Shown here: piece by piece, positions 1 to 64,000 of the stretch
Position numbering within the stretch: position 1 is the stretch's first letter
Layout of the letters: the number at the start of each line of letters is the position of its first letter
NCBI GenBank assembly: GCA_004297165.1
Contig: SCUJ01000001.1
Coordinates: 124,001 to 188,000, forward strand
DNA: 64,000 nucleotides
Reading direction: 5' to 3'
From: Gammaproteobacteria bacterium
GTDB lineage: Bacteria > Pseudomonadota > Gammaproteobacteria > Eutrophobiales > Eutrophobiaceae
Notes under the pieces: generated by a model
The model's input: the letters and a program-made list of their open reading frames with translations, nothing else
What the model was told of the DNA's origin: nothing
Databases searched by the model: none
Translations under genes and position numbers: made by a program

Positions 1-2
1 CC

Positions 3-323
3 GCCTTGCGCACCGGCGCCTTGCGAATGCGGCCCGTGTTGCTCACCGCCATGACCACGGTCCTGGGGCTGGTGCCCATGGCCTGCGCCCTTACCATTGA
101 TATCCTCAAGCGGGAGATCTCCCTTGGCGCACCATCCACCCAGATGTGGGTCCAGCTCTCCACCTCCATCGCCGGCGGTCTGACCTTCGCCACCATGATG
201 ACGCTGCTGGTGACGCCCGTCATGCTCGTGGTCGGCGACAAATACGGCGCGCGCATCCGCGCATACTGGCGACAGCGGAGCAAACCCCGCGCGGTGGCCG
301 AATCCGCCGCGCCCGCCGGTTGA
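3..323 (+). CDS. RND family efflux transporter, C-terminal fragment
   Basis: The frame is open from the left edge, so only the last ~106 residues of an inner-membrane proton-driven efflux pump are seen. The fragment opens with the family motif around R-x-R-P-V-L-L-T-A-M-T-T-V-L-G-L-V-P-M, which in RND pumps precedes the last two transmembrane helices. A second hydrophobic segment (S-I-A-G-G-L-T-F-A-T-M-M-T-L-L-V-T-P-V) is the final helix, followed by a basic cytoplasmic tail. The substrate class (drug or metal) cannot be decided from this piece. The stop lies 3 nt before the phosphoglucomutase start, so the two genes may be co-transcribed, although they are not functionally related. Confidence 0.85.
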   Translation, partial: ALRTGALRMRPVLLTAMTTVLGLVPMACALTIDILKREISLGAPSTQMWVQLSTSIAGGLTFATMMTLLVTPVMLVVGDKYGARIRAYWRQRSKPRAVAESAAPAG

Positions 324-1958
<1,635 letters not shown>

Positions 1959-1970
1959 TGCCGTGTAGCT

Positions 1971-2555
1971 TCAGGTATCCCTGGCCTGTTTCTCCCGCAG
2001 TCGGCTCAGCTTGGTTTTCGCGGCCTCCCACTCCGGCGCGAGTTCCAGCGCGGCGAGGTAGTCGGACTCGGCCTTGCCGAACTCGCCCAGCTTTTCGTAG
2101 GCCAATGCGCGGTTGAAGTGGGCGACATGTTTCTTCGCGATGTCCAGTTCGAGGGCGTGTGTGTATTCCCGCACCGCCTTGTCGTAGACCTGTCCCAGGA
2201 AAAAGATGTTCCCTCGGTTGACGTAGATCTCGCCGTGCTCCGGCGCGAGCCGCCGCGCCCTTTCATAATCCTTCTTGGCGGCATCGAATTCACCGATGGC
2301 GGCGTTGACGATCCCGCGGTTCAGATATGTCGCGGCCCGATCATGGATTCGGAGATGGGCGTGATCCAGGGCAAAGGTGCAACTTTCAAGATCGCCGCGT
2401 GAGGCGATATTGAGCTGCACCGCCAGCGTCGCGGCACGGTAGCATTCCTGCGCGGTCGCCTCGCCGCCGATCACGGTCATGGACTGGGCGGACGCTGCGA
2501 GCGGGACGAGGCAGAGCGCCCCCGCCAGTGAATTAACCAGAAACCTCATGGGCAT
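1971..2555 (-). CDS. Exported tetratricopeptide repeat (TPR) protein
   Basis: A protein of ~194 residues with a cleavable signal peptide (M-P-M-R-F then a hydrophobic core ending A-A-S-A-Q-S) and at least three consecutive TPR units (A-x-x-Y-L-N-R-G, A-E-x-D-A-A-K-K-D-Y-E-R-A, E-I-Y-V-N-R-G, H-V-A-H-F-N-R-A-L-A-Y-E-K-L-G). TPRs are protein-protein interaction scaffolds, so a periplasmic adaptor role is inferred and no partner is evident. The frame is open up to 2609, but the ATG at 2555 is preferred: it has AGAGGTG seven bases upstream and directly precedes the signal peptide. The gene is convergent with pgm, 12 nt from its stop. Confidence 0.8.
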   Translation of the reverse strand: MPMRFLVNSLAGALCLVPLAASAQSMTVIGGEATAQECYRAATLAVQLNIASRGDLESCTFALDHAHLRIHDRAATYLNRGIVNAAIGEFDAAKKDYERARRLAPEHGEIYVNRGNIFFLGQVYDKAVREYTHALELDIAKKHVAHFNRALAYEKLGEFGKAESDYLAALELAPEWEAAKTKLSRLREKQARDT

Positions 2556-2611
2556 GACGCACACCTCTGTATGCCGGTAACTGTATTTAACTAAAGTATA
2601 GTCGACCAAGT

Positions 2612-2753
2612 GTTAAGGCAGCTCTGAACAAGTACCGAATTCCATTGGTCGTCTTTCCGGCGAAAGCCGGAATCCAGTCTAAAACAGTTGTTCACCGGAT
2701 GCCGGGCCAAGTCCGGCAAGACGGGTTAGACACTATTGCAGAGCTTCCTTAAC
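2612..2753. repeat. MITE-like dispersed repeat, copy 1
   Basis: A 142-bp non-coding unit bounded by imperfect terminal inverted repeats: GTTAAGGCAGCTCTGAAC at 2612-2629, and GCAGAGCTTCCTTAAC at 2738-2753, which reads GTTAAGGAAGCTCTGC on the other strand. The interior holds an inverted CCGGCGAAAGCCGG / GCCGGGCCAAGTCCGGC core. A diverged second copy sits at 62135-62326. No target-site duplication is obvious. It carries no transposase, so any mobility would need an element elsewhere. Confidence 0.75.
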
Positions 2754-2841
2754 CCTGGTTTGATCCTCCGCCGCTTTACGGGTAAGGTGAGTCAGGCATT
2801 TTCCGGTTTGAAACATGATTATTCAGGGGGGATAAAAATCC

Positions 2842-3753
2842 ATGATTTCCAGATTCGATGTCCGTGGGTTACTTCTCGGCGCCGCGATTCTGTGCTCGGG
2901 ATCGCCGCAGGCGCAAAACACCATCGATTTCGCGGCGGTCAAGATCGAGGCACAGCAGGTGAGGGACAATATCTACATGCTCACCGGCTCGGGCGGAAAC
3001 CTGGGCGTGCTCACGGGTTCCGAGGGGGCCATTCTCATCGACGATCAATACGCGGAACTTTCCGAAAAAATTGTCGCTGCGATAGCAAAGCTCACGGATA
3101 AACCCGTGCGTTTCCTGATCAATACACATTGGCACGGGGACCACACGGGCGGGAATGAAAACCTGGCAAAACAGGGAATCGTGATCGTCGCGCATGATAA
3201 CGTCCGCGAGCGGATGAGCCACGAGAATTTCATGGCCGCTTTCAATCGCAACTTCCCGGCGTCGCCAGCGGTTGCGCTGCCGATTGTCACCTTCAGCGAC
3301 AATCTGACGCTGCATGTGAACGGCGAGGATCTCGTGGTCACTCACCTCAAGAACGGTCACACCGACGGGGACAGCATCATTTATTTCCGGAAGGCGAACG
3401 TCATTCATACTGGCGACCTGGTCTTTAACGGCGCCTATCCCCTGATCGATGTCGATAGCGGGGGGTCCATCGACGGGATCATCGCCGCGCAGGAATATAT
3501 CCTCTCCATCGTGAACGATCAGACGCAGATCATCCCAGGTCATGGTGCGCTCGCGGACAAGGCGGACGTGCAGGCGCTGCACGATGTGCTGGCCACCGTG
3601 CGCGATCGGGTGCGCGACCTCAAGGCCGAGGGCAAGACGCTCGAACAGATCCAGCAGGCCAAACCCAACGCCGATTTCGATCCGGCCTATGGCGCGGGCT
3701 TCATCGATGGCGACCGGATCATCGAGTTCGCCTATAAAAGCCTCGGGCAATAA
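2842..3753 (+). CDS. Exported metallo-beta-lactamase-fold hydrolase
   Basis: A 303-residue protein with an N-terminal signal peptide (core L-L-L-G-A-A-I-L-C-S-G, cleavage near P-Q-A-Q-N) followed by a complete MBL fold. Zinc ligands are visible in order: T-H-W-H-G-D-H at 95-101 (His96, His98, Asp100, His101), His173 in N-G-H-T-D-G-D, Asp192 in H-T-G-D-L-V-F and His234 in P-G-H-G. This is the generic two-zinc hydrolase set, so a periplasmic hydrolase is likely. The substrate is unknown, and it need not be a beta-lactamase. The start is supported by a purine-rich GGGGGGATAAAAATCC stretch directly upstream. Copy 1 of the MITE-like repeat lies just upstream, between this gene and the divergent TPR gene. 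Confidence 0.85.
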   Translation: MISRFDVRGLLLGAAILCSGSPQAQNTIDFAAVKIEAQQVRDNIYMLTGSGGNLGVLTGSEGAILIDDQYAELSEKIVAAIAKLTDKPVRFLINTHWHGDHTGGNENLAKQGIVIVAHDNVRERMSHENFMAAFNRNFPASPAVALPIVTFSDNLTLHVNGEDLVVTHLKNGHTDGDSIIYFRKANVIHTGDLVFNGAYPLIDVDSGGSIDGIIAAQEYILSIVNDQTQIIPGHGALADKADVQALHDVLATVRDRVRDLKAEGKTLEQIQQAKPNADFDPAYGAGFIDGDRIIEFAYKSLGQ

Positions 3754-3789
3754 CCGGTCACAAGTATCCTGTCTGACAAGCCGTAACGG

Positions 3790-6654
3790 TTGAAGCCGTC
3801 GCTGGAATTCAAACCCGGACAGCGCTGGATCTGCGATGCGGATCTGGCGCTGGGATTGGGTTGCGTGAAGAGCGTGGATGACCGCACGGTCACCGTGGTT
3901 TTTGGCGCCCCCGGAGTGACCCGTTCGTTCGCGATCAGGGATGCACCGCTGACCCGTGTGACCTTCGGCGTAGGAGATGTGGCGCCCGATCATTCCGGAG
4001 CGCTGTTCGCCATCGAAGCGGTCCGGGAAGTGGATGGTTTGCTGACTTATGACGCGCGCGATGCCGATGGCAAACTCTGCGCCATCCCGGAATCTCAACT
4101 GGCGGATTCCATCCGCCTCAATCGCCCTCTCGATCGCCTGCTGAGCGGCAGCATCGACGCCGACAAATGGTTTCGCCTGCGCTATCTGACGCGCAGGCAG
4201 CTTGCACGGCTCGCCCGCCAGGATCTCCATGGCCTGGTGGGCACGCGAACCAGCCTGATCCCGCATCAACTTTACATCGCCCATGAGGTCGGCCGCCGGC
4301 ATGCGCCGCGGGTGATGCTGGCGGATGAAGTGGGCCTCGGCAAGACCATCGAGGCCGGCCTGATCCTGCATTACCAGATCATCGCCGAACGCGCCGGTCG
4401 CGCCCTGATCGTGGCCCCCGAAAACCTATTGCATCAGTGGCTTCTCGAGATGCTGCGCCGCTTCAATCTGCATTTCACCCTCCTCGACGAGGCCCGCTGC
4501 GCGGAAGAATCGCAGACAGATGATGGGGTAAATCCATTCCTGGGCGCGCAATTGATCCTCTGCGCGCAGGAATTTCTCCGGGACAATCCGGAGCGGCTCG
4601 CGCAGGCCGTCATGGCGCGTTTCGATCTGCTTATCGTCGATGAGGCGCATCACCTGCACTGGTCTCCGGAAGGTGCGAGCCCGGACTATGCGACGATTGA
4701 GCGGCTGGCCGGGCATTGCCAAGGGCTGTTGCTGTTGACGGCGACGCCGGAACAGTTCGGCCGGGAGAGCCACTTCGCCCGCTTGCGCCTGCTGGACCCA
4801 CAGCGTTTTGCCGATTATGCCGCCTTCGATCGTGAGCAACGCAACTACGCACGGGTTGCGACGGCGATCGATGATCTCCTGGAAGGTCGCCCGATGGATG
4901 AGACGGGTCAAGGGTTGCTGGCAGGCTTCATGGGCGAATCCTCCAGTACCGCTCCGCCATCCACCGTCGATCGCGAGCGGCTTATCAGGCAACTCGTGGA
5001 CCGGCATGGTACGGGCAGGATTCTGTTCCGGAACACGCGGTCCGCGGTCGGCGGGTTTCCGGACCGCAGCGTCCATGTCCATGAACTGGCTGCGCCAGCG
5101 CAGTATCTTGCGGCATTGGCGTCGGCAGCGGAGACCATCGATGATTGTGAGGCGCTCCTGGCCCCGGAATGCGCCCATCGCAAGCTGGCCGGAAATTCCC
5201 CGGAGTGGACGCGCATCGATCCGCGCGTCGAATGGTTGGCGAAATTCCTCAAGGGGCAGCGCCGCGAAAAGACCCTGGTGATCACGGCTGCAGCGACGAC
5301 CGCCCGGGAACTCTCGCAGTGTCTCGCGCAGCGTCATGGGATTACCGCCGCCGATTTTCACGAGGGCATGAGTCTGCTGGAACGGGACCGCGCGGCCGCG
5401 TATTTCGCCGAACGCGAGGGCGGGGCGCAGGCCCTCGTCTGCTCCGAGATCGGCAGCGAGGGCAGGAATTTCCAGTTTGCCCGGAATCTGGTCCTCATCG
5501 ATCTGCCGCTCAATCCGGATCTGCTGGAACAACGTATCGGCCGGCTGGATCGCATCGGTCAGCAAGGGACGATACAGATCCATCTGCCCCTGCTCATGAA
5601 CACGCCCCAGACATTAATCTACCGCTGGTATCAGGATGGGCTGGATGCCATCGCGCACACCTGTCCGGCGGGCTATGCCGTTTTCGAGGTCTTCGAAGCG
5701 GAGTTGAAACGCATGTTGAGGAACGCGGCGACGGGGGCTGTCGATCCGGACGACCTCATCGCGCGCACGGCCAGTCTGCGCGAAGAATTGAATGCCGCGC
5801 TGCGGCAGGGCCGCGACCGGTTGCTGGAATATAATTCGTGCCGCCCGGAGTTGGCGGCGGATCTGCGCCGGCGGGCGCTGGAACTCGATGCTGACGTCAC
5901 TCTGCGTGATTATCTGGAACTCGCCTTCGATTGTCATGGCGTCGATTCGGAAGACCTGGGCGGGGAGGGTCTGCTGCTTGCGCCCACCTATCGGATGACG
6001 CAGCCCTTTCCCGGCCTGCCGGAGGAAGGCATGACCGTGACCCTGAACCGCGCCGCCGCGCTGGCGCACGAGGACTGGAGGTTTCTGACCTGGGAGCATC
6101 CCATGACGATCAACGCGATGGATATGGCGATTGGCGGCGAATCCGGCAATGCGGCCGTTTCGGCCATCAAGGACCGGCGGCTCAAGCCCGGCGCCCTGTA
6201 TCTGGAGTTGCTGTACGTCCTGCACTTCGGCCAGCGCGGCGCACATAGTCCGCGTGAATACCTGCAAGCGGAATGCCTCGATCTGATCCTGGATGAGCAG
6301 GGCGAGCCGGTGACGAGCCTCGATCATGATCACATCAACCGGACAATCATTCCCATCCCGGCCAAGGTCGCGAAACAGGTCGTCGATCTCAAGGAGGACT
6401 CGATCCGCGAATTGCTGGCGATTGGAGAACGCCTGGCGGCGCAACGTTTTGCGCCTATCCTCTCAGAGATACGCCAACGCGCCGATGATTCCATGCGGCA
6501 TGAAGAGGAACGTCTGCGCGCCTTGCGGAGGGTGAATCCCAATGTCCGGGAGGAAGAGATCCATTACTTCGCCCAGTGCCGCAAGGACCTCGCCGCGGAT
6601 CTTGTCTCGGCCGGTCCCCGCCTGGATGCTGTGCGGATCATCATCGCCACATGA
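3790..6654 (+). CDS. rapA: RNA polymerase-associated SWI2/SNF2 ATPase RapA
   Basis: A Swi2/Snf2-type DNA translocase that binds RNA polymerase and helps recycle it after transcription. The 954 residues are close to the 968 of E. coli RapA and co-linear with it: an N-terminal Tudor-like region (F-K-P-G-Q-R-W-I), the R-T-S-L-I-P-H-Q-L-Y-I-A-H-E-V-G-R-R-H-A-P-R-V block, Walker A in A-D-E-V-G-L-G-K-T (178-186), DEAH at 284-287, T-A-T-P-E-Q motif III, and the second RecA lobe with R-I-G-R-L-D-R-I-G-Q. The start must be TTG at 3790, since an in-frame TAA lies two codons upstream and later ATGs would delete the conserved N-terminus. No clear Shine-Dalgarno is seen, suggesting modest translation. Confidence 0.95.
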   Translation: MKPSLEFKPGQRWICDADLALGLGCVKSVDDRTVTVVFGAPGVTRSFAIRDAPLTRVTFGVGDVAPDHSGALFAIEAVREVDGLLTYDARDADGKLCAIPESQLADSIRLNRPLDRLLSGSIDADKWFRLRYLTRRQLARLARQDLHGLVGTRTSLIPHQLYIAHEVGRRHAPRVMLADEVGLGKTIEAGLILHYQIIAERAGRALIVAPENLLHQWLLEMLRRFNLHFTLLDEARCAEESQTDDGVNPFLGAQLILCAQEFLRDNPERLAQAVMARFDLLIVDEAHHLHWSPEGASPDYATIERLAGHCQGLLLLTATPEQFGRESHFARLRLLDPQRFADYAAFDREQRNYARVATAIDDLLEGRPMDETGQGLLAGFMGESSSTAPPSTVDRERLIRQLVDRHGTGRILFRNTRSAVGGFPDRSVHVHELAAPAQYLAALASAAETIDDCEALLAPECAHRKLAGNSPEWTRIDPRVEWLAKFLKGQRREKTLVITAAATTARELSQCLAQRHGITAADFHEGMSLLERDRAAAYFAEREGGAQALVCSEIGSEGRNFQFARNLVLIDLPLNPDLLEQRIGRLDRIGQQGTIQIHLPLLMNTPQTLIYRWYQDGLDAIAHTCPAGYAVFEVFEAELKRMLRNAATGAVDPDDLIARTASLREELNAALRQGRDRLLEYNSCRPELAADLRRRALELDADVTLRDYLELAFDCHGVDSEDLGGEGLLLAPTYRMTQPFPGLPEEGMTVTLNRAAALAHEDWRFLTWEHPMTINAMDMAIGGESGNAAVSAIKDRRLKPGALYLELLYVLHFGQRGAHSPREYLQAECLDLILDEQGEPVTSLDHDHINRTIIPIPAKVAKQVVDLKEDSIRELLAIGERLAAQRFAPILSEIRQRADDSMRHEEERLRALRRVNPNVREEEIHYFAQCRKDLAADLVSAGPRLDAVRIIIAT

Positions 6655-6696
6655 ACGAACCATTCCCTGAGCGCTTTTACGAGGAGGTCGATCGCC

Positions 6697-7545
6697 ATGC
6701 AGGAAAAGAACGGTAGTAATGTTGCGCAACCCTTGAACGGCGACTACTGGCGCGGCGTCGGCGGCGATCGCTGGGTGCTGAACCTGGACCCGCTCGAACT
6801 GGGGATCGAGGCATTCAGTCCGCCGCTGATCGAGGCGGCGGCCCCGCGGACCGGAGAGCGGGTCCTCGATATCGGTTGCGGCGGGGCGAAGACCACCATA
6901 AGTCTCGCGCAAGCGATCGCTCCGATCGGTCGCGTGACAGGCATCGATATCTCGCCCCAGATCCTCGCCGTCGCGAGACAGCGGATCGAAGGGATTCACA
7001 ACATCGATTTGATTCTGGGCGACGTGATGGAGACAGATCTAGGCGATCCTTTCGATCTGTTGTTCTCGCGGTTCGGGGTGATGTTTTTCGAGCGACCCGC
7101 ACAGGCCTTCCAGCGACTCCACGGCTTGCTTAAACCTGGCGGGCGGCTGGCTTTCATTTGCTGGCGCAATCCGCAGGAGAATCCCTGGATGTCGGGACCG
7201 GCCTCGGTCTTTGCCACGCACATCCCTAACCTGCCCAAACCGGATCCGGAGGCGCCCGGTCCTTTTTCGTTGGCTGATGAGAGGAAGCTTACGGAAATTC
7301 TACGTGTAGCAGGTTTCCGCGATATCGATCTAACGCGACTGGATTCCGTCATGCCCTTGGGGCCGCTTCATGAGGCCGTTGCCTTTCTGATGAATCAAGG
7401 CTCGGCAGCCGCGGCGCTCGCTGAAGTCGACGAGCGGCAACGTGTCACAATCGCCGCGACGCTCTCGGATCACATGCGGCAATACGAGACCGCGGAAGGA
7501 GTGGCGCCGCCGGCATCTGTCTGGATAGTGAGGGCGATTCGATAG
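6697..7545 (+). CDS. Class I SAM-dependent methyltransferase
   Basis: A 282-residue cytoplasmic methyltransferase. The SAM-binding glycine loop is V-L-D-I-G-C-G at 56-62, the acidic end of strand 2 is G-I-D-I-S at 82-86, and motif II/post-II appears as L-L-K-P-G-G-R-L-A-F-I. The overall pattern is that of UbiE/small-molecule (type 11) methyltransferases, but the acceptor cannot be inferred. A good ribosome site (GAGGAGGTCG, seven bases before ATG) fixes the start. It follows rapA by 42 nt and could share its transcript. The intergenic space after it holds a strong terminator-like hairpin. Confidence 0.8.
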   Translation: MQEKNGSNVAQPLNGDYWRGVGGDRWVLNLDPLELGIEAFSPPLIEAAAPRTGERVLDIGCGGAKTTISLAQAIAPIGRVTGIDISPQILAVARQRIEGIHNIDLILGDVMETDLGDPFDLLFSRFGVMFFERPAQAFQRLHGLLKPGGRLAFICWRNPQENPWMSGPASVFATHIPNLPKPDPEAPGPFSLADERKLTEILRVAGFRDIDLTRLDSVMPLGPLHEAVAFLMNQGSAAAALAEVDERQRVTIAATLSDHMRQYETAEGVAPPASVWIVRAIR

Positions 7546-7548
7546 GGC

Positions 7549-7604
7549 AAAAAAAGCCCGGTAATGTTCGCTTCTAGGGGGAGGAGGGTATGAACATTAC
7601 CGGG
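7549..7604 (-). terminator. Rho-independent terminator for minus-strand transcription (fabAB side)
   Basis: A perfect 13-bp inverted repeat, CCCGGTAATGTTC at 7557-7569 and GAACATTACCGGG at 7592-7604, with a 22-nt loop. On the minus strand the stem is followed by seven T (A-run at 7549-7555 on the plus strand). It lies 225 nt downstream of the fabB stop and faces the end of the methyltransferase gene. Confidence 0.7.
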
Positions 7605-7730
7605 TCTACTTACAAACCAAGCCTCAGGGAGGTTCGATGGCTTGATGGTGAAAGTCTAATGTATACGGCAGCAATTTTCCTGTTAAAACATCGAGCCTGT
7701 GAGAGCGATCACGCAAATCGTTTCGATTGA
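7590..7730 (+). CDS. Possible 46-residue small protein (uncertain)
   Basis: A short frame beginning M-N-I-T-G-S-T-Y-K-P-S-L-R-E-V-R-W-L-D-G and ending in TGA at 7728-7730. Upstream is a purine-rich GGGGGAGGAGGG in which GGAGG lies five bases before the ATG, an excellent ribosome site. No family is recognised. The ATG lies inside the right arm of the 13-bp hairpin at 7557-7604, so its start would be hidden in folded RNA. The purine run may simply be the terminator loop. It is listed because the ribosome site is stronger than in most genes here. Confidence 0.25.
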   Translation: MNITGSTYKPSLREVRWLDGESLMYTAAIFLLKHRACESDHANRFD

Positions 7731-7828
7731 TGTTTTGCGGGTACGTTGTTGGAAATTATAAACGGGGTTGTTGCCAAAATTCGCATGGCGTGTGGCCGAC
7801 AATACGGCCGGGTATTGCAAATCCAGTC

Positions 7829-9049
7829 TCAGATCTTGCGTATCACCAGCGTGCCGTTGGTGCCGCCGAAACCGAAGCTGTTGGACATCACCGTCCGCAA
7901 TCCCGCATTGTCGATGCATTCCCGCACTATCGGCATGTCTTTCCCTTCTTCATCGACGTTAACGATGTTCGCGGAGGGGCAAATGAAATCCCGCTCCAGC
8001 ATCAGCAGAGAGAAGATGGTCTCGTTGACGCCTGCCGCCCCGAGGCCATGACCGCTGAGCGCCTTGGTGGCGCTGATTCGCGGAATGGCGTTGCCGAACA
8101 CCTCGCGTATGGCCCGCAGTTCGCTGCCGTCGCCCGCGGGCGTGCTGGTGGCATGGGCATTGATATAGTCCACGGGCGCATCCACGGAAGCGAGCGCGAG
8201 CCGCATGCACCGCATCGCGCCTTCGCCCGAGGGCTTGACCATGTCGGAACCGTCGCAGGTCGCGCCATAGCCGATCAATTCGCCGTAGATCTTCGCGCCG
8301 CGCTTTTGCGCGTGCTCCAGCTCCTCCACCACCACGATGCCGCCGCCGCCGGAGATCACGAAGCCGTCACGGCTGGCGTCAAACGGACGGGAGGCCGTCT
8401 TCGGGGTGTCGTTGTACGACGAGGACAAGGCCCCCATGCTGTCGAAGAGCATGGCCATGGTCCAGTGCACCTCATCCCCGCCGCCGGCGAAGACGATGTC
8501 CTGTTTGCCGGCCTGAATCAGTTCCATCGCATTGCCGATGCAATGCAGGCTGGTCGTGCAGGCGGAACTGATGGAATAACTGACGCCCTTGATGCCGTAG
8601 GCGACGCTCAGGCAGGCGCTCACGGTGCTGGACATGATCCTCGGCACCATCATGGGGCCGACCTTCTTCGCCCCGCGTTCGCGCAGGGTATCCACCGCGA
8701 CGACGGTGTTGGCGGTCGATGCCCCTCCGGAGCCGGCGATCAGGCCGGTCCGCGGATGCGAAACCATGGCGGGATCGAGCCCCGAATCGGCCACGGCGTC
8801 CTGCATGGCGAGATAGGCGTAGGCCGAGGCATCGCCCATGAAGCGTTTCTGTTTACGGTCGATCAGTTCATTGAGGTTCAAGTGGACGGGACCGTGAACG
8901 TGCGAACGCAGGCCCAGTTGCGCGTACTCCTCGCTGTATTCGATGCCGGAACGCGCGTGACGCAGGGAATCGATGACTTCCGCCTTGGTGTTGCCGATAC
9001 TGGATTTGATCCCTAAGCCGGTAATCACCGCTCGTCTCTGGTTGCTCAT
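7829..9049 (-). CDS. fabB: Beta-ketoacyl-ACP synthase I
   Basis: Condenses malonyl-ACP with growing acyl chains and is required to elongate the unsaturated intermediates made by FabA. The 406-residue product has the full Cys-His-His triad: Cys164 in S-S-A-C-T-T-S, His299 in [11 protein letters not shown], Lys329 and His334 in [14 protein letters not shown]. The C-terminal [11 protein letters not shown] loop is present. The frame stays open to 9157, but the ATG at 9049 has AGAAGGATC just upstream and gives the standard N-terminus [13 protein letters not shown]. It starts 13 nt after the fabA stop, forming the classic fabA-fabB operon. Confidence 0.96.
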
Positions 9050-9062
9050 GATCCTTCTAGCC

Positions 9063-9581
9063 CTAAAAATCGCTGGTTGAGGTAAACAATCCGACCCGCA
9101 GGTCTTTGACAGTATAGATTTCCCTGCCATCAACCTCCATATGACCATTGGCCACACCCATGACGAGTTTTCTGAGCATTACGCGCTTGATGTCGATGTA
9201 GTAGGTAACCAGCTTGTTTTTCGGCGTAACCTGCCCGGTGAAGCGGACCTCGCCGGCGCCCAGCGCCCGGCCCCGGCCCGGCGCCCCCGTCCAGCCCAGA
9301 AAGAAACCCACGAGTTGCCACATGGCGTCCAGACCGAGACAGCCCGGCATCACAGGGTCGCCCCGGAAATGGCAGTCGAAGAACCACAGGCTTTCGTTGA
9401 TATCCAGCTCCGCGATCATCTCGCCTTTGCCGGCGCTGCCTCCGTCTTGATTGATCCGGACGATGCGATCGAACATCAGCATGTTCGGTAGCGGCAACTG
9501 GGCATTGCCGGGGCCGAAGAGCCGGCCGTGGGCGCATTCGAGCAATTCTTCCCGGGTGTAATTGTTTTTCTTGTTATTCAT
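9063..9581 (-). CDS. fabA: 3-hydroxydecanoyl-ACP dehydratase/isomerase
   Basis: Introduces the cis double bond at the C10 stage of anaerobic unsaturated fatty-acid synthesis. The 172 residues match the family length. The hotdog fold active site is intact: His71 in [14 protein letters not shown] and Asp85 in [10 protein letters not shown] fabA/fabB pair is characteristic of gammaproteobacteria. The region upstream of the start (ATG at 9581) is GCGCGCCCT, a weak ribosome site. The gene is divergent from metY, and the promoters of both must lie in 9582-9740. Confidence 0.96.
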
Positions 9582-9673
9582 AGGGCGCGCATTATCTCAT
9601 GGCAGGTCCATTATTTCCCGCGTTTTATCGAGGGGCGTTGGCCTCGTCAGACGGACGGATCGCGCGGGTTGTC

Positions 9674-9703
9674 TTGGCACGTCCGAACGATCTGGGGGAT
9701 AAT
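9674..9703 (+). promoter_or_regulatory. Candidate sigma-70 promoter of metY-ispG
   Basis: TTGGCA (9674-9679) and GATAAT (9698-9703) separated by 18 bp, 37 bp upstream of the metY start. The match to TTGACA/TATAAT is good at four and five positions respectively. No experimental start site is known. Confidence 0.45.
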
Positions 9704-9740
9704 ACTTTGCAATAAGTCGAAATCCAAACCGGAGCCCCGG

Positions 9741-11012
9741 ATGAAAATTGAAACCCTCGCGATTCATGGCGGATATTCGCCCGAGCCGACCACCAAGGCC
9801 GTGGCGGTGCCCATTTATCAGACCACTTCTTACGCCTTCGACAACACCCAACACGGCGCCGATCTGTTCGATCTCAAGGTGGAAGGGAACATCTACACCC
9901 GGATCATGAATCCCACCACCGCCGTACTGGAGCAACGGGTGGCCGCCATGGAAGGAGGCGTCGGCGGGCTAGGTCTCGCCTCCGGAATGGCCGCGATCAA
10001 TTACTCCGTGCTTACTATCGCCGAGTCCGGTGACAACATCATCTCCACTTCAAGTTTGTATGGCGGCACTTACAACCTGTTTGCCCATACCTTTCCGCAG
10101 TACGGTATCGAGACGCGCTTCGCGAACGCAAAGGACATCGCGGGAATGGCGCGCCTCATCGACGGCCGGACCAAGGCCGTCTTCTGCGAATCCATCGGCA
10201 ACCCGGCTGGCAATGTGATCGATCTCGAAGCGATCGCGGACATGGCCCATGCCCACGGCGTGCCGGTGATCGTGGATAACACTGTGCCCACGCCTTACCT
10301 GTGCCGCCCTTTCGAACACCATTGCGATATCGTCGTCCATTCGCTCACGAAATATATGGGTGGGCACGGCACGACCATCGGCGGGGTGCTGGTGGATTCC
10401 GGCGCGTTTCCGTGGACCGAGCACAAGACCCGCTTCAGGAGACTCAACGAACCGGATGTCTCCTATCACGGCGTCGTCTATACGGAGGCCCTGGGCGCCG
10501 CGGCCTATATCGGCCGGGCCCGCGTGGTTCCGTTGCGCAATACCGGCTCGGCGATCTCGCCGTTCAACAGTTTCCTGGTGCTGCAAGGCATAGAAACCCT
10601 GCCGCTGCGCATGGACCGTCATTGCGCAAACGCGCTCGCGGTCGCCGAATATCTCCGCAACCACAAGAAGGTCGTGTGGGTGAATTACGCCGGCCTGCCG
10701 GATCACCCCGACCATGCCCTGCTGCAGAAATATTGCGGCGGCAAGGCGGCCGGTATCCTGAGCTTCGGCGTCAAGGGCGGTGGCGAGGCCGGGGCGCGTT
10801 TCATCGACGCGCTGCAATTGATTACCCGGCTGGTGAACATCGGCGACGCCAAGTCACTGGCCTGCCATCCGGCCACAACCACCCACCGCCAGCTCTCTGC
10901 AGAGGAGATGAAACTAGCGGGCGTCTCCGAGGATCTGGTACGCCTGTCCATCGGCATCGAACACATCGACGATATCATCGCCGATATCGATCGGGCCCTG
11001 GCGCAGGTATAA
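9741..11012 (+). CDS. metY: O-acetylhomoserine sulfhydrylase (PLP enzyme)
   Basis: Converts O-acetyl-homoserine plus sulfide to homocysteine by direct sulfhydrylation. The 423-residue protein belongs to the Cys/Met-metabolism PLP family. The cofactor lysine is Lys204 in V-H-S-L-T-K-Y-M-G-G-H-G, and the family landmarks Y-T-R-I-M-N-P-T-T, A-S-G-M-A-A-I and the C-terminal H-P-A-T-T-T-H-R-Q-L are all present. Features such as E-C/P-N-P-A-G-N and the long insert before R-N-T-G-S-A-I-S-P-F are typical of MetY rather than MetB or MetZ. The start at 9741 has GGAG eight bases upstream, although the frame is open further 5'. It is followed after 3 nt by ispG. Confidence 0.92.
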   Translation: MKIETLAIHGGYSPEPTTKAVAVPIYQTTSYAFDNTQHGADLFDLKVEGNIYTRIMNPTTAVLEQRVAAMEGGVGGLGLASGMAAINYSVLTIAESGDNIISTSSLYGGTYNLFAHTFPQYGIETRFANAKDIAGMARLIDGRTKAVFCESIGNPAGNVIDLEAIADMAHAHGVPVIVDNTVPTPYLCRPFEHHCDIVVHSLTKYMGGHGTTIGGVLVDSGAFPWTEHKTRFRRLNEPDVSYHGVVYTEALGAAAYIGRARVVPLRNTGSAISPFNSFLVLQGIETLPLRMDRHCANALAVAEYLRNHKKVVWVNYAGLPDHPDHALLQKYCGGKAAGILSFGVKGGGEAGARFIDALQLITRLVNIGDAKSLACHPATTTHRQLSAEEMKLAGVSEDLVRLSIGIEHIDDIIADIDRALAQV

Positions 11013-11015
11013 CCC

Positions 11016-12251
<1,236 letters not shown>

Positions 12252-12255
12252 TTGT

Positions 12256-14658
12256 TCAGGCTGGAAATACGATCGCCGCGACCTCGGTATAGCGTTTCAC
12301 GAAATGCGTCTTGAGCCCCTTGCGCAGGTACGCGGGTAGTTCCTCATAATCCCGCCGGTTGTCTTCCGGCAGGATCAGTTCGACAATCCCCTCACGCCGC
12401 GCCGCGACGAGCTTCTCCCGGATCCCGCCCACGGGATAAACCCGCCCGGTGAGGGTCAGTTCCCCCGTCATGGCCAGCGGCCGGTTCAGCCGGCGTCCGC
12501 GCGCGAGCGAGAGCAGGGCGGTCGCCATGGTGATCCCGGCGCTTGGACCATCCTTGGGGGTCGCGCCTTCCGGGACATGCAGATGGATCATCTTGCCGTC
12601 GAAAAACTTCACATCCGCCCCGTAGTGGCCGAGGTTGGCCGCGATGTAGCTGTAGGCGATCTCGGCGGATTCCTGCATCACCTGGCCAAGTTTGCCGGTG
12701 AAGCGGAAGCCGCGGCTGTTGTTGTGCACCGTGCTGGCCTCGACCGGCAGCGTCACGCCGCCGAGGCTCGTCCAGGCGAGCCCGGTGACGACGCCGACGC
12801 CCATCATCGGCTTCTGACGGCGAAAGGCTGGCAGACCGAGGTAATCGTTGAGGTCCCGTACGCCGATGGCGATCCGGCGCTTGCCTCCCAGCAGCCTGAC
12901 GATGGCCTTGCGGATGATCCGGTTGAACTGCTTCTCCAGGTTGCGCACGCCCGCCTCGCGGGCATAGCCATCGATGATCTGGCGGATCGCGGAATCCGTG
13001 ATGCGCAACTGCTCGGGTTTGACGCCCGCGCGCTCCAGTTGCCGCGGCCACAGGTGACGGCGGGCGATCAGTTCTTTTTCTTCCGTGATATAGCCCGGCA
13101 GGCGGATGTTCTCCATGCGATCGAGCAAGGGCGCGGGGATGGTGTCGAGCTGGTTTGCGGTGCAGACGAAGAGCACCCGTGAGAGATCGAAGCGCACGTC
13201 CAGATAGTGATCCTGAAAATTGGAATTCTGCTCGGGGTCGAGGACCTCCAGCAGGGCCGACGCCGGATCGCCGTGATAGGAGGCCCCGATCTTGTCGATC
13301 TCATCCAGCATGATCACCGGATTGGAAGTGCCGGCGTCACGGATCGCCTGGATGAACTTCCCAGGAAGGGCACCGATGTAGGTGCGGCGGTGGCCCTTGA
13401 TCTCGGCCTCGTCGCGCATTCCCCCCAGGCTGAAACGGTAGAACTGCCGGCCCAGGGCGTCGGCGATGGAGCGGCCGATCGAAGTCTTGCCGACCCCGGG
13501 CGGACCGACCAGAAGCAGGATGGCGCCCGAGATCTCCTTTTTCTGCACGCCGATGGCGAGGAACTCGATGATGCGGGTCTTGATGTCGTCGAGCCCGGCA
13601 TGATCGCGATCCAGGATCTCGCGCGCCCGCTTCAGATCGAGGATGTCTTGCGAATACTTGCCCCAGGGCAGGGCGGTGATCGCGTCCAGATAATTGCGCG
13701 TGACCGAATATTCCGGCGAGCCCAGTTCGAGGAAGGAGAATTTCTGCATCTCCTCGTCGATGCGTTTCTTCACCGGTTCGGGCAGCACCAGCGTCTTCAT
13801 GCGTTCCTGGAACTGCTCCACCTCGACTGTCTTGTCATCCTTGGAGATCCCCAGTTCCTTCTGGATGGCCTTCAACTGTTCGCGCAGGAAGAATTCCTTC
13901 TGGCGGTCGCTCATCTGCTCCTCGACCTTCTGCCGGATCTGCGCCTGCATGCCCGCGAGCTCGATCTCCTTGCGCAGGAGGAGCAGGGTTTTTTCCATGC
14001 GCGTGAGAAGCGGGAGGGTTTCCAGGATCTCCTGCAACTGGAAGCCGTTGGCGCTGGTCAGCAGCGCAGCGAAATCGGTGAGCGGCGAGGCGTCCTCCGG
14101 ATTGAAGCGATCCAGAAAGTAGCGCAGTTGTTCCTTGTATATGGGATTGAGCGGCAGGAGTTCCTTGATGGTGTTGATGATGGCGTGGCCATAGGCCTTG
14201 ACCTTGTCCGCGGGCTCTTCCGGCGGCGCCGGGTATTCCACCTGCGCCAGGAATGGCGGCTGTTCCGAGATCCAGCGGACGATGCGAAAGCGGCGGATGC
14301 CTTCGGCGATGAATTGCACGCGTCCTTCCGTGCGCTGGGGATGATGCACCCGAACCACGGTGCCGACCATGGTGATGTCCTTCGGAGCGGGCGTGGTCTC
14401 GGTTCCGGCGCTTGACCAGCATAACCCCAGAACGTGTTGCGGCGAGCGCCCGACCCGTTCGATCGTCTCGAGCCAGTGTGCCTCGCTGACCATCAGCGGC
14501 AGGGTCTGGGCCGGAAAGAACGGACGCTCGCCCAAAGGCAGCAGATTCAGCTTGTCCGGGAGGATGTCATCCTGGCGCGCCGGGACCTGGATTTCCGCCG
14601 TTGCTCCGGAACCCCCCTGTGCTTCTTGCTTTTCGGTTCCCTGGTGTTCCTCGTTCAT
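12256..14658 (-). CDS. lon: ATP-dependent endopeptidase Lon
   Basis: A cytoplasmic AAA+ serine protease for misfolded and regulatory proteins. It has 800 residues with the full LonA order: N-terminal LON substrate-binding domain ([11 protein letters not shown]), coiled middle region, AAA+ module with Walker A G-P-P-G-V-G-K-T (385-392) and Walker B L-D-E-I-D-K (451-456), and a protease domain with Ser706 in P-K-D-G-P-S-A-G and Lys749 in G-G-I-R-E-K-L forming the dyad. The N-terminal ~30 residues are acidic and low-complexity. A heat-shock-like promoter is visible upstream. It is a second-type Lon rather than a close copy of the E. coli protein, judging from its N-terminal domain, but the function is secure. 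Confidence 0.94.
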
Positions 14659-14688
14659 GTGAGCGCCTCTGCGATGACGGTGGCTTAT

Positions 14689-14717
14689 ATGTATGGCAAT
14701 TGCGGCAAACTTTCAAG
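14689..14717 (-). promoter_or_regulatory. Candidate heat-shock (sigma-32-like) promoter of lon
   Basis: On the minus strand CTTGAAA (14717-14711) is followed, after 14 bases, by CCATACAT (14696-14689), close to the sigma-32 pattern CTTGAAA / CCCCATNT. The lon start is ~30 bp downstream. The same DNA could also be read as a sigma-70 site, TTGAAA-17-TACATA. Confidence 0.45.
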
Positions 14718-14805
14718 CCGCCAATGAAATTACACGCCGTTCTTATAATTAAGCCCTCGCCGCTTTTCGGGTACAATCGGGCGAAAAATCCGGAAAGGAG
14801 CGACC

Positions 14806-16743
<1,938 letters not shown>

Positions 16744-16757
16744 GGATTAAATAAAGC

Positions 16758-16794
16758 AAAAAAAAACGGGCGATGCGTTGCGCATCGCCCGTTT
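16758..16794 (-). terminator. Bidirectional hairpin, strong terminator on the minus strand
   Basis: A perfect 14-bp stem AAACGGGCGATGCG (16764-16777) / CGCATCGCCCGTTT (16781-16794) with a TTG loop. On the minus strand it is followed by nine T (A-run 16758-16766), a textbook intrinsic terminator for the 16808-17680 gene. On the plus strand it has only a short T-stretch and may also stop acs transcripts. Confidence 0.85.
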
Positions 16795-16807
16795 GCCACT
16801 CGCTGAA

Positions 16808-17680
16808 TTACGGATTTCCTTGCGGCGCCGGGGCGTTCGGCGGGCGGATCATCGAACCGTCATCCGCCGCCTGCGGCGAGGGTTGCGCCGGATTCAGGTT
16901 CACGCTGAGCGTATGGATATGACGGTACTTGCCGTCGATCAGCCGGAAGGTGTGCGAATCCGGCATGCCGGTGTTGTTGCCGAAGCGGCAAAACACATTG
17001 ACCACGCCCTGTTCCTCATCGACGACGAAACTGCGGTTGACGATGTGGAGCACGCCCGCCGGGACGCCGATGTTGCAGGAGGCATCCGGCTTGTTGTCGC
17101 GGTTGGTGTAGGCGCCGCCTTCGAGACGGGCGCAGGGGATGCCCCAGGGCGCATCGATCAGTTTGTCGGCGAAGAGGTCCAGATAACGGTTCGCCGCATC
17201 GATCAGAAACTGGGCGGAAGCACGCGCCTCAGGCGCGGGCGCGGTCCAGTCCTCTGCCTTGGAGTATTTCAGATAGGCGTTGGCGTTGAACAACCAGTCC
17301 CCCTTGTCCGTGACAAGGCTGTCGATCGCGGTGATCTTGCCGTCCTTCACCGAGAGCCGCGTCCCCAACACATAAGGATGATCGCCTTCGGTCACGATCA
17401 CCTCGGAGAAGGTCTTGCAGCGGGCGGCATCCAGGATGCTGCGGGAAAAGGCGATCGGCAGCGCCGTGTTCCACAGCCCTTTGTCCTTCGCGACATCCGC
17501 CATGTTCTCGAGGAATTTGGCGTCATCGGCCAGCGCCATCTTGCCGATGTCGCCCGATCCCTGCGCCGCGAGATAGCTGTCCACGGCGGCCTGCAAATCG
17601 GCGCGCTCGCAGGTAGTCTGGGCCTGAATGCCGCTGGCGGTAAAAACGAGCAGGCAGACGATGGTTGTTTTTCTGATCAT
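16808..17680 (-). CDS. Exported protein with NTF2/SnoaL-like region, function unknown
   Basis: A 290-residue protein with a signal peptide (I-V-C-L-L-V-F-T-A-S-G-I-Q-A-Q) and a mature part beginning near C-E-R-A-D-L-Q-A-A-V-D-S-Y-L-A-A-Q. The pattern of a helix followed by A-D-D-A-K-F-L-E-N resembles the cone-shaped NTF2/SnoaL fold, and a second similar stretch (A-A-N-R-Y-L-D-L-F-A-D-K-L-I) suggests two such domains. The C-terminal ~25 residues are Pro/Gln/Ala rich. No catalytic residue set is recognised. It lies between acs and an alpha/beta hydrolase on its own transcript with a clear terminator. The periplasmic location is secure, the function is not. Confidence 0.7.
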   Translation of the reverse strand: MIRKTTIVCLLVFTASGIQAQTTCERADLQAAVDSYLAAQGSGDIGKMALADDAKFLENMADVAKDKGLWNTALPIAFSRSILDAARCKTFSEVIVTEGDHPYVLGTRLSVKDGKITAIDSLVTDKGDWLFNANAYLKYSKAEDWTAPAPEARASAQFLIDAANRYLDLFADKLIDAPWGIPCARLEGGAYTNRDNKPDASCNIGVPAGVLHIVNRSFVVDEEQGVVNVFCRFGNNTGMPDSHTFRLIDGKYRHIHTLSVNLNPAQPSPQAADDGSMIRPPNAPAPQGNP

Positions 17681-17738
17681 GGTTCCCCCCTTCCGGTGAA
17701 TATGAGGTTCGTACTATAGCCGAAATCGAAAGCGGCGG

Positions 17739-18578
17739 TTACGCCGGCATGTTCCGGACCAGCCAGTCCCGCAGGTGACGGGCATAGGCCTCAGCCGCCC
17801 CGCCCGGCGTCAGGTAATGACTGGCGCCTTTCACCCAGACCAGATCGCGGCGCGGCGCGGCGGTGAGACTGTCGTAAATCGTTTGCGCATTCGGCGGCAG
17901 CGAGAGTTCGTCCTGATCGCCGTGCAACACCAGCGCCGGCACGCGGATCCGCGACCCGTAACGGATCGAGCTTGGGGCCCCGTCTTTCGGTGCGCCGAAA
18001 AATCCCAGCATCGCCTTCGCCGTTACCATGAAATGTCTCCCGTCAGGAAACCAGTTCTCGAAGGCCAGCGGTTCGAGGCCCTGGCCCTCTACGACGAGCT
18101 GCCGGGCGCGTTGCAGGGTGTCATCGAGGCGCTGCCTGTCCGCCGCGGTGCTGCGGATCTGGAACTCCTGATAAGGGGAGGGGATCGAGGCGACGAAGGC
18201 CACCGCCTGGATTGCCGGGTCTTCTCTTTCCCCCACATATTGCGCCATGCGCGGGCCGCCGAGGCTGACGCCAACGAGGGCGATTCGCGAAAATCCTGCG
18301 GATTCGGCATACGCCACGAAACCGGCGATGTCCTTCACCGCGTCCGTGTATTCGGCATAGGGATAATTGTAGGCGGCGCGCATGTTGGCCACGAGAAACG
18401 CATAACCCGCCGCGGTCAGCGCCTGCGCCATCGGGTAATAATCATGCGATGCCACCATGGCGGCGCCGGTGGTCCCACCGGGCACGAGGATGACGATGGA
18501 ACTGCCGGCGGACGCCGGTATCCAGAGCATCCCGTTCAGGGCGATTTTGTCTTCTGTGTCTACGCGGATCAGATCCAT
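17739..18578 (-). CDS. Alpha/beta hydrolase (esterase/lipase-like)
   Basis: A 279-residue hydrolase without a signal peptide, so probably cytoplasmic. The nucleophile elbow is G-V-S-L-G-G with Ser105, the oxyanion-side motif V-P-G-G-T-T-G lies at 33-39, the acid is Asp221 or Asp223 in L-H-G-D-Q-D-E, and His254 in G-A-S-H-Y-L completes the triad. The pattern resembles dienelactone-hydrolase or serine aminopeptidase-like members. The substrate is unknown. It starts with ATG-GAT-CTG at 18578 and stands alone between the exported NTF2-like gene and the restriction island. Confidence 0.8.
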   Translation of the reverse strand: MDLIRVDTEDKIALNGMLWIPASAGSSIVILVPGGTTGAAMVASHDYYPMAQALTAAGYAFLVANMRAAYNYPYAEYTDAVKDIAGFVAYAESAGFSRIALVGVSLGGPRMAQYVGEREDPAIQAVAFVASIPSPYQEFQIRSTAADRQRLDDTLQRARQLVVEGQGLEPLAFENWFPDGRHFMVTAKAMLGFFGAPKDGAPSSIRYGSRIRVPALVLHGDQDELSLPPNAQTIYDSLTAAPRRDLVWVKGASHYLTPGGAAEAYARHLRDWLVRNMPA

Positions 18579-18636
18579 AATGTTTCGACCTTATTGAGTA
18601 TTTGAAAATGTATTGATGACCGCAGCGCCCAGCGCT

Positions 18637-18951
18637 TTATGGATGTGACGATGTGGGTAACTTGCGCTCCAGGTGTTCATAATCTCCCAAATGTGCTCGC
18701 ATAAGGCTTTTCCAGAGCTTGCCGTGATTCGGCACGAAAAAATGGAGCAGTTCATGGACGATTACATAGTCGCCGACTTCGCGGTCCAGGGATAACAGCT
18801 CGGAATTGAAATTAAGATTACCAGTCGATGAGCAGGAAGCCCATTTGTTCCGCATCGGCCGTACGGCCAGCGAACAAACTTCGACGTCGAGTTTCTCCGC
18901 CCACTTCAGAACCCGGTGTTTGAACTCCTTTTTATCTCGCCATTTCTTCAT
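18637..18951 (-). CDS. Small YgjP-like (M48/DUF45) metallopeptidase domain protein
   Basis: A 104-residue protein consisting essentially of the catalytic part of the YgjP/DUF45 zinc metallopeptidases. The sequence R-N-K-W-A-S-C-S-S-T-G-N-L-N-F-N leads into V-H-E-L-L-H-F-F-V-P-N-H-G-K-L-W, containing the H-E-x-x-H zinc motif and a downstream histidine as third ligand. Full-length family members are more than twice as long. This one lacks the N-terminal half, yet the frame is intact and starts with ATG overlapping the hsdR stop by 4 nt, so it is a natural short form rather than a fragment. Genes of this kind often follow hsdR. Its role in restriction is unknown, and processing or turnover of the complex is only a guess. 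Confidence 0.75.
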   Translation of the reverse strand: MKKWRDKKEFKHRVLKWAEKLDVEVCSLAVRPMRNKWASCSSTGNLNFNSELLSLDREVGDYVIVHELLHFFVPNHGKLWKSLMRAHLGDYEHLERKLPTSSHP

Positions 18952-21941
18952 GGCGACGATTCGTTTTTCCGGAGAACCATAAAAATACTATCGACGATTT
19001 CTGCCACCCTGTTCAGATCGTCGACCCCGGCATAGACTGCATACGTCACTTTTCTGCGTAGCTCCCGCAACTCTTTCTCGCTATTGCGCCAGTTCGGAAA
19101 TTCCGCGAATGCCGCCCGTGCCTTTTTACTGATCTCAGCCGGTTTGGCGATTCCCTCATCCTGCAGTTTACACAGCAGAAAATAGGTCAGGTCATCCAGA
19201 CCCAGAGCCGCTTGTTCTTTCTTTCGTTGTTCGTTTTTCTCGACCGCCTTTAAAAGTTCGGCCAGCGCATCCGCCGTGGTGGTCTGGCGATCTTCAAAGT
19301 TCTCCTGGACGGCCTTGGCGCGCACCGCCATGTCGATAAGGAAGGGGTCGTCGCTGTTGTCCTCAGCGGATTGTTGAATCGCCTTGACCAGATTGATGAT
19401 CTTGGTTGCCTTTCCTTCGGCCCGTTGCTTGATCGTTTCGATGCTGGCTTCATTCAGTTCCATGTAGTCAGTCGGCGGTTGCTCAATCCTGGAGCCGATG
19501 TATTGTTGAACCAATTCATTGGTTTTTTTCTGGAAGGCCCTGTCCACATATACTCTCCTGGTGTAAGCATTGCGTACAACGGTATAGATCGAAGAGAGCG
19601 TCGTGTAAGAGTCGATAAACGGCCGCAGGAAGGCATCCGGCGAGATGATCTCGTAGAGAATCTCGATTTCCTTGTATTCCTTGAAAAATTCCTTGCGCCG
19701 TTCTTTATCGCGAAAGTGTTCGATCAGGTTATCCACGTCCTTGTCATCGAACTTGCGTGTCACTAGCGCCAGATAAGCGGGCGCCTTCGACTCCATCTTG
19801 GCCTTGAACAACTGCTTGAGCAGGCCTAGGTCTTTGACAATGGCGTTGATCTCGTCGCTGTCAAAGGCCAGGGCTTTTTCCAGCTTGTCGAATATACCGA
19901 CAAAATCAAGTATGAAACCATGCGGTTTTACCATTTCCGCCGCTTCATTCTCATAGGGTCGGTTTACCCGCGCGATCGCCTGCAGTAGGGTATGATCGCG
20001 CATCGGTTTATCGAGGTACATCGCGTAGAGGATCGGCGCATCGAAACCGGTGAGCAGCTTTTCCGTAACGATCAGAATCTTCGGCCACTCCCCGACCCTG
20101 GTGAAGTTCTTGCGGATTTGCTTCTCTTGCTTGCCGTCGAGATGCCACTTTTTCAGGTGCTTTGGGTCGTTGTTGTTGCCGGTGAAGACAATCTCGGAGT
20201 ATTCCGGTGGCAGAATCTTGTCGAGCGCCTCCTTGTAGAAGGCGCAGGCCTCGCGATCCACGGCCACCAGAAACGCCTTGTAACCGAGCGGCTCGATGTT
20301 CTGGCGGAAATGGTCAGCCACGAACTGCGCCACTTTCGGGATACGGTCCTTGCCCTTGAGGAAGTTCTTCAGGTTCACCGCCCGTTCGAGAATCTTGTTC
20401 AGTTCCTCGATATCGGCGATACCCTCGGTCTCGGACAGTGCCAGGAATTCCTTTTCCATGATCTCGTGCGGCACCAGCATCTCGTTCGGAGCGAGGTTGT
20501 AATAGAGCGGCAGGGTGGTGCCGTCCTCAATGCTCTCGCTGATGGAATACTTGTGCAGGTAGCCCCGGTCGTCTTCACAACCGAAGGTCTTGAATGTACC
20601 CCGGCCGTAGGCAGTCTTGTCCACCGGTGTGCCGGTAAAACCGACATAGCTCGCGTTCGGCAAGCCAGCCATCAGATAGTTGCCGAGGTCGCCGCCGGTG
20701 GTGCGGTGCGCCTCGTCGATAAACACGAAAATGTTCTTGCGCGTATTGAGATTTGCCGGCATGTCGCGAAACTTGTGGATCATAGTCACGACGATGCCGC
20801 GGTAGTCCTGGCCCTTCCCGTCCAGCAGCTTGTTGAGCGCGTCAATGCTGCCGGCATGCGCCACGTTGCCCAGTCCCACCGCTGCAAGATTCTTCAACAT
20901 CTGGTCTTCCAGTTCGTTGCGATCGATCATCAGCAGAATGGTCGGCTTCTGTGCCTCGCTGGCCTTGAACAGCAACTCGGCGGCTTTGATCATGGTGTAC
21001 GTCTTGCCGCTGCCCTGGGTATGCCAGACGAGACCGCGCGAGCGTTTCGGGTCAAGGGCGCGCGCCACCACCCTATCCACCGCCTCGGTCTGGTGCTGGC
21101 GCAGGATGATCTTCTGGAGTTCCTCCTCCTTTTCGGCGAACAGGATGAAGTCTTTCAGCATGCGTAGCACTTGCGGCACGGCGCAGAAGCTTTTTACTTT
21201 TGCCTCAAGATTGCCGATTTCGCTGCTTTTCCATTGGAAGATATTCCGCCTTACCGTATTCCAGGTCACGCCGTAGGCGAAACCGATGGCTTCAGTGGCG
21301 GTGAAAAGCATCTCCGGCACCATCACCTCCGGCGTTTCGTCGTGGTAACGGCGAATCTGGTCCACTCCGAGCGCTATGGCTTCGTCCCTGGTGGCGTTCT
21401 TGCACTCGATCGCCAGCATCGGGATGCCGTTGATGAGAAACACCACATCCTCACGCGTGCCGTAGTGACCGTTGTGGACATAGAACTCCTCCGTCACCTC
21501 GTAGACATTTCGCCATTGAGCGGGAGGTCGGGCCAGGTCGCCGTAATCAATAAGCTGAAGGTCCAGCTCGCGATTTTCCTCAGTGCAGAAGAATTTTCCC
21601 AGGTTGCGGAGGTAGCTGAGAAATTCACGATTGCTGGTAATGTCGGCATTCAACCGCTGGAACTCGCCCACCATGGCGCCCTCGGCCTCTTTGTATTTCG
21701 GATTGAAGGCGCACACCTGGGCATGCAGCAAATCACCAAAATAGAGCGATGCCCTACGCGCCTCATCCGCGTTTTCCCTTTCCAAATTCTTCAATCCCTC
21801 TCCCTCTGGGAGAGGGATAGGGTGAGGGGGAAATCCCCGCCGCTTCTCGGCTTCTGCCCGTGACACTAACCGCCAGCCAATCTCCTGCACATACTTCAGG
21901 ATGCGGGACTGGACAGTTTTGTGTTCGCCGGGTCTTGGCAT
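18948..21941 (-). CDS. hsdR: Type I restriction enzyme, R subunit
   Basis: The translocase/endonuclease subunit that cleaves DNA unmodified by HsdMS. The 997-residue protein shows the nuclease core with Asp165 and E-C-K (179-181) in M-L-A-I-E-C-K-N, the helicase motifs W-H-T-Q-G-S-G-K-T (306-314) and F-I-D-E-A-H-R-T (408-414), S/T-G-F-D-A-P and Q-A-I-A-R-V-N-R-P. The ATG at 21941 (overlapping the fic stop as TGATG) is preferred over the ATG at 21950 because GGAGG lies 10 bases from the former but one base from the latter. Residues ~36-51 (P-H-P-I-P-L-P-E-G-E-G) are encoded by a palindromic intergenic-type repeat inserted in frame between the N-terminal helix and S-L-Y-F-G-D-L-L-H-A-Q. Confidence 0.94.
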   Translation of the reverse strand: MPRPGEHKTVQSRILKYVQEIGWRLVSRAEAEKRRGFPPHPIPLPEGEGLKNLERENADEARRASLYFGDLLHAQVCAFNPKYKEAEGAMVGEFQRLNADITSNREFLSYLRNLGKFFCTEENRELDLQLIDYGDLARPPAQWRNVYEVTEEFYVHNGHYGTREDVVFLINGIPMLAIECKNATRDEAIALGVDQIRRYHDETPEVMVPEMLFTATEAIGFAYGVTWNTVRRNIFQWKSSEIGNLEAKVKSFCAVPQVLRMLKDFILFAEKEEELQKIILRQHQTEAVDRVVARALDPKRSRGLVWHTQGSGKTYTMIKAAELLFKASEAQKPTILLMIDRNELEDQMLKNLAAVGLGNVAHAGSIDALNKLLDGKGQDYRGIVVTMIHKFRDMPANLNTRKNIFVFIDEAHRTTGGDLGNYLMAGLPNASYVGFTGTPVDKTAYGRGTFKTFGCEDDRGYLHKYSISESIEDGTTLPLYYNLAPNEMLVPHEIMEKEFLALSETEGIADIEELNKILERAVNLKNFLKGKDRIPKVAQFVADHFRQNIEPLGYKAFLVAVDREACAFYKEALDKILPPEYSEIVFTGNNNDPKHLKKWHLDGKQEKQIRKNFTRVGEWPKILIVTEKLLTGFDAPILYAMYLDKPMRDHTLLQAIARVNRPYENEAAEMVKPHGFILDFVGIFDKLEKALAFDSDEINAIVKDLGLLKQLFKAKMESKAPAYLALVTRKFDDKDVDNLIEHFRDKERRKEFFKEYKEIEILYEIISPDAFLRPFIDSYTTLSSIYTVVRNAYTRRVYVDRAFQKKTNELVQQYIGSRIEQPPTDYMELNEASIETIKQRAEGKATKIINLVKAIQQSAEDNSDDPFLIDMAVRAKAVQENFEDRQTTTADALAELLKAVEKNEQRKKEQAALGLDDLTYFLLCKLQDEGIAKPAEISKKARAAFAEFPNWRNSEKELRELRRKVTYAVYAGVDDLNRVAEIVDSIFMVLRKNESSP
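21796..21830. repeat. Palindromic repeat inserted in frame within hsdR
   Basis: CCCTCTCCC (21796-21804), TCT, GGGAGAGGG (21808-21816), followed by ATAGGGTGAGGGG. This GC-skewed palindrome is of the kind scattered between genes in many proteobacteria. Here it lies inside an intact coding frame and contributes the peptide P-H-P-I-P-L-P-E-G-E-G. Confidence 0.75.
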
Positions 21942-23338
21942 CAGCGCCATACCTCCCGCCAGGTCTGATATTCAGATTGTCGCAACCGATACCGGGCGAT
22001 ATTACCCTCATGCAAACTCATAATCTCCGTTTCCACTACTTCGATTAAACGCACCTGATCTTCATGCGGGATGTTCTCCGAAGCCTGTTTCTTGATGAAA
22101 GCAGTAGCGGCCTTCCTGTCCATGCTGCCACGAACAACCTCCGCGATAGTCTCGGCCACTATAGTACGGTAACGCAAACGGAACGGGTCCGGTTCTCCCA
22201 AAGACTGGCGTACTGCCGAATAACGTGCACATGAACGTTCATAAGCCCAGACAAAAACATCGCGCAGCAATTCAATACGATTCAATTCATATACCCCGAG
22301 CATCCCATCAACATAAGCCCGTTCCGGGACATCCACAAATGACAACGGACACAGGTTATTACAAATGAGCGGAATATTTGCTGCAAGCCGTGAAACACGT
22401 TTGTTCACATCCTCGAAGGGTTGCAGATAAGGCAGATGTACCGTGACAAAGAAAGCCTGCTCAAATGGATCCCTAATCACCGTCGCGGTATCAAGAATCT
22501 GTTGAAAACATTCTTCTACAAGTTGTGGTACTTCCAGAGGATGATAGATCGTTCCGTCAATTCCTACTGGCCGAATACGCAAACGCCCACAGGCCTGCGG
22601 ATCAGCAAGCAGGTTATCCGACAACAAAGCATGCAAGTTGAGAATGGTGTAACGATTAAACCCAATTTCGGTAGCTTGCTCGACCAACAATTCAATCGCC
22701 GCCTTATGATTCAGGATCATTTGCGCTTCCTTTACATCCTTGCCTTCGGCATTTTCCCCCAGTTCAAGTAGACGTTCTGTTTCCAGCAACGAATAAGTGT
22801 TGCCTTCCAGTCGGCTGGAGTTCCAGGACAGATCGATCAGTAAACGATTATAAATCTGCCGGATGTAGGTTCCCGCTGGACGTTCAACCTCAGAGGAACG
22901 CCCCATCTCCAGTAATCGCTGCCGTGTTTCCTCCGGAAGATAGAACGTTTCGTTTGGCCGGTAGGCATCCAGAAACTCGCGCCGGTAACCAGCCGGCTGG
23001 CGATCCTGCACAGGCAAACGAATCGCTGTCTTGATTGTATTTCCTTCCGAAGAAACAGGAATATAAACTTCAAGTTTAACATTACTAATACGATGGTTAT
23101 GATGTGCGGAATCAACTTGTAGTGTAACTCCCGGCGATCGGTAGCGGGTTCCTTTCCCTGTACCACTGATTACGATTCTGCCTTGTTTCGCGAGCATGCT
23201 CAGACGGCGCTGAAGCATCCGGGGAGGAAGATCGAACTTGAGCCCATCACGAATAGCACCGACTTGTACGCCGTCTGGGTTATCCGCAATGATCGCAGCA
23301 ATGGCCTCAAGCTCTTGTATGGGGATTTTTTTAGGCAT
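21941..23338 (-). CDS. Fic-domain protein with N-terminal winged-helix, degenerate active-site motif
   Basis: A 465-residue protein. Residues ~1-65 look like a winged helix (I-Q-E-L-E-A-I-A-A-I-I, M-L-Q-R-R-L-S-M-L-A-K-Q-G-R-I-V). A Fic core follows, with an inhibitory-helix motif S-S-R-L-E-G-N (174-180) of the S/T-x-x-x-E-G/N type placed N-terminal to the core, as in class II Fic proteins. Where AMP-transferring Fic proteins have H-P-F-x-D-G-N-G-R-x-x-R this one has Q306-P-F-E-D-V-N-K-R-V-S-R317, lacking the catalytic His and both glycines. Canonical AMPylation is therefore unlikely. A regulatory role in the restriction locus is inferred from the DNA-binding domain, from a palindrome in its promoter, and from overlap with hsdR. 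Confidence 0.82.
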   Translation of the reverse strand: MPKKIPIQELEAIAAIIADNPDGVQVGAIRDGLKFDLPPRMLQRRLSMLAKQGRIVISGTGKGTRYRSPGVTLQVDSAHHNHRISNVKLEVYIPVSSEGNTIKTAIRLPVQDRQPAGYRREFLDAYRPNETFYLPEETRQRLLEMGRSSEVERPAGTYIRQIYNRLLIDLSWNSSRLEGNTYSLLETERLLELGENAEGKDVKEAQMILNHKAAIELLVEQATEIGFNRYTILNLHALLSDNLLADPQACGRLRIRPVGIDGTIYHPLEVPQLVEECFQQILDTATVIRDPFEQAFFVTVHLPYLQPFEDVNKRVSRLAANIPLICNNLCPLSFVDVPERAYVDGMLGVYELNRIELLRDVFVWAYERSCARYSAVRQSLGEPDPFRLRYRTIVAETIAEVVRGSMDRKAATAFIKKQASENIPHEDQVRLIEVVETEIMSLHEGNIARYRLRQSEYQTWREVWR

Positions 23339-23347
23339 GCGTTAAAT

Positions 23348-23380
23348 TATATGTCGCGAAAATGATTTATGCGACATATA
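23348..23380. promoter_or_regulatory. Candidate operator upstream of the Fic-like gene
   Basis: A perfect 10-bp inverted repeat, TATATGTCGC (23348-23357) and GCGACATATA (23371-23380), separated by 13 bp and starting 10 bp upstream of the fic start codon. Related half-sites recur just upstream: TTGTCGC at 23391-23397 and TTGTCGTGAAAA at 23411-23422. Since the product carries a winged helix, autoregulation is a reasonable inference. Confidence 0.55.
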
Positions 23381-23669
23381 AATGCTTTATTTGTCGCTTA
23401 TTCACGGTATTTGTCGTGAAAAAGTGTTTTAACGTCGCAAATCTAGCAATTTATCACGTAAACCTAATACACACCTGAACCTATAGTTTTCACTTTCCTA
23501 CCAATTAATCTTGGAAGATAAATACACAATCTGGTTATATTCAAGTTGATAGCTACTCAAACCGGTTTATTACGCCAGAAAAACACCGGTTGGAACTCAT
23601 TAACTCAAGGGAATATAGTAGACACCGATCGATAGATTCTTGCGAAGTATCTCAAGGGAGGAACACCAC
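23381..23669. other. AT-rich intergenic region between fic and the plus-strand phospholipase gene
   Basis: Divergent promoter space, clearly AT-rich compared with the flanking core genome. Beyond the TTGTCGC/TTGTCGTGAAAA half-sites no gene, RNA or terminator is recognised. A clear ribosome site (AAGGGAGG, ending at 23661) serves the rightward gene. Confidence 0.5.
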
Positions 23670-24629
23670 ATGCCAGGAGCATTTGCTCATATGATCGCAG
23701 CGAACAAGGCTAAATTCGCCTTGGAGAAACAGGGTCTGCAATTCCCCATAAAGGCTCTCAACCTCTTTCCCGAATGGCTTCAGTCCGGCGCTGTCGGTCC
23801 CGATTACCCGTATTTGCACCATGCACTGACCAGCCATGATCCCTCTGACAATTGGGCTGACCGCATGCATTACGAACGGACTGGCGATGTGGTCCGCGTG
23901 GGAATCCGGCATCTGCGTGAACGGTACTCCGCCGAGCAAACGGATGATCTCTATCTTCGCGTCTTTGCCTGGTTCTTTGGCTATGCGTCCCATGTCATGC
24001 TTGACGCAACCATTCATCCCGTGGTTCGTGCCATTGTGGGTGAGTATGCGGAACACAAGACAGAACACCGGACATGCGAAATGTACATGGACTCCTACAT
24101 CTACCGTGAGACATACGGGACCGACCTCGTCAACAGCGAGTGGGCCGATTACCTGAGGCATCTCAACTACCCCGAGGGGAAGTTCGACGAGGCCGTAGTA
24201 ACCCTCTGGGACGCAATACTCCGAGAGGTTTACCCGCAGGAATATGCACGAAATCCCCCACAGATTTCAGCCTGGCATGACGCGTATGTGAACAAACTGG
24301 ACAAAGCCGATGTCAATGCATTGTTCTTCCGCCATGCGGCGGCTGGCAAGGGCGTACTTTATATTGCCAGCGAGGACATACCAATAGACACTTTCGGTAA
24401 ATATATCGAGAACGCCGCTCTGCCACCCAACAATCGTTTCAATGCAGCTACAATGCACTACTCCAAGGTGTTTGAGCTTGGAGTCGACAATATTGCCCGG
24501 GTCTGGACCGTCATGGCAGCGGCCATCGAAGGCAATGGCGATCTTGAAATCCCATTAATTGCAAACTGGAACCTGGATACGGGGACCATTGATCTGGAGG
24601 GAAAAGGCGATGCGACGCTCTGGGTGTAA
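23670..24629 (+). CDS. Zinc-dependent phospholipase C family protein
   Basis: A 319-residue protein of the Zn_dep_PLPC type (S1/P1-nuclease-like all-helical fold). The N-terminus M-P-G-A-F-A-H-M-I-A-A-N-K-A, the segment G-Y-A-S-H-V-M-L-D-A-T-I-H-P and E-H-R-T-C-E-M-Y-M-D supply the histidine and acidic residues expected as metal ligands. There is no signal peptide, so unlike secreted phospholipases it should stay in the cytoplasm. The start at 23670 is fixed by AAGGGAGG eight bases upstream. It overlaps the next gene by 20 nt. Family membership is recognised from pattern, while substrate and link to the surrounding restriction genes are unknown. It lies on the strand opposite to the restriction genes, between hsdS and hsdR. 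Confidence 0.75.
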   Translation: MPGAFAHMIAANKAKFALEKQGLQFPIKALNLFPEWLQSGAVGPDYPYLHHALTSHDPSDNWADRMHYERTGDVVRVGIRHLRERYSAEQTDDLYLRVFAWFFGYASHVMLDATIHPVVRAIVGEYAEHKTEHRTCEMYMDSYIYRETYGTDLVNSEWADYLRHLNYPEGKFDEAVVTLWDAILREVYPQEYARNPPQISAWHDAYVNKLDKADVNALFFRHAAAGKGVLYIASEDIPIDTFGKYIENAALPPNNRFNAATMHYSKVFELGVDNIARVWTVMAAAIEGNGDLEIPLIANWNLDTGTIDLEGKGDATLWV

Positions 24630-25056
24630 CCTGCATTTCGTTTTATTGACAGTATTTGTATTAACCAAAAGTACATTGTGCGCCGCGCTTGATTCCAATA
24701 ATTGCCGCGAATATAGCGAAAAAGACATGGGGCAATTGGCCACCTTTGTTCGTGTCACCATGGATATCGTGAACAGCAGTTACGATAGAGGGAATACGCC
24801 TGCTCTCGTAACCGAGGAAAACATCAAAGAGATAATCAGACAACGTGGAACACCGTTTAAGGAACTGGAACTGCTCGATCAGTACGAATTGAACATGGTG
24901 ACACACGAGGGCCAGTGGGCCACAGTGGCGTGGGATCCCACAAACAACCAAAAACTACTCCAGGACTTGAGATGCACCACGCGACTCGACGAATCGAGCT
25001 GGAAGACCTGCAGCCACGGGCATAAACTCACCCTGGATTGGCGCGCTTGTAATTAA
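24610..25056 (+). CDS. Small exported protein, unknown
   Basis: A 148-residue product with a signal peptide (M-R-R-S-G-C-N then F-V-L-L-T-V-F-V-L-T and cleavage near L-C-A-A-L-D). The mature part is polar with four cysteines (N-C-R-E, L-R-C-T, K-T-C-S, R-A-C-N), compatible with disulfides. The ATG at 24610 overlaps the end of the phospholipase-like gene by 20 nt and has GGAGGG ~9 bases upstream, so translation is coupled. No family is recognised. The pairing of a leaderless phospholipase-like protein with an exported partner is the only functional clue. The next 149 nt to the convergent DUF6119-like gene hold nothing recognisable. Confidence 0.65.
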   Translation: MRRSGCNLHFVLLTVFVLTKSTLCAALDSNNCREYSEKDMGQLATFVRVTMDIVNSSYDRGNTPALVTEENIKEIIRQRGTPFKELELLDQYELNMVTHEGQWATVAWDPTNNQKLLQDLRCTTRLDESSWKTCSHGHKLTLDWRACN

Positions 25057-25205
25057 CAAATCCTGTCATCGGGATAAAAACCTGCAGCTTCTCTGATTTC
25101 GATCGAGCTATAAAGCTTCACAGAAAACTTGCGCATATTACAGAATGCAGGATTGGGTGGTTTTGTGTTCCCTAGGAATAGGCATTTCTCGATCAAGTCC
25201 GTACT

Positions 25206-26789
25206 TCACCTACTGATCTTCAGTTTCAACACTTCATAGCCAAGCTTCCGAAGTGCCTTAACGGCAAACTTGAGGCTCACTTTGCTGAAAAATGGCAGTT
25301 CCAGCGCTCCCGGTTTGTCGCTCATGATTGCCAAACAAATCTTGTGGTCCTTGGGCGATGGTGGAGTGCCTACGTCCCGAAGTTTGAAACCCCGTGGCAG
25401 TTTTCCGTTCAACTCCTTGCGAAATCCTTCCTCGTGCAGGAAGTAATCGCCCGAAACGAGCGCCTGTGAAAACAAGTGGCTCAACACACTAGAACCCGCG
25501 TATTTCTTCACATGAATAATATCGCCGCCCTTGGAATACAAATCGCAAAACTCAACTGGACCCTTGCTCCCGGCATATCGAATCAGTTGTCTGTCCATTA
25601 AAGCATAGGAACCATCAAGTGCAGCAACGGACTTCAAGTACTCCGGCTCCTTCTTCGCCCCATAAGATGGCAAAGCGATCTGTGAATTAGGTACAGAGTT
25701 ATAAAAGTCACTGACCTCGGCAACGTAGTTCTTAGCAATGTGATACCAAGCGCCATCATTGAGAATGTATTTCTTGCCGTTGATATCGATTTCCGCATTC
25801 AGGCAGCGATACACCTTCCATGGGGTCGGCGGTCTATCATCGGTCCAATACATAAATACATTCTTGTGTTTCAGCGATTCGACCGTGAGTTGCTCGTCTA
25901 TCTCGCATTCCTTGGCCCACTCCTCGATGTCCAAATCGAGCCGGGTAACTGGCGCATTCCGCCTTATATTTGCAAATCCTTTTATATCCTGCCATTCGAC
26001 AACTTCTGGAATTGCCAACCATGCATCATGAAATTTCTTGTCAATGACTTTCCTGACAAGCGCAGAGTCCAGGGCTTCAACAATCAGCTTGTCTCGCTCT
26101 TCCTGGATGAACTCGAACCAAGGATAGAGTTTCTTGTATCGATCCTTCGCATAGGCCGTGTATAAGTTCGCAGCAAGCTCTTTGAACGACGGGAGATCTA
26201 CCCTTGTGTGTATCGATATTGAGTCTCTGCCAGAAACGGTTTCCGTATCGTCTCCCTCGTCTGCTTTTTCCACATGAGCGGTGATCGATTTGAGAATATC
26301 GATGTCATAATCAAATTCGAACTCTCCGATTTCCAGATTCTTCGTAGCCTGCTCCCTCGAATGTAGTGCGACATGACTAATGTTTGTCTTATCTATAGAA
26401 CGAATGCTTGCGGGATCGCTCATGTTCAGGGTAACGATCAACCCGAAATTGCGCTCGTAGGCCAACTGGTTGATCAAATGCCTAGCGTGCCCAAACGTAA
26501 AGCAAAAGTACCTGCTCTTGTGCTTCATCACGTACAGGCCGCGAGAAGATTGGTTGAATATCTCAGCCTTCTTGAACCCAGGCACATCTTGAAAGAGTGC
26601 CGCCCAATCCGGAACGCTTCGAAAACCGCCTTTGTAAATCAGCTCACCGTCCGCACCATCGACGTTAATTTGTAATCTCTTGAAATCGCCATCCAACTCA
26701 ATAAAGTCGTCAACCTTAGTGTATCCTTCCTTGATCAAAAACACCGTCACCTTTAGTTTCTTCCCTTCTTCCTTAGCTTTCTTCTGCAT
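25206..26789 (-). CDS. DUF6119/TIGR04141-like protein, type I RM-associated
   Basis: A 527-residue protein resembling the sporadically distributed TIGR04141/DUF6119 family, with the N-terminal K-V-T-V-F-L-I-K-E-G-Y, the block S-R-Y-F-C-F-T-F-G-H-A-R-H-L-I in place of the family's F-x-F-G-x-G-R-x-L-L segment, and the central R-x-D-L-P-S-F-K-E-L-A. No transmembrane segments or known catalytic motif are visible. It starts 17 nt downstream of hsdS with AAGGGG as ribosome site, so it is part of the hsdMS transcript. Families of this sort recur in defence loci, but no activity is established. The family call rests on pattern memory and could be wrong, while co-transcription with hsdS is seen directly. 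Confidence 0.6.
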   Translation of the reverse strand: MQKKAKEEGKKLKVTVFLIKEGYTKVDDFIELDGDFKRLQINVDGADGELIYKGGFRSVPDWAALFQDVPGFKKAEIFNQSSRGLYVMKHKSRYFCFTFGHARHLINQLAYERNFGLIVTLNMSDPASIRSIDKTNISHVALHSREQATKNLEIGEFEFDYDIDILKSITAHVEKADEGDDTETVSGRDSISIHTRVDLPSFKELAANLYTAYAKDRYKKLYPWFEFIQEERDKLIVEALDSALVRKVIDKKFHDAWLAIPEVVEWQDIKGFANIRRNAPVTRLDLDIEEWAKECEIDEQLTVESLKHKNVFMYWTDDRPPTPWKVYRCLNAEIDINGKKYILNDGAWYHIAKNYVAEVSDFYNSVPNSQIALPSYGAKKEPEYLKSVAALDGSYALMDRQLIRYAGSKGPVEFCDLYSKGGDIIHVKKYAGSSVLSHLFSQALVSGDYFLHEEGFRKELNGKLPRGFKLRDVGTPPSPKDHKICLAIMSDKPGALELPFFSKVSLKFAVKALRKLGYEVLKLKISR

Positions 26790-26806
26790 TGCCGGTTCCC
26801 CTTCTT

Positions 26807-28156
26807 TTATTGAGATGAGAGCGGCAAATTCCCATATAGGGAAGTTTCATTTCGCCATTCCCATAGCAGCTCAAGGTCGTTCACTCGAATCTGCGCTGTC
26901 ATCAACTGATGCAGCAGTGTACGGAAGAGGTTGGTGAGGAGATCTTTGCGGCGCATATGCATTTCAATTTTTGCATCTAGTGCTGTGATGCATTGTGCAA
27001 TCTCCACCTCTTCATCCTTCGTCGCTGGAATAGCGATGTTAATAACTTCAAAGGCACCTTTGTTCAGAATCGGCACCGGTCCAAATGTTGCAAAACTGCG
27101 CCAGTATTCTGAGAAGTAGCTCAGCAAATAGTAAATGAAAGCTGGGTCGTGTCTTTCGTTACAGATAATTGTATTGATTTGCTGGTTGGTTGCGGAATCA
27201 GCTTTCGAAGTCATGCCGACTTTGCCGATGCTGGAGCCTATACAGACGCACATAACTGCCTCCTTTGGCAGAGCACGAATAACGTCCAAGCCGCGCCGAG
27301 AAATCTTCTTCCCCGAGTTGTAGATTTGACGTGTTTGTCCCAAGTCTGCTGGTGCAATGAAATCCACTTCTGGCGGTGAGTAATACTCTGGCACCTTGGT
27401 TTTAGGTGTAGTTCCGGTAATAACTTTGCCAAGAGAACCGATTTTCACTATTTCCCAACTCTCCGGCACGGGGCCGATTTCCGTTTGTTTTTCGTGTTCG
27501 CCGCGCAGGCCTTGGGTGAAAAGTTGGTGGAGGAGTGTCTTTTTCAGTTCGGTTATGAGTTGAAGCAGTTGTTCCTGCTGCTCGATTGCCCGCTGTACCA
27601 CCCCCAACACCCCGGCAATCTTGTGCTGCTCGGGGAGGGATGGAAGTGGAATCTCAAGAGCTTTCAGCTTTGCTTGATTGATTGATGACTGGTTAACCGA
27701 GCGGCTACAAATCTTTACAAATACACCTTTCATGCGGTAGTAACAACATACGAAGTGAAGGAACTGCGGTTCGAGTACCTTTTTATTTACTCGCAAGAGT
27801 AACAGGTTCATACCGTGCAGTAGATCTGCGTAATTCCGTGATGCGATAGCAGTTTTGCCAAGATGTGGATCGCTGTTGATGTGACTGAAAAGGATATCGC
27901 CCTTGCGAATACGATACTTTTCGACTTGTTCTGTGCTGAGACCGGAAACTGAGCGAACTTTAGTCTCGTCGATGATCCCATCCGAAATGGTTTCAATTCG
28001 TGTGACTCGCAGCACTCCTCGTTCTTTGCTTTGCTCTACGGTCAATCCATTCCGCATTAGCAACAAAAGAGGTTCTTTCTCTCTCCCGAGAGGAGCGGAA
28101 TCCCAGTCTGCAGCAATCTGCGTGAACTCGATGTCCCGGACTGCATCCATATTCAT
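26807..28156 (-). CDS. hsdS: Type I restriction enzyme, specificity subunit
   Basis: A 449-residue DNA-recognition subunit with the expected two-fold layout: N-terminal target-recognition domain, a conserved helical spacer (I-P-L-P-S-L-P-E-Q-H-K-I-A-G-V-L followed by Q-E-Q-L-L-Q-L-I-T-E-L-K-K-T-L-L-H-Q-L), second target-recognition domain beginning at P-E-S-W-E-I-V-K-I-G-S-L, and a second conserved helix (I-A-I-P-A-T-K-D-E-E-V-E-I-A-Q-C-I). The two domains each read half of a bipartite target, which cannot be predicted here. It overlaps hsdM by 4 nt (ATGA). Confidence 0.93.
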   Translation of the reverse strand: MNMDAVRDIEFTQIAADWDSAPLGREKEPLLLLMRNGLTVEQSKERGVLRVTRIETISDGIIDETKVRSVSGLSTEQVEKYRIRKGDILFSHINSDPHLGKTAIASRNYADLLHGMNLLLLRVNKKVLEPQFLHFVCCYYRMKGVFVKICSRSVNQSSINQAKLKALEIPLPSLPEQHKIAGVLGVVQRAIEQQEQLLQLITELKKTLLHQLFTQGLRGEHEKQTEIGPVPESWEIVKIGSLGKVITGTTPKTKVPEYYSPPEVDFIAPADLGQTRQIYNSGKKISRRGLDVIRALPKEAVMCVCIGSSIGKVGMTSKADSATNQQINTIICNERHDPAFIYYLLSYFSEYWRSFATFGPVPILNKGAFEVINIAIPATKDEEVEIAQCITALDAKIEMHMRRKDLLTNLFRTLLHQLMTAQIRVNDLELLWEWRNETSLYGNLPLSSQ

Positions 28157-29790
28157 ATCATCAATTTTCTGAGAATTGCTCTCAGTGATAGAGACGTCTT
28201 TTGTGCTTCGTCTTCAAGTGCGTCAAGTTCCTCGACGATTTCAGTGACGGATCGATACTCGTCGCCCTCTCCCGTGTGGATGTAGCGGCTGGGGGAAATG
28301 TTGTAGTCGTTCTTCGCGATCTCCTCGCGGGTAACGATACGTGAATATTTCTCCGCTTCTTTCCAAGCGGCGAAGGTATCAGCGATGCGGGCGATGGCGT
28401 CATCGGGGATGTAGTTCTTGGGGTCGCCCTTCACGAGCTCGCGGCTGGCGTTGAGCAAGAACAGCTTGCCCTGGCGCTCTTTAGGCTTCGTTTTGTTCAG
28501 CACGATGACAATGCCCGGCGCGGTGGTGTTGTAGAAAAGGTTCTCTGGCAGGTAGATGACGCCATCGATATAGTCCTGCTCCACGAACCAGCGGCGCACT
28601 TCTTTTTCCTTGTTGGTGTTGGCGTTGCCGGAACCGCGCGAAGCGGCGCCGGTGTCGAGTACCACGGCGGCGCGGCCCCGGTCGTTGAGGCTCGCGAGAA
28701 TATGCTGCATCCAGCCCCAGTCGGCCTTGCCGCCGGGGTAACCCGCCCCCTTGGGGAAACGGTCGAGTTCGTCGGCGTCGTAGTCCTTCTCCTTGAACTC
28801 GGTCTGGTTCCACATGGGGTTGGCCACCACGCGGTCGAAGATCTGAAGGCGATTGCCCTTGCGGAATTTCGGTTTGCGGAAGGTATCGCCGATCTGTATC
28901 TCGCCTTCCATGTCGTGAATGATCATGTTCATGTTGGCCATGGCCCAGGTGCCGGGTTCGTTTTCCTGGCCATAGAGTCTGGCCGGCGCGTACTTCTTCT
29001 TCGAGCGCATGTTCATCTTTTCCTGCAATACCAGCTCACACTTGATCAGCAGACCGGCGGAGCCGCAACAGGGGTCGTAGATATCCATGCCCGGTTCGGT
29101 GTCCATGATGCGTGCCAAGACGAAGCCGACCTCGGTGGGCGTGTAGAACTCCCCCGCGCTCTGGCCGGAGCCTTCCGCGAATTTGCGGATGAGGTATTCG
29201 TAGCTGCGGCCGATGATATCCGGCTCCACGTCATTCAAGCCAAGATGCTTGGCGCTGATGGCCTCGATGAGGTTGGAAAGCCGGTCGTCGTCGATATCGC
29301 GTTGGCCGTGTGTGGTAGCGTTGAAGTCCACGCGGTCGATGATGCCCTTGAGCAGCGGGTTGGCATCGGCAATAGCGCGCAGATGGGTGGTAAGTTGCAG
29401 ACCAATCTTGTCCGATAGGGTGCGGATCACCGACCAGATGGTATCGTTCGGGTTTTTGGGTTCCAGCGGCAGGTAGAAGCGCACCAGTTTCTTGTCGCGC
29501 TTGACCAGCTTGAAGGCCTTCTCGCGCGAGCCGACCTCTTGAGCGATGCGGTTCAGTTCATCGTCGAAGACGTCACACAGGCGCTTGGCGAAGATCAAGG
29601 GGAGGATGAACTCCTTGTACTTCGGGGCATCCTTCGCGCCACGGATGGAACAAGCGGCGTCCCAGATCCAGGATTCCAGGGATTTGCCGTTGGCATTGGT
29701 ATCGCGAGCGCGGTTACGACCAACAGGTCTCGCGTCGGGATCGGTTTTATAGACAGCGGCTGTTTCTTTTACTTTCTTCCTTTTGACCAT
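28153..29790 (-). CDS. hsdM: Type I restriction enzyme, N6-adenine methyltransferase subunit
   Basis: A 545-residue modification subunit. SAM-binding motif I is Y-D-P-C-C-G-S-A-G-L-L (239-248) and catalytic motif IV is A-N-P-M-W-N-Q (323-329), a variant of N-P-P-F that is normal for one HsdM branch. The F-Y-T-P-T-E-V block before motif I is typical. The basic N-terminal tail (M-V-K-R-K-K-V-K) is a small addition. The ATG at 29790 is preceded by ACAGGTAACC. It is first in the minus-strand operon, so the palindromes in 30015-30103 are candidate control sites for hsdMS. Confidence 0.94.
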   Translation of the reverse strand: MVKRKKVKETAAVYKTDPDARPVGRNRARDTNANGKSLESWIWDAACSIRGAKDAPKYKEFILPLIFAKRLCDVFDDELNRIAQEVGSREKAFKLVKRDKKLVRFYLPLEPKNPNDTIWSVIRTLSDKIGLQLTTHLRAIADANPLLKGIIDRVDFNATTHGQRDIDDDRLSNLIEAISAKHLGLNDVEPDIIGRSYEYLIRKFAEGSGQSAGEFYTPTEVGFVLARIMDTEPGMDIYDPCCGSAGLLIKCELVLQEKMNMRSKKKYAPARLYGQENEPGTWAMANMNMIIHDMEGEIQIGDTFRKPKFRKGNRLQIFDRVVANPMWNQTEFKEKDYDADELDRFPKGAGYPGGKADWGWMQHILASLNDRGRAAVVLDTGAASRGSGNANTNKEKEVRRWFVEQDYIDGVIYLPENLFYNTTAPGIVIVLNKTKPKERQGKLFLLNASRELVKGDPKNYIPDDAIARIADTFAAWKEAEKYSRIVTREEIAKNDYNISPSRYIHTGEGDEYRSVTEIVEELDALEDEAQKTSLSLRAILRKLMI

Positions 29791-29927
29791 GGTTACCTGT
29801 CAAACCCTATTCCTTGTGTAACATGTTGGTTTGATGATACTCCCATTTCTAATGGGATAAAATTTTGAATCCGAAGCGATGAAGCAGTCACCTCGCGTTA
29901 TTCATTCAGCGCAGTTATTTCGGATCG

Positions 29928-30014
29928 ATGGGTTGCGCTGCTCCCGGCCATCCATGGCCTGCGTAGCATTTGGGCATCCATGCATGACACGCTCTTAGGG
30001 TTAACCCACGCTAC
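29928..30014. repeat. Interrupted dispersed repeat with internal ATCCATG units
   Basis: Outer arms ATGGGTT (29928-29934) and TTAACCCACG (30001-30010) belong to the common GGTGGGTTA/TAACCCACC type of intergenic repeat. Between them lies ~65 bp with GGCCATCCATGGCC (29946-29959) and GGGCATCCATGC further on, sharing the core CATCCATG. It looks like one small repeat inserted inside another. Confidence 0.45.
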
Positions 30015-30103
30015 TTGAAGTCAGAAATTGTGATCTCAAAATGTGGTCGCAAATTGCGACCACCTTTCTCTCCTGCTTTAAGGTCACAGATTGTGACCTT
30101 AAA
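30015..30103. promoter_or_regulatory. Three palindromic operator-like sites upstream of hsdM
   Basis: Site 1 (30015-30039): TTGAAGTCAGA / TGTGATCTCAA, imperfect. Site 2 (30043-30063): GTGGTCGCAA-A-TTGCGACCAC, perfect 10-bp arms. Site 3 (30077-30103): TTTAAGGTCACA-GAT-TGTGACCTTAAA, perfect 12-bp arms. All share the plan (A/G)GTC-x-CA-x-x-TTG-x-GA(C/T)C. Centres are 26 and 37 bp apart. They lie 225-313 bp upstream of hsdM and no regulator gene is adjacent, so they may be control sites or a mobile repeat family. Confidence 0.55.
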
Positions 30104-30244
30104 CTTGAGGTGCTAATTCGTCGACTTATCAGACTCTGCGGTCTTTGAGGTTAAAGTGCCGTACAGAATAGGTTTTTCCGTCTTCCGCAACATGTGCAAA
30201 ATTTGCACATACTGATTCCTGGGCCAGTTCACCCACCTTGAATC

Positions 30245-30274
30245 GGTGGGTTACACCCTTCGGGCTAACCCACC
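30245..30274. repeat. GGTGGGTTA/TAACCCACC intergenic palindrome
   Basis: Perfect 9-bp arms GGTGGGTTA (30245-30253) and TAACCCACC (30266-30274) around CACCCTTCGGGC. Repeats of this appearance are common between genes of many proteobacteria. There is no coding content. Confidence 0.6.
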
Positions 30275-30290
30275 CTACCTTTTTCTGCCA

Positions 30291-30321
30291 GGGGTCAGAC
30301 CCAGACGGCAGGTCTGACCCC
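30291..30321. repeat. GGGGTCAGACC inverted repeat
   Basis: Perfect 11-bp arms GGGGTCAGACC (30291-30301) and GGTCTGACCCC (30311-30321) with a 9-nt loop, 38 bp downstream of the icd stop. It may stop icd transcripts, although no T-run follows on the minus strand. Similar sequences are widespread repeats. Confidence 0.6.
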
Positions 30322-30358
30322 TTGCGTTCTGACTCCTCACCCCGGTTATATTTGCCGA

Positions 30359-32716
<2,358 letters not shown>

Positions 32717-32727
<11 letters not shown>

Positions 32728-32763
32728 CAACCTGCTTTAGCCCAAGCTGATGCGGGTTTTTTT
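32717..32763 (+). terminator. Expression platform of the SAM-II element: hairpin and T-run
   Basis: GCTAAAGAGGT (32717-32727) can pair with ACCTgCTTTAGC (32730-32741), using the same bases as the aptamer 3' strand, so aptamer and hairpin are mutually exclusive. It is followed by AGCCC...GGGTT and seven T (32757-32763). A second alternative pairs ATCAGCTTG (32689-32697, aptamer loop) with CAAGCTGAT (32743-32751). This indicates transcriptional control; which fold is the terminator is not settled by inspection. Confidence 0.6.
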
Positions 32764-32872
32764 ATGCCTGGCGCTGGTTCACCATGGCGGTCCGCAAGGA
32801 CGGCGCATTATAGCAACAGTCGGGTGGTTGCTGTAGTGCGCGGCAGCGCCGGAACTCATCCGGGAGGCAATC

Positions 32873-34069
32873 ATGTCGGGTTTCGATCCAAGCCAGTACG
32901 GCCCGAACACGCGGGCGGTGCGCGCGGGCAAGGTGCAGAGTCAGGAAGGCGAAAACAGCGAACTCTTGTACCTGACCTCGAGTTTCGTCTTTGAGAGCGC
33001 GGCCGAGGCCGCCGCGCGGTTTTCCGGCGAGCGTCCGGGCAACATCTATTCGCGCTTCACCAATCCCACCGTGCGCATGTTCGAGGAACGTCTCGCGGCG
33101 CTGGAGGGCGGCGAACGCTGCGTCGCAACCTCCTCGGGGATGAGCGCCATCCTCTCCACCTGCATGGCGCTGTTGCAAGGCGGGGACCATATCGTCTGCT
33201 CGCTCAGCGTCTTCGGGACCACCGTGAATCTGCTCGGCAAGGTCCTGCCGAAGTTCGGGGTGCAGACCACCTTCGTCCCGCTCACGGATCATGCCGCCTG
33301 GGAGAAGGCCATCACCCCGCGAACGCGCATGCTGTTTCTGGAAACGCCCTCGAATCCGCTCGGCGAGGTGGCCGACATCCGGAAACTCGCGGATCTCGCC
33401 CACGCCCACAACGCCCTCCTGGTGGTGGACAATTGCCTCTGCACGCCGGCGTTGCAATTGCCGTTCAAGTACGGCGCCGATCTCATCATCCATTCCGCCA
33501 CGAAATATCTGGACGGCCAGGGCCGCTGCGTCGGTGGGGCGGTGGTCGGCGCCAAGGATCTCCTGGATGAGCCGGTGCACGGTTTTCTGCGCACCGCCGG
33601 AACCAGCATGAGTCCCTTCAACGCCTGGATCTTCCTCAAGGGGCTGGAGACCCTGAGATTGCGCATGGAGGCGCATTGCCGCAACGCCCAGGCGATCGCC
33701 GAGTGGCTGGAGGGCCAGCCGCAGGTGGAGCAGGTGTATTACCCCGGTCTGAAATCGCATCCACAGCACGACCTCGCCGCCCGCCAGCAGAGCGGTTTCG
33801 GCGGGATTGTGAGTTTCCGGATGCGCGGCGGAAGGGAGGCGGCCTGGCGGCTCATCGATGCGACCCGCCTGTTTTCAATCACCGCGAACCTCGGCGACAC
33901 CAAGAGCACCATTACGCATCCGGCAACGACCACGCATAACAAACTGAGCGACGCACAACGCGAGGCCTCGGGGATCGCAGAGGGGCTGGTGCGGTTGTGC
34001 GTGGGCCACGAGGATGTGGCGGACTTGATGGGCGATCTGGAGCGGGGGATAAAAAGAACCACAGGGTAA
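32873..34069 (+). CDS. metZ: O-succinylhomoserine sulfhydrylase (PLP enzyme)
   Basis: Makes homocysteine from O-succinylhomoserine and sulfide. The 398-residue length, the N-terminus D-P-S-Q-Y-G-P-N-T-R-A-V-R-A-G and the segment L-T-S-S-F-V-F-E-S-A-A-E-A-A-A-R-F are characteristic of MetZ. The PLP lysine is Lys211 in H-S-A-T-K-Y-L-D-G-Q-G-R, and H-P-A-T-T-T-H-N-K-L is the C-terminal family signature. GGGAGG lies six bases before the ATG. Expression is probably SAM-responsive through the upstream SAM-II element. A second, related sulfhydrylase (metY, 9741-11012) lies 22 kb away without such an element, so the two enzymes are likely used under different conditions or on differently acylated homoserine. 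Confidence 0.93.
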   Translation: MSGFDPSQYGPNTRAVRAGKVQSQEGENSELLYLTSSFVFESAAEAAARFSGERPGNIYSRFTNPTVRMFEERLAALEGGERCVATSSGMSAILSTCMALLQGGDHIVCSLSVFGTTVNLLGKVLPKFGVQTTFVPLTDHAAWEKAITPRTRMLFLETPSNPLGEVADIRKLADLAHAHNALLVVDNCLCTPALQLPFKYGADLIIHSATKYLDGQGRCVGGAVVGAKDLLDEPVHGFLRTAGTSMSPFNAWIFLKGLETLRLRMEAHCRNAQAIAEWLEGQPQVEQVYYPGLKSHPQHDLAARQQSGFGGIVSFRMRGGREAAWRLIDATRLFSITANLGDTKSTITHPATTTHNKLSDAQREASGIAEGLVRLCVGHEDVADLMGDLERGIKRTTG

Positions 34070-34134
34070 GGCGGGTGTCCTTGGGGGAGGTGGGGGGATA
34101 ACACCTCGCCGACCCTGTGGCGGTTAAACAGACA

Positions 34135-34395
34135 TCAGGAGTAGAGGTCGAGTTCGTCGCTCACCTTTTTCTCGACCTGTTCCAGCAATTGCTCGCGATT
34201 GTCATCGAGCAGCCGTTGCAGGCGCAGGTCCAGGCTGCGAGAGCGCATGTAGTTCGCAATCTGGGTCATCCGCGCCTCCCACTGTTGCTGCCGGGCCTGT
34301 GGCGCTTGTACCGCGACTGCCGCAAGGCTGACGGGACCATCGGCCTGCGCCGCAGCGGCGGCCAGCAGACTCAAAACCAGGACTAATCTCTTCAT
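34135..34395 (-). CDS. Small exported helical protein, unknown
   Basis: An 86-residue product with a signal peptide (M-K-R-L-V-L-V-L-S-L-L-A-A-A-A-A-Q-A-D) and a short mature chain rich in Gln, Arg and Leu, predicted to be mostly helical. Two ATGs compete: the one at 34401 directly abuts AGGAG (no spacer), whereas the one at 34395 has AGGAG six bases upstream and is chosen. No family is recognised. It lies divergently from the baeS-like kinase gene, so regulation by that system, as for small periplasmic stress proteins, is conceivable but not shown. Confidence 0.6.
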   Translation of the reverse strand: MKRLVLVLSLLAAAAAQADGPVSLAAVAVQAPQARQQQWEARMTQIANYMRSRSLDLRLQRLLDDNREQLLEQVEKKVSDELDLYS

Positions 34396-34643
34396 GTTCA
34401 TCTCCTCATCACGGTTGGGATTGCTTGCTTCTTGGGAGAGAAATTTAGTCCCCGACCGTGCAGGAATTGAGCAGCCTTTGTGGAGGATCGGGGGAAAAAA
34501 CATGCAGCAATAGTGCAGGCGGGGATGGCCGCCGGTTATTGTGCAAATACTGGGGAAATATGCATTCCCACACCGCTCCGCTGGTATAAATAACGGCTGA
34601 AATGCTAGATTGAATTCACCTTCATTAATTAAAGACCGCAAAA

Positions 34644-36092
34644 ATGCGTTTCGGCATCACCTATAAATTGCTCCTTAGTTTCTTCATCGCGACCGTGGTC
34701 GCCGTTGGCGCCATGCTGGTGTTGATGAAATGGAGCTTCGAGCGCGGTTTCCTGCAATACATCAACACGGTCGAGCAGGAGGCGCAGGACATCCTCATCG
34801 ACACCCTGGCGGAGGAATATCGGGCGCAGGGGAATTGGGAGTTCCTGCGCGACAATCCGAAACGCTGGTCGGAGATGGTGTTCGCGAGCTTCATGACCAC
34901 GCCGACCGTAAAGGGACGGATGGAGCGGGAGGGCATGGACACCGAGTTGCGGCCCACGCCGGATATGAGTCCGGAGGGCGCGGAAAAGCAGATGCGCCGC
35001 TACCGTTTCCGTTATGAGCCGCGGCAAATCCTCCTGGATGAAGAACACCAACCGGTAGTCGGGTATGCCCGCAACCTGAGCAGCTTCATCCAGATTCCCA
35101 TCAAGGACGACGGGCAAATCCTCGGTTATCTGGGGATCTTCCCCGTGACCGGCCTCTACGACATGCACGATCTCCGTTTCACCCGCGAGCAGGGCCATGC
35201 CTTTTCCATCATCGCCCTGATGGTGATCGTCATCCTGACCCTGGTCAGCCTGCCGCTGGCGCGGAACCTGGTGAAGCCCATCCAGTCCATCACGGGCGCC
35301 ACGCGCGAGTTGGCCTCGGGAAAATACAATGTCCGCATCCCGGAGCAATCCAACGACGAACTGGGTCAGTTGGCCATGGACTTCAACACTTTGGCCAAGA
35401 CCCTCGAGAACAACGAGAGCGCGCGGCGGCAGTGGATAGCGGACATCTCCCATGAACTGCGCACCCCGCTCGCCATCCTGCGCGGGGAGATTGAGGCCAT
35501 CCAGGACGGGATCCGGGAACCCACGCCGGAGCGGATCAACTCGCTGCACAATCAGGTGATGAATCTCGGCCGGCTGGTCAACGATCTCTACGAATTGTCG
35601 CTCTCCGACATCGGCGCCCTGAGTTACCACAAGACGCGCGTCAATCTGGCGGACCTGCTGCACGAGTCGGTCCTGAGCATGCAACAGGAATTCGCCGATG
35701 CCGGCATCCGTCTGGAGACGGACGTCGAACCCGGCGGGCGGATCTGGATGTTCGCGGACGGCGAGCGATTGCGGCAGTTGTTCACCAACCTGCTGACCAA
35801 TTCCCTGCGTTACACCGATCCGGGCGGCGTCCTGAAGGTCAGCATGAAGGGCAAGGCCGGCCGGGCCGCCATCGATTTCATGGATTCCGCGCCCGGCGTC
35901 GCCCCGGCGGATCTGCCGCGGTTGTTCGAGCGGCTGTACCGGATCGACACCTCGCGCAACCGGCAGTTCGGCGGGGCTGGCCTCGGGCTGTCGATCTGCC
36001 GTAATATCGTCGATGCCCACGACGGTAAGATCACGGCCCAGGACTCGCCGCTCGGCGGGCTCTGGATTAACATCGACATGCCTGTGGAGTGA
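34644..36092 (+). CDS. baeS: BaeS-like sensor histidine kinase
   Basis: A 482-residue inner-membrane sensor. TM1 is near 8-28, a periplasmic domain spans ~30-185, TM2 is near 186-205, then HAMP (R-N-L-V-K-P-I-Q-S-I-T), a dimerisation/phosphoacceptor domain with His270 in I-S-H-E-L-R-T-P-L-A-I-L, and an HATPase_c domain (N-L-L-T-N-S-L-R-Y-T, G-G-A-G-L-G-L-S-I-C). The phrase H-E-L-R-T-P-L-A-I-L-R-G-E-I-E-A-I-Q-D-G-I is typical of BaeS, which in E. coli responds to envelope stress and induces exporters. The stimulus here is unknown. It overlaps its response regulator by 4 nt. Confidence 0.88.
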   Translation: MRFGITYKLLLSFFIATVVAVGAMLVLMKWSFERGFLQYINTVEQEAQDILIDTLAEEYRAQGNWEFLRDNPKRWSEMVFASFMTTPTVKGRMEREGMDTELRPTPDMSPEGAEKQMRRYRFRYEPRQILLDEEHQPVVGYARNLSSFIQIPIKDDGQILGYLGIFPVTGLYDMHDLRFTREQGHAFSIIALMVIVILTLVSLPLARNLVKPIQSITGATRELASGKYNVRIPEQSNDELGQLAMDFNTLAKTLENNESARRQWIADISHELRTPLAILRGEIEAIQDGIREPTPERINSLHNQVMNLGRLVNDLYELSLSDIGALSYHKTRVNLADLLHESVLSMQQEFADAGIRLETDVEPGGRIWMFADGERLRQLFTNLLTNSLRYTDPGGVLKVSMKGKAGRAAIDFMDSAPGVAPADLPRLFERLYRIDTSRNRQFGGAGLGLSICRNIVDAHDGKITAQDSPLGGLWINIDMPVE

Positions 36093-36796
36093 CGCCGACC
36101 GTGGACAGCAGCAACCAGACGATCATGATCGTCGAAGACGAACCGCAGCTCGCCAATCTGTTGCGCGACTATCTGGAAAAATCGGAATTCCGCACCCGCA
36201 TCATCCATAACGGCCTGCAGGCGGTAGCCGCCATCCGCGACTTTGCGCCGGATCTCGTAATCCTCGACCTCATGCTGCCCGGCAAGGATGGGATTAGTAT
36301 CTGCAAGGAGGTGCGCGAGTTCTCCAAGGTGCCGATCATCATGGCCACCGCGCGCGTGGAGGAGATAGATCGTCTGCTCGGGCTCGAGATCGGGGCGGAC
36401 GATTACATCTGCAAACCCTACAGTCCGCGTGAGGTGGTGGCGCGGGTCAAGGCAGTGCTGCGCCGCAGCGCCAACGATTATGTGGACACGCCCGCCGGTC
36501 TGGTGCTGGACGAGTCGCGTTTCCTCGCCGAATGGAAGGGCAGGAACCTGGATCTCACCGCCGTCGAATTCAAGCTCCTCAAGATCCTCGCGCACGATCC
36601 GGGGCGCATCTATTCGCGCAGCCAGCTTATGGATCGCATCTATGACGATCACCGCATCGTCAGCGACCGCACCATCGACAGCCATATCAAGAAACTGCGC
36701 AAGAAGATCACCGCCGTGGTGGAGGACGAGGAACTGATCCACTCGGTCTACGGCGTCGGCTACAAGTTCGAACTGAAGTCCGCTGACAGTAATTGA
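36089..36796 (+). CDS. baeR: BaeR-like response regulator (OmpR family)
   Basis: A 235-residue transcription factor: REC domain with acidic pocket E-D-E, phosphoacceptor Asp60 in V-I-L-D-L-M-L-P-G-K-D-G and Lys in C-K-P-Y, then an OmpR-type winged helix (L-T-A-V-E-F-K-L-L-K-I-L, S-D-R-T-I-D-S-H-I-K-K-L-R-K-K-I, Y-G-V-G-Y-K-F). Its GTG start at 36089 overlaps the kinase stop (GTGA), indicating translational coupling. Together they form a two-component system. Target operons are not identifiable here, although the divergent small exported gene and the RND pump fragment elsewhere are candidates by analogy only. Confidence 0.9.
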   Translation: MTPTVDSSNQTIMIVEDEPQLANLLRDYLEKSEFRTRIIHNGLQAVAAIRDFAPDLVILDLMLPGKDGISICKEVREFSKVPIIMATARVEEIDRLLGLEIGADDYICKPYSPREVVARVKAVLRRSANDYVDTPAGLVLDESRFLAEWKGRNLDLTAVEFKLLKILAHDPGRIYSRSQLMDRIYDDHRIVSDRTIDSHIKKLRKKITAVVEDEELIHSVYGVGYKFELKSADSN

Positions 36797-36805
36797 TGCG
36801 GCAAG

Positions 36806-37144
36806 TCAGTCCTCGTCCGGCAGGGCAGGGAGGGCGTAGCGCGAGGCGAGCGCAAGGGCGCTCATGTAGATGAACCCGCCGTGCGGACGGTCGATGTCCG
36901 CGGCGTAAAAGAGATACTCGAAGATCTCCTCCGCCCGATCAATCCCTACCACAACGCAGAGGATATCCTTCTCCATCTGTTCGCCGGTGTCGCGACGGGC
37001 GCCTGGCATGAGCTTGCCCAGGCCGCGGGCGGAATTGATACAGACGGTGATGATCCGCTTCTCTGACTTCAACCGCTCGACCACATGGCTGGCGATCCCC
37101 TTCGGCAGGATGCAGGTGATCAGTTTATGATCGTGCTCCGTCAT
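36806..37144 (-). CDS. P-II-like regulatory protein (second copy)
   Basis: A 112-residue member of the GlnB/PII superfamily: L-I-T-C-I-L-P-K-G-I-A-S-H-V-V-E-R-L opening, a short irregular loop region around R-G-L-G-K-L-M-P-G-A-R-R-D-T-G-E-Q, and the C-terminal I-F-E-Y-L-F-Y-A-A-D-I-D-R-P-H-G-G-F-I-Y-M. The canonical T-loop with the uridylylated tyrosine is absent, so it is not GlnB/GlnK but a PII-like sensor. It lies 8 nt downstream of another PII-like gene, which is itself coupled to a DUF1538 membrane protein. By analogy with PII-like partners of transporters it probably binds a small ligand and controls that membrane protein. Confidence 0.78.
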   Translation of the reverse strand: MTEHDHKLITCILPKGIASHVVERLKSEKRIITVCINSARGLGKLMPGARRDTGEQMEKDILCVVVGIDRAEEIFEYLFYAADIDRPHGGFIYMSALALASRYALPALPDED

Positions 37145-37152
37145 GACCGCAT

Positions 37153-37536
37153 TCAGGGTTTTTTTGGACGCATCGCATGCCTGCCGAGGCGTTCGGCGAT
37201 CTCCCGTGGGATGTGCGTCGCGGCCTTTTCCAGCGGCGTGACATAAATAAGTCCCATCCCGGGCGTATCCAGATCCCCGGCGAGATAGATGCGTTCGAAG
37301 ATCCGATCGACCTGGTCGGTTGCGACCAGGATGTTGATGACCTCCTTCTCCACCTCCGCCGCGAGCCCGAGGATGCCGAGGCGTTCGCGCGTCCCCTCGC
37401 CGCGGGCGTGAAAGATGGTGGCGCCATGGGCGCCGGCCTCCTGGGCCGCAGCCACGATCGCATCCGCCTTGCCTCTGGGCACGATGCAAGTGATCAGGGC
37501 GACATCGGTTAGGACGATGATTTCATTTTTGTTCAT
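37153..37536 (-). CDS. P-II-like regulatory protein (first copy)
   Basis: A 127-residue PII-superfamily protein: A-L-I-T-C-I-V-P-R-G-K-A-D-A-I-V-A-A-A, the glycine-rich H-A-R-G-E-G-T-R-E-R-L in the T-loop position without tyrosine, and I-F-E-R-I-Y-L-A-G-D-L-D-T-P-G-M-G-L-I-Y-V-T. The two PII-like genes here are diverged from each other, so they may form distinct trimers or respond to different ligands. The ATG at 37536 overlaps the DUF1538 gene stop by 4 nt, showing tight coupling of regulator and membrane protein. Confidence 0.8.
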   Translation of the reverse strand: MNKNEIIVLTDVALITCIVPRGKADAIVAAAQEAGAHGATIFHARGEGTRERLGILGLAAEVEKEVINILVATDQVDRIFERIYLAGDLDTPGMGLIYVTPLEKAATHIPREIAERLGRHAMRPKKP

Positions 37537-39284
37537 GCGAGATCCAGGGTGGTTTGTTCGCCTTCAAGGAATTCCGCGTCGGCCGCGTGGCGTTTGCGGA
37601 TCTTCCACCGGGTCCGGAGTCCGGCGCCAAGCACGGCGAGGATCGGACAGAGGGAGGCCAGGGCCAGGATGCCGAAACCTTCCAGCGCACCGACCCCATC
37701 GCCGAGACCGAGACCCATGGTCAGCGCCAGCGGCATGGTGACCGGGCCGGTCGTGACCCCGGCGCTATCCCAGGCGACAGCGACGTATTCCTCGCTGGAG
37801 ACGATGGTCAACAACAGGGCCAGGAGATAGCCGGGCAGGAGCAGCCAGCCGAGCGGTATCGCGAAGATGATCTTGATGACGCCGATGGCAATCCCGGCAG
37901 CCACGCCGAAGGCGATGGTTTTCATGAGCGTGGTTTTGCGAAGGGCGCCGTTGGTGAGATTTTCCACGGTTTGGCCCAGCGCGTTCAACGCGGGTTCCGC
38001 CATGGTGGCGCCGAAACCGAGGAACCATGCGAAGAGCGCGGCGATGCCGATGCCGATGGTAAAGGTATAGAGCGGGGAAGCGGGGATCTCCGCCATATGG
38101 GTAAAGGTGGCAGGGGCCAGCCCGGCAGACTGACCGCCCAGCCGGTTGAGACCGTAGCTCAGACCGACATTGAAGACGATCAACCCCAGGACGGCGAGGC
38201 CGATGCCGAAACCCGTGGTCCGGCGGTGTGGGATCTTTTCGCGCAGCAAATAACGCTGGATGCAATACAGAAACAGCACCAGGGGCAGGATGGCCCGGAT
38301 TCCCAGCAGGATCCCGTGGCTTGGAACGGTCGCGTACCAGGCGTCGCTGCCGTCCTGTGTCCGGGCCGCTGCGGCAGCGATTATTTCTTCCGGGCTTGCC
38401 GTTTCCGCCAATATCATCGCGAGGACCAGCACGCCAAGTACCGGAAGGATGGAGGCCAGGGAAATGATGCCGAATCCGGAGAGCGAGGATCGCCCCTTGC
38501 CGGCAGCGCCCGCCATGCCGATCCCGAGCGCAAGCGCCAAAGGCGCGGCAACCGGCCCGATGGCGGTCGCGCCACAGTCCCAGGCGAGGCCGACGATCGG
38601 TCGCAAGGCCGGATCGCGCATGCAGTAAACAGTGATCGCCAGCGTCGGGATAACCGTGAGGTAGATCAGCGGGCGCAGACTCCAACCCTGAAGGATCCGC
38701 AGGGCGCCAAGCACTGCCGCAAGTCCCACGCCGAGACCAATCACGAGGACCAGGGCCAGGGCCCAGTCATTCAACAGGGCATGGTGGTAGGGCGCCTTGC
38801 GGACATCGACGCTGGCCCCCGCCGCCTGCAAGGCGCCAATAGCCGGTTCGGCAAAGGCAGCGCCGACGCCGAGCAGGAAGATGACATACAACACGGTCGA
38901 AAGGCGCCCCCTGGACGACAGGGTATTGCCGATGGTTTCGCTGAAGGGCATGAGACCCACCTTGAGTCCTTCCATGAACAGCATGAGGCCGACGATGACG
39001 GACAGGAGGCCGCCGCCGATGACCCACGCATCCGCGACATTCTGTTTCAGGATCAATAATTGAAACAGGACCAGGTAACCGGCGAGCGGCACGACCGCCT
39101 TGAGCTGGTCCCGCAGGCGGATGCCGAGACAGGACCTCAGCAGTCTGTAGGTATCGATGCCGCGCAACTGCATATTGAACGAACCATCCGGGGCGATCCG
39201 CTGACTCAGCAGGGCATAGCTGATCGGCCGCTGCTTGATGTCGACCTCACGCAGATAGGCGCCGAAACGAATCGTCTTGTTCAT
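37533..39284 (-). CDS. DUF1538 membrane protein with internal duplication
   Basis: A 583-residue polytopic inner-membrane protein built from two homologous halves. Each half has an A-E-P-A-x-x-A-L motif (145-152 and 429-436) and a W-D-x-x-x-x-x-x-G-P-V signature (235-245 and 505-515) followed by P-L-A-L-x-x-G-x-G and G-F-G-I-x-x-L-A-S-x-x-P-I/V-L. Inverted or tandem duplicated halves with conserved polar residues inside helices are typical of transporters, so a transport role is inferred; the substrate is unknown. Its ATG at 39284 lacks any Shine-Dalgarno. A perfect ribosome site 36-47 bases upstream serves a six-codon reading frame instead. Confidence 0.75.
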   Translation of the reverse strand: MNKTIRFGAYLREVDIKQRPISYALLSQRIAPDGSFNMQLRGIDTYRLLRSCLGIRLRDQLKAVVPLAGYLVLFQLLILKQNVADAWVIGGGLLSVIVGLMLFMEGLKVGLMPFSETIGNTLSSRGRLSTVLYVIFLLGVGAAFAEPAIGALQAAGASVDVRKAPYHHALLNDWALALVLVIGLGVGLAAVLGALRILQGWSLRPLIYLTVIPTLAITVYCMRDPALRPIVGLAWDCGATAIGPVAAPLALALGIGMAGAAGKGRSSLSGFGIISLASILPVLGVLVLAMILAETASPEEIIAAAAARTQDGSDAWYATVPSHGILLGIRAILPLVLFLYCIQRYLLREKIPHRRTTGFGIGLAVLGLIVFNVGLSYGLNRLGGQSAGLAPATFTHMAEIPASPLYTFTIGIGIAALFAWFLGFGATMAEPALNALGQTVENLTNGALRKTTLMKTIAFGVAAGIAIGVIKIIFAIPLGWLLLPGYLLALLLTIVSSEEYVAVAWDSAGVTTGPVTMPLALTMGLGLGDGVGALEGFGILALASLCPILAVLGAGLRTRWKIRKRHAADAEFLEGEQTTLDLA

Positions 39285-39298
39285 GTGTGCGAACCGAA

Positions 39299-39319
39299 TC
39301 AGGCCGCTTGCCGTTGCAT
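39299..39319 (-). CDS. Six-residue leader peptide with perfect ribosome site (candidate)
   Basis: On the minus strand GGAGGTGATACC (39331-39320) directly precedes ATG (39319), and the frame reads M-Q-R-Q-A-A then TGA at 39301-39299. GGAGGTGAT is fully complementary to the 16S anti-Shine-Dalgarno and GGAGG sits seven bases before the ATG. The DUF1538 start follows 14 nt after this stop and has no ribosome site of its own, so ribosomes may reinitiate after the leader. Confidence 0.5.
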   Translation of the reverse strand: MQRQAA

Positions 39320-39411
39320 GGTATCACCTCCAGGCGATTGCCTGGATCTTACCGAAGAGGAGGGCGCGTGGGGTAGGTGTTTCGTCCGCGCTGGCGCGCG
39401 CGGGAAAGGAT

Positions 39412-39438
39412 GCCGGGGCGGCAGGCAGCCACCCCGGC
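39412..39438 (-). terminator. Terminator-like hairpin after fhs
   Basis: GCCGGGGCGGC (39412-39422) and GCCACCCCGGC (39428-39438) form an 11-bp stem with one mismatch and an AGGCA loop, 10 nt after the fhs stop. On the minus strand it is followed by ATCCTTTCC, a weak T-tract. Confidence 0.5.
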
Positions 39439-39447
39439 CTTGGCTGG

Positions 39448-41121
39448 TCAGAACAAACCGGTGATGTTGCCCTTTTCGTCGATGTCGATCTTGACGGCGG
39501 AGGGGACCTTGGGTAGACCCGGCATGGTCATCATGTTGCCGGCGATGGCGACGATGAAGCCCGCCCCGTTGGAGACCCGCACCTCGCTGATCTCCACGGT
39601 GTGATCCGTGGGGGCGCCGCGCACGGCAGGGTCTGTGGTGAAGGACATCTGGGTCTTCGCGATGCATACCGGAAACTCGGGGTATTCCTTGCCCAGGGTG
39701 TCGATCTGCTTGCGCATGGCGCCGCTCGCGGTAATGCCCACCGCCCCGTAGATCTTGGTCGCGATCGCCTCGATCTTCTCCCAGAGCGGGGCCTTGGCGT
39801 CATAGACGTATTTATGCTTGCCCGGCTTCTTGTCCACGACCGCTGCAACCGCGCGGGCGAGTTCCTCCGCGCCGGCGCCGCCGTGCGCCCAGTGCCTGGC
39901 GACCACGGCCTGGCTGCCCATGGCCGTCACGCTGTCCTGCAGCAGCTTGATCTCGGCATCGGTGTCCGCCGTGAAGTGATTGATGGAGACCACGCAGGGC
40001 AGGCCGTAATGGTTCTGGATGTTGCCGAGATGCCGCTTCAGGTTCTCCATCCCTTTCTCAAGCGCCTTGAGGTTTTCCTTGCTCAGGTCTTCCTTCGCGA
40101 CGCCGCCGTGGTATTTCAGGGCCCTGACCGTCGCGACCAGGACGATGGCCGCCGGGTTGAGTCCTGCCTTGCGGCATTTGATGTCGATGAATTTTTCCGC
40201 GCCCAGATCCGCGCCGAATCCGGCCTCGGTGACCACATAATCCGCCAGTTTGAGCGCGGTGCGCGTCGCGGTCACGCTGTTGCAGCCGTGGGCGATGTTG
40301 GCGAAGGGTCCGCCATGGATGATGGCGAGGTTGTTCTCCAGCGTCTGCACCAGGTTGGGTTTGATGGCATCCTTGAGGAGCACGGCCATGGACCCATGGG
40401 CGTTGAGTTCCCGCGCATGCACCGGCCGGCGATCGCCTTTGGTGTAACCGATGACGATGTCGCCCAGACGTTTTTTGAGGTCCATGAGCGAGGTGGCGAG
40501 ACAGAATATGGCCATGACCTCGGAGGCCACGGTGATGTCGTAACCGTCCTCGCGGGGGTAGCCGTTGGCCGTGCCGCCCAGCGAGTTGACGATCTTGCGC
40601 AAGGCCCGGTCGTTCATGTCCACCACGCGCTTCCACGTGATGAGGCGCGGGTCGAGGTTCAACTCGTTGCCGTGATGGATGTGATTGTCGATCATCGCGG
40701 ATAACAGGTTGTGGGCGGTGCTGATGGCGTGGAAGTCGCCCGTGAAATGCAGGTTGATGTCCTCCATCGGCACGACCTGCGCGTAACCGCCGCCGGCCGC
40801 TCCGCCCTTGACGCCGAAACAGGGTCCAAGCGATGGCTCGCGCAGACAGACCAGGGTGTTCTTGCCGATGCGGTTCAGGGCGTCCGCGAGGCCGACCGAG
40901 GTGGTGGTCTTGCCTTCCCCGGCGGGGGTCGGGCTGATGGCCGTGGTCAGGATCAGTTTGCCGTCCTTGCGGTCCTTGAGGGTCTCGATGAAGTCCAGCG
41001 AGATCTTCGCCTTGTAATGGCCATAGGGCTCCAGGTGTTCCGGCGCGATCCCGCACTGCTTCATCGCCAGTTCCATGATGGGTTTCTTGTTCGCCTGCTG
41101 GGCGATTTCAATATCGGACAT
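39448..41121 (-). CDS. fhs: Formate-tetrahydrofolate ligase
   Basis: ATP-dependent synthesis of 10-formyl-tetrahydrofolate from formate, feeding purine synthesis and one-carbon metabolism. The 557 residues match the family. The P-loop is [10 protein letters not shown] at 65-74, and [20 protein letters not shown] is the characteristic folate/ATP site. AGGAG lies nine bases before the ATG. A weak TTAAGC-17-TATATT promoter-like pair lies ~50 bp upstream on the minus strand. It stands alone between the DUF1538 leader and pyrG. Many gammaproteobacteria lack this gene, so formate assimilation may matter to this organism. Confidence 0.95.
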
Positions 41122-45241
<4,120 letters not shown>

Positions 45242-45292
45242 CCTGGGGCAGGGCCGATCCAGAATGGGGTTGCCAATAACCGGAGCGTGGGC

Positions 45293-45592
45293 ATGAAGCT
45301 GCTTGCAGCGGCCCTGCTCATTCTCCTCGCGGCCCTGCAATACCGGCTTTGGACCGGAAATGGCGGCATCCCCCATGTCCGCCGGATGGAGCAGGCGAAA
45401 GCGGCACAACTGGAGGAGAACCGGAAACTGGAGGAGCGCAATCGCTCGCTCTCCGCGGAAGTGATCGATCTGAAGCAGGGCCTCGATGCGATTGAGGAGC
45501 GGGCCCGGACCGAAATGGGCATGATCAAACAGGATGAGGTCTTCATCCAGGTGATCGACCGCAAGAGCCTTACCCCCCCGGTTACCCGATGA
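45293..45592 (+). CDS. ftsB: Cell division protein FtsB
   Basis: A 99-residue bitopic membrane protein of the FtsQLB divisome subcomplex. One N-terminal transmembrane helix (L-L-A-A-A-L-L-I-L-L-A-A-L-Q-Y) with the conserved Q-Y-R-L-W-T-G-N-G-G-I after it, then a coiled coil (residues ~30-65, E-E-N-R-K-L-E-E-R-N) and the C-terminal E-E-R-A-R-T-E-M-G-M-I-K-x-D-E that binds FtsL/FtsQ. The ATG at 45293 is preferred to GTG at 45287 because CGGAG lies seven bases from the former and only one from the latter. It overlaps ispD by 4 nt. Confidence 0.93.
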   Translation: MKLLAAALLILLAALQYRLWTGNGGIPHVRRMEQAKAAQLEENRKLEERNRSLSAEVIDLKQGLDAIEERARTEMGMIKQDEVFIQVIDRKSLTPPVTR

Positions 45593-46296
45593 CGGAAGCG
45601 CCGAAATGCTGGGCCGTCATTCCCGCCGCCGGCGCCGGTCTGCGAATGGGGAGCGCGGTTCCAAAACAGTATCTCAAGCTGCACGGCAAGTGCGTCCTGG
45701 AGCATACCTTGAAGGTCTTTTGCTCCCATCCCGAGATCGCGGGCGTCATGGTCGCGCTGGCGGATGGCGATCCTTACTGGCATACGCTGCGGATCGCCAC
45801 GCATGCGAAGATCCGCTGCACGACCGGCGGCGCGGAACGCTGTCATTCGGTGTACAACGCGTTGCGGCAGCTCGCCGAAACCGCCGCCCCATGGGACTGG
45901 GTGCTCGTGCATGACGCGGCGCGGCCCTGTCTGCGCGGCGCGGATATCAGCCTGCTGATCGCCAGCGTGAAGGATCATCCCGTCGGCGGCATACTCGCCC
46001 TGCCGGTCCGGGATACCATGAAACGCGCCGGCGCTGGAGACGAGATCCTCGAAACCATCGAGCGTAGCGGTCTCTGGCATGCCCTGACGCCGCAGATGTT
46101 CCGGCTGGGCGACCTGCAAATAGCGCTGGAACAGGCCATGGCCAGGGGTTTCACCGTAACCGACGAGGCGCAGGCAATGGAACTCGCCGGCCAGATGCCG
46201 CGACTGGTCCGGGGCCAGCCGGAGAATATAAAAATCACCCATAACAACGATCTGCCGCTGGCGGAGTTGTATCTGTTGCAACAGGATCGAAAATGA
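45589..46296 (+). CDS. ispD: 2-C-methyl-D-erythritol 4-phosphate cytidylyltransferase
   Basis: Third step of the MEP isoprenoid pathway, transferring CMP to MEP. 235 residues with the nucleotide-binding N-terminus [12 protein letters not shown] and [25 protein letters not shown] and the C-terminal I-K-I-T-H-N-N-D-L. It overlaps both ftsB and ispF by 4 nt, so the three are translated from one message. Confidence 0.96.
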
Positions 46297-46769
46297 TGCG
46301 CATAGGTCACGGTTATGACGCCCATGTCTTCGCCGCGGGCAGACCGCTCGTGCTCGGCGGAGTCATCATCCCGCACGATCAGGGACTCAAGGCCCATTCC
46401 GACGGCGACGCCGTCATCCACGCCCTCTGCGACGCCTTGTTGGGGGCGGCGGGTCTGGGGGACATCGGCCGGCATTTCCCGGATACGGATAACAGCTACA
46501 GCAACATCGACAGCCGGATCCTCCTCCGGCGGGTGCGGTCGATGCTGGCCGCGCAATCCCTGGCGATCGTCAATGCCGACGTCACCATCCTGGCGCAGGC
46601 GCCGAAGATGGCGCCGCATATCGAAGCCATGCGGGCGACGCTGGCTGCCGATATGGGAATCGAACCGCACGCCATCAACGTCAAGGCCAGCACCACCGAA
46701 GGCATGGGCTTCGTCGGCCGCAAGGAGGGCATCGCCGTCCACGCCGTCGCCCTGCTGACTGACGCATAG
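46293..46769 (+). CDS. ispF: 2-C-methyl-D-erythritol 2,4-cyclodiphosphate synthase
   Basis: Cyclises CDP-ME 2-phosphate to MEcPP, the substrate of IspG (11016-12251). 158 residues, a zinc trimeric enzyme: R-I-G-H-G-Y-D-A-H (Asp and His metal ligands), [21 protein letters not shown] and [13 protein letters not shown]. Overlap with ispD as in most gammaproteobacteria. The usual next genes (truD, surE, pcm) are absent and a thioesterase gene follows instead. Confidence 0.97.
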
Positions 46770-46796
46770 CGCGTAACCGGCGCTGGAGGGCGATCG

Positions 46797-47258
46797 ATGA
46801 GCGAGATCAACGCGGTGCAGGATCGGGTGATCCTGCTGCTCCGGGAGAAATTCTCGGAATTGAATCTGACGGTGCAGATACCGCCGCCCGTATTCACCGC
46901 AATGCAGGGCAGCGTCATCGCCTTCGATGAAGTCAATAACGTCATGCAGGCGAGGTTCCCGGTCGCCGAATCCACTTTGAACCCTTTCGGCAACATGCAG
47001 GGCGGCATGATCGCCGCGGTCATAGACAACACCCTGGGACCGCTGAGCATGCTGGCCGCTCCTCCCAATTACACCCGTCATCTCGAGATCAAATATCGCA
47101 AGCCCGTTGCCGGCGCCACGCCGTTCCTCGATGTGCATTGCCGTTTGGAGGAACGCAATGACCGGCAATTGATCTTCACCGCGAGCGTGATCGACGCCAG
47201 CGGCGCCGAATGCGCCAGCGCCCGCGCGGTGCACTGGATCCTCGCCTCGCGCAACTGA
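46797..47258 (+). CDS. PaaI-like hotdog-fold thioesterase
   Basis: A 153-residue single-domain hotdog protein. The active-site segment N-P-F-G-N-M-Q-G-G-M-I-A-A-V-I-D-N-T matches the PaaI/YdiI pattern H/N-x-x-G-x-x-x-G-G-x-x-x-x-x-D, with Asn and Asp as likely catalytic residues. It is expected to hydrolyse an acyl-CoA in the cytoplasm, with unknown substrate. It begins 28 nt after ispF and could be the last gene of the pyrG string. Confidence 0.78.
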   Translation: MSEINAVQDRVILLLREKFSELNLTVQIPPPVFTAMQGSVIAFDEVNNVMQARFPVAESTLNPFGNMQGGMIAAVIDNTLGPLSMLAAPPNYTRHLEIKYRKPVAGATPFLDVHCRLEERNDRQLIFTASVIDASGAECASARAVHWILASRN

Positions 47259-47555
47259 TCGTGCGATCAATCTCTGCGGATCATTTCTTTCCGCGTTACG
47301 GCTTCACGCCGTAAATACCCCGAAAAGGGTAGCTGAGAACGAAAATAACCGAATAAAAAGGCGATTTTGTTTCGGCTTTGTATCAGTTGCGTCCCCTGCG
47401 CTTACATTCATGCTTCTTTGGTTTATGCTGGATTCCAGACCGGCGCACCAGAGGTTAAAAATAAAATACAACAGCCGGCTGCGACATCATTACTAGAATA
47501 AAAAACTCGATACGCAAGTTAAGCGCACTATTGAATAGCGAAGAGGAGATACGTC
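47259..47555. other. Regulatory region upstream of rpfF
   Basis: 297 bp without a gene. A small perfect hairpin TTACGGC-TTCAC-GCCGTAA lies just after the thioesterase gene near 47298-47316. The second half is AT-rich and ends in a strong ribosome site GAAGAGGAGATACGTC before the rpfF ATG. No known riboswitch is recognised. Confidence 0.5.
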
Positions 47556-48479
47556 ATGAATGCTTATAACCTTGCCAATGAAGTCCAGATTCGGAATTTT
47601 AATCAGATCGCAATCGATATCGACGCGGAACACGGCGCTGTCTGGGTCAACCTCGTCCCTGCGCCGCGGCCATGTTTCAATCCCGCGATCGTGCAGGAGT
47701 TGCGCAGCCTGCAGATCATGCTGGAGGTGAACTCGGGCAAATTGCCGCATCAGGGCGAGATGGTCCAGATCAATTATCTCGTCCTCAATTCCGAAATGCC
47801 GGGAATCTTCAGCATGGGCGGCGACCTCGATCTGTTCCGCCGCTGCATCGCGAGCCGGAACAAGAAAGGTCTGTCGGTCTACGCAAAATCCTGCATCGAT
47901 ACAATTCACGGCTTTGTCACGGGCTGCCGCCAGCCAATCACGACGATCGCCCTGGTGCGCGGCGACGCGCTCGGCGGGGGATTCGAAGTCGCGCTGAGCT
48001 GCCAGGTCCTGATCGCGGAACAAGGGGCGGAACTGGGCTTTCCGGAAGTCCTGTTCAACCTGTTCCCCGGCATGGGAGGCTATCATCTGCTGGCGCAGCG
48101 GATACCGCCGAAGCAAGTGGACAACATCATGTTGAGCGGCATCAAGTATCCGGCGCAGCGGTTGCACGAGATGGGCGTCATCGACAAGCTGGCGGAGAAG
48201 GACAAGGGCCGGGAGGCGGTTTACGCCTACATCGCGGAAAGCTCGAAATACCGCAACGGTTACTCGGCGTTGAAGAATGTCCGCGAGCGGGTGCATCCGG
48301 TGACGCACGAGGCGCTGATGGATGTCTGCAACTATTGGGTGGACATCTCGATGAACATCAGCGAACGCGACCTCAAGCTGATGGATCGTCTGGTCCGGGC
48401 GCAGGATAGGCTGATGCAATCCTGGCAGTCCCGCATCGCGGAGACCGACGCGGTCTATTATCGGGAGAACATCGCCTGA
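47556..48479 (+). CDS. rpfF: DSF synthase (crotonase family) RpfF
   Basis: Produces the diffusible signal factor, a cis-2-unsaturated fatty acid, by acting on hydroxyacyl-ACP as dehydratase and thioesterase. 307 residues with the crotonase core. The two catalytic glutamates sit in G-G-G-F-E-V-A-L-S-C and G-F-P-E-V-L-F-N-L-F-P-G-M-G-G-Y, the RpfF pattern. The extended N-terminus and Y-x-Y-I-A-E-S-S-K-x-x-N-G also fit. The gene converges on rpfC with 23 nt between stops. The sensor and regulator of the same pathway are adjacent, which strongly supports the call. Confidence 0.92.
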   Translation: MNAYNLANEVQIRNFNQIAIDIDAEHGAVWVNLVPAPRPCFNPAIVQELRSLQIMLEVNSGKLPHQGEMVQINYLVLNSEMPGIFSMGGDLDLFRRCIASRNKKGLSVYAKSCIDTIHGFVTGCRQPITTIALVRGDALGGGFEVALSCQVLIAEQGAELGFPEVLFNLFPGMGGYHLLAQRIPPKQVDNIMLSGIKYPAQRLHEMGVIDKLAEKDKGREAVYAYIAESSKYRNGYSALKNVRERVHPVTHEALMDVCNYWVDISMNISERDLKLMDRLVRAQDRLMQSWQSRIAETDAVYYRENIA

Positions 48480-48502
48480 CCGAACGCTGGCTTCAACTTC
48501 GC

Positions 48503-51073
48503 TTATAGTGCCGCCGACTCAAGCTGCTCCAGGTAGGCAACCAGGGCAGTTTGAGTCCGGTCATAAGCCTCATCCATTTGATTCAGATAATCCCCCATCT
48601 GGGTCTTGTTCTCGCTGGTGCACATTTGATGTATCGAAGTCGCATATTGCGCGAGCGAGACCGCGCCGATGCTTCGCGTGCTGCCCTTCATTGCGTGCGC
48701 GCTGTCCTGGATGGCCGCGAAACGGCCGGCTGTGTAGGAATTTTTCATCGTCTCGATGAGCGTCTTGCTGTCCTTTAGAAAACCCTGGATGAGATCGCTC
48801 ATGAAATCCATATCCTGGCTCAGCTTCGCCAGGTTGTTCAGGGTGTCATAATCGAGCACCGGCTGCTGCTCGTTCTTGTTCGAGGCAACCAGCTTGAGCC
48901 GGGCCTTCTTGCCCGGGTTCGTCGCGATTCCGGGTTTCTCGACGCCTTCCTGACGCGCCGCTTCGCGATCGCCGCTCTCCATCAGGCTGTTGATCGTGTT
49001 CAGCAGGCGTTTGATCTCGATGGGCTTGGTGAGATAGGCATCGACGCCGGCATTGCGGCATTCGGCGGCCGCTTCCGTCGTGGCATTCGCGGTCAGGACG
49101 ACGATGGGTATCCGGTTCCTTCCGGTCATCATGAAGCGCAACACCTTGGTCGCTTCGATGCCGTTCATCACCGGCATATGCATGTCGAGTATGATCAGGT
49201 CATAGTTGCTCAACTCGAATTTGTCGAGCACCTCTTCGCCGTTGTTTACGACATCGACCTTGTGCCCCGCGTATTCCAGCGTCTTTCTGATGACTTTCTG
49301 GTTGGTGAGATTGTCTTCGCCCACGAGGATGTTAAGTTTCTTATCGATGGCCTTCTTGCCGTCGATCTCCACCAGCCGTGTGACTTTCTCGGGATCCAGG
49401 ATCCCGACCGTGGTCGCGTGCAGCACATTGAACAACAACCGTTTCTCGATCGGCGCTTGCAGGATGCACAAATAACCTGAATCGAGCAGCAGGTTACGAT
49501 CCGGCGCGCCGGCCTCGCGCACCAGCACCAGTTCCATGTTCCTGAGTGCGCCGCTTGTCTGAATCTGCCGGGAGAATTCCAGGGGATCCATTTCCAGTCC
49601 CTTCTCGTCGATCAGGGCGGTGTTGTACTCCTTCCCCGCGGTTTTCGCTCGCGCAAGCAATTTGAGGGCGTCGGCGCTGGTGATGGCGTGATCCCAGCCG
49701 ATCTTCCAGTCCTCCAGATATTGCACGATCGTGGTGTGACGCAAACCGTGTGTGGCGACCAGCAGCACCCGCGGTTCCTCGACGATATCCCGCGGGAGTT
49801 CCGCCGCGGCTTCGGCGCCTTCTTGCAAATTCGCGCCCAATTCGAACCAGAAGGTGCTGCCGACGCCGACCTTGCTGACCAGGCCCATGCGGCCTCCCAT
49901 CAACTCCACAAGACTCCGCGCGATCGCGGTCCCGAGCCCGGTGCCGCCCATCGTGTTGGTCGCTGATTGGTTCGCCTGAATGAATTTTTCGAAGATCTTT
50001 TCCTGCATGTCTTCCGGTATGCCGATGCCGGTGTCGATGACTTCGAATCTCAGATCGACGCGCTTGCTGGTCATGTTCCGGGTGGTGACATTGACGATCA
50101 CCCGGCCTTTCTCGGTGAACTTGATGGCATTGCTGACGAGGTTGATCAGCACCTGGCGGATCAACTGTTCGTCGCCAATCAGCTTATAAGGCGTGTCCGG
50201 AGAGATGTGATGAATAAAAGTAAGACCTTTCTTTTCGGCCAGCGGCGACAGCATCCGGACCACGGATTTGAGCAGGACGTAGAGATCGAGCGGTTGATTT
50301 TCGATGTTCGTCTTGCCTGCCTCGATCTTGGAGATATCGAGGATATCCTGGATGAGGTTCAGGAGAGATTTCGCGGACGCAAGGATGGTGGAGACGAAAT
50401 CCTTCTGATCCGGATCAAGGTTGGTCGAGGCCAGCATCTCGCTCATCCCGATTACGCCATTCAACGGCGTGCGGATCTCATGACTCATGTTGGCCAGAAA
50501 CTGGCTTTTTGCCTGATTGGCGGATTCGGCCTCCTTGATGGCGTTTTGCAGGCGGCTGAGCAGGACATTGATATACAGCGGCAGGATCACCATGGTCGCA
50601 AGCACGCCCGCCGAGATGAAGAAGTGTTCGGACCAGTAGGGACTAAAAATCGTCACGATGACGAATCCAACGATGGTCAGCGAGGTAAACAGGAAGAGGT
50701 ATTTGCTGCCGTGACGCAGGCCATTGCCGAAGATGAGCCAGAAAGATATGACAATCAGCGGGGCCGCGGCTTCCCCGGAGGAGGCCATCGCGAACGTGGT
50801 CGTCGCCACCTCGACCACCATCGCGAGCAACAGGCGTTTTTCGTTCCGATCCGGGGAGTAGGCGGTCCAGATTATAAACAGCGCCGAAAAGGGCAGGGTG
50901 GCGAGAAACATATACAGGATGTTGTCGCCCATCAGGTTGTGCGACCAGGCGATTGCGGTGTAGATGGTGAGAATGAGGCAAGCGATCAGGCGGATGACCG
51001 CCTGCTCAAATTCATCGCCGCGTTGGCGTAACTGCGCGAGGCGTTCGTTAATTGTGGAAGTAGGGTTGTGCAT
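48503..51073 (-). CDS. rpfC: DSF-sensing hybrid histidine kinase RpfC
   Basis: An 856-residue membrane sensor: about five N-terminal hydrophobic segments within residues 25-175, a HisKA domain with His198 in [12 protein letters not shown], HATPase_c ([20 protein letters not shown]), a receiver domain with Asp630 in [12 protein letters not shown], and an HPt domain with His793 in H-A-M-K-G-S-T. A full phosphorelay is thus encoded in one chain, as in Xanthomonas RpfC. The ATG at 51073 (AGGTAAGCCC upstream) is preferred to the TTG at 51100. It follows rpfG on the same strand. Confidence 0.9.
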
Positions 51074-51140
51074 GGGCTTACCTGTCTGGTCAGTTTCCAA
51101 TCCCGAGAATAATGGCTGGCATAGGGTAACTATGAGCCGG

Positions 51141-52214
51141 TTAGTTGATCACCGCCTGCTGGCGGCAATTAATGATCTCGTCCAGCCGTTTCAACAACGC
51201 ATTGACGCAGCCTGGATCGAGGTGCTGGTGTTTCTGGCGGTTGATCTCCTTCAGTGTTGCGTGCATCGCCCAGGCCTGTTTATAGGGGCGTTCGCTGAGG
51301 AGCGCATCGAAGACATCCGCCGTGGCGACGATCCGGGCCGCGATTGGGATATCATCCCCTGACTTCCCTTCAGGGTAACCGCTGCCGTCGAAACGTTCGT
51401 GATGGTTCAGCGCGATGATCGCGCCCATCTGCAAATAGTTGGACGGACTGTCCTTGAGAATTTCGTGGCCGATAATGGTATGGGTTTTCATGATCTCCCG
51501 CTCCTCCGGGCCCAAGGCATCCTGCTTGAGCAGGATGCGGTCCGGGATGCCGATCTTGCCGATGTCATGCAGCGGGGCCGCCATATTGATAGTTCCACAG
51601 AATTCCCGATCCATGCCCAACTCATGCGCGATGATCTGGCTGATGCTGCCGATCCTGAGTTGATGCGGCCGGGCCTCGGTCTCCTTGAATTCCCCGGCGC
51701 GCGCCAGCCGGGACAGGGTTTCCTTTTCCCGGATCAGGATCTGGCTGACGGCATCGTTGACTTGCATCTCCAGGCTCTTCGCCCGGCTGCGGATGATCAT
51801 CTGTTGCCGGCGCATCGTCAGGAGGTTCCGGCAGCGGACCTTGCATTCGTAGTGATCGATCGGTTTGGTGAGAAAATCCGTCGCCCCGGCTTCCAGCGCG
51901 AGATACATCACCTCCTTCTCGTCGATGATGGTGATGATGACGACCGGGACATCGTGGCAGGAGGGGATTCGACGCAGGCGCTTGATGAATTCGACGCCGT
52001 CGAGTTCGGGCATCTTGTAATCCGCGAGGATCAGATCCGGCGGATTCGCTTCGGCCGCTTGCAGCGCGGTTTTTGCGTTATCGTAAGTGGCGACGCGGAC
52101 ATGATTGCCGATGCTGTTGATGACTTTTTCGAGAATGATCCGGCTGGTCAGCTGATCGTCGATGATCATCACGCTGACCATGAGCTGGTGGACATTCGAA
52201 TTGTCGAAATACAC
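51141..52214 (-). CDS. rpfG: HD-GYP response regulator RpfG (c-di-GMP phosphodiesterase)
   Basis: The output of the DSF pathway: degrades cyclic di-GMP when phosphorylated. 357 residues: a receiver domain with Asp65 in [13 protein letters not shown], then an HD-GYP domain with the HD pair at 216-217 in [13 protein letters not shown], further metal ligands His245 and H-H (271-272), and G-Y-P at 279-281 in F-D-G-S-G-Y-P-E-G. All metal ligands look intact, so it should be active. The start is GTG at 52214, supported by AGAGGAT upstream; an ATG at 52181 would shorten the N-terminus by 11 residues. It precedes rpfC by 67 nt, probably in one operon. Confidence 0.92.
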
Positions 52215-52315
52215 GCGTCTATCCTCTCCCGGTTCGCGCTCTCCAATACCGACTTTGCCCGGCTTGCATCAGGCGCGCCTGTCTGGAGAACGATCGGCAG
52301 TTATAAATGCTTATA

Positions 52316-52861
52316 TCAGTTCGCCTTGCGGAGCAAGACGTATACGGCGCCCGTGCCGCCATCCACCGGACGCGCGCTGCAAAAGGCCAGCACATCCTTG
52401 CGCTGTTGCAACCAGTGTCCCAGGTGTCTTTTCAATACGGGTTCACGGTTCGGCGAACCGAGGCCCTTGCCATGAATGATCCTGACGCAGTATTTCCCTT
52501 CCGTCCGGCAGTGGCCGAGAAAGTCCGCAACGCGTTGTTTCGCGGCGGAAACGTTCAGGCCATGCAGGTCCAGTTCCATCTGGATGCTCAGTTGTCCCGT
52601 TTTTAATTTGCGAAACTGGCGATCCTGCAAGCCGTTCCGGCGGTACAGCAATTCCTCGCCTGTCTCCAGACCGTCCGCATCCGCGGTCCCGGCCGCCATT
52701 TCGTCGATGACATGACTCTCGTCGGCAAGTCTTTGCAACGGGACCGGCGCCGGACGCCGCCGCGGGATGCGCACCTGGTTCTGCTTTACCGGCGTCACCG
52801 TTCCCGCCGCATTCCGGAACAGGCGAACATCCTCTTCAGTCGGGGTCGTTACTGTAGCCAT
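52316..52861 (-). CDS. Smr domain protein (SmrA/YdaL-like)
   Basis: A 181-residue protein with a charged, disordered N-terminal half and a C-terminal Smr domain: M-E-L-D-L-H-G-L-N at the domain start, C-V-R-I-I-H-G-K-G-L-G-S in the middle and G-G-T-G-A-V-Y-V-L-L at the end. Stand-alone Smr proteins are DNA or RNA endonucleases linked to repair or to rescue of collided ribosomes. Which role applies here cannot be decided. It stands alone between rpfG and purL. Confidence 0.85.
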   Translation of the reverse strand: MATVTTPTEEDVRLFRNAAGTVTPVKQNQVRIPRRRPAPVPLQRLADESHVIDEMAAGTADADGLETGEELLYRRNGLQDRQFRKLKTGQLSIQMELDLHGLNVSAAKQRVADFLGHCRTEGKYCVRIIHGKGLGSPNREPVLKRHLGHWLQQRKDVLAFCSARPVDGGTGAVYVLLRKAN

Positions 52862-52999
52862 GGCTGCACGCTGACGGGCCGAGATCTATTAGTGTATATC
52901 ACAAGCATCATAATGCCAGTTTTACAGCGGGTTGAAATGAAATGTTAACAATCGTGCCGAGAACAGGCCCCTGACGTCAAGTATTTGACGCGGAAGCCT

Positions 53000-55900
53000 T
53001 TAATCCAGCCACTCCCGCGCGTTGCGGAACAGTTGCAGCCATGGACTGTCCGGGCTGGTCCAGGTGGATGGGAGCCAGGAGAACTGTTTGGCGAGAAAGA
53101 CCCGTTCGGGGTGGGGCATCAGGATCGTGAAGCGCCCGTCGGCGTTGGTGAAGCCGGTCCAGCCCCCGGCGGAACCGTTCGGATTTGCGGGATAGCGCGT
53201 GGCCGGTCTGCCGTGGTTATCGATGAAACGCAGGACGGGATTCGCCATGTTCGGATCGGAGTCTGCCCTGAAAGATGTCAGGCCCTCGCCGTGGGCCACG
53301 ACCAGGGGCAGGCGAGAACCCTGCATGTTGCGGGTGAGGATCGATGGTGATTCCATCACCTCGACCATCACGAGGCGCGATTCGAAACGGGCGGACGCAT
53401 TCTGGATGAATTCGGGCCAGTGCGCCGCGCCGGGGATCAGGGACCGCAGACCGGCCAGCATCTGGCAGCCATTGCAGACGCCAAGACCGAAACTGTCCGC
53501 GCGTTCGAAGAAGGCCTGAAATTCCTCCAGCAGGCGGCTGTTGAACAGAATGGTTTTGGCCCACCCGCCGCCCGCGCCCAGCACATCCCCATAGGAGAAT
53601 CCGCCGCAGGCCGCGAGTCCCGCGTAATGGCGAAGACTGTCCCGGCCTTCCAGCAGATCGCTCATATGCACGTCAACCGGCGCGAAGCCGGCGCGTTCGA
53701 AGGCGGCGGCCATTTCCACATGGCCATTGACGCCCTGTTCCCGCAGGATGGCGATCAGGGGCGGCTTCCCGACATTAATACCGGGGGCGGCTGGCGCCGG
53801 GAATTGCGGTCCGAGCGTGAGTGAAAGCCCGGGGTCATGCTCATCCTGCACACCCGCATATTCCTCGCGCGCCGTTTCGGGGTTGTCGCGCAGGGATTGC
53901 ATGTGAAAGGTGGTGAGCGACCAGAGCGCATGCAGGCGGGAGAGCCTGGCCTCGAACAGGAGATTGCCGGAATTCGTTATCCGGAGGCGCTGATCCCGAT
54001 CCGGCTGTCCGACGATTTGCAGATGTGCCGCGTCCAGACCGCTCCAGAGGAAGGTCTGACGCGCGGATTCCAGATGTTGCGCCTCGATCTGGATGACCGC
54101 CCCGGGTTCTTCGTTGAAGAGCAACGGCAGGATTGCTTTATCCGGGATGGAGAGATCGATCGCGATCCCCCTGCGCGAGGCGAAGGCCATCTCGCACAGG
54201 CACGCGATCAGCCCGCCATCGGAGCGATCGTGATAGGCGAGCAGCAGGCCCTGTTCGTTCAACAACTGGATGGACTGGAAGAAGGCGCGCAGGAGTTCCG
54301 GTCGATCGAGGTCGGCGGACGGACCGCCGGACTGCGAAAATACCTGGGCGAGCGCCGATCCGCCCAGGCGATTCCGTCCGCCCGAGAGATCGATGAGCAG
54401 CAGAAAAGTTTCGTTGCCTGTATCGCGCAACTGCGGGGTCAGGGTCAGGCGGATGTCGGACACCGCCGCGAAGCTGGTGATATTGACCGACAACGGGGCG
54501 ATGACCTGTTTGTCCCTGCCGTCCTCCCGCCAGCGGGTGCTCATGGAGAGCGAATCCTTGCCGACCGGAATGGCGATCCCGAGCGCGATGGCGAGTTCGG
54601 CGACGGCCCGGACCGTGTCATAGAGGGCGGTATCCTCGTTGCCCTGCCCGCAGGCCGCCATCCAGTTGGCGGAGAGGGCGATGTCCTCCAGGCGGTTGAT
54701 GCGCGCCGCGCAGATGTTGGTGATGGCCTCCGCGAGCGCGAGCCGTCCCGAGGCGGGCGGGTCGATGACGGCCGCCGGACTGCGCTCGCCCGTGGCCATC
54801 GCCTCGCCCGTCCAGGCATCGAAGGAGGCCGCCGTCACGGCGCAATCCGCGACCGGCGTCTGCCACGGGCCGACCATCTGATCCCGGCAGACCAATCCCG
54901 ATACGGTGCGATCGCCGATGGTGATCAGAAAGCGTTTGTCGGCGACCGCGGGGAGTTGCAACACCCGCTCCACCGCTGCTCCGAGTTCGATATCTTTCAG
55001 GTCCGGATTGTCAAAGCGGATGGGGCGATGCTCCGCGCTGCGCGTCAGGCGGGGCGGTTGGCCCAGCAGGATCTGCAAGGGGAGATCGATCGGTTGTTCG
55101 GCATGCCGCCGATCCGACAAGACCAGCCGCCCGGTGGCGTCGGTCTCGCCGACGACCGCAAACGGCGCGCGCTCGCGCCGGCAGAGCGCGGCGAATCGAT
55201 CCACGGCGGTCGCGCCTATGGCCAGCACGTAGCGTTCCTGCGCCTCGTTGCACCAGATCTCCATCGGCGACATTCCCTCGTCGTCGCAGGGTATGGCGCG
55301 CAGCTCGAAGGCCGCGCCGCAACCGCCGTCGTGCACGAGTTCCGGCAGGGCGTTGGACAGCCCGCCCGCGCCGACGTCGTGGATGGAGATGATCGGGTTC
55401 TCCCGGCCCATGGCCCAGCATTGATTGATCACCTCCTGACAGCGGCGCTGCATCTCGGCGTTGTCCCGCTGGACCGAGGCATAATCGAGTTCCGCCGCGC
55501 TGTCGCCCGCGGTCATGGAGGAGGCCGCGCCCCCGCCGAGGCCAATCAGCATGGCCGGCCCGCCGAGGACGATGATCTTCACGCCGGGCGCCAGGCCGCG
55601 CTTGGCGACATGGCCGTCGCGGATCACGCCATATCCGCCAGCCAGCATGATGGGTTTGTGATAACCGCGGATCGTCCCGGTCGCGGGATCCGCATGTTCA
55701 TAAGTGCGGAAATAACCGCACAGCGCCGGACGGCCGAATTCGTTATTGAACGCGGCGGCGCCCAGCGGGCCGTCGAGCATGATCTCGAGCGCGCTGACGA
55801 TCCGGTCGGGTTTGCCGTGGCGCTCCTCCCAGGGTTGGGGCAGGTCCGGGAGCTGAAGTGCGGAAACGGAAAATCCCGTCAGTCCCGCCCTTGGCCGCCC

Positions 55901-56887
55901 CCCGATGCCGGTCGCGGCCTCATCGCGGATCTCGCCGCCCGCGCCGGTGGCGGCGCCGGCCCAGGGGGAGATCGCGGTCGGGTGATTGTGGGTCTCCACC
56001 TTCATCAGGATATTGACCGCCTCGGGATGATAGCGGTAGCGGCGATCCCCTGGATCGGGGTGGAACCAGCTCGCGGGATATCCGGCCATGACCGCGGCGT
56101 TGTCCCGATATGCCGAGAGGACCCGCCCGGGGTTTTGCGCATGGGTGTCGCGGATCATCCCGAACAGCGAGAGATCGGCGCGTTCGCCGTCCACGATCCA
56201 GCCGGCGTTGAAGATCTTGTGCCGGCAATGCTCGGAATTGGCCTGGGCGAACATCATCAATTCCACGTCCGTGGGGTTGCGTCCCAGACCCGCGAAGGAC
56301 ACTTCCAGATACTCGATCTCATCGGGCGAGAGGGCGAGGCCGAGGTCCCGGTTGGCCTGTTCCAGCGCCGCGCGCCCATGTTGCCGGAGATCGATATGGC
56401 GGAGCGGTTTCGCCGTTTGTTGTTGAAAGAGCCGTTCCGCCGCGCCAGTATCGGGCAGGATGATCTGCGTCATGCGGTCATGGAGCAGATCGCCTAAATG
56501 ATGGCGCAGGGTGTTGAAATCCGGTGCTTCCCCGGTGAAGGCAAAGCGCCAGTGGATGCCGCGTTCGATACGGTGCAGGTCGGCGAGGCCGCTGTTATGC
56601 AGGATATCGGCGGCCTTGCTGCCCCAGGGGGAGATCGTGCCGGGGCGGGGAACGACGAGCAGGCACGCCATCGGTTCGCTGTCCCGATTGGCACTGCCGC
56701 AAGACCCATAGTCCAGCAGTCCGTTTATGCGTTCCCGCGAGGCCGGGTTGAGCTCGCCCCGCCAGTCGACGAAATGAATGAAATCGGCGTGGAGATCGAG
56801 CAGTCCGGGCAGTCTCTGCCGGGCGATATTGAGGATCCTGTCTTTCCTGAAATCCGAAAGCGCGTTACCACCGGGAAAGAGATGCAT
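53000..56887 (-). CDS. purL: Phosphoribosylformylglycinamidine synthase
   Basis: Fourth step of de novo purine synthesis, FGAR to FGAM with glutamine and ATP. The single-chain 1295-residue form equals the E. coli length: an N-terminal PurS-like part, two AIRS-type ATPase lobes ([46 protein letters not shown]) and a C-terminal glutaminase with the nucleophile in G-V-C-N-G-C-Q-M-L. The ATG at 56887 gives [11 protein letters not shown]. It lies 2 nt after the stop of the secretin-like gene (TGAGGATG), so PurL translation is coupled to that unrelated gene, although the frame is open further upstream. Confidence 0.96.
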
Positions 56888-56889
56888 CC

Positions 56890-57699
56890 TCAGGGCACTT
56901 CCTCGACCAGGATGGCCATGGTCCGCTGTTCCTGATGCTGGTTCCGGGTGCTGTAGATCAGACCACTGTCCCGCCGGCTGGTCGCCTGATCGATGCCGCC
57001 CAGCATGATCCATTCTCCGAGGCGTCCCCGCACCGTGGTCTCGGCCTGCTGGATATCGAAGACGGGCTGGCCGCGATCAGTCACGCGCAGACGTTCCATC
57101 CGCGGCGATATATAAAGAGTGACTTCCGCGCCGCTCAAGATCGGCAGGACATAGAATCCCGAACCGAGTTGATGGTATTCGACGGTGTCCTGCACGACGA
57201 CGCCGTTGCCCGTGACCCACGCGTTCCGGTTCTCGATGGGAACCGCCTGTCCGGTCTCGATGAAGGCGGGCTGGCCTTCCACGGTTTGCAGGCGGAAGTC
57301 GTTGTTGTCGGTATTCCCGGTGCTTGCGATCCCGGCGTCGAGCCGCAGATCGCCCTCTCGCCCGCGTGTCCCGGTCCGCCATTGCCCGGCGGCCCCCGCG
57401 GCGGCGTCTAGGCCGGTCGTAGCAATGTCCTGGCTGACCGTGATCATCAACCGGCGCAACGGCCGGTCCAGCGTCTCCAGGATCCGCTTGATGTCCTCGA
57501 GATTGGCGTCATCCGTCTTGACGATGAGTTGATCGTTCATGCCCGTGACGCTGCCACCTTCAGTCAGCAAGGGGCGGATGATCGGGACCAGTTCCTCCAC
57601 CGTGCGGTGGTTCAAGGGGATGACTTCGACCCGCATCCCGGCCGCCGTCGCCGCCATTGCGCCAAGGCACACGATCAGCAGCGCCGCCAGGCGTCTCAC
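56890..57699 (-). CDS. Short exported secretin-domain protein
   Basis: A 269-residue protein with a signal peptide ([18 protein letters not shown]), one secretin N1/NolW-type domain ([20 protein letters not shown], then [12 protein letters not shown]) and a stretch resembling the beginning of the secretin barrel domain ([24 protein letters not shown]). It is far too short to form a normal secretin pore. The GTG start at 57699 overlaps the preceding stop (GTGA) and has GGAGG eight bases upstream. It sits inside a purine operon with no secretion genes nearby, and its function is unknown. Confidence 0.7.
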
Positions 57700-58208
57700 A
57701 GCACCAGCCTCCGGAAGTTGGGATTGGGCGCGGCCCGATCCCACATCTCGTCGAAGTCGCCAAGGAGATGACGGACCGCGCGGCGATCATTGAAGCTGAG
57801 CTTGCCGTCATAACGCTCGCAGTTTAACCGCTGGAGATAGCCGGTATGGTCGGCGATGAACAACTCCTGATTGAAGTGGTTGTATTCGCTGGCGGGTATC
57901 CGGCACTCTATAAAACTGCTGAGATCCATGGCGAGAGTGACAAGTCGATGTCCGCGGCTGACGATGCTGTTGGTGTCAAAGCTCATGATCCGTATCCGGC
58001 TTCGGTGATTGCGCAGGATGAGATCCTTCACGGCCTCGGTGAATTCGGGGGTGTCATAGACCTCCGGGTTCAGGTCGCGGCTGACGATATTCAATGCGCG
58101 CCGGGCCTGCCGGGCCATTTGCACCGTGGCCAGGCGGTTCTCCTCCCGGGTTTCGATCGGGATGGTGTCCTCGGTGCGGCCTAATACAAAATCGTCGAAA
58201 CTGGTCAT
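57696..58208 (-). CDS. DUF7931-like cytoplasmic protein, unknown
   Basis: A 170-residue soluble protein. The opening P-I-E-T-R-E-E-N-R-L-A-T-V-Q-M-A and S-R-D-L-N-P-E-V-Y-D-T, followed by R-I-R-I-M-S-F-D and a C-terminal F-N-D-R-R-A-V-R-H-L-L-G-D-F-D-E-M-W, resemble the DUF7931 family found beside purB or tRNA-modification genes; the fold may be related to phospholipase D-like domains but no H-K-D motif is seen. It overlaps purB and the secretin-like gene by 4 nt each, so all are translated together. Confidence 0.6.
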   Translation of the reverse strand: MTSFDDFVLGRTEDTIPIETREENRLATVQMARQARRALNIVSRDLNPEVYDTPEFTEAVKDLILRNHRSRIRIMSFDTNSIVSRGHRLVTLAMDLSSFIECRIPASEYNHFNQELFIADHTGYLQRLNCERYDGKLSFNDRRAVRHLLGDFDEMWDRAAPNPNFRRLVL

Positions 58209-59629
58209 GTCTCAGGGGGATCCGGTTCGTTTTGCGTATGCACAAGTTTAGCGAAGCGCGCGCAGATTTGTCTTGCCTGCGATTCGGCATTGCCGGTGTA
58301 GCCGCGCGGCGTCAATTCCAGCAGGCGTTGTCTGTCGCTGTCCGGCATTTCCAGCGAGGCAATGAACTCGTGCATGGCCTCGCGCGACAGCGCGCGGCCC
58401 CGGGTCAGATTTTTCAGGGTCTCGTAGGCATCGCCCGCGCCGCGCCGGCGCATGATCGTCTGCACGGCCTCCGCCAGCACCTCCCAGGCGTCGGCGAGAT
58501 CCGCCTCCAGCCGCTCCGGCATCGCCTCCAGTTTGGCGAGTCCCTTGCGACAGGATTGGATGGCCAGCAGGCTGTGCGCGATGGCCGTGCCGATGCTCCG
58601 GATCGCCGTGGAATCGGAAAGGTCGCGCTGCCAGCGCGATATGGGCAGTTTTTCCGCGAGATGCCCGAGGATGCTGTTGGCGAGCCCCAGATTGCCTTCG
58701 GCGTTTTCGAAGTCGATGGGGTTGATCTTGTGCGGCATGGTGGAGGAGCCGATCTCCCCGGCCACCGGCCGCTGCCGGAAATAGCCGAGCGAGATGTAGG
58801 CCCACAGGTCGCGGCAGAGGTCCAGCAGGACGGTGTTGATCCGGCAGAGCGCATGAAAGTACTCCGCGAGGTAATCGTGGGACTCGATCTGCGTGGTGTG
58901 CGGGTTCCAGTCGAGCCCCAGCGATTCGACAAAGGTGCGCGACAACTTCGGCCAGTCAAGATCGGGGCACGCGATGAGATGGGCGTTGTAATTGCCTACT
59001 GCACCGTTCAGTTTCCCCAGCAGCGGCTGTGCGATAAGTTGTTCGATCTGGCGTTGCAGGCGGTGTACGAAGACCCCGATCTCCTTGCCGAGCGTGGTCG
59101 GCGTGGCCGCCTGCCCGTGGGTGCGCGAGAGCATCGGTTGTCCGGCCTGGGACTCCGCCAGCGTCGTGAGATCCCGGCCCAGATCGAGACAGGCGGGCAA
59201 CAGGTGCAACCGGCGCGCATCCCGCAGCATCAGGGCGTGACAGAGGTTGTTGATATCCTCGGAGGTGCAGGCGAAATGGAGGAACTGCGTTGCACCGGCG
59301 AGTTCGGCATGTTCGCTGCAACGCTCCCGCAGGTAATATTCGACCGCCTTGACGTCATGATTCGTACGTCGCTCAATCGCCTTGATGCGATCAGCATCGG
59401 CCGCGGAGAAGCCGGCGGCTATCCCTTCGAGGTATGCCTGCGCGTCGTGGGAGAGTTCGGGACATTCGGGCAGACCGGGGTGCGCCGCGAGCGCCTCCAG
59501 CCAGCGGACCTCCACCAGGGTCCGGTATCTCATCAACCCGTATTCGCTGAATATCTCGCGCAGTGGCGCCGTCTTGCCGCCATAGCGGCCGTCGATGGGC
59601 GAGATGGCCGATAATTCATTCAATTCCAT
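58205..59629 (-). CDS. purB: Adenylosuccinate lyase
   Basis: Catalyses two fumarate eliminations in purine synthesis (SAICAR to AICAR, adenylosuccinate to AMP). 474 residues of the longer PurB subtype: L-S-A-I-S-P-I-D-G-R-Y, T-N-H-D-V-K-A-V-E-Y-Y-L, H-F-A-C-T-S-E-D-I-N-N, S-R-T-H-G-Q-A-A-T-P-T-T-L and the flexible signature loop G-S-S-T-M-P-H-K-I-N-P-I-D-F-E-N. The ATG at 59629 is taken over the TTG just before it. It is the first gene of the minus-strand operon purB / DUF7931-like / secretin-like / purL. Confidence 0.96.
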   Translation of the reverse strand: MELNELSAISPIDGRYGGKTAPLREIFSEYGLMRYRTLVEVRWLEALAAHPGLPECPELSHDAQAYLEGIAAGFSAADADRIKAIERRTNHDVKAVEYYLRERCSEHAELAGATQFLHFACTSEDINNLCHALMLRDARRLHLLPACLDLGRDLTTLAESQAGQPMLSRTHGQAATPTTLGKEIGVFVHRLQRQIEQLIAQPLLGKLNGAVGNYNAHLIACPDLDWPKLSRTFVESLGLDWNPHTTQIESHDYLAEYFHALCRINTVLLDLCRDLWAYISLGYFRQRPVAGEIGSSTMPHKINPIDFENAEGNLGLANSILGHLAEKLPISRWQRDLSDSTAIRSIGTAIAHSLLAIQSCRKGLAKLEAMPERLEADLADAWEVLAEAVQTIMRRRGAGDAYETLKNLTRGRALSREAMHEFIASLEMPDSDRQRLLELTPRGYTGNAESQARQICARFAKLVHTQNEPDPPET

Positions 59630-59731
59630 CAATCTGATTCCATGGGCTCGAGGCGCGGATTGGGGTTATGTTCATGGCGGCGATATGATAACGTAAACCA
59701 ACGCCAACCACACCGCCCAGCCTCAGCCCCG

Positions 59732-60772
59732 ATGAACCAGCTCCGCATGATCCAGCCCGACGATTTTCACGTGCATCTGCGGGATGGCGACTGCCTCGCG
59801 CGCACCGTGCCCGACACGGCCGCCCGTTTCGGCCGGGCCGTGGTCATGCCCAATCTCTCCCCGCCGGTGACCACGGTCGCCCAGGCCGCGGACTACCGGG
59901 AGCGCATCCTGAAGCATGTGCCCGATGGCGCCGCGTTCGAACCCCTGATGACGCTCTATCTGACCGAGACGACCCCGCCGGCAGAGATCCGGAGACTCAA
60001 GGAGAGCGGCTTCGTGCGCGCGGTGAAATACTATCCGGCCGGGGCCACCACTCATTCCGCGGCTGGAGTTAAGACCATCGAGAAGGTTTACGGGGTAATC
60101 GAGGCCATGGCCGAGCTTCAGGTCCCTCTGCTGATCCATGGCGAGGTCACGGATACGGAGGTCGATCATTTCGATCGCGAGGCGGTGTTCATCGACCGGA
60201 TCCTCGCGCCCTTGCTGGTCCGGTTTCCGCAACTGCGGGTCGTGTTCGAACACATCACCACCCGCGAGGCGGTTGACTTCGTCGACCAGGGGCCGGCATC
60301 GCTGGGCGCGACCATCACGGCTCATCATCTGCTGTATAACCGGAATGCCCTGTTCGAGGACGGGATCCGGCCTCATTATTACTGTCGCCCGCTGCTCAAG
60401 GCGGAAGGCCACCGCAAGGCCCTGGTCGCGGCGGCGACCGGGGACTGCGCACGATTTTTCCTTGGCACCGACAGCGCCCCGCACGCGCGCCGTGACAAGG
60501 AATCCGCCTGCGGCTGCGCCGGGATCTATTCCGCGCCGTATGCCCTGGAATTCTATGCCGAGGTCTTTGCGAACGCGGGCCGCCTCGATCGTATGGAGTC
60601 CTTCGCCAGCCGCAACGGGGCGGCCTTTTACGGATTGCCGCTCAACCAAAGGCGCTGCGTGCTAATCCGGGAAAACCAGCGAATTCCCGACGCCCTCCCC
60701 TTCGGCGGAGAGACCGTCATCCCGTTGCGCGCGGGCGGGACGTGCGCCTGGAGGGCGAGCGCGGATGAGTGA
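59732..60772 (+). CDS. pyrC: Dihydroorotase (homodimeric type)
   Basis: Forms dihydroorotate in pyrimidine synthesis. 346 residues, short PyrC type: the metal pair in D-F-H-V-H-L-R-D-G, the carbamylated lysine in [13 protein letters not shown], metal histidines in L-L-I-H-G-E-V and F-E-H-I-T-T, and the catalytic Asp in [13 protein letters not shown] at 59732 gives the standard N-terminus; the frame is open upstream but unsupported. It is divergent from purB and overlaps rnt by 8 nt. Confidence 0.96.
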
Positions 60773-61397
60773 GGTTCAGATTGAACCGGGCGCCGTCGCC
60801 GGTCGGTTCCGGGGCTACATGCCGGTGGTCATCGATGTCGAGACCGCCGGTTTCAACGCCGCGACCGACGCCCTGCTCGAAGTGGCGGCCGTGCTGCTGC
60901 ATGTGGATGAGGCCGGGAAATGGCAGCCTGGCTTTACAATCACCCGGCATATCCATCCCTTCCCCGGCGCCAATCTGGACAAGGCCTCGCTCGATTTCAC
61001 CGGCATCGATCCGCATCATCCCTTCCGCAAAGAGATCGCGGTGGATGAGAAGGACGCACTGCACGATATCTTCAAGGTGGTGCGGCAGAATATCCGGGAC
61101 AACGGCTGCAAGCGCGCCATCCTGGTGGGGCACAACGCCTTCTTCGACCTGGGATTTATCAACGCCGCGGTCGCCCGCACCGGCATCAAACGTAATCCTT
61201 TTCATCCCTTCAGCACCTTCGATACGGTCTCGCTCGCGGGGCTTGCCTATGGCCAGACCGTGCTCTCGCGGTCGGTCGAAGCGGCGGGTCTCGTCTGGGA
61301 CAGCGGCAGCGCGCACGCGGCCTACTACGATGCGGAAAAGACCGCCGAACTCTTCTGCGCGATCGTGAATCTCTGGCGCGATCGTCTCGGCGCTTGA
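60765..61397 (+). CDS. rnt: Ribonuclease T (DEDDh exonuclease)
   Basis: A 3'-5' exoribonuclease that trims tRNA and other stable RNA ends. 210 residues with the four acidic positions and the histidine of the DEDDh family: Asp24 and Glu26 in V-I-D-V-E-T-A-G-F, Asp in H-N-A-F-F-D-L-G-F, and H/D in [17 protein letters not shown] overlaps the end of pyrC, so translation is coupled. RNase T is restricted mainly to gammaproteobacteria, supporting the taxonomic inference. Confidence 0.94.
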
Positions 61398-61422
61398 TCC
61401 GGAGGTCACTGCCCGCGCTGTC

Positions 61423-62139
61423 ATGTGTCTGATCCTCATCGCCCTGAATCGACATCCGGATCTGCCCCTGATCGTCGCGGCCAACCGCGACGAATTTCAC
61501 TCACGCCCAACCCAACCCCTGGGGTTCTGGCAGGATCGACCCGCGCTGCTCGCGGGCCGCGACCTGGAGGCAGGCGGGACCTGGCTCGGCGTGGCTCGCG
61601 GCGGACGGCTCGCGGCGGTCACCAACATCCGTGGCGAAACGCCAGGTAAAAGGGGGGAACGGTCGCGGGGGGCGCTGGCCGTGGAATATCTCACCGGCAA
61701 CCTCGACGCGGCGGAATACATGCAGAGTGTTGCAGCCGAACGCGGCTTATACGGACCCTTCAATCTGGTCTTGTATGAACAGGGCTGCCTGCATGCCTGC
61801 GGCAGCGTGACGCCGCCTGCATGCCACACGTCCGGGTTGCACGCCATCAGCAACGGGGCGCTGGATGAACCCTGGCCGCGATCGGAACGCGGTCTCGCGG
61901 GGCTTACGCGGATCCTGGATTCGGATGATTTCGCACGGGAGGAGGCCTATCTCGATCTGCTGGCTGATCGAACCACCGGAATGCCAGAACCGCCCCTCTT
62001 CATCCTGGGCGATCGCTACGGCACACGCTGTTCCAGCGTGATTCTGCGGACAGCCGCCGGGAGTCTGAGTTTCGTCGAACGCAGTTTCCGCGCGGACGGG
62101 ACGGAAGGAGAGACTAGGAGATTTGAGATTGTTTGTTAA
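61423..62139 (+). CDS. TANGO2/NRDE family protein
   Basis: A 238-residue protein of the TANGO2 family: the N-terminal Cys in M-C-L-I-L-I-A and the A-A-N-R-D-E-F motif (N-R-D-E) near residue 25 are the signature, with G-G-T-W-L-G and N-I-R-G after it. The N-terminal Cys2 suggests an Ntn-hydrolase-like arrangement; the biochemical role in bacteria is unclear, although haem handling has been proposed for relatives. Its TAA stop (62137-62139) lies within the left end of MITE-like repeat copy 2, so the repeat has set the C-terminus. Confidence 0.85.
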   Translation: MCLILIALNRHPDLPLIVAANRDEFHSRPTQPLGFWQDRPALLAGRDLEAGGTWLGVARGGRLAAVTNIRGETPGKRGERSRGALAVEYLTGNLDAAEYMQSVAAERGLYGPFNLVLYEQGCLHACGSVTPPACHTSGLHAISNGALDEPWPRSERGLAGLTRILDSDDFAREEAYLDLLADRTTGMPEPPLFILGDRYGTRCSSVILRTAAGSLSFVERSFRADGTEGETRRFEIVC

Positions 62140-62326
62140 GAAACCTCTGAACGAGTGCCAAACTCAATTGGTCGTCTTTCCGGCGAAAGCGACCCGCAGG
62201 AAGTGGGAAATGTCGCGAGAGGACAGGAAGTCCGGAGCGACCGGAATCCAGTCTAAAACAATTGTTTACTGGATGCCGGGTCAAGCCCGGCAAGACGGGA
62301 GAGATACTTTTGCAGAGGTTCCTTAT
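62135..62326. repeat. MITE-like dispersed repeat, copy 2, with internal insertion
   Basis: Begins GTTAAGAAACCTCTGAAC and ends GCAGAGGTTCCTTATAG, the same inverted ends as copy 1 at 2612-2753, with common interior blocks TTGGTCGTCTTTCCGGCGAAAG and CCGGAATCCAGTCTAAAACA. It is ~50 bp longer because extra DNA splits the core palindrome between CGACC direct repeats at 62190-62194 and 62238-62242. The insert carries AGGAAGT twice. Confidence 0.75.
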
Positions 62327-62354
62327 AGTGTACTGCTGTGATACTCTTTTTTTT

Positions 62355-62570
62355 ATGATCAGCGTAATCGACATCAATCCGGAAATTTTAGGGGGAACGC
62401 CTGTATTTAAAGGCACGCGGGTTCCTATTCAGAACCTGTTTGATTACATTGAAGGCGACGAATCCCTGGACGGATTCCTCGATGATTTTCCTTCTGTTTC
62501 AAGACAACAGGTAATCCAACTCCTCGAAGACCTCAAAGCCCAAGCTATTAATCCGCCGAAAGCCGCGTGA
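62355..62570 (+). CDS. DUF433 antitoxin-like protein
   Basis: A 71-residue protein with the DUF433 pattern I-D-I-N-P-E-I-L-G-G-T-P-V-F-K-G-T-R-V-P followed by a helical D-Y-I-E-G-D-E-S-L-D-G-F-L-D-D-F-P-S-V-S. DUF433 proteins are small DNA-binding antitoxins encoded just upstream of PIN-like toxins. The ATG at 62355 is preferred; the open frame upstream runs through the repeat. It overlaps the downstream toxin-like gene by 4 nt. It starts ~29 bp after the repeat, which may carry or disturb its promoter. Confidence 0.85.
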   Translation: MISVIDINPEILGGTPVFKGTRVPIQNLFDYIEGDESLDGFLDDFPSVSRQQVIQLLEDLKAQAINPPKAA

Positions 62571-62887
62571 AAGTCCTGCTGGATGAATGTGTCCCCAGAA
62601 AGTTCGCTGCACTACTGCCTGGACATTCGGTAACTACTGTTGTTCAAGCCGGGTGGAAAGGCATCGCCAACGGCGAACTCCTCAAAACCGCATCCGAAAA
62701 CTTCGATGTTTTCATAAGCGTCGACAGAAACATCTCTTTTCAACTGAACGTTTATGCCGTTCCTGTGGCCATTATCGTTATTCACTCGCTTTCAACCAGG
62801 TTGAAAGACATCCAGAAATTTGCCCCTGCCGTACTAAAAATCCTCGAACAGCCACTAACAAAGAATTTTTATCATGTGGGCGACTGA
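62567..62887 (+). CDS. DUF5615 PIN-like toxin
   Basis: A 106-residue protein with the PIN-like fold of DUF5615: first strand V-L-L-D-E-C-V-P-R-K with the acidic pair Asp6/Glu7, central V-F-I-S-V-D-R-N-I-S-F carrying further acidic residue, and V-A-I-I-V-I-H-S. Proteins of this family are presumed RNases neutralised by the DUF433 partner encoded immediately upstream. The pair forms a compact type II toxin-antitoxin module; the RNA target is unknown. Confidence 0.82.
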   Translation: MKVLLDECVPRKFAALLPGHSVTTVVQAGWKGIANGELLKTASENFDVFISVDRNISFQLNVYAVPVAIIVIHSLSTRLKDIQKFAPAVLKILEQPLTKNFYHVGD

Positions 62888-62949
62888 TGATCGCTACGGA
62901 AGTGTGGCGAGGCAAGGTATTTGGAGTGTTTTGTCGGGGGGCACTTGGT

Positions 62950-62974
62950 GTACTCTTGTACGGCATCCCCGTAC
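62950..62974 (+). promoter_or_regulatory. GTAC-rich operator-like cluster upstream of the YefM-type gene
   Basis: Three GTAC cores at 62950-62953, 62958-62961 and 62971-62974, the first two in TGTAC context, ending 17 bp before the antitoxin ATG. YefM-type antitoxins are known to bind TGTACA-centred palindromes, so autoregulation is plausible. Confidence 0.4.
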
Positions 62975-62991
62975 GCCTGAGATCGAGTTTT

Positions 62992-63240
62992 ATGAGCACT
63001 GTAAGCGTCAACCAGTTTAGAGATAACCTGGAACGCCTGGTGGAGAAGGCCATTAACAACCACGAGCCGCTCAGGGTTACGCGCCGCACTGGCGAAGACT
63101 TTGTCGTGCTCAGCGCCGAGGATTGGGAAAGAGAGCAGGAAACTCTTTATGTTCTGCAGAATAGCGACCTCATGAAACAGATTGCCGCTTCCCAGACAAC
63201 GCACCGCAGAAGTAAAAAGGCGGTAGATTTATTTTATTGA
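62992..63240 (+). CDS. Phd/YefM-type antitoxin without adjacent toxin
   Basis: An 82-residue protein with the Phd/YefM N-terminal DNA-binding domain: V-S-V-N-Q-F-R-D-N-L-E-R-L-V-E-K, P-L-R-V-T-R-R-T-G-E-D-F-V-V-L-S-A-E-D-W, then the toxin-binding tail Y-V-L-Q-N-S-D-L-M-K-Q-I. The tail normally precedes a RelE/YoeB/Txe toxin gene. Here no such gene follows; the stop codon (63238-63240) lies in the loop of a perfect 20-bp hairpin and the next gene is on the other strand. It may act on a toxin elsewhere or be a relic. Confidence 0.85.
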   Translation: MSTVSVNQFRDNLERLVEKAINNHEPLRVTRRTGEDFVVLSAEDWEREQETLYVLQNSDLMKQIAASQTTHRRSKKAVDLFY

Positions 63241-63259
63241 AAATAAATCTACCGCCTTT
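63216..63259. terminator. Perfect 20-bp inverted repeat at the end of the YefM-type gene
   Basis: AAAGGCGGTAGATTTATTTT (63216-63235), loop ATTG, AAAATAAATCTACCGCCTTT (63240-63259). No mismatch in 20 bp. It overlaps the last eight codons of the antitoxin. Only a short T-tract follows on either strand, so it could end transcription from both sides or mark a recombination scar. Confidence 0.65.
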
Positions 63260-63267
63260 AGACCTTT

Positions 63268-63990
63268 TCACATCTGTGTACACCTTTGTAAGCGATCGAT
63301 TAGAGCGATTGCCTCGGCTCTTGGCGGACCAAGCTCATGGTGCGCAATGTCCCCAGCCCCAGATTCAATTCGACCGATCAAGCGCTCAAACATTTCGCGG
63401 AACGCTCCTTCAGCTCGTTCGGTGAAGGCGTGTATCGTTTTCAACTGATCCATCTTGAACAGGCCAAGCTCGACGTGCCCAACGTCAATTTCATTGCGCA
63501 ATGCCATCGCAGGTAAGAAATCGCATTCTATGCGGTCGTCCGGAAAACCGAGAGTAGAGAGCCCAGTCCGGGCCGCGTCACGGGTGCGGCCATCTCCGGC
63601 CGGCGGAAATATCACTTCAAGGGACTTTGCCAAGTTCAGCACAACTTCGGCCACGAACTCACCCGCTATGGAACTCGCCCGGGCCAGTCTACACGCCACA
63701 TGAAAATAATGGAGTCCAGCAACAAGACGACGCCGGTGCAACTCGGAAATAATTCCCATCCGCTCCCAAGCTTTTGCGAATCTCTCTTCCTGATGCTGCT
63801 GAGTTGTCGTTCGAAACTCCATATGCCATCTATCCAACTCCCATCGAAAGCTCGCCGATCCAACCTTTCCATCGACCCTCTCTATGTATGGGGGGTCCGC
63901 GAATGGAATATTGATGAGAGAAGGAAGCGCGAAATAGATGCTCTCGATCATCTCTTGCATTTCCGTTACCGAGGCAAACTGCTGTGACAC
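63268..63990 (-). CDS. Unknown protein with HEPN-like R-N-x5-H motif, 5' end possibly beyond the window
   Basis: A largely helical, charged protein of at least 240 residues. The frame starts with a possible GTG at 63990 but stays open to the window edge, so the true start may lie outside. No known family is recognised. A segment A-M-A-L-R-N-E-I-D-V-G-H (Arg165-His172 from the GTG) fits the R-N-x(4-6)-H pattern of HEPN RNase domains, embedded between helices as expected. Next to toxin-antitoxin genes such a domain would be in character. This is a motif-level inference only. Confidence 0.45.
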   Translation of the reverse strand: MSQQFASVTEMQEMIESIYFALPSLINIPFADPPYIERVDGKVGSASFRWELDRWHMEFRTTTQQHQEERFAKAWERMGIISELHRRRLVAGLHYFHVACRLARASSIAGEFVAEVVLNLAKSLEVIFPPAGDGRTRDAARTGLSTLGFPDDRIECDFLPAMALRNEIDVGHVELGLFKMDQLKTIHAFTERAEGAFREMFERLIGRIESGAGDIAHHELGPPRAEAIALIDRLQRCTQM

Positions 63991-64000
63991 CGTAAGAGTA

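Follow-up and report, generated by a model that had tools for sequence, protein, structure and literature searches.

The two homologous DUF1538 proteins UmpA and UmpB of Halomonas zhaodongensis were described in 2017 as a heterodimer with Na+(Li+,K+)/H+ antiport activity, in which neither UmpA alone nor UmpB alone rescued the E. coli test strain, while umpAB together is active in E. coli in the absence of its own PII protein (PMC5484666). Regulation of membrane transport by PII proteins is known from other families, and the PII targets known so far are trimeric transporters (review, PMC10710835). The stretch of 64,000 nucleotides analysed here, referred to as the window, carries a three-gene operon on the minus strand (positions 36806-39284, according to the ORF listing and translation), consisting of a fused umpAB gene and the genes of two PII-like proteins, PII-1 and PII-2. 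Like the Halomonas system, it contains an UmpA-type and an UmpB-type DUF1538 unit with seven predicted segments each and conserved acidic residues. However, the window form is a single polypeptide that starts with a long N-terminal extension, is distant in sequence and is followed by two PII-like genes, whereas a PII partner is not reported for Halomonas UmpAB (PMC5484666).

Organisation of the operon

The features of the operon are listed in Table 1. The stop codon of umpAB and the start codon of PII-1 overlap by 4 nt, as they also do in 42 of the 76 relatives compared below, and translational coupling of the two genes via this overlap is possible. PII-2 follows PII-1 after 8 nt; its start was assigned to the ATG at 37144 in agreement with the homologues, the longer frame from the TTG at 37489 running into PII-1. 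Relevant Rfam riboswitches were found neither near the operon nor in 20 split loci or 10 long-fusion loci, the promoter scan at the operon gave matches at or below chance level, and the terminator-like sites nearby are consensus matches only. The next gene upstream, at a distance of about 160 nt from umpAB and likewise on the minus strand, encodes a formate-tetrahydrofolate ligase (window positions 39448-41121); this neighbour does not recur in relatives.

Table 1. Features of the umpAB-PII-1-PII-2 operon, with positions in the window.
Feature	Position	Strand	Basis and remarks
umpAB, fused UmpA-UmpB, 583 aa	37533..39284	-	PF07556 x2; predicted 14 membrane segments; model pLDDT 87.7
PII-1, PII-like protein, 127 aa	37153..37536	-	Pfam P-II 3.9e-11; family profile vs PDB PII 1.5e-7
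PII-2, diverged PII-like protein, 112 aa	36806..37144	-	profile vs PDB PII E=1.8e-6; Foldseek E=2.4e-7; profile vs PII-1 1.6e-26
ATGA overlap, umpAB stop / PII-1 start	37533..37536	-	sequence
N-terminal cytosolic extension (predicted), residues 1-54	39123..39284	-	long only in two-PII class
AEPA motif half 1, residues 145-148, E146 invariant	38841..38852	-	alignment; helix break in model
WDx6GPV motif half 1, residues 235-245, D236 invariant	38550..38582	-	alignment; helix break in model
AEPA motif half 2, residues 429-432, E430 invariant	37989..38000	-	alignment; helix break in model
WDx6GPV motif half 2, residues 505-515, D506 invariant	37740..37772	-	alignment; helix break in model
Short T-loop of PII-1 (GTRERLGILGLAAEV)	37351..37395	-	strongly conserved: mean top frequency 0.82 vs 0.73 in core
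Short T-loop of PII-2	36977..37021	-	poorly conserved: mean top frequency 0.38 vs 0.54 in core; low pLDDT

The fused membrane protein

The membrane protein matches DUF1538 (PF07556) with two domains (E=3.9e-95, 317.6 bits as opposed to a curated cut-off of 22.6), and its two halves share 29% identity over 245 columns (E=9e-17). Both the A-E-P-A and the W-D-x6-G-P-V motif occur in each half, in accordance with a sequence-only reading of the window, which had described a duplicated DUF1538 protein with these signatures. The same reading regarded the operon as an uncharacterised transport system, a view that has to be revised, since Na+(Li+,K+)/H+ antiport has been demonstrated for the split family member UmpAB (PMC5484666). 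In NCBIfam, half 1 is closest to UmpA and half 2 is closest to UmpB, and the window protein is therefore considered a natural fusion of the UmpA-UmpB pair. With 197 and 149 bits, it misses the equivalog cut-offs of UmpA and UmpB (NF041627 and NF041628; 490 and 500 bits). As a clear split umpA/umpB pair also falls short of these (376 and 359 bits), the window protein is filed here as an UmpAB-like relative and not as an equivalog. One short fusion clears the UmpA cut-off by adding the scores of both halves.

The residues E146, P147, D236, E430, P431 and D506 are identical in 71 of 71 aligned fused homologues. In the structure model (pTM 0.87), seven membrane segments can be read in each half, with breaks in the third and the sixth where the AEP and WDx6GPV motifs lie, and the acidic residues of these motifs are likely to form the ion site of an exchanger. 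If an inverted 7+7 arrangement is assumed, the fused protein has 5.9 Lys/Arg in the 47 residues of the assigned cytoplasmic loops versus 3.4 in the 95 residues outside. Split UmpA and UmpB show the same charge bias in opposite orientations, less clearly and with one contrary UmpB loop, in a comparison in which the gene order may be reversed in a few split loci. The fused protein is probably an inverted-repeat exchanger with 7+7 oppositely oriented segments and both termini in the cytoplasm. Searches for a known fold gave no match below E=0.05 with Foldseek against the PDB, no meaningful match with VIA-align (Z at most 7.2) and none in a sequence search of the PDB; NCX_Mj was rejected as a fold relative, as its Z of just 3.5-4.7 is not meaningful. 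In nearly all long fusions, Q60 is preceded by 57-78 residues, versus about 33 or fewer in the other classes. This N-terminal extension has a mean top frequency of 0.52 and a low pLDDT when taken alone. It is a candidate docking segment.

The two PII-like proteins

PII-1 and PII-2 are both PII-fold proteins. PII-1 passes the curated Pfam cut-off for P-II (43.6 vs 25 bits), and its family profile matches PII structures in the PDB (Table 1). PII-2 has no match in Pfam, NCBIfam or a single-sequence search of the PDB, but PII structures are recognised with its family profile, and Foldseek pairs its predicted structure with PII proteins including GlnK at a probability of 1.00. Both families were aligned to E. 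coli GlnB and GlnK as references. In this alignment, the T-loop of both is about five residues shorter, the segment with Y51 being deleted, and the basic residues at K90, R101 and R103 have been replaced. This deletion accounts for the missing T-loop tyrosine to which the sequence-only reading had drawn attention in both small proteins. Judged by their residues, GlnB-style sensing of 2-oxoglutarate by PII-1 or PII-2 is unlikely. PII-1 keeps both Gly-x-Gly stretches that line the nucleotide pocket (G46, G48, G93 and G95), which makes an adenine nucleotide possible as a ligand. The conservation of the short T-loop in PII-1 and its variability in PII-2 suggest that PII-1 makes a conserved contact.

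The closest profile to PII-1 is that of PII-2 and vice versa (1.6e-26, compared with 5.6e-19 and 1.2e-10 to the split type). In the tree of the PII-like proteins, which is based on few columns and leaves the deep order unsettled, the PII-1, PII-2, split-type and triple-type lineages are separate. A recent local duplication of PII-1 giving rise to PII-2 was considered and is unsupported, because both are separate lineages across the loci, with the deep forks unsettled.

Gene linkage and related loci

The linkage of the three genes is nearly perfect. Among 80 relatives taken from genome contigs, which were retrieved with patterns from the window protein and are hence close kin by design, the order umpAB, PII-1, PII-2 with overlapping or adjacent genes was found in all 76 with enough downstream DNA, the remaining four stopping at or near a contig edge. 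Gamma-, Beta-, Alpha- and Zetaproteobacteria and Bdellovibrionales are among the record titles, as are MAGs with the labels Elusimicrobia, Gemmatimonadetes, Lentisphaerae and Myxococcota. Outside the cassette, none of the flanking gene families was present in more than 12 of the loci, indicating that umpAB, PII-1 and PII-2 travel as a unit. DUF1538 is present in 127 of 370 gammaproteobacterial genomes, and all 15 strong PII-1 matches in these genomes adjoin a fused umpAB. The nearest genome, which is from the same genus (G001, contig C88), carries the same cassette at the same position, where a sensor kinase and a response regulator adjoin it, and additionally has a split umpA/umpB pair with a single PII-like gene (L187). 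On plasmids, the fused protein had no match, and the two-PII cassette was thus not found there, while an annotated plasmid of Methylocystis rosea carries a split umpA/umpB with a PII-like gene.

The survey of umpAB loci revealed a pattern of split umpA/umpB with one PII-like gene, the long fusion with two, and a third class with one triple-domain chain. Wherever enough DNA was available, split and short-fused loci have a PII-like gene beside umpA/umpB, which lies directly downstream in the split ones. Of the split or short-fused loci, 20 were extended, and in 13 of them (L188, L192-L196, L199-L203, L206, L207) the next gene encodes a CBS-pair protein; none was found in two-PII loci. The split umpA-umpB-PII-CBS operons resemble the window operon in combining a DUF1538 pair with a PII-like gene, and many have two regulator genes, but their antiporter is unfused, and they have one PII-like gene and a CBS-pair protein in place of PII-2. 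The third class is formed by UmpAB fusions with a linker of about 100 residues between the halves (L153, L154, L155, L157-L161), and the neighbouring gene encodes a single polypeptide of about 380-410 residues in which three PII-like domains are arranged in tandem; the weak third domain is supported by profile comparison (9.4e-12). PII-like genes also occur in other settings. A split-type gene with no umpAB nearby immediately precedes a CPA2 Na+/H+ exchanger that has TrkA domains (L184:4033-6412), a PII-CBS-CPA2 row lies at a contig end (L180:2527-5332), and another split-type gene is located on a short contig without umpAB, in a genome without a DUF1538 match (L181:1387-1740).

Proposed mechanism and alternative explanations

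We consider it reasonably probable that the operon encodes a monovalent-cation/H+ antiporter of the UmpAB family which is switched at its cytoplasmic face by two small-molecule-responsive PII-like proteins. PII-like trimers would bind to this face of the antiporter and switch its activity, with PII-1 making contact through its conserved short T-loop, perhaps together with the class-specific N-terminal extension, while PII-2 would either act as another sensor or join PII-1 in a mixed trimer. The signal would be an adenine-nucleotide-like ligand rather than 2-oxoglutarate. Since Halomonas umpAB is active alone in E. coli, the role of the PII partners is probably to tune or inhibit transport, for which they would not be required. 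This reading is supported by the family and fusion of the transporter, the characterised Halomonas pair, the fixed gene order without recurring flanking genes, the PII-like genes of the split and short-fused loci, the position of all strong PII-1 matches beside fused umpAB, the triple-domain chain of the sister class, the PII-type gene next to a CPA2 antiporter and the positive-inside charge bias. Antiport by the fused form is itself expected from family membership, and its distant kinship to the tested Halomonas pair, together with the missed equivalog cut-offs, is a point against this interpretation, as is the restriction of the known PII targets to trimeric transporters (PMC10710835). A double ligand input via PII-1 and PII-2, as proposed in the sequence-only reading, is plausible.

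In a variant which does not exclude the gated antiporter, PII-1 and PII-2 form one mixed trimer and thus a single regulator with unlike sites, a possibility we take seriously while rating it somewhat short of probable. The two proteins have mutually closest profiles and always co-occur, and the sister class places three unlike PII-like domains in one chain, which makes unlike subunits in one trimer plausible; however, the strongly differing T-loop conservation is also compatible with separate roles. More tentative still is the proposal that a cation/H+ antiporter family is under dedicated PII-like sensors and that here a mixed PII-1/PII-2 trimer, corresponding to the covalent triple-PII chain of the sister class, integrates two different ligands on one antiporter.

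The fused protein could also move another substrate, such as bicarbonate or another ion or solute, instead of exchanging Na+, Li+ or K+ for H+. So far, experiments cover a single split pair of the family, the identities of the halves to UmpA and UmpB are low, with the equivalog scores given above, and a bicarbonate carrier is controlled by the PII-like SbtB (PMC8352866). We nevertheless regard this as unlikely, as the motif acidic residues are invariant across all aligned classes of fused proteins, a related PII-type gene also adjoins a CPA2 cation/H+ antiporter, and hosts such as Pseudomonas and Bdellovibrionales are not autotrophs. Less likely again is that the PII-like proteins are kept at the membrane by the transporter and act on another target, an enzyme or regulator, with gating being secondary. 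A precedent is GlnK, which AmtB sequesters and releases (PMC10710835 and references therein), and PII proteins have several targets, but the cassette travels with no further gene. That the small proteins are ordinary nitrogen regulators adjoining the transporter gene by chance, as the NCBI label "P-II family nitrogen regulator" on relatives and the Pfam match of PII-1 might imply, is hardly tenable, given three genes of canonical GlnB/GlnK type at other places in the genome (107-111 bits vs 43.6 for PII-1), the loss from both window proteins of the residues used by canonical PII for uridylylation and effector binding (Y51, K90, R101 and R103), and the linkage to umpAB in 76/76 relatives. The sequence-only reading, which had named standard nitrogen regulators as the finding that would speak against it, is thus upheld in regarding the two proteins as non-canonical PII-like partners tightly coupled to the transporter.

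Comparison with known PII-transporter systems

No literature on a link between UmpAB and PII was found in a search of a collection with few subscription papers and preprints, so that this absence is not proof, and the one paper mentioning UmpA, PII and antiporter together was off-topic by title and abstract; nothing relevant was found on tandem triple-PII proteins. A paper on formate tolerance in Shewanella was rejected as an UmpAB precedent, as it deals with SbtA, which belongs to another family. If the proposed mechanism is true, PII-type proteins would control the homeostasis of pH and monovalent cations, and two known subjects, UmpAB antiporters and PII signalling, would be connected. The mechanism also suggests roles for many genes annotated as "DUF1538" and "P-II family nitrogen regulator", and the series from one PII to two PIIs to a triple-PII chain provides a natural test of how PII trimers became sensors with unlike subunits.

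Among the known systems, SbtA-SbtB (PMC8352866) likewise combines an inverted-repeat secondary transporter, as predicted here for UmpAB, and a PII-like protein in one operon. However, its transporter is unrelated to UmpAB by sequence, there is one PII-like partner instead of two, the T-loop differs, and binding is proven, whereas it is proposed for the window system. In AmtB-GlnK, a membrane transporter gene is also linked to a PII gene, but GlnK retains the canonical T-loop with Y51 as well as K90, R101 and R103, which PII-1 and PII-2 have lost. The window operon has the stable transporter-PII gene linkage of these systems (76/76). UmpAB antiporters on the one hand and PII-regulated transporters on the other are known; what seems to be new is their association.
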